Of a DNA stretch of 34,280 nt, positions 1 to 34,280 are shown one piece after another. The position numbers and the translations under genes are program-made. Each line of letters opens with the position of its first letter. The first letter of the stretch is position 1. The stretch is from an uncultured bacterium (lineage in GTDB: Bacteria > Cyanobacteriota > Vampirovibrionia > Gastranaerophilales > Gastranaerophilaceae): the NCBI GenBank assembly GCA_949293185.1, contig CASFCQ010000042.1, forward strand, positions 1-34,280, written 5' to 3'. The notes under the pieces are model-generated. The model was not told the DNA's origin. It worked only from the letters and a program-made list of their open reading frames with translations, and did no database searches.

Positions 1-120
1 TTGCATCGCAAACAAAAAGAAAAAATGAACGTAAAGAAAAAAATATTTGTTAATAGAATGCAATTGTTTAGAAAACATAAATTAGAGGTTTAGTTTTTTA
101 TTTGTTCATTTCTTTTCTTT
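1..120 (-). repeat. Repeat element A, copy 1 (inverted relative to copy 2)
   Basis: This stretch is the reverse complement of about 20890-21005, with only about four mismatches over roughly 115 bases by eye. It contains the motif TATTTGTTCATTTCTTT, also present at 23424-23440. It may continue to the left of the window. The A-rich arm beginning near position 10 corresponds to one half of the perfect hairpin seen in copy 2. The function is unknown. Confidence 0.8.
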
Positions 121-126
121 TTTTGC

Positions 127-215
127 AAGGACTCCGTTCAAAAGTTGACTAAATGTCAAGTTTTGAATGGAGGTATGCTAAGTCAAAAGCGTAGCTTTTG
201 CGTGCAGTATAAAAA
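127..215 (+). repeat. Repeat element B, copy 1 (double-hairpin palindromic repeat)
   Basis: Hairpin 1 pairs CTCCGTTCAAAA with TTTTGAATGGAG (one G-T wobble) around an inner TTGAC/GTCAA stem with loop TAAAT. Hairpin 2 is CAAAAGC-GTA-GCTTTTG, flanked by TGC and GCA, which can pair around it. Copy 2 at 20799-20889 is nearly identical except that hairpin 2 is replaced by a different, still self-complementary sequence. B lies directly after element A, in what looks like the interior of an A-type hairpin (GTTCATTT on the left, AACGAACC on the right). Confidence 0.8.
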
Positions 216-235
216 TTTAACGAACCATACCCTAA

Positions 236-285
236 AGGGCATCCTGATATGTACGGCTCGTACCTCGCCTACATCTCAAGCAAGA
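236..285 (-). repeat. Partial B-family repeat (3' part, no hairpin 2)
   Basis: Read on the minus strand this gives TAGGCGAGGTACGAGCCGTA followed by CATATCAGGATG. This matches the right half of element B copy 3 (AGGCGAAGT, hairpin, CGAGCCGTATATAGAT) with the variable hairpin missing. A related stretch is at 11837-11872, and a shorter remnant (CTGATATGTAAGGCTTGTA) is at 21265-21283. Confidence 0.5.
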
Positions 286-317
286 AAAGAAAAAGGACGC
301 TATCCAAACAGACTCTA

Positions 318-417
318 TTGTATTTATCTTCAAAATTTTCTAACCGCTTCGCTTAACGAAAATTTTGTGCATAAATACAAAAAGAGTCTGTAATCAGCCA
401 CTGCGGCAAAGCCGCTG
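318..417 (+). repeat. Repeat element C, copy 1
   Basis: This element contains CAAAATTTTC (331-340) pairing with GAAAATTTTG (358-367), then CATAAATACAAA and GAGTCTGTAATCA, then the small hairpin GCGGC-AAA-GCCGC (403-415). The same order occurs at 23517-23613, where the small hairpin is ACGGC-AAA-GCCGT, a compensated change. Short reading frames across it have no coding character. Confidence 0.75.
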
Positions 418-793
418 TCTTGGATTATTGCTTCACGCCTTCAAGCCGTTCGCTTCGTTTTGCAATATACAAAACTTACGCTCACTTTTTCGGCGTTATT
501 TCGAGTTGCGGACTCCGTCCTCACTCTACGCAAAATCCGCTTACACTGCTTACGCAGTTTTAATTTATTTATTGTTAAAAAAATTATTTCTGTATGTTAC
601 CGAATTACGTAACATATATAAGAATGACAGTACTATTTCTTTTATCAGGTAGGGACATCCAAGCAGAGGGACTCCGTCGTATAATATATACAGCTCTTAA
701 CTATATAAATTATTGTAACCTTTTTGACTCGTTGATTTCTTTATAAGACAATATATCTATATATGTCTAGACTTGGGATTACAGAGTAACTTA
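418..793. other. Gene-free interval upstream of smc
   Basis: No convincing gene is present. The stretch holds fragments of the repeat vocabulary found elsewhere in the window (GGACTCCGTC near 507 and 668, AAGAATGACAG near 622). The last 90 bases are AT-rich and probably carry the smc promoter. TATAAT occurs at 680-685 and TTGACT at 724-729, but neither has a well-spaced partner, so no promoter is assigned. Confidence 0.5.
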
Positions 794-3700
794 ATGTACA
801 TTAAAGAAGTAGAAATAGATAACTTCAAATCTTTTGCAAACAAAATCACAATACCGTTTTTAAAAGGTTTTACAACTATCTCCGGACCAAACGGCTCGGG
901 TAAAAGTAACATTATTGACAGTATTTTGTTTGCGCTCGGCTTGTCTACTTCAAGAACCTTAAGAGCGGAAAAAATCTCCCAGCTTATCTCTACCCACAAC
1001 AGAAGAAATGAAGCAATAGTTAAAGTTACCTTTGCCCCGGAAGACGCAGAGGAAAAAGAGTTTTCCGTAGCGCGTAAAATTAAAAAATCTTCTCAAGGGT
1101 ACAACTCTATTTATTATTTAAACGACAAAATAGTTACTCTCACTGATATTCACACAATTTTAGAAAAATACAATATCACCCCCAACAGCTATAACGTCAT
1201 CATGCAAAACGACGTTATGTCCATAACAAACTGCTCTGACACGGACAGAAGAAAAATTATTGACGAAATCGCAGGCGTTGCCGACTTTGACCGCCGTATA
1301 GAACAGGCTCAGGGCGAGTTAGGCACTGTGGAAGCCCGCGTTCAAAACTCTCTGCTTATTTTAAGCGAGGTCGAAACCTCTCTTGAAAGATTGAAAGCGG
1401 AAAGAGAAATTGCCTTAAAATACCAAAAATTAAGGGATGAAAAAACAGAACTTGAAAGTAAAATTACAACGGTAAAATATTTTGAAGTTAAAAAGGGCTT
1501 AGAGCGTGCGCATGAAAGCATTTTAGACGCTAACAAACGTAAAAAAGAAGGAGAATCAAAAGCCAAAAAACTTGATGCCGAACTTTTAACCGTAAAAACA
1601 AAACTCGATGAACTCTCCGACCTTGTTAAAGAAAAAGGCGAGGCAGAACAAATCGAGGTTAAAAAACAGGTTGAAGAAATAAAAGGTCAGGTGGACAGAA
1701 AAGAATCCGCCATTGTTTACGCCGACAAAGGTATTCAGGATAACTTAAAAACCATTGAAAATGCTAAAAACGGCATAGAAGATCTTAAAAAGAAAAAAGA
1801 ACAAACTCAATTAAATATAGAAAATAAAAACCTCGAAATACAGAATCTTGAAAAAGAAAAAGAAGAGAAAAAAGCTGACCTGCTGAAAACTCTGCAGGAG
1901 GTTTCCGGCTTAAACGAAACCGCCGACAAATTTCTTGCCAAAAGAAACGAACTCAGAAAACAGCTCGAACAAATTAAAGACGAGGAAACAAAGATTATTC
2001 AACAGCAAGCCCCGCTTGAAGCTGAACTCAACAACCTTGTGAGAAGTGTTGAAGAAGCTAAAAACAAAATTGCGGAGTACGAGGAGTTTAAACAAAATTT
2101 TGCAGGCAATAAAGACCGTGTTGAAGTTCAGGTAGAAGAACTGGGCAAAGAGCTGCAAGACTTTAAAACTATTCAGGAAAATACCCTGTATGAACTGGAT
2201 AAAACCAAAAACGAATTGAATGACGTCCAGTACAATGTACAAACCGCCTACAGAAAAATTTCCCAGATGGAAGCGCAAAAACAGGCGTTTGATGAGGCAA
2301 ACTTCGGGCGTGCGGTTGATACTGTTTTGAATGCAAAAATCAAAGGTGTCCATGCGACCCTCGCGCAGCTCGGGCAGGTTGATAAAGAATATTCAACAGC
2401 GTTAGAGGTTGCTATGGGCGGAAGAATGGCTAACGTTGTTGTTGATGATGACGAAACAGCAAGAATAGCCATTGAAGTTTTAAAAAGCGCTAACGCAGGG
2501 CGTGCAACATTTTTGCCTTTGAACAAAATCAACAAAGCCCCCCGTTCTTTAAGACTGCCTAAAGATAAAGGCGTTATTGATTTTGCAATAAATTTGATTG
2601 ATTTTGATGATGAATACATCAATGTATTTTTCCATGCGCTGGGCGAGACGCTTGTTGTAGAAGACTACAATTCTGCAAGAAAACTCATTGGACAATACAG
2701 AATGGTTACTTTAACCGGTGAACTTTTTGAAAAATCCGGTTCAATTTCAGGCGGTTCTCAAAAACGTTCTGGGTTAAAATTCAGCCAGACTCAAGACGAT
2801 GAGCTTGCTAAATTTAAAGAAAGATTAAAAGGTTTTGAAAAAACATACGCAGAACTCGAGCGCAAAAAAACTGATTTGGAACTGAAACTCGATAAAGTCA
2901 GAGGCTCATACTCAAATACAATGACAGAGTACAATAAGGCAAAAATGGAGCTTCAAAACCTTATTGCAAACTCTGAAAGCAATGAAAACAACATAAAAGA
3001 ACGACAGGAGTTCCTTGCTCAGGCTGAACCAAAGATTAAAAATATCGAAAAGCAGCTTGATGACATGGAACAAAGATTAATGTCATACAATGAGCAGGCT
3101 CTTAAACTCGATGAAGAAATTAAAGAAATCGAGGAAAAAATGAGCCCGCAGGAACTGCAGAACCTCAAAAAACTTACGGAAGAAAAAGAACAGCAGATTA
3201 AAAACATCGAAAACGCAATTGCACGTGCACATAACGAAATAGACGGCTTTAACAGAACAATTGTGTTCCACGACGATGTTATTGATACCAAAACAAAAGA
3301 AATTGCAAAACTCGGCTCTGATAACGAAGTCTATGAGCAGGATAAAGTTAAATTCAAAGCAGAAATCGTTGAACTCAAAAAACAGATTGATGTTCTTGAG
3401 GTTAAAATAAAAGAACTCGGCGAAAAACTTATAGAAATTCAAACCGAGCGTGATGCTGTTAACGCACAGTTTTTAGAACTTGAAAAACAAAAGAACATAA
3501 TTGTTTTAAATATAGAAAAAATTGATGAACAGATAGAAGCTTTCAAAGCACGCAGACGCGAACTTGAACCGCAGCTGGAAAATATTAAAGAAGAACTCAA
3601 AGAAAACGGTATAGAAATTTCAAAACTTCAGGAGATTGAGATTTCTGTTGAAGAAATCACCGGCAGAATCCAGAGACTTCAAAAACGTATGGACGAGCTG

Positions 3701-4288
3701 GGCGACGTTAATATGCGCGCAATTAAGTCTTATGACGAGGTTTCCGAACGCCAGAACGAACTGAAAACAAAAATCGAAACTCTGTCTAACGAAAAAAATC
3801 AGATTATGGACAGAATGCAGGGCTATGAAAACCTGAAAAAAGATACGTTTATGAACACATACAACCACATAAACGACAACTTTAAAGATATTTTCCACAA
3901 ACTTTCGGAAGGTGAGGGCACACTTTATCTTGATAACCCTGACCAACCGTTCCAGGGCGGCATGTCTATCGAGGCGCAGCCGAGAGATAAAGAAAAAACA
4001 AGGCTCAACCTTATGTCGGGGGGAGAAAAATCACTCACTGCGCTGGCGTTTGTATTCGCTATACAAAAATATCTGCCTGCTCCGTTTTATGCGTTTGATG
4101 AGGTTGATGCAAACCTTGACGGTATTAACGTGGAAAAACTTGCCGATATGGTGAGAACTCAGGCAGAAAATACGCAATTTGTAGTAGTTAGTCACCGCAA
4201 ACCTATGATAGAATCAGCTAATAGAACAATAGGTGTTACTCAGAAAGAAAAAGGCAAAACACGATGGAAACTGCCGAATCAAATTTAA
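794..4288 (+). CDS. smc: Chromosome segregation ATPase SMC
   Basis: SMC is the core ATPase of the bacterial condensin that compacts and helps resolve sister chromosomes. The protein is about 1164 residues, a normal full length. The N-terminal ATPase half has Walker A GPNGSGKS at residues 31-38. Long charged coiled coils run at about 170-490 and 660-1000. The hinge lies at about 518-650 (GVHATLAQLG through VVVDDDETA to SGSISGGSQ). The C-terminal head has the ABC signature LMSGGEKS at about 1073 and Walker B with D-loop FYAFDEVDANLDG at about 1098. I chose the ATG at 794 because MYIKEVEIDNFKSF is the standard SMC N-terminus; a TTG at 773 would add seven residues with no family match. The 3' end overlaps scpA by 25 bases, which suggests coupled expression with its kleisin partner. 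scpB is not in the window. Confidence 0.97.
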   Translation: MYIKEVEIDNFKSFANKITIPFLKGFTTISGPNGSGKSNIIDSILFALGLSTSRTLRAEKISQLISTHNRRNEAIVKVTFAPEDAEEKEFSVARKIKKSSQGYNSIYYLNDKIVTLTDIHTILEKYNITPNSYNVIMQNDVMSITNCSDTDRRKIIDEIAGVADFDRRIEQAQGELGTVEARVQNSLLILSEVETSLERLKAEREIALKYQKLRDEKTELESKITTVKYFEVKKGLERAHESILDANKRKKEGESKAKKLDAELLTVKTKLDELSDLVKEKGEAEQIEVKKQVEEIKGQVDRKESAIVYADKGIQDNLKTIENAKNGIEDLKKKKEQTQLNIENKNLEIQNLEKEKEEKKADLLKTLQEVSGLNETADKFLAKRNELRKQLEQIKDEETKIIQQQAPLEAELNNLVRSVEEAKNKIAEYEEFKQNFAGNKDRVEVQVEELGKELQDFKTIQENTLYELDKTKNELNDVQYNVQTAYRKISQMEAQKQAFDEANFGRAVDTVLNAKIKGVHATLAQLGQVDKEYSTALEVAMGGRMANVVVDDDETARIAIEVLKSANAGRATFLPLNKINKAPRSLRLPKDKGVIDFAINLIDFDDEYINVFFHALGETLVVEDYNSARKLIGQYRMVTLTGELFEKSGSISGGSQKRSGLKFSQTQDDELAKFKERLKGFEKTYAELERKKTDLELKLDKVRGSYSNTMTEYNKAKMELQNLIANSESNENNIKERQEFLAQAEPKIKNIEKQLDDMEQRLMSYNEQALKLDEEIKEIEEKMSPQELQNLKKLTEEKEQQIKNIENAIARAHNEIDGFNRTIVFHDDVIDTKTKEIAKLGSDNEVYEQDKVKFKAEIVELKKQIDVLEVKIKELGEKLIEIQTERDAVNAQFLELEKQKNIIVLNIEKIDEQIEAFKARRRELEPQLENIKEELKENGIEISKLQEIEISVEEITGRIQRLQKRMDELGDVNMRAIKSYDEVSERQNELKTKIETLSNEKNQIMDRMQGYENLKKDTFMNTYNHINDNFKDIFHKLSEGEGTLYLDNPDQPFQGGMSIEAQPRDKEKTRLNLMSGGEKSLTALAFVFAIQKYLPAPFYAFDEVDANLDGINVEKLADMVRTQAENTQFVVVSHRKPMIESANRTIGVTQKEKGKTRWKLPNQI

Positions 4289-5148
4289 ATCATGATTTTT
4301 ATGTTCCGGAGTCGGCTTCGCACAGCGAAGATGCTCAGGATATGTCCATGATTTCCGTCAATGAAATCCAAAAAGACATAACAGATCAGGTTGACGGGAT
4401 AGAGATTCTTGTCGGCATGGCAAAATCCGGAAAAATTGACCCGTGGAATGTCGATATTGTCGATGTTACGGACAAATACCTTGCCCACCTTTTTCAGATG
4501 AAAGCGCAAAACCTTAGATTAACAGGCAGGACTCTTTTGTTTGCGGCAATCCTTTTAAGATTGAAATCAAATGTACTGGAAGGTATAGACGCGAACCAGA
4601 TAGAAGGTATTGAAGAAGAACATCCTGAGGATTTTGAATTTAATGATGACCCGTGGGATGATGAAGAAATTAACACCAATAACGTAATTTCACTGGACGA
4701 AGTATTGCAGCGAAGAACCAGTATCAGGCTTAACAGAAGCCGTATGGTTAACTTAAAAGATTTGATTAAACAATTGCAGTTTTATGAAGAGCTGGATAGA
4801 AAACAGTCTTTAAAAAATGCGCATGAACGTGCAAAAAGACGTGTACGCTCTTATGCAAGGCTCACTCCCGACGATATCGTGAATCTTGCGCATGACGAAT
4901 ATATCGAAAAAAGCGTTGAAGTTTTGCATGAAAACTTAAAAAGAATTTTTGAAACACAGGAAAAAGTTGAACTAACTACACTGACTCTTCTGGGTCTGGA
5001 TAAAATTTCAGCTTATATTGCGCTGTTGTTTTTGACTGCCGAGCCGGATTCCGATGTTGATTTGTATCAGGAAGAATTTTACGGCGAACTTTATGCAGTG
5101 CCTTATAAAAAACCTGCAGAACAGCCTGATACAGCACAGAGTGCATAA
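4264..5148 (+). CDS. scpA: Segregation and condensation protein A (kleisin ScpA)
   Basis: ScpA is the kleisin that bridges the SMC heads and recruits ScpB. The sequence has the family core: VDGIEILVGMAKSGKIDPWN near residue 40, then LLFAAILLRLKSNVLE near 90, an acidic variable centre, and a C-terminal winged helix (LTTLTLLGLDKISAYIALLFL) that binds the SMC cap. At 294 residues it is slightly longer than typical because of an N-terminal extension of about 30 residues and the acidic linker. It begins inside the end of smc, 25 bases before the smc stop. An internal ATG at 4342 would give a start closer to the family norm, so the exact start is uncertain. The smc-scpA overlap supports both gene calls. 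Confidence 0.93.
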   Translation: METAESNLNHDFYVPESASHSEDAQDMSMISVNEIQKDITDQVDGIEILVGMAKSGKIDPWNVDIVDVTDKYLAHLFQMKAQNLRLTGRTLLFAAILLRLKSNVLEGIDANQIEGIEEEHPEDFEFNDDPWDDEEINTNNVISLDEVLQRRTSIRLNRSRMVNLKDLIKQLQFYEELDRKQSLKNAHERAKRRVRSYARLTPDDIVNLAHDEYIEKSVEVLHENLKRIFETQEKVELTTLTLLGLDKISAYIALLFLTAEPDSDVDLYQEEFYGELYAVPYKKPAEQPDTAQSA

Positions 5149-5178
5149 TAATATAATTGTTATTTTAAGATTCCTGTT

Positions 5179-5205
5179 TTGTCCGGAATTTATTTATCTT
5201 ATAAT
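5179..5205 (+). promoter_or_regulatory. Possible dxr promoter
   Basis: TATAAT is at 5200-5205. TTGTCC at 5179-5184 would leave a 15-base spacer, which is short. The -10 box is consensus; the -35 box is doubtful. It lies 38 bases before the dxr start codon. Confidence 0.4.
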
Positions 5206-5242
5206 TTAATTGCGTGCGGACAGATTTTATACGGGAAAAGTT

Positions 5243-6385
5243 ATGAAAATTTCAATATTAGGTTCAACAGGTTCAATAGGAAGACAGGCAGTAGAAGTTA
5301 TTCAGAAGATGCCGGGATATTTTGACGTTGTTTCTGTGTGCGGCGGAGATAATATTGAGGAGCTCAAAAAACAGATAAAAATTCTTAACCCGAAAAATGT
5401 CTGTGTAAAATCCGAACAAAATGCGCTCTCTTTGCAAAAAGAATTTCCTAAAATAAATGTTTTATACGGCGATGAAGGTCTAATCGAGGTTGCTTCAGAT
5501 AAAACAAATGAGAGAATTTTAGTTTCAGTTTCAGGCAAAACAGGCTTAAGACCTACACTTGCCGCTATAGAAAACAAAATAGATGTTGCGCTTGCTAACA
5601 AGGAGACGCTTGTTATGGCAGGTGATATTGTTATGGCAAAGGCAAAAGAAAACGGAGTAAAAATCCTTCCCGTAGACTCGGAACACGGAGCTATACATCA
5701 GTGCCTTTCCAAAAGAGAAGAGGTTGAAAAACTTATCATAACAGCCTCGGGCGGACCTTTCAGAAACAAAACAATTGATGACATAAAAAATGCAACTGTT
5801 GAAGAAACTCTTCATCACCCCAGATGGAATATGGGCAAAAAGATTACCATAGACTCTGCAACATTGATGAATAAAGGACTCGAGGTTATAGAGGCGCACC
5901 ATCTTTTTAATATGCCTTATGAAAAAATTCAGGTTGTTGTACATCCCCAGAGCATTGTACACAGCGCGGTCGAATATGTTGACGGAAGTGTTATTGCACA
6001 GTTAGGTTTTCCTTCAATGCATATTCCGATTCAATACACTTTGACTTACCCGCACAGATATGAGGGTATTGAAACAAGAAATTTTGATTTTATAAAAGCC
6101 GGCAGACTGGATTTTGAAGCACCTGATTTAGAAAAATTCCCGTGTTTAAAACTTGCATTCGAAGCAGGAAAACAAGGCGGTACACTGCCCGCAGTTATGA
6201 ATGCTGCGAATGAAGAAGCAGTGTTTATGTTTTTGGCGGGAAAAATTTCTCTGTGGGAAATTTTTGAAATAACAAAAAAAATCATGAGCGAACATAAAAA
6301 TATTCAAAATCCGTCTTTACAACAGATTCTTGAGCAGGATAAAATCGCGCGTGAGAAAACAAAAAATCAACTGCTAAATAAATAA
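5243..6385 (+). CDS. dxr: 1-deoxy-D-xylulose 5-phosphate reductoisomerase
   Basis: This enzyme converts DXP to 2-C-methyl-D-erythritol 4-phosphate using NADPH and a divalent metal, the committed step of the MEP isoprenoid pathway in the cytosol. The N-terminal dinucleotide-binding motif is GSTGSIG (residues 7-13), followed by NKETLVMAG near 119. The metal ligands are D145 and E147 in VDSEHGAIHQC and E214 in MNKGLEVIEAHH, matching the E. coli D150/E152/E231 arrangement. The active-site loop around HPRWNMGKKITIDSATLMNK is present. The length, 380 residues, is normal. I chose the ATG at 5243 (MKISILGSTG), with GGGAAAAG just upstream, over an upstream TTG at 5210 that adds 11 residues with no family match. 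It sits alone between two intergenic regions. Confidence 0.97.
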   Translation: MKISILGSTGSIGRQAVEVIQKMPGYFDVVSVCGGDNIEELKKQIKILNPKNVCVKSEQNALSLQKEFPKINVLYGDEGLIEVASDKTNERILVSVSGKTGLRPTLAAIENKIDVALANKETLVMAGDIVMAKAKENGVKILPVDSEHGAIHQCLSKREEVEKLIITASGGPFRNKTIDDIKNATVEETLHHPRWNMGKKITIDSATLMNKGLEVIEAHHLFNMPYEKIQVVVHPQSIVHSAVEYVDGSVIAQLGFPSMHIPIQYTLTYPHRYEGIETRNFDFIKAGRLDFEAPDLEKFPCLKLAFEAGKQGGTLPAVMNAANEEAVFMFLAGKISLWEIFEITKKIMSEHKNIQNPSLQQILEQDKIAREKTKNQLLNK

Positions 6386-6578
6386 ATTTACATTGTAAAT
6401 ATTGCTACATATTTTGAGATTTTTTTATAAATTTCATGCTAAATTATACATAACTTGAACCCCATTGGTAAGTTGAGAAAGATAAAAGTTTTGCAGGCGG
6501 GATGGTTCATCTGCTTATACAAAAAACCTTAGGGTTAAGGAATAGTTATTATATATTTAGTCAAGGAGATTTATTAAT
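6386..6578 (+). promoter_or_regulatory. Structured leader before the winged-helix-like gene
   Basis: Immediately after dxr comes the 15-base palindrome ATTTACATTGTAAAT (6386-6400), a possible operator. Further on, TGAACC (6456-6461) can pair with GGTTCA (6504-6509), GCAG (6493-6496) with CTGC (6511-6514), and CCTTA (6527-6531) with TAAGG (6536-6540). A good Shine-Dalgarno (AAGGAG) precedes the ATG at 6579. The first two pairings interleave, so they would be alternative or pseudoknotted. I could not match it to any riboswitch class I know. Confidence 0.35.
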
Positions 6579-7265
6579 ATGCCGGATTATTTGACCAAAG
6601 AAGAAATCAAACAGTGGAGAGGATCTTTGGAAAAAATTACGTTGGAAGAATATGCCAAAAGACTGGGCAAAGTAATAAATGAAGAAAAAGAAACCAACGA
6701 TATGGTAGATATGGTTTACAAACACCATTCATCAGAAGTCAGATATGTGACAAATGACGATTCAACTATTTCGCAAAGCAATTTTAAAGCAGAAAGAATA
6801 AGCTCTCTTGCTCAACAGTCTTTTGACAGAGAAAAAGAAATCAATCTGGAAAGAGATTTAAGAAAAGCTATTAACAAACCAAAACCGGCAATCAAAACCG
6901 AAAAACCGGCGGCAAAAGCAGCAGAAACAAAAAAAGCTGCAGCTAAAGAGATTAAACCTTCAATAAAAACAAAAACTGCAGCCAAAGCTCCTGCAAAAAT
7001 ATCCGTACAACCTGCTGTTCAACAGGCTTCTATTGTTAAAGAAGAAGTTGCGGTAACATTCAAAAAAAATCTTACTCCGCGTGAACAAGCTGTTTACGAA
7101 CACTTTTTAAATAACAAAAACCATATTGTTTACGCAAAAGAACTCGCTCAGGTGTTGGATTTGCCCAGAGATTATGTATACAAATACATCAAAAACCTCA
7201 GAGCAAAAATGAATGAAAACGCAATCCAAAACGCAGATAACGGCGGCTTTGTGCTGAAAGTTTAA
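6579..7265 (+). CDS. Unknown protein with C-terminal winged-helix-like domain
   Basis: The protein has 228 residues and three visible parts. The N-terminal segment is acidic and helical (YLTKEEIKQWRGSLEKITLEE). A long low-complexity Ala/Lys/Pro linker spans residues 95-150 (repeated KPAAKAAETKK-like runs), which looks flexible and nucleic-acid friendly. A compact C-terminal segment from about 163 (LTPREQAVYEHFLNNKNHIV, then AKELAQVLDLPRDYVYKYIK) ends GGFVLKV. This last part has the helix pattern and strand ending of response-regulator-type winged helices, so DNA binding is plausible, but there is no receiver domain. It has a clear AAGGAG ribosome site and its own terminator, so it is probably monocistronic. 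The function is not recognised. Confidence 0.8.
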   Translation: MPDYLTKEEIKQWRGSLEKITLEEYAKRLGKVINEEKETNDMVDMVYKHHSSEVRYVTNDDSTISQSNFKAERISSLAQQSFDREKEINLERDLRKAINKPKPAIKTEKPAAKAAETKKAAAKEIKPSIKTKTAAKAPAKISVQPAVQQASIVKEEVAVTFKKNLTPREQAVYEHFLNNKNHIVYAKELAQVLDLPRDYVYKYIKNLRAKMNENAIQNADNGGFVLKV

Positions 7266-7293
7266 GATTTAATTCATAGTTTATATTTATTTT

Positions 7294-7326
7294 AAAAACC
7301 CGCATACAATTAATATGCGGGTTTTT
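7294..7326 (+). terminator. Rho-independent terminator
   Basis: ACCCGCATA and TATGCGGGT form a perfect stem around CAATTAA, flanked by AAAA and TTTTT. It ends the transcript of the gene at 6579-7265. Confidence 0.92.
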
Positions 7327-7424
7327 GTATTTTCTGCAATCCGGGTGATACAAATGTAAAATCATGTAAATAAATGATAAAAAATAGGCGTTGAATGTTT
7401 AGAATTTAAAAAAATGGGTATTTA

Positions 7425-7430
7425 TATAAT
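7425..7430 (+). promoter_or_regulatory. -10 box before the adhesin leader ORF
   Basis: A consensus TATAAT lies 28 bases before the ATG at 7459. No -35 box at normal spacing is evident (TTGAAT at 7391-7396 is too far away). A transcript starting near 7437 would carry the AAGAGG ribosome site at 7446-7451. Confidence 0.45.
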
Positions 7431-7458
7431 AGATGGAAATTTTTTAAGAGGTTGTAGT

Positions 7459-7548
7459 ATGTATGATATTAATAACAAAACAAAGCTCAAAAACCTTGAA
7501 GGACAAGGGTTTTACCCAAATGGGGGGGGGGGCTTGAACAGTCTTTAG
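7459..7548 (+). CDS. Short leader ORF containing an 11-G tract, possible phase-variable start of the adhesin
   Basis: The ATG at 7459 is preceded seven bases upstream by AAGAGG, the best translation start in the area. Reading through gives MYDINNKTKLKNLEGQGFYP, then Asn, then glycines encoded by a run of 11 G (7522-7532), and a TAG at 7546-7548. With 9 or 12 G the frame would instead run without a stop into the adhesin frame to 11747. In the sequenced state it encodes only 29 residues. Whether this is an annotated start or a vestige is inference; the frame arithmetic is directly visible. Confidence 0.55.
   Translation: MYDINNKTKLKNLEGQGFYPNGGGGLNSL
7522..7532 (+). repeat. Homopolymeric G11 tract
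   Basis: Eleven consecutive G in an AT-rich genome lie just upstream of a surface adhesin gene and within the leader ORF. Tracts of this kind slip during replication in known phase-variable loci of other bacteria. Confidence 0.95.
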
Positions 7549-7558
7549 TACAATCATC

Positions 7559-7815
7559 CTCTCTTTCCAAGAGAGAGAACAAGCGTGATATAAAATCCTC
7601 TCCGGCGGGAGCGAAATTGGACGGGCACGCCGTGTCGAAGACCCAGTGCCCACGTGTAGGCAAACCACGCTTTGCCGAAACGTCCAATTTCAAGACAGAG
7701 GGCAGGGTGAGGGTCGATAATACACATTACCAGCCTTGTGATTCTACATCCAGCCGGTCAGATTCTGAACACACTCAATCCTCGCATAACCACAACGATG
7801 AAAGCTTCAGAATGA
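7559..7815 (+). repeat. Structured repeat inserted between leader and adhesin signal peptide
   Basis: CTCTCT/AGAGAG forms a small hairpin at 7559-7575. The main structure has outer arms GAAATTGGACG (7613-7623) and CGTCCAATTTC (7681-7691), perfectly complementary over 11 bases. These enclose two hairpins, GGGCAC/GTGCCC (7623-7628 with 7646-7651) and GGCAAA/TTTGCC (7659-7664 with 7671-7676), a three-way-junction layout. The right end (TCAGAATGACGAAT, 7808-7821) resembles the dispersed AGAATGACGAAT repeat also at 11966-11977. The region is open in the adhesin frame, so it could be translated as an unusual N-terminal extension. Confidence 0.6.
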
Positions 7816-10800
7816 CGAATTTTATAAACAAAGGGGTAAAACTGGCACAAACAGCCGCCTTGACCCTTGCATTATCCTTCTTCATCGCAGCACCGGCAAT
7901 GGCGAATAATACCCCGCCTGTCCCTGCGGCTAAAACGGACAATTCTGTATATCAGCTTGTGGAAACACCTTCTGCAGGTGAAAATACTATAACAAAGTAC
8001 GAATATAACGAGGCAGACAAAACTCTTACCCCTACGCACTATGAACTGCAGCTGAATAATCTGAATTTAGTTTCTGACAGCGGTAATATTTATCTTAACT
8101 GGGGAGATGCAGAGAATGACGACGGCATAAGTTTACCTGTTTTGTCTCCGTCAGATAAACCAATTGGTGATTATATTACTATAAATGTTGATGAGAAAAA
8201 TAGCTATATGTCGCAGGACAGACCTGTTGACAATTCTCACGCTCCCGTGGACGGGTTCTTTTTATACAATAATCAGGCTGTTTTTAATTGTAACGGAAAC
8301 TATGTTGAATCTGTAGCCGGATATTATATTAATAACAATAGTGCAATAATGAATATGGGCGGTTATATATCATCAATTGACGGTGTCTTTATTAATAACT
8401 ATGCTGATGATGGCGGTGCTATTTATAATACGACGCGAACTGCTCCGTATTCAGAGGATATTAATTATCAAATAGATGACATAAAAGGCACATTTATTGC
8501 GAATACAGCCGGCGTAGGTGGTGCTATAGCTAATGACTATGGGAATATCGGCAATATAAATGCGGATTTTATACAAAATATTGCATTTGAGACGCGTGAT
8601 GAAGCTATAGGCGGTGCTATAGCCAACAATCAAGGCTATATTAACTCCATAAACGGAAACTTTTATAAAAACTCGGCAATTAGTGGTAGTTACAATGCTA
8701 TTGGCGGAGCTATTCTCAACAGTGATGCCTATATTAATACAATAACCGGTAGCTTTAACGGAAACAGTGCCGTTGTTAACGGAGATGGTAACGCTTCTGG
8801 CGGTGCTGTAGCTAATTTTAATTTGGGAAGTCGTCCTGCATCTATAGACACTTATGACCAACCTGCTCCATTCGAGCCGAGTCCGGATAATATCGGCAGC
8901 ATAAATGCGGATTTTGTTGAAAATAAAGCAGTTGTGACAACTGATGACGACTATGGACATGCACAAGGCGGTGCTATATTTAATGCTTATTCTTCCATAG
9001 GTTCAATCAACGGCAATTTTTATAAAAATTCCGCTCAGGTTAAATATACAGAGCCGGAGGGACAGTCTGTTTCTACGTATGCGACTCCGGATTTTACTCA
9101 ACAGAATTTTTATGCGTACGGAGGCGCTATCTCCAATACTGATACCGGTGTTATCGGCAAAATCTCGGGAAACTTTGTAGAAAACTCTGCCGTAGCTGAG
9201 AATGCAGCTTATTCATCTGCTCTTGGCGGCGCGGTATTCAATAGTTCTTATAACTATTACTTCCAGACTCAGGTAGAAAACGTTAGTGTTATAAATGAAT
9301 TTGATATGGATCATAGTCCTGCTAATGCATTGAATATACAGGATGCAAATTTTATAAATAACTATGCAACCGCAACTGCAGAGCTGCGCAACGAAAAATA
9401 CCTTGACCCTGTTTATGCCTATGGCGGTGCTGTGGCTTCAATAGCACAAAATGAAATTAATGTGTCTAATTTTTTGTCCTTGAATGATATTAAAGATATT
9501 CTTTTAGATGCAGGACAGGATATAAAAGGTTTGTCTGACAATGAACTTGTTGATTTGTACATAAAAACCGGAAATGAAACGGGTAATGGTTTGTATTATA
9601 CAACTGACTCAAACATTACAAACCCAAAAATCTCTAATTCATATTTTGAAGGCAATAAAGCAGAAGCCAACGGAGATGAATACTCTTTAGCTCTGGGCGG
9701 TGCAGTGTATTCTTCCTTAAGGGAACGAAAAATTGCTGCCGGCAGCTTAGATGAAAGAAGTGCTAATATTCAATACTATGACAACGGCGATTCTGCAATG
9801 GTGATAACAAACTCCTCATTTGTGAACAACACAGCCTCGTCCCCTGATGGTACAGCCAAAGGCGGTGCAATATATTCCGAAGGCAATTTGACAATAAATG
9901 CCGACAACGGTGTATCCTTGTTCAAAGGCAACAAGACTGTTGACAAAAACGGTGAAGTATCCAATGCCATTTATATGGCAGGACATATATATTCTGCAGA
10001 AAATGAAGCGCTAAACAGCACTTTGCCTGACGATTCTTCTTATTACTACGAAATTACCCCGGCAAAGCTTACACTTAATGCAGTGAATAACGGCGTTATT
10101 CAAATAGATGACAAAATCGCAGGCGGGGCGATGAATGAAAATTACCATTACGGTGCGTCTGAGGCTTCTTTAGATACCCGTGAAGCGATGTCACCGGAAC
10201 AGGAATTGTTATACAACAGTCCGTTTATAGAAACCGAAGAAACAGCTTACAGTTTAAAAGTCACAGGCGATAAAACCGGCAAAGTCATTTTAAACAACGA
10301 CGTAATTAATGCCAACATATCTTTAGACAACACAAACCTTTACTTAGGTCGAGAAAATGTATTTGACCAATCCCAATCATTGACCCTCAACTCCGGTTCA
10401 ATGTATATGAACAACGATTCCGTCGGCTTGATGAGTATTCCGTCGTTTACCCTTGCCGGCGACACAAACCTTTCTGTCGATGTAGACCTTGCCTCAAAAA
10501 CCATGGACAGAATCACTGCAGAAAAATATAATATAACCCCTGACGCGCATTTAAATGTAAATTATTTAAATCTTTTATCCGACGCAAAAGAGGACAAAAC
10601 TCTTGTTCCGTTTGCGGAAACAGAACTAAAAGGCAATGTAGCATACACAGGCGCATCCCCAATAGCCTACAGCCCGATATACAAATACGACGTAAGCTAT
10701 CTTGATAATACGGGTGAGTTCTTGTTCGTTCGCGGCGGCGGCGCTGCGCCAAGTTCGCCCAACGCATACAACCCTGCAGTTTTAACAACCCCCGTAACAA

Positions 10801-11747
10801 CACAGGCAGGTGCATATACAACCCAACTCCAAACATTTAACTACGCGTTCCAGCATGCGGATAACTTCATGATGTTTCCGTCTATAGAAAGAACAGCCTT
10901 TAAGTCGGAAAACAAATATGCAATGACGCCGAACGCGGGAGTATTCTCACCGTTAATGACTCCTTCTTATCAAAATAACATCTGGGTAAAACCGTATGCA
11001 TCGTTTGAATCTATTCCGCTTAAAAACGGTCCGAAAGTTTCTAACATCAACTACGGAACTTTGGTCGGCTTTGACAGTAAATTGGAAACTCTAAGTAACG
11101 GCTTTGAAAGAATATTAACAGGCTATATCGGCTACAACGGTTCAAGCCAGAGATATCAGGGTGTTGATGCTTATCAAAACGGCGGCTTACTCGGCGGAAC
11201 AGCAACCTTCTATAAAGGCAACTTCTTTAACGCAACAACTTTGTCTGTAGGTGCAAGCGCCGGTGATGCAAATACTATGTACGGTTCTGAAAACTATACA
11301 ATGTTACTCGCCGGTATAGGAAATAAAACAGGTTACAACTTTGAGTTTAAAGACGGAAAATTTATATTCCAGCCGGCAATGCTATTGAGCTATTCTTTTA
11401 TTAATACATTTGATTATACAAACGCTGCAGGCGTAAGAATAGACTCTGACCCGCTGCACGCAATTCTGTTGTCGCCGGGTTTGAAATTCATTATGAATAC
11501 AGAAAGCGGCTGGCAGCCGTATCTTGCAGTCGATATGACATGGAACATTCTCGATGAAACAAGAGTAATGGCAAACAGCGTCAGACTTCCTGACATGAGC
11601 ATAAAACCGTATGTGTCTTACGGAGCAGGTATACAAAAACGATTTAAAGATGATAAGTACACAGCTTTCGGGCAAACAATGGTGCATAACGGCGGACGCC
11701 GCGGTGTATCGTTAACCTTCGGACTCAGATGGAAAGTGGGGAAATAG
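7812..11747 (+). CDS. Pmp-like autotransporter adhesin (type V secretion)
   Basis: This is a predicted outer-membrane surface protein of 1311 residues from the ATG at 7812. A clear signal peptide (TAALTLALSFFIAAPAMA) is followed by a passenger domain with at least eleven GGA(I/V) motifs, each near an FxxN motif (FIANT, FYKNS, FVENS). These are the hallmarks of chlamydial polymorphic-outer-membrane-protein repeats, which fold as a beta-helix. From about residue 1045 a 12-strand-type autotransporter barrel begins (NNIWVKPYASFES) and ends FGLRWKVGK. Typical roles are adhesion or autoaggregation; the ligand is unknown. The frame stays open upstream to 7500, with a TTG at 7617, but the signal peptide argues for 7812, even though its ribosome site is poor. 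The frame could also be joined to the ATG at 7459 by a one-base change in the G tract. No terminator hairpin with a T-run follows. Confidence 0.9.
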   Translation: MTNFINKGVKLAQTAALTLALSFFIAAPAMANNTPPVPAAKTDNSVYQLVETPSAGENTITKYEYNEADKTLTPTHYELQLNNLNLVSDSGNIYLNWGDAENDDGISLPVLSPSDKPIGDYITINVDEKNSYMSQDRPVDNSHAPVDGFFLYNNQAVFNCNGNYVESVAGYYINNNSAIMNMGGYISSIDGVFINNYADDGGAIYNTTRTAPYSEDINYQIDDIKGTFIANTAGVGGAIANDYGNIGNINADFIQNIAFETRDEAIGGAIANNQGYINSINGNFYKNSAISGSYNAIGGAILNSDAYINTITGSFNGNSAVVNGDGNASGGAVANFNLGSRPASIDTYDQPAPFEPSPDNIGSINADFVENKAVVTTDDDYGHAQGGAIFNAYSSIGSINGNFYKNSAQVKYTEPEGQSVSTYATPDFTQQNFYAYGGAISNTDTGVIGKISGNFVENSAVAENAAYSSALGGAVFNSSYNYYFQTQVENVSVINEFDMDHSPANALNIQDANFINNYATATAELRNEKYLDPVYAYGGAVASIAQNEINVSNFLSLNDIKDILLDAGQDIKGLSDNELVDLYIKTGNETGNGLYYTTDSNITNPKISNSYFEGNKAEANGDEYSLALGGAVYSSLRERKIAAGSLDERSANIQYYDNGDSAMVITNSSFVNNTASSPDGTAKGGAIYSEGNLTINADNGVSLFKGNKTVDKNGEVSNAIYMAGHIYSAENEALNSTLPDDSSYYYEITPAKLTLNAVNNGVIQIDDKIAGGAMNENYHYGASEASLDTREAMSPEQELLYNSPFIETEETAYSLKVTGDKTGKVILNNDVINANISLDNTNLYLGRENVFDQSQSLTLNSGSMYMNNDSVGLMSIPSFTLAGDTNLSVDVDLASKTMDRITAEKYNITPDAHLNVNYLNLLSDAKEDKTLVPFAETELKGNVAYTGASPIAYSPIYKYDVSYLDNTGEFLFVRGGGAAPSSPNAYNPAVLTTPVTTQAGAYTTQLQTFNYAFQHADNFMMFPSIERTAFKSENKYAMTPNAGVFSPLMTPSYQNNIWVKPYASFESIPLKNGPKVSNINYGTLVGFDSKLETLSNGFERILTGYIGYNGSSQRYQGVDAYQNGGLLGGTATFYKGNFFNATTLSVGASAGDANTMYGSENYTMLLAGIGNKTGYNFEFKDGKFIFQPAMLLSYSFINTFDYTNAAGVRIDSDPLHAILLSPGLKFIMNTESGWQPYLAVDMTWNILDETRVMANSVRLPDMSIKPYVSYGAGIQKRFKDDKYTAFGQTMVHNGGRRGVSLTFGLRWKVGK

Positions 11748-12029
11748 AAAGATTTATAGTAGGCGGATTGGTAAATCCGCCGTACGGCTCAAGCAAGAAT
11801 CTCTTTGTATATCCACGGTAGATCCTTGCTTGAGTCGTAGGCAAGCCAGAGGCGAGCCGTACGAATCAGGATACTCGCAGAGTACGGCTGACGCCTCAGG
11901 ATGACGCATTTTGTCATTCTGCGGGAGTGAAACGACCGAAGAATCTAAAACTACAACATATACAAGAATGACGAATAAAATAATAAAACCGGCTGTCATT
12001 GCGAGCGCAGCGAAAAAAAATTTAAACAA
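11748..12029. repeat. Cluster of dispersed palindromic repeats after the adhesin gene
   Basis: Visible structures, in order: GGCGGATT-GGTA-AATCCGCC (11763-11782); GTACGGCTC (11782-11790) pairing with GAGCCGTAC (11854-11862); nested CTCAAGCAAG (11788-11797) pairing with CTTGCTTGAG (11825-11834); then GTCATTCT near 11914 and AGAATGAC near 11966. The piece GTCATTCTGCGGGAGTGAAA and the final TGTCATTGCGAGCGCAGCGA resemble repeat families seen widely in bacterial genomes. The 11837-11872 part also matches the 3' half of element B. A 91-codon reverse frame here is repeat-derived. Confidence 0.7.
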
Positions 12030-12172
12030 TTGACCACATGGTCAATACCTCCTAAAAAATTTCAACCATCGGGTTGATGAGAAAATACTGCATATAGAGT
12101 AATTTGTTAATGAGGGATAATTATATCTTCTCATAATTAATGGTAAGAAAACTTGGGTAGGAAAAAAGAATA
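12030..12172 (+). promoter_or_regulatory. Leader region of the flagellar operon with two small palindromes
   Basis: TTGACCA-CA-TGGTCAA (12032-12047) is a near-perfect operator-like palindrome. TCAACC/GGTTGA (12062-12077) forms a second hairpin. No convincing sigma-28 or sigma-54 promoter is visible. The region probably carries the promoter and control site for the flagellar genes that follow, but this is inferred from position only. Confidence 0.4.
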
Positions 12173-12790
12173 GTGGAACTTACGGGATTAGATATTACTC
12201 TAAGACGCATACAGGCTATTGAAAGCACTTTCAACAGCTTAAATTCTTTTGGTACAAATCCTGTATCTTCAAATCAGGATTTTCAAAAAATCCTTGATGC
12301 CAACATGTCCCAAAAACCTGAGAAGATTAAAGATACCCCGTTTGCACAAAAAATATTTTCAAGCGAGTTAGTTTCCAAACCCGACGGCAACGCTGATATA
12401 GACGCGTTAATTGAACAGTATTCAGCCAAAAACGGTCTGGATAGCGCGTTCGTTAAAGCAGTAATAAAACAGGAATCAGGATTCCAGAGCGATGTAACTT
12501 CTCACTGCGGAGCAATGGGGTTAATGCAGCTTATGCCGGCTACTGCTAACTCTCTCGGCGTAAAAGATGCTTATGACCCCGAGCAAAATATTGCCGGCGG
12601 TACAAAATATCTTAAAGGTCTTTTAGACAGATTCGGCGGCGACAAATCTCTTGCTCTTGCCGCTTACAACGCAGGTCCTAATGCTGTGGCAAAATACAAC
12701 GGCATACCGCCTTATAAAGAAACACAAAACTACGTTAAAAACATAATGAGTATGTATCAAAAATACTCGGCACAGGGAGGTCAGTCTTGA
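12173..12790 (+). CDS. Soluble lytic transglycosylase-like peptidoglycan hydrolase, flagellar operon-linked
   Basis: The protein has 205 residues: an unstructured N-terminal 75 residues and an SLT/goose-lysozyme-type domain. Catalytic E101 lies in IKQESGF, followed by the family motifs GAMGLMQLMPATA, the Y/D PEQNIAGGTKYLKGLL block and LALAAYNAGPNAV. The domain cleaves peptidoglycan glycan strands with 1,6-anhydro product. It starts with GTG (ribosome site GGTAGG upstream) and has no obvious signal peptide. It overlaps the next gene, flgF, by four bases. Because the FlgJ in this operon lacks a hydrolase domain, this protein probably opens the wall for rod insertion, perhaps exported by the flagellar system. 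That role is an inference from context. Confidence 0.88.
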   Translation: MELTGLDITLRRIQAIESTFNSLNSFGTNPVSSNQDFQKILDANMSQKPEKIKDTPFAQKIFSSELVSKPDGNADIDALIEQYSAKNGLDSAFVKAVIKQESGFQSDVTSHCGAMGLMQLMPATANSLGVKDAYDPEQNIAGGTKYLKGLLDRFGGDKSLALAAYNAGPNAVAKYNGIPPYKETQNYVKNIMSMYQKYSAQGGQS

Positions 12791-13602
12791 TTTCAAGAGG
12801 TATCGACATAGCAGCAAAAGGTATGATGAGCCTGATTGATTTTCAGGATTCCATCGCAAACAACATAGCCAACGTTAACACAGCAGGCTATAAAAAAGAA
12901 GGTTTGTCTTTCAGAAACGTTTACAACGCACTTATTGAAGAGCCTGTTGAAAGAAACAACCCCAAAAACCACGACGGCAGACTTGTTGGCGAGATAAGCA
13001 TGGGCTCTGTTACAAACAAACTTGTCCACGAATTTTCTCAAGGAACTCTGTCAAGAACAGACAACCCGCTTGATTTAGGTATTGAGGGCGACGGCTTCTT
13101 CAAATTGAGAGCACCCGACGGAAGCATTATGTATACAAGAAACGGCTCTTTTTGCATAAATTCCCAAAACCTTTTAACAGATATGCAGGGCAACCTTGTT
13201 TTAGACGAACTTAACCAGCCCATACGTTTAAATATGATTGAGTTGAACATAAGTTCTGAAAAACAGCTGACTGTAAACGAAGACGGACGAATTGTTGCAA
13301 CAAGAAACGAAAACACACAGGCATTGCAAAGAATCGGTATCTTTGACTTCGCCGACAAAGACAACATGATGGCAATCGGCACATCCATGTACATTCCAAA
13401 AGATATTAATGCAAACCCTGAACTAAGAGCACAAAAGTTTTCTATCCAGCAGGGCGCAATCGAACTTTCTAACGCAAATGTAATTAATGAAATGATTAAT
13501 TCAATCAATGTTTCACGCAACTACGAAACACTCAGCACACTGGTAAAAGAAAAATCAAACCAGTTGTCGCAAACAATAAATTTAGGCAGACTAAACTCAT
13601 AA
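12787..13602 (+). CDS. flgF: Flagellar rod protein, FlgF/FlgG family
   Basis: This is a proximal rod subunit of the flagellar basal body, 271 residues. It has the N-terminal rod motif (FQDSIANNIANVNTAGYKKE), the central LGIEGDGFFKL and YTRNGSF signatures, and the C-terminal coiled-coil-forming helix ending ETLSTLVKEKSNQLSQTINL. The start is TTG at 12787, supported by GGGAGGT at 12776-12782 and the 4-base TTGA overlap with the transglycosylase stop. It is directly upstream of flgG, as in most flagellar rod operons. I call it FlgF rather than a second FlgG because it precedes a canonical FlgG and its motifs diverge more. Confidence 0.9.
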   Translation: MISRGIDIAAKGMMSLIDFQDSIANNIANVNTAGYKKEGLSFRNVYNALIEEPVERNNPKNHDGRLVGEISMGSVTNKLVHEFSQGTLSRTDNPLDLGIEGDGFFKLRAPDGSIMYTRNGSFCINSQNLLTDMQGNLVLDELNQPIRLNMIELNISSEKQLTVNEDGRIVATRNENTQALQRIGIFDFADKDNMMAIGTSMYIPKDINANPELRAQKFSIQQGAIELSNANVINEMINSINVSRNYETLSTLVKEKSNQLSQTINLGRLNS

Positions 13603-13625
13603 AAATCCACAGGAGATAAAATAAA

Positions 13626-14414
13626 ATGTTAAGATCGCTAACGACAGCAGCAACAGGGATGATAGCACAACAAAACAACTTGGACGTTGTGGCTAACAAT
13701 GTTGCTAACGTTAACACATCAGGTTTTAAAAAATCCAGAGCAGAATTCCAGGATCTGCTCTCAACCGCAGTCAGAACACCGGGTGCAATGATTACACAGG
13801 GTACATACCAGCCTGTAGGTGTTGAAATCGGGCTCGGTGTAAAAACCTCCGCAACAAGAAAAGTTATGACAGGCGGCGTAATGCAAAGCACAGGCAACAA
13901 ATACGATATGGCTATCGAAGGCGAAGGCTTCTTTCAGATAGTAAGACCTGACGGTACTCTTGCTTACACAAGGGACGGTTCATTCGCTCCCGATGCTGTC
14001 GGTCAGCTTTGTACATCAGACGGCTATTTATTGCAGCCGCAAATCACTATTCCGCAGAACACAACCGAGGTTAACATCACTCCTGACGGTAACGTTTCGG
14101 TTAAAGTGGGCAACGACAATACACAAACAATCGTCGGACAAATTCAGCTTGTGAGATTCCAGAACCCTGCCGGTTTGTTATCTATAGGACACAACCTGTT
14201 TGTGGAAACTCCGGCTTCCGGTACTCCTATTCCGGGTACTCCGGATCAGGACGGTTTAGGTTCTATCCAGCAGGCGTTTTTGGAAGGTTCTAACGTACAA
14301 ATCGTTGATGAGATGATTAACCTTATCAAGGCGGAAAGAGCTTTTGAAACAAACTCAAAAATCATTACGGCAGCATCAGACATCTTAAGAACAACCAACC
14401 AGATTGTCAGCTAA
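13626..14414 (+). CDS. flgG: Flagellar distal rod protein FlgG
   Basis: FlgG builds the distal rod that crosses periplasm and P/L rings. At 262 residues it is full length. It begins MLRSLTTAATGMIAQQNNLD with the ANNVANVNTSGFKKSRAEFQ signature and the distal-rod segment TQGTYQPVGVEIGLGVKTSA. It continues with MAIEGEGFFQI and YTRDGSF, and ends with the C-terminal helix MINLIKAERAFETNSKII. AGGAGA precedes the ATG with ten-base spacing. It is 23 bases after flgF. Confidence 0.96.
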   Translation: MLRSLTTAATGMIAQQNNLDVVANNVANVNTSGFKKSRAEFQDLLSTAVRTPGAMITQGTYQPVGVEIGLGVKTSATRKVMTGGVMQSTGNKYDMAIEGEGFFQIVRPDGTLAYTRDGSFAPDAVGQLCTSDGYLLQPQITIPQNTTEVNITPDGNVSVKVGNDNTQTIVGQIQLVRFQNPAGLLSIGHNLFVETPASGTPIPGTPDQDGLGSIQQAFLEGSNVQIVDEMINLIKAERAFETNSKIITAASDILRTTNQIVS

Positions 14415-14439
14415 CAACTTTAGATAAACAGAAAGCAGC

Positions 14440-15171
14440 ATGAAAAAATTAATTAAAACAGCTTTAATAGTTTTGACATTAACAGGCTTTGTATTGACAG
14501 GGCTTGAGCAAACATGCTCTGCTCAGGTTCTTTCTGCAGAAAAATTTAAATCACTTGTTGCTGCACAGGTTAAAAAAGATTTGGATAAATATGATATTGA
14601 TGAATGCAATGTTACTGTAGGACATATTCCTATACAGAGCCTTAATATTCCGGACGGAAAAGTAACTGTGGAAATTGTTTCTAACGGCTACAACAATATG
14701 ACCGCAAAAGAATTTAAAAAGGTAAACATAAAAGTAAATAACGTTTATGCAAGAACATATTATGTTCCTGTAGAAACAAAAGCCTATAAATATGCTGCTG
14801 TTGCAAAAGAGGTTATTGCAAGAGATAAAGTTATACCGCTTCAATCCGTGGAATTTAAAAAAGTTGATATCACAGGCAACCTCGATAACACGGTGAATGC
14901 TAACGATATATCAAAAGAACTCGTTGCAAAAAAGATGTTTTATCCCGGTGACATAATCACTAAAAGATACACGATGGCAAAGCCCGATGTTGTTAAAAAT
15001 GCGATGGTGACAGTAAATTTCAGGACTAATTCAAACCTGAATGTACAGGTCGAAGGTACGGCGCTAATGCAGGGCAACAAAGGCGATATGATTCAGGTAA
15101 AAAACAAAAGGTTTAACAAAATATATACAGGCGAAGTCATAGGAACAAATCAGGTGCTTGTACAGATATAA
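14440..15171 (+). CDS. flgA: Flagellar P-ring assembly chaperone FlgA
   Basis: FlgA is a periplasmic chaperone for FlgI polymerisation. The protein has 243 residues with a signal peptide (KTALIVLTLTGFVLTGL to about residue 29). A SAF-type domain follows: VAKEVIARDKVIPLQSVEFK and MFYPGDIITKRYTMAKPDVV, then a C-terminal barrel segment with GTALMQGNKGDMIQVKN and IYTGEVIGTNQVLVQI. It sits between flgG and flgH, adjacent to its client gene flgI. The ribosome site is weak. Confidence 0.92.
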   Translation: MKKLIKTALIVLTLTGFVLTGLEQTCSAQVLSAEKFKSLVAAQVKKDLDKYDIDECNVTVGHIPIQSLNIPDGKVTVEIVSNGYNNMTAKEFKKVNIKVNNVYARTYYVPVETKAYKYAAVAKEVIARDKVIPLQSVEFKKVDITGNLDNTVNANDISKELVAKKMFYPGDIITKRYTMAKPDVVKNAMVTVNFRTNSNLNVQVEGTALMQGNKGDMIQVKNKRFNKIYTGEVIGTNQVLVQI

Positions 15172-15204
15172 AAAGATTTTTTCAGGGGAGAAATAAAATA
15201 AAAA

Positions 15205-15843
15205 ATGGCTAAAATTAAAACAAAAAAATTAATAATAACACTGGCGGCATTTTTGATGGTGCTCTCTGGAATTCAAAATGCTCAGGCAGAATCTCTTTAT
15301 GTTCTCGGGGCTTCCCAGTCTTATTATGCAGAGCCAAAATCTCTCTTTGGCAGCGTGAGAGCACGTTCTGTCGGTGATCTTGTCACAATCGTTTTGAACG
15401 AAACCATTACTGTCAACGATTCATTAAACTATTCCGCCGACAGATCTTCAAATACCGTCGACAACTTTACAAATTTCTTAAATAAAATTTTACCCGGCAC
15501 TCCGTTAAACAATCAGTTTAACAACTTCGGCGGTTCTAATACCGTAGAAAGTACAACCTCAAACCAGCGTTCAATGGGTGTAACCGATTACGTAACAGTG
15601 CAGGTTGTGCAGCTGTTGCCTAACGGAAACCTTATGGTGCAGGGCAAAAAAACAATACTGAACGGCACGGAAAGAGTTGACTTTCTCGTAAGCGGTGTTG
15701 TAGATCCGAGATGGATTGACCAGAACGGTCAGGTAAGTTCAAGAAACGTTGCTAACCTGCAATTTGCACTGGCAGGCAAAGGTTCTGTAACAAGAGCAGG
15801 CAACGAAGGCTTCATCAACAGAGCAGTAAGATATCTGTTCTAA
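15205..15843 (+). CDS. flgH: Flagellar L-ring protein FlgH, without lipobox
   Basis: FlgH forms the outer-membrane L-ring bushing around the rod. The core signatures are present: SLFGSVRARSVGDLVTIVLN, VTVQVVQLLPNGNLMVQGKK and GVVDPRWIDQNGQVSSRNVA. The length, 212 residues, is normal. Unlike the classical FlgH lipoprotein it has no cysteine after the signal peptide; the N-terminus (ITLAAFLMVLSGIQNAQA, then ES) looks like a signal peptidase I substrate. GGGGAG lies 14 bases before the ATG, longer than usual. Its presence argues for an outer membrane. Confidence 0.95.
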   Translation: MAKIKTKKLIITLAAFLMVLSGIQNAQAESLYVLGASQSYYAEPKSLFGSVRARSVGDLVTIVLNETITVNDSLNYSADRSSNTVDNFTNFLNKILPGTPLNNQFNNFGGSNTVESTTSNQRSMGVTDYVTVQVVQLLPNGNLMVQGKKTILNGTERVDFLVSGVVDPRWIDQNGQVSSRNVANLQFALAGKGSVTRAGNEGFINRAVRYLF

Positions 15844-15869
15844 TAATTAACCAAAACAGGATAATGAGA

Positions 15870-16973
15870 ATGAAAAAATTATTCACAATACTTTTAATAA
15901 CATTCATGATAGCCGGCATGTTTCCGGCGGCAACAATGTCGGCAATGGTAAGGATTAAAGACATTGCCCACGTAAAAGGTGTCAGAAACAACCAGCTTGT
16001 CGGTTACGGTGTTGTGGTAGGTTTGCCAGGTACAGGCGACAACTCCCGTTCAACACAGATTACAAACCAGATGTTATTAAAAAACCTCGGTACGGTAATT
16101 GAACAATCAAACTACATCCAAAAAGGTTCATCAGCTGCGGTTCTCGTTACGGCAACTGTGCCTCCGTTTGCTAAAAACGGCGACCAGATTGACTTAACCG
16201 TTTCCACAATGGCAGACGCAAAGAGCCTTGAAGGCGGTGTACTTGTGCAGACTCAATTGCGTGCACCTAACGGAGAAATCGTTGCAATAGGTCAAGGACC
16301 TGTGTCTGTCGGCGGTATTTCAAAAGACTCCAACGGCTCAAGCACAAGAACAGCCATCACAACAACAGGCAGAATCCCCAGAGGCGGTATTGTTGAAAGA
16401 GATATTAACACTACAATCGGGGACGAAAACTCTCTGACACTGCTGCTTGACCGCTCGGATTACACTATGGCAACAAGAGTTGCAAATGCAATAAGCAAAA
16501 ACGTTACCGCTGCAAGAGCCATGGACGGTTCAAGCATAAAGGTTGCAATCCCCGCAAAATTTAACAACGACAGAATTGCATTCCTTTCAATACTTGAAAA
16601 CATGATGGTGGATGCAACAAACGACAAAGCAAGAGTAGTTGTTAACGAAAGAACAGGAACTGTTGTCATAGGCAGCGAAGTTAAACTCCTTCCGGCTGCC
16701 GTTGCCCACGGAAATATCACTGTAACCGTACAGACAACAAACCAGATTTCACAGCCCGAACCGTTTACAGGCGGCTCTACAACGGCTTTTGCCAACAGTG
16801 CAATATCTGTTAATAAAGGTACGGGAAGCCTTGTAACAATGCCGGCTAACAGCACGCTCAATGATTTGGTCAGAGCACTCAACGCAATCGGTGTTGCTCC
16901 GATTGACTTAATATCAATCCTGCAGGCGCTTAGAGAAGCAGGCAGCCTTCAGGCGGAAATAGAGGTAATATAA
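15870..16973 (+). CDS. flgI: Flagellar P-ring protein FlgI
   Basis: FlgI polymerises around the rod in the periplasmic wall layer. The protein is about 367 residues with a signal peptide (KKLFTILLITFMIAGMFPAA). The family core follows: VRIKDIAHVKGVRNNQLVGY and GVVVGLPGTGDNS, then LVTATVPPFAKNGDQIDLTV, GGVLVQTQLRAPNGEIVAIG, ARVVVNERTGTVVIG, and the C-terminal LNDLVRALNAIGVAPIDLIS. I prefer the ATG at 15870: AGG at 15858-15860 lies nine bases before it but only three before the in-frame ATG at 15864. Confidence 0.96.
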   Translation: MKKLFTILLITFMIAGMFPAATMSAMVRIKDIAHVKGVRNNQLVGYGVVVGLPGTGDNSRSTQITNQMLLKNLGTVIEQSNYIQKGSSAAVLVTATVPPFAKNGDQIDLTVSTMADAKSLEGGVLVQTQLRAPNGEIVAIGQGPVSVGGISKDSNGSSTRTAITTTGRIPRGGIVERDINTTIGDENSLTLLLDRSDYTMATRVANAISKNVTAARAMDGSSIKVAIPAKFNNDRIAFLSILENMMVDATNDKARVVVNERTGTVVIGSEVKLLPAAVAHGNITVTVQTTNQISQPEPFTGGSTTAFANSAISVNKGTGSLVTMPANSTLNDLVRALNAIGVAPIDLISILQALREAGSLQAEIEVI

Positions 16974-16974
16974 T

Positions 16975-17382
16975 ATGTCATTTATATCAGCACAAACATC
17001 ATCATTACCCGCAGATATCATAAATACTGATGTTCAAACTCTGGACAACATCAAAAGACTCGGCTCGCAAAAAGCACAGTTAAAAAAAGTTTCAACAGAG
17101 TTTGAGGCAATATTTGTGACAAAAATGATTTCCGCACTGGACAAAAGCGTGGACAAAGAAGGCGGAATCTTTGGCAGTGATGACAAATATATGGATAAAT
17201 TCAAATCATTTATCTTTAACGAAGTCGGACGCCAGATTGCTTCCAATCCGAATTCAACAGTAGGTTTTGCAAAACAAATTTATACACAAATGGAAAAATC
17301 GCTTCCTAAAGAAGCGGACGAAATCACTGCAGCCAACGCTGCAATTGCAGGGAAAATGCCAAGAGTCGACAAGGAGATATAA
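16975..17382 (+). CDS. flgJ: FlgJ-type rod-binding protein, N-terminal domain only
   Basis: The protein has 135 residues and matches the rod-capping half of FlgJ: KKVSTEFEAIFVTKMISALD and FKSFIFNEVGRQIA. It caps the growing rod in the periplasm. The muramidase half found in enterobacterial FlgJ (about 150 further residues) is absent, as in many other phyla where a separate hydrolase is used; here the transglycosylase at 12173-12790 is the likely partner. It starts one base after the flgI stop, with GAGG eight bases upstream. Confidence 0.88.
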   Translation: MSFISAQTSSLPADIINTDVQTLDNIKRLGSQKAQLKKVSTEFEAIFVTKMISALDKSVDKEGGIFGSDDKYMDKFKSFIFNEVGRQIASNPNSTVGFAKQIYTQMEKSLPKEADEITAANAAIAGKMPRVDKEI

Positions 17383-17388
17383 GTATAA

Positions 17389-17673
17389 ATGTTAGGGTCA
17401 GTTAATTCATCACACGTTAGCGCAATACAGCTTTTGAATGCAGCCAATGCATTTAAAAATACAAAAGCCGCACCTTCTGCCGAAACAATACAAACAAATG
17501 AACCTCAAATTTCGGAAGGAATTGATATAAACGATGATTCAATCTTAAAATCACAAAACGTAAATGAAATCAAAAAATATGCGCAAATGGTAGGAGAAAA
17601 CGACCTGACTGACGACGATATCAAATACGGGCTAAGCTATGGCAGAAGCGTTATTGTGGAATACCTTGCCTGA
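17389..17673 (+). CDS. Small protein at the FlgM position, unrecognised
   Basis: The protein has 94 residues. It begins LGSVNSSHVSAIQLLNAANA and is disordered-looking in the middle. The C-terminal third is helical (NVNEIKKYAQMVGENDLTDD, then KYGLSYGRSVIVEYLA). It sits six bases after flgJ and 30 bases before flgN, where many flagellar gene clusters carry the anti-sigma-28 factor flgM. Size and the disordered-then-helical layout would suit FlgM, but I cannot see a convincing FlgM sequence signature, so this is only a positional hypothesis. Confidence 0.7.
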   Translation: MLGSVNSSHVSAIQLLNAANAFKNTKAAPSAETIQTNEPQISEGIDINDDSILKSQNVNEIKKYAQMVGENDLTDDDIKYGLSYGRSVIVEYLA

Positions 17674-17703
17674 AAAATTTTTTAAACAACACGGGAGAAA
17701 ATC

Positions 17704-18204
17704 ATGATTACAAAACAGATAAAAGAGTTAGAAAACCTTATAGATAAAGAAATTGACGGTTACAAAAATATAGAAAAACTCTACACGGATAAAAAAGAAA
17801 TTCTCATCAAAGGCAAGGCAACAGACCTGTATGATGTTGATGCAAAAATTATCAATACATATAAAACAATAAACGACCTGTCCGAAGCAAGAAAAACCGT
17901 GACAAAATCTCTTGATATCCCGACATTTTCCATAACTGATATCATAAATAAAATTAAAAATACGGATGCACAGGCAGCTAAAAAACTTGAACAGAAAAAA
18001 GCAGAAGTTAACGAACTTGCAAAAAGGATTTATAAACTTGAAAAAATCAATATAGAACTGACAAAACACGGACTGCTATTAACCGGCAAAACAATAGAAG
18101 CAATGCTAAAAGGCGTCGCCACCGTTAATAACGAATACAACGCAAAAGGTCAGAACATAACAGATGACAGATTAAAAATGTCATCAATTGTAGAAGAAGC
18201 TTAA
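17704..18204 (+). CDS. flgN: FlgN-family flagellar export chaperone
   Basis: The protein has 166 residues, almost entirely helical and Lys/Glu rich. It opens with QIKELENLIDKEIDGYKNIE, characteristic of FlgN, and has a long second helix (KKLEQKKAEVNELAKRIYKL). FlgN binds the C-termini of FlgK and FlgL and delivers them to the export gate. Both clients, flgK and flgL, follow immediately. GGGAG lies seven bases before the ATG. The family assignment rests partly on position. Confidence 0.82.
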   Translation: MITKQIKELENLIDKEIDGYKNIEKLYTDKKEILIKGKATDLYDVDAKIINTYKTINDLSEARKTVTKSLDIPTFSITDIINKIKNTDAQAAKKLEQKKAEVNELAKRIYKLEKINIELTKHGLLLTGKTIEAMLKGVATVNNEYNAKGQNITDDRLKMSSIVEEA

Positions 18205-18223
18205 CAAAAACAGGAAAAAAACC

Positions 18224-19777
18224 ATGTCAACTTCATTAATCAGTATTTTGAATATGTCACAGCATTCAATTGCTAACAATCAGGCGGCATTAAACGTTGT
18301 GAGCAACAATATCTCGAACATGAATACCACCGGTTATTCAAAACAGAGTGTTGCGTTTAGCTCTATTCCTGCTTACAACTCATATAACTATTGTTCATCT
18401 ACAGGCAGCCTGCAAATCGGCAGCGGAGCACAGCTTGTTGCAATAAACCGCAACCGTGCGCAGTGGCTGGATAATTACTTTAGAGAACAATACACGGAAT
18501 ACGGCTACTACAACCAGATTGGCTCAATGACAAATAATATCGAAAATATGATGAATAACGAGTTGAGTTCAACAGGTTTGCAGCAAAAATTGTCAGACTT
18601 TTTCTCGGCTTCGCAGGCTCTGACAACCGACCCGACTAACAATGCATACCGCATAGCCTTTGTAGAAGCGGCAGAAGATGTTGCAAATATGCTCAACAGC
18701 ATGTCTTCAAGCCTGCAATCTATGAGAGAACAGGCTGTGGGTACAATAGGCGATCCTGACAGCTTTAACAAGTCTCAAATTAAAATGAGCGTTGATGAGT
18801 TAAATAACAAACTTGCCCAGCTTGCGGAAATCAATACCGAAATATCAAAATCCATGGCAAGCGGCAGCGCAAATAATGACCTGTTAGACCAGAGAGATGT
18901 TCTGCTGGACGAGATTTCTCAGGCAATGCCTCTCACTATAACAACAAACACTAACGGAACGGTTAATGTTCATCTGGGCAACAAAGTTCTTGTAGAAGGC
19001 GGCGAACAAAAGCTGCAGCTAAACGCCGTACAAACCGATGATGAAAACAATCCTGTTGCAATCCAGCTTCTTGATATGGAGGGTAATGTCAAAAAAGCCG
19101 ATGTTACAGATCAGTTTACATCAGGTTCAATAAAGGCGATTATTGACTCCGGCGCAAACGGAGAACTAAGCTACAAATCCGTTCTTGACCAGATTGACCG
19201 TATAGCAAAAGCCTTTGCTGAAGAAATGAATAATATCCAAACAGGCACTGCTGACGGTACTATACCTTATTGCATAGACGAAAACGGACAGCTTGTTCAG
19301 GCAACAGAACCTATCTTTGTGGCAGAAGGCGGAGGAGATTTTACGGCGGCTAACATAAAAATCAACGATGCAATTTTAAAAGACCCTAAACTCATTGCCA
19401 CAGCAAGAGGCGATGCCAATATGGACCCTAATGCGGTCGGCAATACATCAAACCTTGACAGGTTCAACGAGCTTGAAAACTTAAAAATTCCTGATTTAAG
19501 CAACTCTACACCGGCTGGCGCAGGGCAGACTCTGGGAGGATTTATCACAAGCCTTGTGGCGGATATCGGTTCAAAAATTCAAACAATTAATGAAACAGCA
19601 ACTGCCCAGCAGTCAGTGGCAACACAGGCAGAAGAACAAAGAAACGCATATACAGGCGTGGATTTAAATCAGGAACTTTCAGATTTAATCAAATTCCAGC
19701 GTTCTTACGAAGCATCTGCAAGAGTTTTCAATACGGCAGCTGATTTGTTGGAAATAATAACCCAGTTAGGAGCATAA
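18224..19777 (+). CDS. flgK: Flagellar hook-filament junction protein FlgK (HAP1)
   Basis: FlgK is the first of two junction proteins between hook and filament, secreted by the flagellar type III system. At 517 residues it is within the normal range. It has the N-terminal SIANNQAALNVVSNNISNMN and TTGYSKQSV signature, DFFSASQALTTDPTNNAYR near residue 130, the central LDQRDVLLDEISQAMPL block, and the C-terminal VDLNQELSDLIKFQRSYEAS followed by ARVFNTAADLLEIITQLG. It follows its chaperone flgN by 19 bases and precedes flgL by 12. Confidence 0.97.
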   Translation: MSTSLISILNMSQHSIANNQAALNVVSNNISNMNTTGYSKQSVAFSSIPAYNSYNYCSSTGSLQIGSGAQLVAINRNRAQWLDNYFREQYTEYGYYNQIGSMTNNIENMMNNELSSTGLQQKLSDFFSASQALTTDPTNNAYRIAFVEAAEDVANMLNSMSSSLQSMREQAVGTIGDPDSFNKSQIKMSVDELNNKLAQLAEINTEISKSMASGSANNDLLDQRDVLLDEISQAMPLTITTNTNGTVNVHLGNKVLVEGGEQKLQLNAVQTDDENNPVAIQLLDMEGNVKKADVTDQFTSGSIKAIIDSGANGELSYKSVLDQIDRIAKAFAEEMNNIQTGTADGTIPYCIDENGQLVQATEPIFVAEGGGDFTAANIKINDAILKDPKLIATARGDANMDPNAVGNTSNLDRFNELENLKIPDLSNSTPAGAGQTLGGFITSLVADIGSKIQTINETATAQQSVATQAEEQRNAYTGVDLNQELSDLIKFQRSYEASARVFNTAADLLEIITQLGA

Positions 19778-19789
19778 TAAGAGGTCAAT

Positions 19790-20725
19790 ATGTTAATAAG
19801 ATCAACAACTTATAATAATTCCAGTATGATGAATTCTCTTATGGAGCAGCAAAATAAGCTGTATGAAATATATAACCAGCTTAATTCCGGCAAAAAATTT
19901 ACAAATATTTCTGAAAATCCTATTGATTCCACATCAATTATGGATTTAAACACACGTCTGCAAAAAATGGAAACTTATGAAACAAATATAAATAATGCTA
20001 CAACACAGCTGGATTATCAGGATTCAACTTTTTCTACAATAATAGAAAAAATGCAAAGAATTAACGACCTTGCCATCCAGGCAGCTAACGGCGCAGGCGG
20101 TCCGGAAACAATTACTGCCTGCAAACTTGAGATACAGGAACTTAAAGAAAGCATAGTTGCGCTGGCAAACACGCAGTATAACGGGCTTTATATTTTTAGC
20201 GGTGCAAACACAACAACACAGGCATATACGCTGGAAGATGACGGCTCAATAGTTTATCACGGCACTCCGTCAGATGATCCGGGGTATGCAAGAAAATTGG
20301 AAATTTCCGACGGTGTGTATGTAGACCTTAATATTGCAGGAGATGCAGTATTCGGCAGCTTTGACAATACAACAGATCCTCCGACAGGCGAGGGGTTGTT
20401 TAAAGTTTTGGGCGATTTGGAGGCTGCGCTGAACCTTGACCCTGCCGATACAACAAAAATAACGGAACAGCTTGATAATATTCAAAATTCTATAAAACAT
20501 GTTGCGGAGGTTCAGTCGATTTTTGGTGCAAGCTCCGCAAAAATGGAAATGACTCAGAACACTATTGACGAAACGCAAATTATTCTAGAATCGCAAAGAC
20601 AAAACCTGCAGGAAGTTGACCAGACAGAAATAATTTCCGAATACATAAAACAAAACTACGCATATCAGGCATCAATGCAGGCATATACGATAATTCAAAA
20701 CCAGTCGTTATTGAATTATATGTAA
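19790..20725 (+). CDS. flgL: Flagellar hook-filament junction protein FlgL (HAP3)
   Basis: FlgL is the second junction protein, homologous at both ends to flagellin. The protein has 311 residues. The N-terminal part has KLYEIYNQLNSGKKFTNISE and the flagellin-like NPIDSTSIMDLNTRLQKMET, then QRINDLAIQAANG and LANTQYNGLYIFSGANTTTQ. The C-terminal flagellin helix is QTEIISEYIKQNYAYQASMQ. AGAGGT lies six bases before the ATG. It is the last gene of the operon; flagellin itself is not in the window. Confidence 0.95.
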   Translation: MLIRSTTYNNSSMMNSLMEQQNKLYEIYNQLNSGKKFTNISENPIDSTSIMDLNTRLQKMETYETNINNATTQLDYQDSTFSTIIEKMQRINDLAIQAANGAGGPETITACKLEIQELKESIVALANTQYNGLYIFSGANTTTQAYTLEDDGSIVYHGTPSDDPGYARKLEISDGVYVDLNIAGDAVFGSFDNTTDPPTGEGLFKVLGDLEAALNLDPADTTKITEQLDNIQNSIKHVAEVQSIFGASSAKMEMTQNTIDETQIILESQRQNLQEVDQTEIISEYIKQNYAYQASMQAYTIIQNQSLLNYM

Positions 20726-20754
20726 AAAGTTTATCTTACCATTATTTAATTTAC

Positions 20755-20796
20755 GGGCGTAACTAGGGATATACGAATAGTTTTGCCCTTTTTTTT
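20755..20796 (+). terminator. Terminator of the flagellar operon
   Basis: GGGCGTAACTA and TAGTTTTGCCC pair with a two-base internal mismatch around a 12-base loop, followed by eight T (20789-20796). Confidence 0.8.
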
Positions 20797-20798
20797 AC

Positions 20799-20889
20799 AA
20801 GGACTCCGTTCAAAAGTTGACTAAATGTCAAGTTTTGAATGGAGGTATGCTAAGTCAGATACGTAGTATCTGCGTGCAGTATAAAAATT
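20799..20889 (+). repeat. Repeat element B, copy 2
   Basis: It is identical to copy 1 (127-215) through the first hairpin, but the second hairpin is CAGATAC-GTA-GTATCTG instead of CAAAAGC-GTA-GCTTTTG. Both arms changed together and the loop GTA is kept. It begins directly after the flagellar terminator T-run. Confidence 0.9.
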
Positions 20890-21060
20890 AAAGAAATGAA
20901 CAAATAAAAAACTAAACCTATAATTTATGTTTCCTAAACAATTGATTTCTATTAACAAATATTTTTTTCTTTACGTTCATTTTTTCTTTTTGTTTGCGAT
21001 GCAAAAAGAAAAAATGAACCAAAAAAGAAAAACACGCTATACCAAAAGAGATTTTAAAAT
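20890..21060 (+). repeat. Repeat element A, copy 2
   Basis: The first 115 bases are the reverse complement of window positions 1-120. It includes a perfect 17-base-pair hairpin, GTTCATTTTTTCTTTTT (20975-20991) with its complement at 21003-21019 and loop GTTTGCGATGC. The text after the hairpin (ACCAAAAAAGAAAAACACGC) parallels that after the 23429-23474 hairpin. A 61-codon frame at 20927-21112 is a by-product of the repeat. Confidence 0.85.
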
Positions 21061-21389
21061 TCAGAAACGAAAATTTCCGTCCACTCAAAAAATGATAAAA
21101 TCGGTACGGTAAATTTTCATTCCTTCATTTAAAAATCTCTAATCTCTAACCGTATTCCATCAGGGCTTCGCCCCGAACCCCCTACGTCTTACTATGTAAG
21201 CCGTCTATATTAAGAGTTAAAACATTAGAATTTTTGTCACCAAATTACGTAACAAATACAATTCTGATATGTAAGGCTTGTATAGTTATTATTACGGAGG
21301 AAGTTGACTATATAAAAAATATTATTATAAAATCCTGCTTTTACATGTATAATTTATTTATACAAATTATACTGTCGGAGTTTGGAAAA
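21061..21389. other. Gene-free interval before the DUF2085 gene
   Basis: No gene is visible. The stretch contains CAGGGCTTCGCCCCGAACCC near 21161, a small GGGC-TTC-GCCC hairpin, and the B-related CTGATATGTAAGGCTTGTA near 21265. TATAAAATCC near 21330 may be part of a promoter. An open frame running back to 21234 is not supported as coding. Confidence 0.5.
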
Positions 21390-21854
21390 ATGAGCAATAT
21401 TTTAAAGTGGAGTTTTAAAAATGCAATAATCGGTTTGTTTGCCGCATTTGCCGTATTTGTTGTAATATCAGCATTTGCAGCACCGGCGCTGGCTTCTATG
21501 AAAGTTTTTGTTGTCTCTGACTTTTTGTACAACTTTTTGCATAAACTATGCAAAGTCCACGGGTCATCATTGTTTTTGATTTTAGGTCATCCTATAGCTA
21601 TTTGCTCAAGATGCGTCGGCGGTTATATCTCAGGCGCAATAACAATGTATGCGTATCTGCATAAGTTTAAAATGAATAAAATTGTTTATATAATAATAGG
21701 AACTCTCGCCATAGGCGAAATTGCAGCGGAATATTTGAACTTGTTTGTAACAAATGATTTTATCAGGTTAATTGACGGTCTGTTTTTAGGTGCATTTATT
21801 GGTATGACAATAATAAAAATGCTCGATTGGCTGGAAGGCAAAAAAGGCTGGTAA
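21390..21854 (+). CDS. DUF2085-type integral membrane protein
   Basis: The protein has 154 residues and four or five hydrophobic segments. The family signature is visible: His/Cys in FLHKLCKVHGSS and then HPIAICSRCVGGYISGA (C72, R74, C75, G77). The cysteine pair suggests metal or thiol chemistry at the membrane, but the family has no settled function. I chose the ATG at 21390 because GGAG lies nine bases upstream and the family starts there; the frame is open upstream to 21234 without coding character. It stands alone. Confidence 0.82.
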   Translation: MSNILKWSFKNAIIGLFAAFAVFVVISAFAAPALASMKVFVVSDFLYNFLHKLCKVHGSSLFLILGHPIAICSRCVGGYISGAITMYAYLHKFKMNKIVYIIIGTLAIGEIAAEYLNLFVTNDFIRLIDGLFLGAFIGMTIIKMLDWLEGKKGW

Positions 21855-22218
21855 CAGCCCTGCAGTGTTTGTTTTCGGATATTTAAAAAAGATTAGTGCA
21901 CAAAAATATTTCATTTCAATTTTATTAACAATTTGTTACAAACTTAAGTCATGATTCATGTATTAATTTTACATAAAGAACTTTATTTTTAAAAAAACAA
22001 ATTCCATTTTTTATACTAATTAGACTTTAGAAGTATTCCATGAGTCAAAAAAAATGTTATAATAAAAAAACAGAGAAGAATAAGTGTTCTCTTTACCCTT
22101 TATAAAGATATGTAAAGAAATTGTTTACAATAAATGCCAAATAGTCAATAAATTACAAAAAAAGTTTTTTATATATACGTGTAGGAATAATTTAAGTAGG
22201 TAATGTCGGAGGAAAGAC
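21855..22218 (+). promoter_or_regulatory. Intergenic region with extended -10 promoter for the HEAT-repeat gene
   Basis: The extended -10 TGTTATAAT is at 22055-22063; no strong -35 is visible. The leader would be about 150 bases, starting with AGAGAA/TTCTCT (22073-22092), a small hairpin. GGAGG lies six bases before the ATG at 22219. The remainder is AT-rich with no gene. Confidence 0.5.
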
Positions 22219-23073
22219 ATGACAATTAGTGTGAACTCAAGAAAAAAACAAGCAAAAAAATCTTTTGATGAATTACTCAATGATTTAAGAACAAGCAATT
22301 CTGAAAAAGTTAGATATAATGCTGCTCGTATTCTTGGAGAAATTGGCGATTCACAGGCTGTTGAACCGCTGATTGATGTTCTTAAAAACGACAAAAACGG
22401 TTCGGTTCGTTTGTATGCCGCAAGAGCACTCGGCGAACTCGGCGATATCACAGCAACTACACCTCTTATTGAATCTTTAAGAGAAGACCGCAACGTTGAC
22501 GTTCGTGTACGTGCTGCACGTGCATTGGGTCGTTTAGGCGGTAAAGAAGTTGTTGAACCGTTAGTTGAAGCATTGAATGACGAAAATCCACAAGTTTGTA
22601 TCACTGCTACCGATGCTTTAATCGAAATCGGTGATGTTGCTACAGATGCGTTAATCGAATCTTTGGATCACGAAAAAGTTAACGTTAGATGCGATGCAAC
22701 AAGAGCACTCGGTGAAATAGGCAACCCCAAAGCAGTCGATAAAATCATCACTATGCTGAACGATGAATGGGTAAATGTCAGAATTTATGCCGTAACTTCT
22801 TTAGGCAAATTAAACGATAAAAAAGCAGTTCCTGCTTTGATTGAAGTTATGCAAAACAAAAAAGAAAATGATTTGGTAAGAGCCGGTGCAGCTGCTGCAT
22901 TGGGTGTTTTAAGAGATCAAAGAGCATTGATGCCGTTGAGAGAACTCATTATGGCAGCTGATGAACTCGGCGAACTCGAAGACACAGCTCTTAAATCATT
23001 CAAAAAAATCATGGCTGCCAACTGGCAAGCTATTCCGGGTGCAGCACCTCAAAAGAAAACAGCAGGTGTTTAA
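22219..23073 (+). CDS. HEAT-repeat protein (PBS lyase-type repeats)
   Basis: The protein has 284 residues built almost wholly of about seven HEAT repeats of roughly 31-35 residues, each with the pattern VRxxAAxALGxLGDxxAVxPL (for example VRLYAARALGELGD and VRVRAARALGRLGG). These are the short PBS-lyase/EZ-type repeats first known from cyanobacterial phycobilisome lyases, but such repeats usually act as protein-binding scaffolds and no lyase activity is implied. The first 35 residues are basic (SRKKQAKKSFDELL). The gene has a strong ribosome site and its own terminator. Confidence 0.9.
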   Translation: MTISVNSRKKQAKKSFDELLNDLRTSNSEKVRYNAARILGEIGDSQAVEPLIDVLKNDKNGSVRLYAARALGELGDITATTPLIESLREDRNVDVRVRAARALGRLGGKEVVEPLVEALNDENPQVCITATDALIEIGDVATDALIESLDHEKVNVRCDATRALGEIGNPKAVDKIITMLNDEWVNVRIYAVTSLGKLNDKKAVPALIEVMQNKKENDLVRAGAAAALGVLRDQRALMPLRELIMAADELGELEDTALKSFKKIMAANWQAIPGAAPQKKTAGV

Positions 23074-23121
23074 TCTGAATTAAACAACCCGATGTCAAAC
23101 TGACATAAAACCAAAATTAAT

Positions 23122-23150
23122 AAAAGCTCCTTAATTCTAAGGAGCTTTTT
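23122..23150. terminator. Bidirectional terminator
   Basis: AAAAGCTCCTTA (23122-23133) pairs perfectly with TAAGGAGCTTTT (23138-23149) around ATTC. The run of A before and T after lets it work for both the HEAT gene and the convergent small ORF. Confidence 0.9.
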
Positions 23151-23331
23151 ATTTTTGCATTGTTTTATCTTTAAGTTCATTTTCAAGAAAATACTCTAAA
23201 AACATAGATTGCTCCAGACTTGACCTTATATCGATTAGATTTTCAATAATTGAGCTGGTACTCTCACGTACATTTTCGATATTGCTATCAATTCTTTTTA
23301 CAATAATTTTTTTAATTTCTTCTTTTTCCAC
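23149..23331 (-). CDS. Small acidic helical protein, unknown
   Basis: The protein has 60 residues, entirely helical in composition (EEIKKIIVKRIDSNIENVRE, then STSSIIENLIDIRSSLEQSM). It starts with GTG, and AAAGGA lies seven bases upstream on the reverse strand. It converges on a bidirectional terminator shared with the HEAT gene, which supports it as a real gene. No family is recognised; the size and coiled-coil tendency would fit a small adaptor. Confidence 0.55.
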   Translation of the reverse strand: MEKEEIKKIIVKRIDSNIENVRESTSSIIENLIDIRSSLEQSMFLEYFLENELKDKTMQK

Positions 23332-23658
23332 AGCTTATTCCTTTCTAAATAATAAATATAAATATAATCATAATTATATTTATTTATATCTAATATGTCT
23401 GTGAACTATTTTTCCTAAAATTATATTTGTTCATTTCTTTCTCTTTTTTGTGATTAAAAGAGAAAGAAACGAACCAAAGAAAGAGAAAAAAACACTATAT
23501 TAAAACAGCCTCTAATGTATTTATTTCCAAAATTTTCTAACCGCTTCGCTTAACAAAAATTTTGTTCATAAATACAAAGAGTCTGTAATCAAATTCACTA
23601 CGGCAAAGCCGTAATCGCACTTCGTGCGCAGCTTCGCTGCAAATATAAAAACTAAAAC
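23332..23658. repeat. Repeat mosaic: element A-type hairpin, element C copy 2 and mini-hairpin string
   Basis: GTTCATTTCTTTCTCTTTT (23429-23447) pairs with 23456-23474 at 18 of 19 positions. Element C copy 2 follows (CAAAATTTTC at 23528-23537, right arm ending 23564, CATAAATACAAAGAGTCTGT). Then come three back-to-back hairpins with three-base loops: TACGGC-AAA-GCCGTA (23599-23613), CGCAC-TTC-GTGCG (23616-23628) and GCAGC-TTC-GCTGC (23628-23640). This string lies directly downstream of the reverse-strand PilZ gene. No gene is present in this stretch. Confidence 0.8.
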
Positions 23659-24261
23659 CTACCCCTTAAATTTCATACACTGCATAGTGATAAAATTCAT
23701 TTCTTCCTTGGAGATAGTTGTAAAAGTCAACGCGGTTAAAAATTTGAAAGTATTGTTGACTCTTATAGGCGAACAATACACAAGCTCTGCTTTGGTATGT
23801 ATAACTTTGCCCGCAAGCTGCAAATCAACTTCTAAATCGCTGTACGCGCCCATCTGTCTGTCTGCAATATATGCAAGACCTTTAGCGCAAATATTTTTTG
23901 TTGTTGCAATAAGCTTGTCCAACTCCTCGCCGTCAAAATTAATAGTTAATGTAAAATCAGTTTCTATATTGGCTCTTAAGTATTCTCTCCTTTGAGAATG
24001 TTTAATGTTGGAGGGAAACGACAACATATAAAAAGTGGTGTCATTTAAATAATTGCTTGATAGAATACGGCTTGTTGCATTATATATTCCGTCTTCGGCA
24101 TAAATGTTTATCTCTATTTCTTTTTCAGGCAGCTCGGTTTGTTGTTCAAAAAATACAGTAAGTTTTTCGTTTTCTACGTAATAAATAGTACAAAAATAAC
24201 TTTTGCCGTCTACTATTATCTCCAGTTTGTTAGAAGGTTTTAAAAAGCTGTAATTATCCAA
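23659..24261 (-). CDS. PilZ-domain (c-di-GMP-binding) protein, YcgR-like
   Basis: The protein has 200 residues. The N-terminal 85 residues resemble the YcgR/PilZN-type beta domain. The PilZ domain follows, with the c-di-GMP-binding arginine motif QRREYLR at 90-96 and the second motif NICAKG at 123-128, which corresponds to D/NxSxxG but has Cys instead of Ser. YcgR-type proteins act as flagellar brakes when bound to c-di-GMP; given the nearby flg operon this role is plausible here but inferred. The start is TTG at 24261 with GGAG six bases upstream. It has its own consensus promoter and is divergent from leuA. Confidence 0.85.
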   Translation of the reverse strand: MDNYSFLKPSNKLEIIVDGKSYFCTIYYVENEKLTVFFEQQTELPEKEIEINIYAEDGIYNATSRILSSNYLNDTTFYMLSFPSNIKHSQRREYLRANIETDFTLTINFDGEELDKLIATTKNICAKGLAYIADRQMGAYSDLEVDLQLAGKVIHTKAELVYCSPIRVNNTFKFLTALTFTTISKEEMNFITMQCMKFKG

Positions 24262-24287
24262 ATCAGACTCCGTTCTTTTACAAATCT

Positions 24288-24316
24288 ATTATATTAAGAT
24301 TAGCTAAAGCAGTCAA
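24288..24316 (-). promoter_or_regulatory. Promoter of the PilZ gene
   Basis: On the reverse strand TTGACT (24316-24311) and TATAAT (24293-24288) are separated by 17 bases, a near-perfect sigma-70-type promoter. The start codon lies 27 bases beyond the -10 box. Confidence 0.8.
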
Positions 24317-24336
24317 TTTTACACAGCTTAAACAAA

Positions 24337-24365
24337 TTGTTAGAACATAAAAATTAATCTATAAT
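24337..24365 (+). promoter_or_regulatory. Promoter of leuA
   Basis: TTGTTA (24337-24342) and TATAAT (24360-24365) have a 17-base spacer. The transcript would start near 24372, about 22 bases before the leuA ATG, leaving no room for a leader-peptide attenuator. Confidence 0.75.
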
Positions 24366-24393
24366 TAAAAAGAATAAACAGCAGGACAAAATT

Positions 24394-25917
24394 ATGACAA
24401 GACAACCTTTTTTTTATGATATTACTTTACGTGACGGAAATCAGTCATTGAAAAAGCCATGGAACTTAAAAGAAAAAGAGTTTATCTTTAACAAACTTAT
24501 TGATTTCGGCGTTCAGGCTGTTGAAGCCGGATTTCCGGCAGCATCCGAGATGGATTTTGAAGCTGTACAAAGACTGGCGCAAATTGCCCCGGAAAATCTT
24601 GTCATAAGCGGGCTTGCACGTGCAGTAGAACACGATATAACAAGAGCAATAGAAGCCATAAAAATCTGCAAAAAGCCAAGAATCCATACTTTTATTGCAA
24701 TGAGTCCGTTTAATATGAAATACGTTTTAAACAAAGACCCGCAGGATGTTCGTAAAACCGCTATAGAAGCTGTAAAATTTGCAAAAGAAGAATTGTTAAA
24801 AGTTAATAAAAACGGAGAAGTTCAGTTTTCCGTAGAACATTTTGGCGACTGCATGGAAAATCTTCCGTTTGTAATAGACACACTCAAAAATGTAGTACAA
24901 GCCGGTGCAACAGTGATAAACCTTCCTAACACGGTTGAAAGAACAAGAGTCAAAACATTTGTGGATATGGTTGCACAAGTATATGAGGCACTGCCTAAAG
25001 ACATTATGATTGCCGTACACTGCCATAATGACCTTGGCATGGCCACGGCTGCAACCGTAGAGAGTTACTTTGCCGGTGCAACACAGTTGGAATGCTGCCT
25101 TAACGGGCTTGGAGAACGTGCAGGCAACACAAATATGTATGAAGTTGCCGTTGCACTGCATAACAGCGGGGTTGATGTTCCTCTGAATCTTGGCGAAATA
25201 TATGAACTTGCGTTAACTGTTGCTGATATGTCCAAAACAGAAATTCCGGAAAAAGCACCATTGATAGGTCCGGAAGCTCTTGCTCACAGAAGCGGTATTC
25301 ATCAAGACGGTGCGGTTAAAACAAAAGATATGGAAAAAGGCGCATATAGACCCATACACCCGACGCTCATCGGACGTAAGGATGATGAAAAAATCGGATT
25401 TACCAGCCAATCCGGCAAGACTGCAGTATTTGAAATTATTTCTGATGCCGGCTATCCAATTACAATGCAAGAGGCAGTCCGTATTACTCCTATTGTTAAA
25501 GAAGCGGCGGAAAAAGTCGGAGAACTGCCTACAAGAAATATTATTGATATATACTTTAACGAAGTATTTAATGTTAAAGGTGATTTCAGGCTTGTGGCAT
25601 TTGAAAAAATTGCAGAAAAGTTGTTTAACCTTAAGTTTTTCCACAAAACAGAATTTTTTGATATGAATGCAGAAGGCAACGGTCCTGTTGATGCTTGTTT
25701 GTCTGCATTAAAACAGGCAGGTTTTCCGCAAAAACTTGTTGATTATGAACAATATGCATTAGACGGAGAAATTTTCGGCTCAGGTGCAACGGCTATGACT
25801 GTCATTCATTTTGAAGATTTAGAAGGCAGAACAATTGTTGCACGAGGCAAGGATGAAAGCACCTCCAAAGCAAATGTAAAAGCCATATTCAACGGTTTAA
25901 ATTTAATGAACCATTAA
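24394..25917 (+). CDS. leuA: 2-isopropylmalate synthase family enzyme
   Basis: LeuA condenses acetyl-CoA with 2-ketoisovalerate, the first step of leucine synthesis. The protein has 507 residues. The HMGL-like TIM barrel has DITLRDGNQS near residue 9 (catalytic Arg and metal Asp), IAVHCHNDLGMA near 207 (metal His pair) and LNGLGERAGNTN. A linker follows (APLIGPEALAHRSGIHQDG), then a C-terminal LeuA regulatory/dimer domain (GNGPVDACLSALKQAGF through GKDESTSKANVKAIFNGL) that binds leucine in family members. Presence of that domain favours LeuA over homocitrate synthase. No other leu gene is adjacent. Citramalate synthase is the main alternative. Confidence 0.9.
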   Translation: MTRQPFFYDITLRDGNQSLKKPWNLKEKEFIFNKLIDFGVQAVEAGFPAASEMDFEAVQRLAQIAPENLVISGLARAVEHDITRAIEAIKICKKPRIHTFIAMSPFNMKYVLNKDPQDVRKTAIEAVKFAKEELLKVNKNGEVQFSVEHFGDCMENLPFVIDTLKNVVQAGATVINLPNTVERTRVKTFVDMVAQVYEALPKDIMIAVHCHNDLGMATAATVESYFAGATQLECCLNGLGERAGNTNMYEVAVALHNSGVDVPLNLGEIYELALTVADMSKTEIPEKAPLIGPEALAHRSGIHQDGAVKTKDMEKGAYRPIHPTLIGRKDDEKIGFTSQSGKTAVFEIISDAGYPITMQEAVRITPIVKEAAEKVGELPTRNIIDIYFNEVFNVKGDFRLVAFEKIAEKLFNLKFFHKTEFFDMNAEGNGPVDACLSALKQAGFPQKLVDYEQYALDGEIFGSGATAMTVIHFEDLEGRTIVARGKDESTSKANVKAIFNGLNLMNH

Positions 25918-25948
25918 TATGTGCATAAGCTTATACAGGTTATAGAAA

Positions 25949-26179
25949 ATGACTGATATTTTTATAAAACAGCACCATTTAACGGAATTAAAAAAAATTT
26001 TTAAACAAATTGTACCCGATGCACAGGTCTGGGCATACGGAAGCCGTGTTGACGGAACAGCGCACGACGGGAGTGATTTAGACCTTGCGATTGTCGGCTT
26101 TCTAGTTGATGTTGTAAAGTTCGACAACCTGCCCGAGAGTTTTAAAAAAGAAATCTTGAAAAAGTATGTGATATTATAA
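25949..26179 (+). CDS. Minimal nucleotidyltransferase (MNT) domain protein, internally shortened
   Basis: The protein has 76 residues with the Pol-beta-like nucleotidyltransferase signature GSRVDGTAHDGSDLDLAI: G31-S32-R33, then D43 and D45 as metal-binding aspartates. Such MNT proteins often are antitoxins that AMPylate a neighbouring HEPN RNase. Typical members are about 95-105 residues. Here LDLAIVGF runs almost directly into VDVVKFDNLPESFKKEILKK, so the segment between the second and third catalytic strands appears shortened, while the C-terminus looks natural. The next gene starts 17 bases downstream and carries a HEPN-like motif. The shortening is judged from memory of the family, not from an alignment. 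Confidence 0.8.
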   Translation: MTDIFIKQHHLTELKKIFKQIVPDAQVWAYGSRVDGTAHDGSDLDLAIVGFLVDVVKFDNLPESFKKEILKKYVIL

Positions 26180-26196
26180 TCAGCTTTTGTGTAATT

Positions 26197-27006
26197 ATGT
26201 ATAAATTTTGGATTTTTACTGTAGATACAAACGTTAAATTTCCTGAGGATGTTTATTATTTTAAGTATAAAGGATTAGAATTTAAATATCTGACAAGATA
26301 TAAAGAAGGTAAATCGGATAATATAATAGTACGTTATAAAAATATGCCGGAATCACAGGTATATTCAAAAGTTGCTGAATATTTAAACGCTTTGTCTTTT
26401 GCCAGATATTGTATTGCCAATTTCACGCCGATATATTCAACTACACATAACGCTAAGTTGCACGAAATACAGTACAAAACGGATAAAACGCGCAGTTTAA
26501 ATGCAAATCTTAATCTTTCGGATATTTATTTTATTGCTAACATAGAAAATGAAGAGCAATCCCAACTGGTCAGTTTATTTAGCCAGGCTTATTGCAATGA
26601 AAATGTATATTTTAAGTTACTTTTTTACTGGCATGTACTCGTATATCCCGGCAGTGATGACTCATGTGCTGTTAACTTTATCAACGATAACATAGATAAA
26701 ATTGAAGATTATCAAATTAAATTCATATCTTCAAATCCCATATTTGCCAAGTCAAAAAAAATTGAGAAGACTTTAGGTGATTACATAAAATACGGAATAA
26801 GGCATTCGATTGCTCATATTATCAGGAATAAAAGTGATTCTGTATCTTTAATACTTGAAGATTGGGAACAAATAAGACATATTGCAACAATTGCCCGTAT
26901 TCTGGAAGGACTTGCGCGTTTTAAAATAAAATCAATTTACAAAGTGTCAGATATTGCAGACATAGAAAAGCTATACAGGTTTGAGCCGGAGACAGAAAGT
27001 TATTAA
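26197..27006 (+). CDS. HEPN-like protein (candidate toxin partner of the MNT protein), resembles MauJ-type proteins
   Basis: The protein has 269 residues. Near the C-terminus, in a helical region, is YGIRHSIAHIIR: R202 and H207 form an R-x4-H motif as in HEPN RNases. The tyrosine found two residues after the histidine in the MntA/HepT pair (RX4HXY) is absent; isoleucine is there. The N-terminal half is mixed beta/alpha (IFTVDTNVKFPEDVYYFKYK). Overall size and the C-terminal helical R/H motif remind me of proteins annotated MauJ. No Shine-Dalgarno is visible before the ATG, so translation may be coupled to the MNT gene. Toxin function is a hypothesis. Confidence 0.7.
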   Translation: MYKFWIFTVDTNVKFPEDVYYFKYKGLEFKYLTRYKEGKSDNIIVRYKNMPESQVYSKVAEYLNALSFARYCIANFTPIYSTTHNAKLHEIQYKTDKTRSLNANLNLSDIYFIANIENEEQSQLVSLFSQAYCNENVYFKLLFYWHVLVYPGSDDSCAVNFINDNIDKIEDYQIKFISSNPIFAKSKKIEKTLGDYIKYGIRHSIAHIIRNKSDSVSLILEDWEQIRHIATIARILEGLARFKIKSIYKVSDIADIEKLYRFEPETESY

Positions 27007-27091
27007 GAAATTTTTAAAATCTAAAATCTGATAGCAATAAATTAGGTTTAGCGGTTTTGTTTTGTACATAACAAACAACTCAGGAGATTAT

Positions 27092-27934
27092 ATGCTGAAC
27101 AAATTGATTTACTTCCCCGTAAATGTACAAGCCCATACCAAAGCTGCCTCTAAAAATGTTGAACAAAAATCTCCTGATATTACTGAAAACAACAATGACC
27201 CTTTTAAAAATGTAAGTTTTCATGGACGTGATTTGGTTTCTATGCTTGAAGAAAAACAAGTGGATAAAGATTTAAAAATTATTTTTGAAAAACTTGACGG
27301 TCTCGATGGTGATGAATTCGCCCAAACTGCCTATAAAGAACTTGTAAAATATTTAAAACTGGAAGATTGTGCTCCAAAAGAACTTACTTTTCTTGAAAAG
27401 GAAGGGCGTCCGATTGCAAGTGATTATAAGTGGTACGAAAACAAAGTTATAGTTTACAGAAACTATTTTGATAAGGCATCAAAAGCTGAAAAACTGGGCT
27501 ATATTGCACATGAATTAACACATTGCAAACAAACATCAAATATTTTAAAAACGGACGATCCCAATATAATAAAACAATATGCAATTGCGATTGCCATGTC
27601 TGATTTTAATGCGGCAATGTCAACAAATCCACAGGCTGCCGCGTCATTGTTAAAAGCAAAACAAATGGGTAAAGAAAAAGAATATATTCAAACAATGATT
27701 TATAGACAAGCAGGCGCAACTTATAAAGAATTGATTACAATTTTTTCAGATGTTCTAAAACTTCCAAAACACCCTCTGAATTCCGCAAACGGTCAGAAAG
27801 CTCTGTCTGATATAAAAGCCCAATCTCTATACAACGGCGCGACAGAACAAGGCTGGAACAACTGCCCGCTTGAAAAAGAAGCAATGGATTTTGAAAACTT
27901 TATAAAAGCCGATTATTGCAAATATACAAAATAA
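27092..27934 (+). CDS. Putative zinc metallopeptidase (HExxH) of unknown role
   Basis: The protein has 280 residues from the ATG at 27092, with AGGAG six bases upstream (the frame also opens at a TTG at 27062). There is no signal peptide. The first 45 residues look disordered, with the motif NVSFHGRD at 40-47. The catalytic region is LGYIAHELTHCKQ: H140-E141-x-x-H144. A likely third zinc ligand is E261 or E263 in CPLEKEAMDFENF, the P-x-E-x-EA pattern used by several gluzincin families. The substrate is unknown; a secreted or injected effector-like role cannot be shown. It stands alone, followed by the tRNA region. Confidence 0.75.
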   Translation: MLNKLIYFPVNVQAHTKAASKNVEQKSPDITENNNDPFKNVSFHGRDLVSMLEEKQVDKDLKIIFEKLDGLDGDEFAQTAYKELVKYLKLEDCAPKELTFLEKEGRPIASDYKWYENKVIVYRNYFDKASKAEKLGYIAHELTHCKQTSNILKTDDPNIIKQYAIAIAMSDFNAAMSTNPQAAASLLKAKQMGKEKEYIQTMIYRQAGATYKELITIFSDVLKLPKHPLNSANGQKALSDIKAQSLYNGATEQGWNNCPLEKEAMDFENFIKADYCKYTK

Positions 27935-27935
27935 A

Positions 27936-27970
27936 AAGCCCCCGCACGGAGTCTTTTAAATGGTGGCAGG
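27936..27970. repeat. Duplicated tRNA-Tyr terminator and 3' end
   Basis: CGGAGTCTTTTAAATGGTGG plus the flanking CAGG repeat the sequence at 28091-28126, which contains the tRNA-Tyr terminator and its CCA/acceptor end. Here one G of the acceptor stem is missing and the copy is cut off after CAGG, where element B copy 3 begins. As a hairpin it may also serve as terminator for the metallopeptidase gene. Confidence 0.7.
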
Positions 27971-28065
27971 AAGAACTCTGTTCAAAAGGTGACTAAATGT
28001 CACGTTTTGAATAGAAGCAGGCGAAGTGAGATACCTAAAGGTATCTCCGAGCCGTATATAGATTA
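27971..28065 (+). repeat. Repeat element B, copy 3 (diverged, stems compensated)
   Basis: TGTTCAAAA/TTTTGAATA forms the outer stem. The inner stem is GTGAC/GTCAC with the loop TAAAT conserved (TTGAC/GTCAA in copies 1 and 2). The second hairpin is GAGATACC-TAAA-GGTATCTC, flanked by GGC and GCC where copies 1 and 2 have TGC and GCA. It sits between a partial tRNA-Tyr 3' end and GTTCGAATCCGCCCC (28067-28081), a T-arm-like remnant in the opposite orientation. Confidence 0.8.
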
Positions 28066-28086
28066 AGTTCGAATCCGCCCCAACAA

Positions 28087-28113
28087 AAAAAGACCCCTTA
28101 CGGAGTCTTTTAA
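28087..28113 (-). terminator. Terminator of the tRNA operon
   Basis: On the reverse strand AAAGACTCC pairs with GGGGTCTTT (one T-G wobble) around GTAA, followed by a run of T. It lies just beyond the 3' end of tRNA-Tyr. Confidence 0.8.
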
Positions 28114-28114
28114 A

Positions 28115-28200
<86 letters not shown>

Positions 28201-28209
28201 TTATTAAAT

Positions 28210-28283
28210 TTGCCTTTGACGGGATTTGAACCCGTGGCCTCTCCCTTACCAAGGGAGTGCGCTACCTCTGCGCCACAAAGGCA
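28210..28283 (-). tRNA. tRNA-Thr (GGT)
   Basis: The acceptor is TGCCTTT/AAAGGCA with discriminator A. The D-arm is GCGC-AGAGGTA-GCGC, the anticodon arm is CTCCC-TTGGTAA-GGGAG with anticodon GGT, and the T-arm is ACGGG-TTCAAAT-CCCGT. CCA is not encoded. It is directly preceded (transcript order) by three degenerate copies of its own 5' half. Confidence 0.95.
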
Positions 28284-28550
28284 TCAATTTTAGCAATGTA
28301 CCAAGGGAGTGCTGCTACCTTCCCCACTCGCCAATACTCAATTGGCTTGCGGGTCCCTGCCACAAAGGCATCAATTTTAGTAATGTACAAGGGAGTGCTG
28401 CTACCTTCCTCCATCTCGACTTGACATTTAGTCAACTCTCGACGGAGTCCTTGCCACAAAAGCATCAATTTTAGCAATGTACCAAGGAAGTGCTGCTACC
28501 TTCCCCACTCGCCAATACTCAATTGGCTTGCGAGTCCCTGCCACAAAGGC
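28284..28550 (-). repeat. Tandem array of three tRNA-Thr 5'-half units with hairpins in the D-loop
   Basis: In transcript order, units at 28550-28480, 28464-28386 and 28370-28299 each begin (T)GCCTTTGTGGC or a one-base variant. Each continues with an inserted hairpin, then GGTAGCAGCACTCCCTTG(G)TA, and is followed by the 15-base spacer CATTGCTAAAATTGA (one variant). The same spacer precedes the true tRNA-Thr. The period is about 86-94 bases. Units 1 and 3 carry GCCAAT-TGAGT-ATTGGC hairpins. The middle unit carries an element-B first hairpin (CTCCG, then TTGAC-TAAAT-GTCAA, then TGGAG). The 3' half of the tRNA (anticodon 3' stem, T-arm, acceptor 3' strand) is absent from every unit, so they cannot be functional tRNAs. 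Confidence 0.88.
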
Positions 28551-28589
28551 TTGTTTTGCCCGTCAAATTATATTTAATTTTCAAAAAAA

Positions 28590-28663
28590 TTGCCGAAGAT
28601 AGGAATCGAACCTACAACCTACGGTTTACAAAACCGTTGCTCTACCATTGAGCCACTTCGGCA
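28590..28663 (-). tRNA. tRNA-Thr (TGT)
   Basis: The acceptor is TGCCGAA/TTCGGCA. The anticodon arm is ACGGT-TTTGTAA-ACCGT with anticodon TGT, and the T-arm contains GGTTCGATTCC. CCA is not encoded. It is the first gene of the tRNA operon, 12 bases after the -10 box. Confidence 0.95.
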
Positions 28664-28675
28664 TAACGTGTAATT

Positions 28676-28704
28676 ATCATATTAAGGACATGTCAAAGTG
28701 TCAA
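28676..28704 (-). promoter_or_regulatory. Promoter of the tRNA operon
   Basis: On the reverse strand TTGACA (28704-28699) and TATGAT (28681-28676) are separated by 17 bases. This is a consensus sigma-70-type promoter reading into tRNA-Thr(TGT), the half-tRNA array, tRNA-Thr(GGT) and tRNA-Tyr. Confidence 0.85.
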
Positions 28705-28708
28705 GTGG

Positions 28709-30190
28709 TCAATTAGAATTTTTTAATTCTTCATAAATTTCTTTTACAACAGGTTTCCAATCCCAGTGTTCTTTTTGTTTGAAAATTTTGACACTGTCAT
28801 ACCACGGAGTTGTATGAGTATCGCTAAACCAACGCCATTCGCTGGCATACGGCAACAACAAAAATGTTTTTACACCTAATGCACCGGCAAGATTTGCTGC
28901 TGCCGTATCAATTGTAATAAACAAATCCAGATTCATTAATTTTGAAGCCGTATCTGCAAAATCTTTTACATTTTTTCCTATATCAATAATTTGAGGATAT
29001 TCATTAATTTGATTTAATTTATCCTCTTTTACAAAACCGTAAAATTGTGTATCCTCAATATCCAACAGGGGAGCAAGCTCTTTGAGTGCAATCGCTCTGT
29101 TAGTATATCCGTCGTAATTTCCCTGCCAGAACAGACCTATTTTTTTCTTATCAGTATTAAAACGCTCATCGTCTGATTTTTCAGCTTTTAAATATCCCTG
29201 AGAATAAGGAATATTATCAAAATCCATACCAAGATGATAGTTAAGATACATTATATTGTCACTGTAGTCATAGCTTTCGTCATTATTAAGCACAACATCA
29301 ATATCAGGAAAGTTGTTTTTAAACAAATTGTACAGTGACATGTGAGTAAGAAATTTTACATGCCAGAATTTGTCTTTTACAAAATTTAAATACCGGCTAA
29401 ACATTATCTGGTCTCCAAAGCCTGAATCATAATATACAAGCAGCGTTTTATCCTTATGTTCTGCACCGTCCCAGTGATTTTTGTACAATGCTTTGATTTC
29501 AGGCTTTTTGAGCATGTAATATTTGTAACCGTTTTTAAAATCTTTTTGCGACAAATAAGACATTCCAAGCGCAAGAAGAGTCTGCTGTGCTGCAGGTTTT
29601 AGCTTGAGTGCATCTTTAAGACACTTTAGCGACTCTTGAAAATTCCGTTCCATTCGATATAAAACACCGAGATTGTGTAAGGCTTCATAGTTCTTTTTTA
29701 TTTTTAAGGATTTTATATACGCTTCTTTTGCTGATTTATAATCGTGTTTTTGTTCAAATAAAAGTCCGATATTATTCCAGCCGATACAATCTTTTGAGTC
29801 TAATTTTAAAGATTTTTTATAAAATTTTATTGCATAATCGATTTGATTGGCGTTTTTTGCCATTTGTGCAAAGTTTCTTATAAATTCAACATTATCAGCT
29901 TCGTAGTCAATTGCTTTTTCAAAAAGCTGCATTGCTTTTTCAAACATTTTTTGTTTATAAAAAGACAACCCGAGGTTTTGGCAGTATTCCGCGCAGGGAA
30001 ATCCGACCGCAGCGTATTCAAAATATTTTTGCGCCTCTTGAAAATCTTGTTTTTGCAAATAAATAAGTCCCAAGAGATTTGACACATCAGGTTGTTGAGG
30101 ATTTTCATTCAAAAATTCAAGATAAATTTTTTGCGCTTCGTCTAACTTACCTTGTGCCTGCAGATTAAGAGCCTGTTGTATGTCCGCCAT
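28709..30190 (-). CDS. TPR-repeat protein with C-terminal glycosyltransferase-like domain
   Basis: The protein has 493 residues. Residues 1 to about 235 hold about six tetratricopeptide repeats (for example ALNLQAQGKLDEAQKIYLEF, AIKFYKKSLKLDSKDCIGWN and SLKCLKDALKLKPAAQQTLL). From about 245 a GT-B-like domain resembles the heptosyltransferase/SPINDLY-type group: YYDSGFGDQIMFSRYLNFVK, then KKIGLFWQGNYDGYTNRAI, and DLFITIDTAAANLAGALGVK, the last being the typical nucleotide-sugar-side motif. Proteins of this layout are often found with flagellin or surface-protein glycosylation, which would suit the neighbouring motility genes. That link is inferred. AAAGGA precedes the ATG, and it follows the upstream gene by ten bases. 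Confidence 0.85.
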   Translation of the reverse strand: MADIQQALNLQAQGKLDEAQKIYLEFLNENPQQPDVSNLLGLIYLQKQDFQEAQKYFEYAAVGFPCAEYCQNLGLSFYKQKMFEKAMQLFEKAIDYEADNVEFIRNFAQMAKNANQIDYAIKFYKKSLKLDSKDCIGWNNIGLLFEQKHDYKSAKEAYIKSLKIKKNYEALHNLGVLYRMERNFQESLKCLKDALKLKPAAQQTLLALGMSYLSQKDFKNGYKYYMLKKPEIKALYKNHWDGAEHKDKTLLVYYDSGFGDQIMFSRYLNFVKDKFWHVKFLTHMSLYNLFKNNFPDIDVVLNNDESYDYSDNIMYLNYHLGMDFDNIPYSQGYLKAEKSDDERFNTDKKKIGLFWQGNYDGYTNRAIALKELAPLLDIEDTQFYGFVKEDKLNQINEYPQIIDIGKNVKDFADTASKLMNLDLFITIDTAAANLAGALGVKTFLLLPYASEWRWFSDTHTTPWYDSVKIFKQKEHWDWKPVVKEIYEELKNSN

Positions 30191-30200
30191 ACCTGTCCTT

Positions 30201-30854
30201 TTATTGTCTTAACTCTTCATGGTATATGCCCCCGCCGCATATGGTTTCTATAACCTTAAGCAGAAATTCTCTGGGAGCATCCATGTGGTTTATATAAAAC
30301 TCTTTGTTGCCAAGGTGATTTATTTTTATAATACAGTTTTGACCTCTTTCTGCTGGGATAAACAGAGAAGCAACTTCCTGCTCCAAAACTGCGTGCAGCT
30401 GGTCTTCTTCTTTAACATTTTTAATTATTTCATTAAAATTACCTTTAAGAGCGATAATTCTATTGGATATCATTGGCATTTCTACACCGCGGTATAGTGC
30501 TTGCGGCTGATTGTTCCATCTTGTTGTAAAACTGATAGTATGCCACAGAATATGCAAAACCAAAACGGATTTTGATTCGTCGCATTCATAGTATATATTG
30601 TCAGTAGCTACACCTCTTGCGGCAAAAGATTGTTTGAGATATTCAACAGTAGCCTGCATATTGTCCGTTATTTTTACAAAAGTTTCAGCAGCATTCATTG
30701 TAGAGCGCTGGTATTCCAGAAACTGTTTGTACATATGAGTCGAAACAAGATTAATCCTCTCTTGAATGACGGAAGATTTCCTAATCGACGTTTCAAGGTT
30801 ATCAAAGCTGTTAAAGTTGTTATCCAAATTATCTCTCTTATAATCTAGTGTCAT
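30201..30854 (-). CDS. Conserved-looking protein of unknown function
   Basis: The protein has 217 residues. The N-terminal half is helical (SSVIQERINLVSTHMYKQFL, then STMNAAETFVKITDNMQATV), reminiscent of a coiled-coil stalk. The C-terminal half is mixed beta/alpha (KSVLVLHILWHTISFTTRW and CIIKINHLGNKEFYINHM). There is no signal peptide and no recognised motif. It is first in a two-gene reverse-strand operon with the TPR-glycosyltransferase and shares a 223-base divergent promoter region with the YvyF-like gene. Confidence 0.75.
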   Translation of the reverse strand: MTLDYKRDNLDNNFNSFDNLETSIRKSSVIQERINLVSTHMYKQFLEYQRSTMNAAETFVKITDNMQATVEYLKQSFAARGVATDNIYYECDESKSVLVLHILWHTISFTTRWNNQPQALYRGVEMPMISNRIIALKGNFNEIIKNVKEEDQLHAVLEQEVASLFIPAERGQNCIIKINHLGNKEFYINHMDAPREFLLKVIETICGGGIYHEELRQ

Positions 30855-31077
30855 TTATTTTGAAATGGTTCAGTCAGACACTTGTAACAATATTGTATAC
30901 AAAATTTTACAATACAGGTACACAATTTTTAATTTTTTTTACAATACAATACACTTATACTATTTGTAATGATTTTTTGTCAACATAATAGTACGTATAC
31001 ACTGAATAAATGTTGCTTTTTAATTACCGTTCATATAATATTTTATCGAAAAGCATTTAGAACAAGGGTAGAATGTT
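30855..31077. promoter_or_regulatory. Divergent intergenic region with repeated 12-mer
   Basis: TTTTACAATACA occurs at 30905-30916 and again at 30937-30948, 32 bases apart (about three helical turns), beside the palindrome TTGTATACAA (30893-30902). It lies between divergent genes and could be a regulator-binding region. No clean promoter pair could be assigned for either direction. Confidence 0.45.
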
Positions 31078-31422
31078 ATGGCAAATGTTGCTAATTGTAA
31101 AAAATGCGGAACGCTTTTTTTACAAACATCTAATAAAAGAGATGTTTGTGACAAATGTTTTGAAGAACAAAATAAATTATTAAGTGAAATAAATACTTTT
31201 GTAATAATGTATCCTGAAGAACATATTCCACTGGAAGAAATACTTAAAAAATTCGGTTTAAAAATTGATGAATTCGAGGCATTTTTTGCAGCCGGCAAAT
31301 TTGTTAAAATAGCACAAAAGGTCACAATGAAATGTGCTAAATGCGGGAATATTGTTCCTATAGCCGGCAAAACCAATATGCTTTGTTCTGCTTGTGCTAA
31401 AAAAATACAAAATGAAATCTGA
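31078..31422 (+). CDS. YvyF-like flagellar-type zinc-ribbon protein
   Basis: The protein has 114 residues. The N-terminal zinc ribbon has C7-x2-C10 and C24-x2-C27 (NCKKCGTLFL, RDVCDKCFEE). A helix-turn-helix-like centre follows (HIPLEEILKKFGLKIDEFEA), and a second ribbon has C86-x2-C89 and C103-x2-C106. The first ribbon and helical part match the layout of the YvyF/TIGR03826 flagellar operon protein, usually encoded beside flgM in Firmicutes. Here it lies 10 kb from the flg operon. AAGGG lies nine bases before the ATG. Its molecular function is not established. Confidence 0.75.
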   Translation: MANVANCKKCGTLFLQTSNKRDVCDKCFEEQNKLLSEINTFVIMYPEEHIPLEEILKKFGLKIDEFEAFFAAGKFVKIAQKVTMKCAKCGNIVPIAGKTNMLCSACAKKIQNEI

Positions 31423-31428
31423 TAACTA

Positions 31429-32388
31429 ATGAGAATAGTCGTAGTCGGTTATGATAAAATGTTTTGCAGCCTTATTTTAGGTTCAATGGAGTCTAAAAAT
31501 AAGGTCGTTGGGGTTTTTCGTCATGAGCGTGTTAAAATACATCCCTTTTGGCTGTTTTTTAAAGATATTTTTGCCCCTGGCAAGGATTATTCTTTGATAA
31601 AAAGTTTACATTTGCATGAAATAAAGGCAAGAAGTGTTAATTCCCAATCTTTCAGAAAAGAAATATTAAAACTTAACCCTGACATTATACTTGTCGGCTC
31701 TTGGAGTGAAAAATTCAAAAAACCTATCTTTGAATTGCCCAAAATTGGTACAATCAACTGTCATCCTTCACTTTTACCAAAATACAGAGGACCTAATCCC
31801 TACATGCGGGTGATTATGAACGGTGAAACAGAAACAGGCGTTACTTTTCATCTTATGGATGAAAATCTGGACACAGGTCCAATACTTATGCAGAAAAGAA
31901 TCTCTGTTCTACAGGGATTTAACGGTGATACCGGCGAAACTTTGAAAAACAAATGCTGCAGCCTTGCAAAAACCGCAATAGCAGAACTTTTAATAGCTAT
32001 GAATAATGAAATGATAATACCGACAAATCAAAGTGCTAAAGATGCATCATATTATCCTCAAATTTGTGAAAAAGATATTTTAATAAATTTTTCTAAAACA
32101 TCGGATGAGATTAGTTGTCTTATCAGGGCATTAACCCCGTGGCAGCCTGCTTATATTGCCCATAAAAGAACATTTTTGCAGGTTAGTAAAGTAAAATTTT
32201 TTGAAAACAAAACAAAATACAATAAACCCGGCATGGTTTTGAAAAAAAACAAAAAAACAATATGGGTTATAACAGGTGATAACCGGATTGCAAAATTGAG
32301 CGGTATAAAATTATTCGGAAAATTCGGACAAATCTTTACCCCATTTTATATGAAGTTTTGTGTAAAATGCGGAGATATTTGTTGTTAA
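31429..32388 (+). CDS. Formyltransferase-family protein (Fmt-like)
   Basis: The protein has 319 residues. The N-terminal formyltransferase fold has catalytic N110, H112 and D148: TINCHPSLLPKYRGPNPY and MDENLDTGPI, positions almost the same as E. coli Fmt (N109/H111/D147). A C-terminal OB-like domain is present, including LIRALTPWQPAYIAHKRTFL. It ends in a cysteine-rich tail (KFCVKCGDICC) not usual for Fmt. The Gly-Pro and Asn-Pro variations around RGPNPY suggest either a divergent methionyl-tRNA formyltransferase or a sugar/amino-acid formyltransferase. It follows the zinc-ribbon gene by six bases with no ribosome site of its own, so it is probably coupled. Confidence 0.8.
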   Translation: MRIVVVGYDKMFCSLILGSMESKNKVVGVFRHERVKIHPFWLFFKDIFAPGKDYSLIKSLHLHEIKARSVNSQSFRKEILKLNPDIILVGSWSEKFKKPIFELPKIGTINCHPSLLPKYRGPNPYMRVIMNGETETGVTFHLMDENLDTGPILMQKRISVLQGFNGDTGETLKNKCCSLAKTAIAELLIAMNNEMIIPTNQSAKDASYYPQICEKDILINFSKTSDEISCLIRALTPWQPAYIAHKRTFLQVSKVKFFENKTKYNKPGMVLKKNKKTIWVITGDNRIAKLSGIKLFGKFGQIFTPFYMKFCVKCGDICC

Positions 32389-32438
32389 CAGATATTTAAA
32401 TAATAAAAACACAAATCTGATATTAAACAATAAACTAA

Positions 32439-32466
32439 TTGCAAAACTTGTACACTACTGTAAAAT
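32439..32466 (+). promoter_or_regulatory. Possible promoter of the ABC permease genes, giving a leaderless message
   Basis: TTGCAA (32439-32444) and TAAAAT (32461-32466) have a 16-base spacer. The expected transcript start, about seven bases after the -10 box, falls on the ATG at 32473, and no Shine-Dalgarno is present. Confidence 0.4.
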
Positions 32467-32472
32467 AGTTTT

Positions 32473-33441
32473 ATGGAGCTTATTGTTTATATATTAAAAA
32501 GATGTTTACAGGCAATACCGTTGCTGTTTCTTGTGTCTATCATAAGCTTTTTTATCATACGGCTCAGCCCTGTTGACCCGTTGGGCGAACTAAGACTCAA
32601 TCCTTCTATCTCTCAGGAAACGTTAAAATCCGAACAGCAAAGACTGGGATTGGACAAACCTAAAATCGTACAGTACGGTCTGTGGCTTAAAAGCTTTTTA
32701 AAAGGTGATTTAGGGGTCACTGTTACAGGAGAAAAAGTCAGCGTAAAACTCATGGAACGTATACCTAATACGCTATTACTTACGACAGTGGTTATTTTGT
32801 TAACATGGCTGGTCGGTATACCGCTCGGGATTTATGCTGCCCTGCACTGGAAAGAACCTATAGACAGGATACTTACTGTAATAACAAGTGTCGGTATGGC
32901 AATACCGTCATTTTTCTTTGCGCTTTTGCTTTTGATATTCGCTGTAAAAACCGGCTGGTTTCCGACTGGAGGTATGACAAGCTACAACTTTTCCGCGCTG
33001 TCACCTTTGCATAAAGTTTTGAATATTGCTCATCATCTTGTACTGCCTGTGATTGTGCTTTTTACGATTTCTCTTTCCGGTTTGCAAAGACAAATGAGGG
33101 GCAACCTGCTCGATGTACTAGGCTCAGATTATGTAAAATTTGCACGTGCAAAGGGGCTTAGCGAAAACAAAGTTGTTTATAAACATGCTTTAAGAAATGC
33201 GATTAACCCCATGGTGACACTTTTAGGATTTGAGTTTGCGTCGCTTTTGAGCGGAGCTGCTTTGACTGAATACGTTTTTCAGTATCCGGGGTTAGGGCGT
33301 TTGATACTTGAAGCTGTTATGAAATCCGACATAAACCTTGTAATGGCATCGTTGATGATGGGTACAATAATGCTGGTTGCAGGCAATTTAATTGCCGATA
33401 TTTTACTTAAACTTGTTGACCCGAGAGTGAGTGTGAACTGA
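32473..33441 (+). CDS. Oligopeptide/dipeptide-type ABC transporter permease (OppB/DppB family)
   Basis: The protein has 322 residues and six membrane segments. The N-terminus KRCLQAIPLLFLVSIISFFI is typical of OppB/DppB. Then come RLGLDKPKIVQYGLWLKSFL and KGDLGVT, the inner-membrane binding-protein-dependent domain, and the EAA loop region FARAKGLSENKVVYKHALRN. It ends LADPRV-like (LVDPRVSV). It imports peptides or similar solutes (nickel or other oligomers are possible) with the downstream OppC-type partner. The stop overlaps the next ATG (TGATG). The binding protein and ATPases are outside the window. Confidence 0.92.
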   Translation: MELIVYILKRCLQAIPLLFLVSIISFFIIRLSPVDPLGELRLNPSISQETLKSEQQRLGLDKPKIVQYGLWLKSFLKGDLGVTVTGEKVSVKLMERIPNTLLLTTVVILLTWLVGIPLGIYAALHWKEPIDRILTVITSVGMAIPSFFFALLLLIFAVKTGWFPTGGMTSYNFSALSPLHKVLNIAHHLVLPVIVLFTISLSGLQRQMRGNLLDVLGSDYVKFARAKGLSENKVVYKHALRNAINPMVTLLGFEFASLLSGAALTEYVFQYPGLGRLILEAVMKSDINLVMASLMMGTIMLVAGNLIADILLKLVDPRVSVN

Positions 33442-34280
33442 TGAACAAAAATTCCGTACTTACTCAAATTTTTAAAGATAAATATGCAACAACAGCAGTT
33501 GTTGTGCTTTTGATTTTGTATCTCGGGATTTTGTTTGCAGACTTTCTTGCACCTTATTCAAAAGAATTTTCTGACAGACACAGGGCTTATGTCCCCCCGT
33601 CAAAGGTGTTTACCATTGATGAAAACGGAAAATTTTCCAGACCATACACCTATAACTATAAAAGATATTTTAATCCCGATGAATTGAAAATTACTTATAA
33701 ATTGGACAGAAGCAAAAAGTATTATTTAAAATTTTTTGCTAAAGGCGAGCCTTACAAATTTCTGGGTTTAATACCGATGCAACGGCATCTGGTCACGGTT
33801 GATAAAGACGGAAGACTGTTTTTGCTCGGAACGGATATAAACGGGCGTGATATTTTTTCTCGTATACTTTTTGGCGGAAGGATATCATTGACCATAGGGT
33901 TTCTTGCTTTGTTTATATCTTTTCCTTTAGGTATGCTTTATGGCGGGATTTCGGGATATTTCGGCGGGATTGTGGACAACCTTATGATGAGAGTTTCCGA
34001 GGCGATAATGTCTATTCCGAGTTTTTATCTTTTAATTATTCTTGCGGCAATTCTGCCGTCTAATATGACCAGTATACAGAGATTTTCACTGATTGTTGTA
34101 ATACTTGCTCTTATAGGCTGGGCAGGATTTTCGCGTGTTGTAAGGGGAATGGTTTTATCCATAAAAAATCAGGAATTTGTTCAGGCGGCAGAATCCATAG
34201 GCGCGTCAAAATTGAGAATTATAATTAAACACCTGCTGCCGCAAACATTGAGTTATGTAATTGTTGCGATGACTTTATCA
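33441..34280 (+). CDS. Oligopeptide/dipeptide-type ABC transporter permease (OppC/DppC family), partial
   Basis: The gene starts with ATG overlapping the previous stop by one base and runs off the window; 280 codons are visible. It has an N-terminal membrane segment (ATTAVVVLLILYLGILFADF). An unusually long extracytoplasmic insert of about 90 residues with basic-aromatic character follows. Then come the family motif LLGTDINGRDIFSRILFGGR, membrane helices, and the EAA region FVQAAESIGASKLRIIIKHL. It forms the permease heterodimer with the upstream protein. Confidence 0.92.
   Translation, partial: MNKNSVLTQIFKDKYATTAVVVLLILYLGILFADFLAPYSKEFSDRHRAYVPPSKVFTIDENGKFSRPYTYNYKRYFNPDELKITYKLDRSKKYYLKFFAKGEPYKFLGLIPMQRHLVTVDKDGRLFLLGTDINGRDIFSRILFGGRISLTIGFLALFISFPLGMLYGGISGYFGGIVDNLMMRVSEAIMSIPSFYLLIILAAILPSNMTSIQRFSLIVVILALIGWAGFSRVVRGMVLSIKNQEFVQAAESIGASKLRIIIKHLLPQTLSYVIVAMTLS

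Follow-up and report, generated by a model that had tools for sequence, protein, structure and literature searches.

A G tract between a short leader and a Pmp-like autotransporter adhesin as a probable phase switch in an uncultured member of the Gastranaerophilales

The window, by which we mean the whole 34,280-nt stretch of DNA analysed, is contig CASFCQ010000042.1 (contig C42) of assembly GCA_949293185.1, a 2.196-Mb, 95-contig genome (G000) from an uncultured bacterium of the Gastranaerophilaceae. Within it, a short leader open reading frame (ORF) runs into a tract of 11 G, and a gene for a large autotransporter follows. The features of this region are listed below, with the basis for each call in brackets where it matters.

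7425 to 7430, plus strand: TATAAT string, a possible -10 box (sequence match)
7446 to 7451, plus strand: AAGAGG, Shine-Dalgarno-like (sequence)
7459 to 7548, plus strand: leader ORF with start ATG 7459 (7459 to 7461), 29 aa, unfused at G11 (sequence, translation)
7463 to 7537, plus strand: overlapping leader ORF from a second ATG, 7463, in another frame, 24 aa, unfused at G11 (translation)
7522 to 7532, plus strand: G11 homopolymer tract, the proposed slippage switch (sequence)
7533 to 7811, plus strand: open stretch between tract and signal peptide, read in the frame of the adhesin, with no stop codon and with inserted repeats (translation)
7607 to 7714, plus strand: MITE-like repeat within this stretch, with a 99% copy at C40:539-646 and a partial one at C71:11638-11778
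7756 to 7816, plus strand: dispersed repeat of about 61 bp containing ATG 7812, with many other copies in the genome
7812 to 11747, plus strand: Pmp-like autotransporter adhesin read from an internal ATG with no Shine-Dalgarno match (translation, profile searches)
7812 to 7904, plus strand: signal peptide MTNFINKGVKLAQTAALTLALSFFIAAPAMA (translation, read by eye)
10977 to 11744, plus strand: 12-strand autotransporter beta-domain (paralogy, AlphaFold2, Foldseek)

The original prediction for this locus held that a -10 box, AAGAGG and ATG 7459 open an ORF that enters the G run and stops at 7546, and that 9 or 12 G would instead carry the frame into the adhesin. Most of this anatomy was confirmed: AAGAGG precedes ATG 7459, the run is 11 G long, the ORF ends at TAG 7546 to 7548 after 29 aa, and the frame beginning at 7533 has no stop before that at 11747. 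The -10 box fared less well. The TATAAT string is present, but a promoter scan gave no plus-strand sigma-70-like pair there, and we therefore treat the box as a string match. Since the 63-nt leader plus the tract must divide by three, ATG 7459 joins the adhesin frame when the tract has 9, 12 or 15 G, which excludes the present 11. The prediction did not mention a further start, ATG 7463. It lies in a different frame, meets a stop at 7535 to 7537, and by frame arithmetic would need a tract of 10 or 13 G for fusion; the equivalent frame is fused to the adhesin in a sister gene on contig C4. The ON lengths of a switch in the window thus depend on which of the two starts serves. The sequenced copy is in the unfused state, as had been claimed, and G11 leaves both starts out of frame. 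The locus has an uninterrupted simple-sequence repeat between start codon and coding body, and the length of the repeat sets the frame.

Read from ATG 7812, the downstream protein has 1311 aa. Its C-terminal 295 aa have paralogs with 35 to 75% identity in the same genome. An AlphaFold2 model of the C-terminus (pLDDT 70.6, pTM 0.71) contains 12 long strands, and the top solved structure in Foldseek is the beta-domain of the autotransporter BrkA (3qq2; E 7.8e-13, TM 0.70 by query, 0.82 by target). AIDA-I, EspP, Hbp and NalP rank next. With an N-terminal signal peptide, read by eye, and a modelled C-terminal 12-strand beta-domain, the protein has the build of a type Va autotransporter. The passenger carries 11 GGA[ILV] motifs against a shuffle mean of 0.19 (maximum 3) and 15 FxxN motifs against a mean of 6.2 (maximum 15), and so shows the repeated GGA(I,L,V) and FxxN motifs of Pmp proteins. 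The Pfam profile Chlam_PMP scored 16.3 bits, under its cut-off of 20.6 (E 0.011), and a search of the adhesin against NCBIfam gave no match. The label "Pmp-like adhesin" is thus borne out by the motifs and the autotransporter barrel but not by the Pfam cut-off. We rejected membership in the Chlamydia Pmp family on this score, and given the two profile results we describe the protein as a type V autotransporter that is Pmp-like but not a proven Pmp. By analogy with proteins of similar fold and motifs, it would be displayed at the cell surface and act in adhesion.

The window holds a single G/C run of at least 8, which gives 4 overlapping 8-mer matches where shuffles led us to expect 0.09. In the whole genome there are seven such runs, and six of the seven lie in leaders before the signal peptides of paralogous autotransporter adhesins; the seventh is within an AlgX-like gene. 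An order-1 Markov estimate from 85.6 kb predicts about 1.2 runs of at least 9 and about 0.04 of at least 11 for this genome, against 7 and 5 found. The leader is fused to the adhesin on contigs C8 and C18 (both C11) and unfused on C29 (C12), C36 (C10), C56 (C9) and C42 (G11, the window). The C36 adhesin also has a short duplication bearing a stop within the signal peptide. On contig C55, a near-identical leader without a tract is fused in frame. The paralog on C4 is 90% identical to the window over query bases 1 to 147, up to the tract, where it has only five G; its second ATG, the equivalent of 7463, is directly fused to the adhesin, and the ORF from its first ATG overlaps the start of the signal-peptide segment. 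In the paralog on C3 the tract is interrupted and there is no leader fusion.

The relatives of the N-terminal domain found in genome_contigs, 38 in number, are without exception MAGs named Candidatus Gastranaerophilales. Across the genus, we examined 75 distinct runs of at least 9, which occur in 17 of 23 genomes, and about 50 of them lie in adhesin-type leaders (45 by script and 5 by homology). The script seeks a start 31 to 115 nt upstream of the tract, with a Shine-Dalgarno test; 48 tracts were positive, and three of these (G000:C71, G015:C30 and G018:C102b) were discounted. The five leaders added by homology (G019 C7, C21 and C38; G017 C1 and C10) fail the Shine-Dalgarno test. All 11 of the tract leaders compared in G006 and G016 are out of frame. 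Several signal peptides in G016, G021, G006 and G017:C135 come directly after the tract with no intervening Met, for example YKPLKTKHFACSLTL... in G021, and ribosomes have to read through the tract to make such an adhesin, barring initiation at a rare start codon. We then used L236, a natural in-frame relative, as a query; of 286 genomes of the order, 54 had a match, and 13 of 50 genera are represented. Among the 40 match places retrieved for inspection, many (g33, g36, g10 and others) have a strong ribosome site (up to TAAGGAGGT) and then a leader of 42 to 75 nt; after this leader, 7 to 15 G and a signal peptide follow in g33, g36, g10 and other genera. Other retrieved loci have no tract and a plain Shine-Dalgarno-led ATG start. 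Viral origin or carriage was rejected, as none of 11 pattern-matching stretches in viral_contigs encodes a relative.

Not every tract appears to be in use. In the G019 type-B loci and in G002 C43 and C74, the signal peptide is cut off from the tract by stops, and the adhesin has a new ATG led by AAAGGA; from this arrangement the tract there is probably a relic. Four G019 loci (L204, L207, L210 and L231) share a common module, AAGGA plus the start MKKIFRKNKK..., which forms the new adhesin start past bypassed tract leaders.

The open stretch of the window is built in part of repeats. The MITE-like element has inverted ends GAAATTGGACG...CGTCCAATTTC, by eye, and a further copy lies in an adhesin leader of G019 (L178), where it is open in a frame other than that of the window. 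The dispersed repeat of about 61 bp reads ...SDSEHTQSS...FRMT and is in frame within several adhesin leaders. Copies of it also lie directly downstream of adhesin genes at contig ends, and it recalls in-frame palindromic elements. By itself, the open frame from 7533 to 7811 is weak support: 3.5% of Markov sequences are equally open over the same length. On account of this figure and of the G019 copy, we do not take the unbroken reading through the MITE as a strong argument.

Could the tract of the window be a relic as well? The adhesin would then be constitutive from ATG 7812, and the leader ORF would be a remnant severed by inserted repeats. A complete signal peptide does start at ATG 7812, repeat insertions (280 nt) lie between this ATG and the tract, and other relatives do bypass their tracts via new starts. 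However, ATG 7812 has no Shine-Dalgarno match, whereas the bypassing relatives gained AAGGA, and it sits within a dispersed repeat. The frame is open across all of the insertions, and G11 is long and uninterrupted, like the tracts of live relatives. We consider it unlikely that the tract here is such a relic.

We then considered the frames and lengths of the tracts. Our set consists of 48 distinct loci with a leader, a tract and a signal peptide, from several genera. Their tracts are 7 to 15 long and the frame classes number 16 fused, 16 and 16 (chi-square 0). Five of 53 rows (L129-, L149+, L159-, L186- and L192-) were dropped as wrong-strand or non-adhesin, and identical sequences were merged, so that copies with the same sequence around leader and tract, as at some G016 loci, contribute a single entry. 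The set leaves out loci that lack a strong start or whose signal peptide is separated from the tract by stops. The row of the window was scored from ATG 7463; its leader is off from 7459 too. In 35 of the 48 loci there is no ATG between the tract and the signal-peptide core, which makes the leader ATG the likely start; 41 have no start with a Shine-Dalgarno match of at least 4 in this interval, and both other frames are closed within 5 codons in 36. A Shine-Dalgarno-led start open into the tract is present in 40 of 50 tract/signal-peptide contexts; for control positions taken from these loci the figure is 63 of 1000. Since the loci share descent, all of these figures overstate independence. 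Of the ten contexts without a strong start, four are type-A leaders (one with GTG) and four are AlgX-like genes; the remaining two are a different gene and a reverse-strand artefact.

When loci with flanks over 85% identical were paired, 31 of the 37 pairs had tracts of unequal length, the comparison being between paralogs and between species. In the best-matching pair, L297 (genome G177, tract G9) is out of frame and L304 (genome G105, tract G11) is in frame; their flanks are identical at 179 of 180 positions, and the two loci share 94.7% identity over 1001 bp. Among paralogs and species, then, similar loci differ in tract length and occur as both in-frame and out-of-frame alleles, which is the pattern of a contingency locus.

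The same numbers bear on explanations in which the DNA does not change or the leader has another role. RNA polymerase or ribosomes could slip on the tract, and every cell would then make some fused protein; long homopolymers can provoke transcriptional or ribosomal slippage. But a slip that was selected and fixed should favour one frame class, and the 31 of 37 length differences and even classes point to slippage of the DNA, with the state left to chance. We regard this explanation as highly improbable for the locus. The leader could also be a regulatory upstream ORF (attenuator or translational coupling), with tract length tuning re-initiation, and the first-ATG ORF of C4, which overlaps the start of the signal-peptide segment, speaks for this. 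Against this, the second ATG of C4 fuses directly, and the 35 loci without an ATG before the signal-peptide core offer no place for re-initiation; a regulatory role of this kind seems very improbable to us. Finally, homopolymers are error-prone and many contigs of this 95-contig assembly end in adhesin genes, but an assembly error in a gene that is always in frame would cluster near one length, and with lengths of 7 to 15 over many assemblies and even frame classes we give this explanation hardly any credence.

These data suggest that the window holds a translational phase-variation (contingency) locus in which slippage of the G tract gates the fusion of leader and adhesin, and we put the probability of this reading at about 0.8. 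The phase switch of the original prediction gains support, by inference, from the mixed frames, the length differences between similar loci, the general lack of an alternative start and the autotransporter fold. Ribosomes would start at the Shine-Dalgarno-led ATG 7459, or at the weaker, out-of-frame ATG 7463, and cross the G tract; with the right length they would enter the adhesin frame and make the signal peptide and the autotransporter. Replication slippage would lengthen or shorten the tract by a single G or a few, and daughter cells would toggle between a fused (ON) and an early-stop (OFF) form. The sequenced G11 copy would be OFF from both starts. Slippage itself, the start used, surface display and adhesion we infer; the anatomy, the family, the mixed frames, the length differences between near-identical loci and the barrel fold are observed. 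Because the tracts of sister adhesins are in different states, cells would display shifting subsets of adhesins.

Two further analyses concern the leader and the slippage. In gap-free aligned clusters, which alone contribute to the pooled totals, variable columns of the leader codons number 17 at the first, 12 at the second and 13 at the third position. There is no third-position excess, and protein-level selection on the leader peptide was not seen; the role of the leader seems to be that of a run-in that can be translated, not of a conserved peptide. We do not claim the leader motif KPLS..ND.. as a functional peptide, since related leaders read the same DNA in two frames. MutL and two MutS-type matches are present in the genome. 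Loss of mismatch repair was therefore rejected as the driver, and slippage would occur despite repair.

The arrangement may extend beyond a single gene. We see about even odds that a portable cassette, consisting of promoter region, ribosome site, leader and G/C tract, stands before many adhesins, that at least six such tracts slip independently in a cell, that the switches of the window and of C4 are graded, and that combinatorial surface variation results. Two overlapping starts in different frames, ATG 7459 and ATG 7463 in the window and their counterparts in C4, where the second is the fused one, would make a graded rather than a plain on/off switch.

Tracts were also seen in other genes. 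An AlgX/DHHW-like sugar acetyltransferase gene (Pfam was run on two of the four) has an internal C10 to C11 tract in four species, at G000:C71:8773 (L129), L166 (G002), L153 (G008) and L174 (G019). All four tracts are in frame with the upstream part despite their differing lengths, and this is possibly a second switchable surface gene. In L193 (G021:C2:76343), at about locus position 1544, a G12 tract lies between flagellin-like N-terminal and RTX-type calcium-binding stretches that are in different frames, a possible switchable fusion in which the flagellin label comes from reading the sequence, not from a database match. Runs of 9 to 12 G/C occur in pyruvyl-transferase-like and methyltransferase-like genes at L142 (G020:C3), L133 (G009:C2) and L149 (G015:C30); these genes could help to modify surface sugars.

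The best-known examples of switchable surface adhesins come from pathogens of mucosal surfaces, such as Neisseria, Haemophilus, Campylobacter and Moraxella. Neisseria pilC and Moraxella hag/mid have poly-G switches in the 5′ coding part of surface protein genes, in other phyla and other proteins than those of the window. The Campylobacter autotransporter gene capD, as described in PMC7168839, has poly-G in its coding sequence with predicted frame inactivation, while the tracts of capC are upstream of the start codon and show no correlation with intact status. Like capD, the window combines an autotransporter gene of a gut bacterium with a G homopolymer in the coding sequence. Unlike capD and capC as described there, it comes from an unrelated lineage, and the tract is in a short leader before the signal peptide, repeated in many paralogs. 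In Chlamydia, poly-G was suggested to vary the expression of PmpG, the sole poly-G case named among the four Pmps studied in PMC4488443. The adhesin shares with the Pmps the GGA(I,L,V)/FxxN repeats and the autotransporter barrel, and with PmpG the poly-G tract. It differs in that Chlam_PMP stays below cut-off, and the likeness seen is one of motifs and fold. Haemophilus influenzae lic1A and lic2A have several start codons in different frames before the repeat, and only some lengths are fully OFF, according to PMC4019658. The window likewise has starts in different frames before its repeat, and both may be used. Unlike the window, lic1A and lic2A carry CAAT tetranucleotide repeats, in lipooligosaccharide-modifying genes (PMC4019658).

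With poly-G known in capD and suggested for PmpG, the kind of mechanism is already known. The lineage appears to be new for it, as do the copy number per genome and the recurrence of the design of leader, tract and signal peptide in several genera. Searches of open-licence PMC literature, as distinct from subscription journals, under the names Gastranaerophilales, Melainabacteria and Vampirovibrionia gave no paper on such a switch in this lineage. The finding would place the switch logic of mucosal pathogens in an uncultured, commensal-type, non-photosynthetic cyanobacterial lineage. Since leader, tract and signal peptide form one pattern, adhesin states can be read per genome or per read set, which makes surface variation in the Gastranaerophilales directly testable from existing metagenome reads.

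Follow-up and report, generated by a model that had tools for sequence, protein, structure and literature searches.

The tRNA-linked repeats (TLRs) of Escherichia coli have been known since 1978, among them the 178-bp repeat of tyrT (Egan and Landy, 1978; Rudd, 1999; PMC8144298). TLRs reside in tRNA operons with one to five repeats per locus and several loci per genome, contain a copy of the end of the neighbouring tRNA and are co-transcribed with it; most of them are without an established function (PMC8144298). The rRNA-linked repeats RrA/B/F of the same organism have been reported to bind Hfq and CsrA (PMC8144298). A different kind of element is represented by the REP/REPIN palindromes and RAYT (TnpAREP) (PMC3116915; PMC6006769). 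Here, we analyzed a window of 34,280 nucleotides, i.e. the whole stretch of DNA under study, from a gut bacterium of the order Gastranaerophilales (Cyanobacteria), in which a tRNA operon contains an array of truncated tRNA copies interrupted by hairpins. By layout, this array is closest to the TLRs of E. coli, while by type of element it is closest to REP/REPIN.

On the minus strand, the order is promoter, tRNA-Thr(TGT), leader, three units, tRNA-Thr(GGT) and tRNA-Tyr(GTA) (Table 1). A sequence-only reading had described three truncated tRNA-Thr(GGT) 5' halves with hairpins in the D-loop between the two tRNA-Thr genes, which was confirmed by direct reading, and the TTGACA-17-TATGAT promoter that it had placed upstream on the same reverse-strand transcript was indeed found. 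In relatives, TTGACA and a TATNAT-like -10 element are conserved.

Table 1. Features of the Thr-Thr-Tyr tRNA operon, with positions in the window
Feature	Position	Strand	Basis
Promoter TTGACA-17-TATGAT of the Thr-Thr-Tyr tRNA transcript	28676..28704	-	direct reading of sequence
tRNA-Thr(TGT), intact	28590..28663	-	ARAGORN; Rfam 78.3 bits
Unit 1, tRNA-Thr(GGT) 5'-half copy, start at 28550; hairpin 28502-28538, loop TGAGT	28481..28550	-	sequence and repeat comparison
Spacer after unit 1, ACATTGCTAAAATTGAT	28464..28480	-	sequence
Unit 2, 5'-half copy, start at 28463; class I hairpin 28407-28450 (GGACTCC..GTTGACTAAATGTCAAG..GGAGG), genome-wide repeat type	28388..28463	-	sequence, repeat search, folding
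Spacer after unit 2, TACATTACTAAAATTGAT	28370..28387	-	sequence
Unit 3, 5'-half copy, start at 28369; hairpin 28321-28357	28300..28369	-	sequence and repeat comparison
Spacer ACATTGCTAAAATTGAT, leader of intact tRNA-Thr(GGT)	28283..28299	-	sequence
tRNA-Thr(GGT), intact, source of half copies	28210..28283	-	ARAGORN; Rfam 74.3 bits
tRNA-Tyr(GTA), operon end	28115..28200	-	ARAGORN
tRNA-Tyr 3'-side element, mirror image	27927..28114	-	direct repeat and inverted pairs
Part of tRNA-Tyr 3' element: terminator			
Part of tRNA-Tyr 3' element: inverted T-arm copy	28067..28081		
Part of tRNA-Tyr 3' element: hairpin, GTGACATTTAGTCAC in reverse orientation	27982..28005		
Part of tRNA-Tyr 3' element: tRNA-Tyr 3'-end copy and terminator	27927..27966		

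Each unit consists of the first 11 nt of tRNA-Thr(GGT), a hairpin of 37-44 nt in place of the D-loop and the 3' strand of the D-stem, and then runs on to the anticodon. Units 1 and 3 begin with the 5' end of tRNA-Thr(GGT), GCCTTTGTGGC, and terminate exactly with CTTGGTA, while unit 2 starts with GCTTTTGTGGC and terminates with CTTGTA, in agreement with the earlier statement that the units end at or near CTTGGTA. The spacer of about 15 bases (CATTGCTAAAATTGA) had been called constant; it is present after each unit and before the real tRNA as claimed, but carries one base change after unit 2. Likewise, the notion that the units differ by only one or two bases is correct for units 1 and 3, which are 97% identical across 98 nt, but not for unit 2. 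The hairpin of the latter, CTCCGTCGAGAGTTGACTAAATGTCAAGTCGAGATGGAG, is of a different type, is present at further sites in the genome and folds better than shuffled sequences (z -3.2). This class I hairpin is shared by a dispersed repeat (GCAAGGACTCCGTTCAAAAGTTGACTAAATGTCAAGTTTTGAATGGAGGTATGCTAAGTC..) at positions 117-161 and 20790-20833 of the window. None of the units matched an Rfam family, the only matches being the three intact tRNAs. A resemblance of GGAAGGTAGCAGC to SRP RNA, suspected by eye, and a T-box or other riboswitch were both rejected, again with no match in Rfam. For 44 Thr units of mixed class, RNAalifold arrived at no more than a partial consensus, owing to the unequal lengths of the hairpin classes.

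Just like TLRs, the Thr array is located within a tRNA operon, with a tRNA gene of the same transcript on either side. However, TLRs are situated downstream and reproduce 18-19 bp of the tRNA 3' end, whereas the elements described here are mostly situated upstream and reproduce the 5' end or half, in which a palindrome takes the place of the D-loop. The 3'-end copy of the gene just upstream that characterizes TLRs is lacking in the Thr array, which carries 5' ends of the downstream gene; the elements on the 3' side of other tRNAs (Phe, Leu and others) do contain 3'-end copies. Furthermore, the organisms belong to different phyla. With REP/REPIN, the hairpins have in common that they are short palindromes dispersed in many copies, with a conserved foot and a variable stem, that they occur in nested or mosaic form and that RAYT-like genes are present in some genomes. 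The foot is different, being ACTCTGCCGA/GAGAGG in class II and GGACTCC/GGAGG in class I hairpins as opposed to the GTAG/GTGG tetranucleotide in REPs. Moreover, the hairpins show a strong preference for D- and T-loops combined with partial tRNA duplication, and many carriers are devoid of a Y1 transposase. The Thr array misses one defining feature of TLRs and one of REP/REPIN and is therefore a member of neither group. Cyanobacterial small dispersed repeats, reportedly the subject of work by Elhai and colleagues in 2008, and Rickettsia palindromic elements are mobile palindromes of very small size whose locations can include RNA genes. These elements interrupt genes and are not known to spare a second, intact version of the host tRNA next to the interrupted one, whereas an intact tRNA duplicate adjoins the interrupted copy in our case. 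In split tRNA genes of the Nanoarchaeum type, separate DNA segments encode the 5' half of a tRNA; the Thr units differ in having no partner 3' half, and an intact tRNA-Thr(GGT) (74.3 bits) follows directly downstream on the same transcript. Literature searches among open-licence papers yielded no description of such an array in Gastranaerophilales.

We searched 59 related genomes with the Thr stretch and read the loci between the two tRNA-Thr genes. Within the genus, 11 of the 20 genomes contain units at this site and nine contain none, and the number of units across species varies from 0 to 3 or more. A search for the same layout in related genomes had been suggested by the sequence-only reading; a pattern scan of named genomes revealed units in about 31 independent Gastranaerophilales contigs, labeled as Candidatus Gastranaerophilales, Melainabacteria, Cyanobacteria, uncultured bacteria and, in one case, Clostridia. 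As the array is seen in independent assemblies, its origin as an assembly artefact is very unlikely. Chance is remote as an explanation as well, given the recurrence of the layout in these contigs and the excess of 5' self-copies over permutation described below. Pattern matches outside of the Gastranaerophilales (Ruegeria, Labrys, Methylopila, Chelatococcus and others) proved to contain no units on inspection. Within a locus, the spacers that precede the units and the one that precedes the tRNA are identical or almost identical, but they differ between species. In 31 of 32 units, the acceptor strand is that of the tRNA at the same locus, while the match is 51% when loci are swapped. This local match of units to tRNA reflects either concerted evolution or repeated duplication within the locus. 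In two contigs of the Comamonadaceae type (L053 and L075; a Comamonadaceae MAG and Caenimonas), tRNA-Thr(GGT) is closely preceded by a short duplicate of its 5' end (GCCCTTGTGGCGAGCAG), possibly constituting an unrelated 5' tRNA-linked repeat.

The hairpins have a length of about 40-50 nt and combine their conserved feet with hypervariable, covarying stems. In the upper stem, 10 of 11 pairs covary on both sides and 94.6% of cells are paired; the covariation score amounts to 0.438 compared to 0.126 for shuffles (0/500 shuffles) and to at most 0.132 for slid controls. The class II hairpin occurs in 30 copies in the genome under study, with zero matches to a reversed control pattern, and is present in 120 of the 124 genomes of the family with up to 86 copies (congener G013). 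Genome G071 contains 61 hairpin copies, many of which are almost identical. Outside the family, the class II hairpin was found in 4/22 genomes of the other families of the order and in none of 84 genomes from a phylum-wide draw. Fifteen of the 30 own copies are less than 300 nt away from a tRNA (0.41 expected, P ~1e-20), equivalent to an approximately 37-fold concentration near tRNA genes, with 12 such genes involved; some hairpins are distant from any tRNA. Upstream of tRNA genes the hairpins are on the same strand for nine tRNAs and on the opposite strand for one, whereas downstream they are on the opposite strand for three and on the same strand for one. Phage records contained no match and a scan of viral contigs returned mostly chance matches, and a phage origin of the hairpins was rejected. 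A single viral contig (L270, IMGVR_UViG_3300011008_000426) contains a clear, genuine class II hairpin (GAGAAAAAGGTGCC..GGCACGTTTTTT), perhaps stemming from a Gastranaerophilales phage or prophage.

A class II hairpin is nested within a class I repeat such that GGAG-GTAT-GCTAAG reads GGAG-(hairpin)-GCTAAG (L143 and L148 versus L151), and the same replacement of GTAT is found in a mosaic repeat of G071 that has many near-identical copies, with GAGTGGC-GTAT-TAGACAGC changed to GAGTGGC-(hairpin)-TAGACAGC. At tRNA-Ile, a unit is present in the genome under study and absent from G013, in which promoter and tRNA are directly joined (...aaggctat followed by GGGCTGC); in the carrier, the leader end plus tRNA nt 1-18 flanks the insert as a direct repeat. 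Elements at tRNA-Arg(CCG) and on the 3' side of tRNA-Lys are present in G013 and absent here, while the reverse is true for the 3' side of tRNA-Leu(GAG). The direct repeats at tRNA-Ile and at tRNA 3' ends are of variable length. A mosaic repeat ending with ACGACACTAGATT was observed on contigs C79, C72, C71, C70, C53 and C18 of the genome under study (G000; L003-L008), where it carries class I hairpins, accompanied in some copies by those of class II. It often resides at contig ends and is therefore a probable cause of assembly breaks. G071 is rich in a related mosaic (TGTCCGAGAAAG..).

The Thr array is one case of an order-wide pattern in the flanks of tRNA genes, in which the majority of the truncated tRNA copies contain a hairpin. 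Every tRNA gene was compared with its own flanks, and a 5' self-copy was scored when tRNA nt 2-12 matched in at least 10 of 11 nt within 400 nt upstream. In the genome under study, 17 of 44 tRNA genes are preceded by a copy of their own 5' end, about 20-fold above the permutation control (mean 0.75, maximum 5 in 2000), and eight are followed by a copy of their own 3' end (permutation mean 0.27). Similar values were obtained for G013 with 14/37 (0.89) for 5' and 8/37 (0.43) for 3' copies. Genome G046, which belongs to another family of the order and lacks class II hairpins, has 5' copies at 0/35 and 3' copies at 3/35 tRNA genes. The latter are located downstream of tRNA-Asp, Pro(GGG) and Pro(CGG) (L158-L225), and their number equals the permutation maximum of 3. 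A typical 5' unit comprises tRNA nt 1-11, a hairpin, the remaining D-arm and a leader, often with TTGAAAATTRAATA, followed by the intact tRNA. The remaining D-arm is in direct or, in a third class of inserts, in inverted orientation. The 3' side shows the mirror image of this order: the intact tRNA is followed by a terminator, an inverted T-arm, a hairpin on the opposite strand and a duplicate of the tRNA 3' end; at Phe and Leu(CAG), the 3' end and its trailer together form repeats of about 25 bp. The positions of truncation and hairpin recur from one tRNA to another. A tRNA-Arg(CCT) array (L043, 2010-2290 of G000:C48) contains the third insert class (GAGCGCAGCTTGCGAG..) with inverted D-arm copies, and the matching unit at tRNA-Arg(CCT) of G013 contains a canonical REP palindrome.

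With regard to a mobilizing enzyme, one RAYT-like Y1 gene is encoded in the genome under study. It is flanked by other REPs of the GTAGG type (canonical GTAGGTTGGG). Among the genomes of the family, the median number of hairpins is 9.5 with and 4.5 without a Y1 transposase (P 0.0005, phylogeny ignored), but Y1_Tnp is absent from 84 of 124 genomes, some of which contain 38-41 hairpins. RAYT was thus rejected as the sole mover on account of its different flanking REPs and the many hairpin-rich genomes without Y1_Tnp. A casposase and a reverse transcriptase were likewise dismissed: the genome contains no solo Cas1 and no match to RVT_1. Its single Cas1 belongs to a CRISPR-Cas9 locus (L246, G000:C6) with a Cas9-like C-terminal part and a regular array of 36-nt repeats.

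Taken together, the array probably consists of short mobile palindromes in partial tandem tRNA duplications (leader plus 5' half) that were homogenized with the local tRNA. With the D-loop of each unit replaced by what appears to be a Gastranaerophilales-specific mobile palindrome, it looks like a mark of mobile DNA and not like a new type of tRNA gene. A process at the DNA level is pointed to because many tRNAs are affected, because the mirror image occurs at 3' ends beyond the terminator and because sister species have 0 to 3 or more copies. The process would start from a hairpin family that is, as observed, dispersed, nested in repeats, concentrated at D-loops on the 5' side and mirrored at T-loops on the 3' side, and would leave the intact gene beside an interrupted partial copy, such as those found present or absent at the same tRNA among relatives. 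Insertion may be coupled with partial duplication or may survive only where duplication preserves an intact tRNA. Units would then multiply, get lost and become homogenized with the local tRNA and leader via direct-repeat recombination. They would be tolerated as transcribed parts of the tRNA leader without a dedicated function, and a function for half-tRNA transcripts is not needed. They may even constitute a small burden by competing, in predicted structures, with the 5' acceptor strand of the tRNA. Scars of repeated insertion as well as duplication had already been considered by the sequence-only reading, and both fit well with hairpins that are dispersed, nested in other repeats and variable in presence at one site among related species. 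Its alternative suggestion of half-tRNA RNAs that act as decoys or regulators received no support from the analysis, and none of the tests pointed to a benefit of the units. Arguments against the explanation by mobile palindromes and partial duplication are that the enzyme search gave no clear mover, that insertion and duplication were never observed as a single event and that the third insert class with its inverted D-arm copy is not accounted for by simple insertion. Tentatively, one may go further and envisage a class of tRNA-specialized mobile palindromes that enter D- and T-loops, create the gene-sparing duplication by the insertion itself and have spread through the order.

Selection could also account for the retention of units at one and the same tRNA-Thr throughout the family and for the invariant placement behind the D-stem. 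In that case, the half-tRNA units might be structured parts of a functional leader RNA that controls tRNA processing or expression, or might give rise to sRNAs or sponges, roles of a kind suggested for certain RNAs from E. coli tRNA operons. The position between promoter and tRNA on one transcript, the strong stem covariation and the retention of the Thr site in many contigs of the order are in line with this idea, and the acceptor copies of the units could, according to folding models, compete for the 3' acceptor strand. When the 380-nt RNA is folded as a whole, which is weak evidence, pairing of the tRNA acceptor drops with the units present, the value for the tRNA only being already as low as 0.30. 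RrA/B/F from E. coli are a precedent for repeats of this kind turning into sRNAs (PMC8144298). Still, we regard a functional leader RNA as unlikely, as nine of 20 congeners have no unit at tRNA-Thr, the same elements occur 3' of tRNAs past a terminator, hairpins are also found distant from any tRNA, the units are without a match to an Rfam family and palindromes mobilized in the form of single-stranded DNA would be expected to show stem covariation just as well. Repeated site-specific integration, either of a casposon- or CRISPR-like kind or through a tRNA-targeting integrase, would duplicate 20-30 bp of the tRNA end per insertion and stack into arrays. The direct repeat flanking the insert at tRNA-Ile, the repeats at Phe and Leu(CAG) and the existence of tandem stacking are suggestive of such a scenario, which nevertheless appears improbable: the direct repeat is not of fixed length, the inserts have neither coding capacity nor constant junction termini, class I and II hairpins are embedded in the first copy, where tRNA sequence borders them left and right, instead of separating two copies, and the sole Cas1 is part of a CRISPR-Cas9 locus. 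Ordinary decay, by which random tandem tRNA duplications turn into pseudogenes and acquire hairpins by accident, is in keeping with truncated copies in variable number, and slippage can build such arrays. It is largely refuted and in our view hardly credible given that some 40% of tRNA genes are affected in two species and the 5' side is unaffected in the other family tested, that truncation and hairpin positions recur between tRNAs, that the stems are near-perfectly complementary, and that the hairpins are enriched about 37-fold at tRNAs.

Large islands are known to target tRNA genes at their 3' ends. In the two genomes tested here, very small elements flank about 40% of the tRNA genes at either end, leave the genes undamaged and belong to an order-wide family. 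Nested hairpins, mirrored arrangements at 5' and 3' ends, and sites that are filled in one sister species and empty in another form a natural comparison set for the origins of TLRs. In addition, the elements may explain assembly breaks at tRNA loci in Gastranaerophilales genomes.
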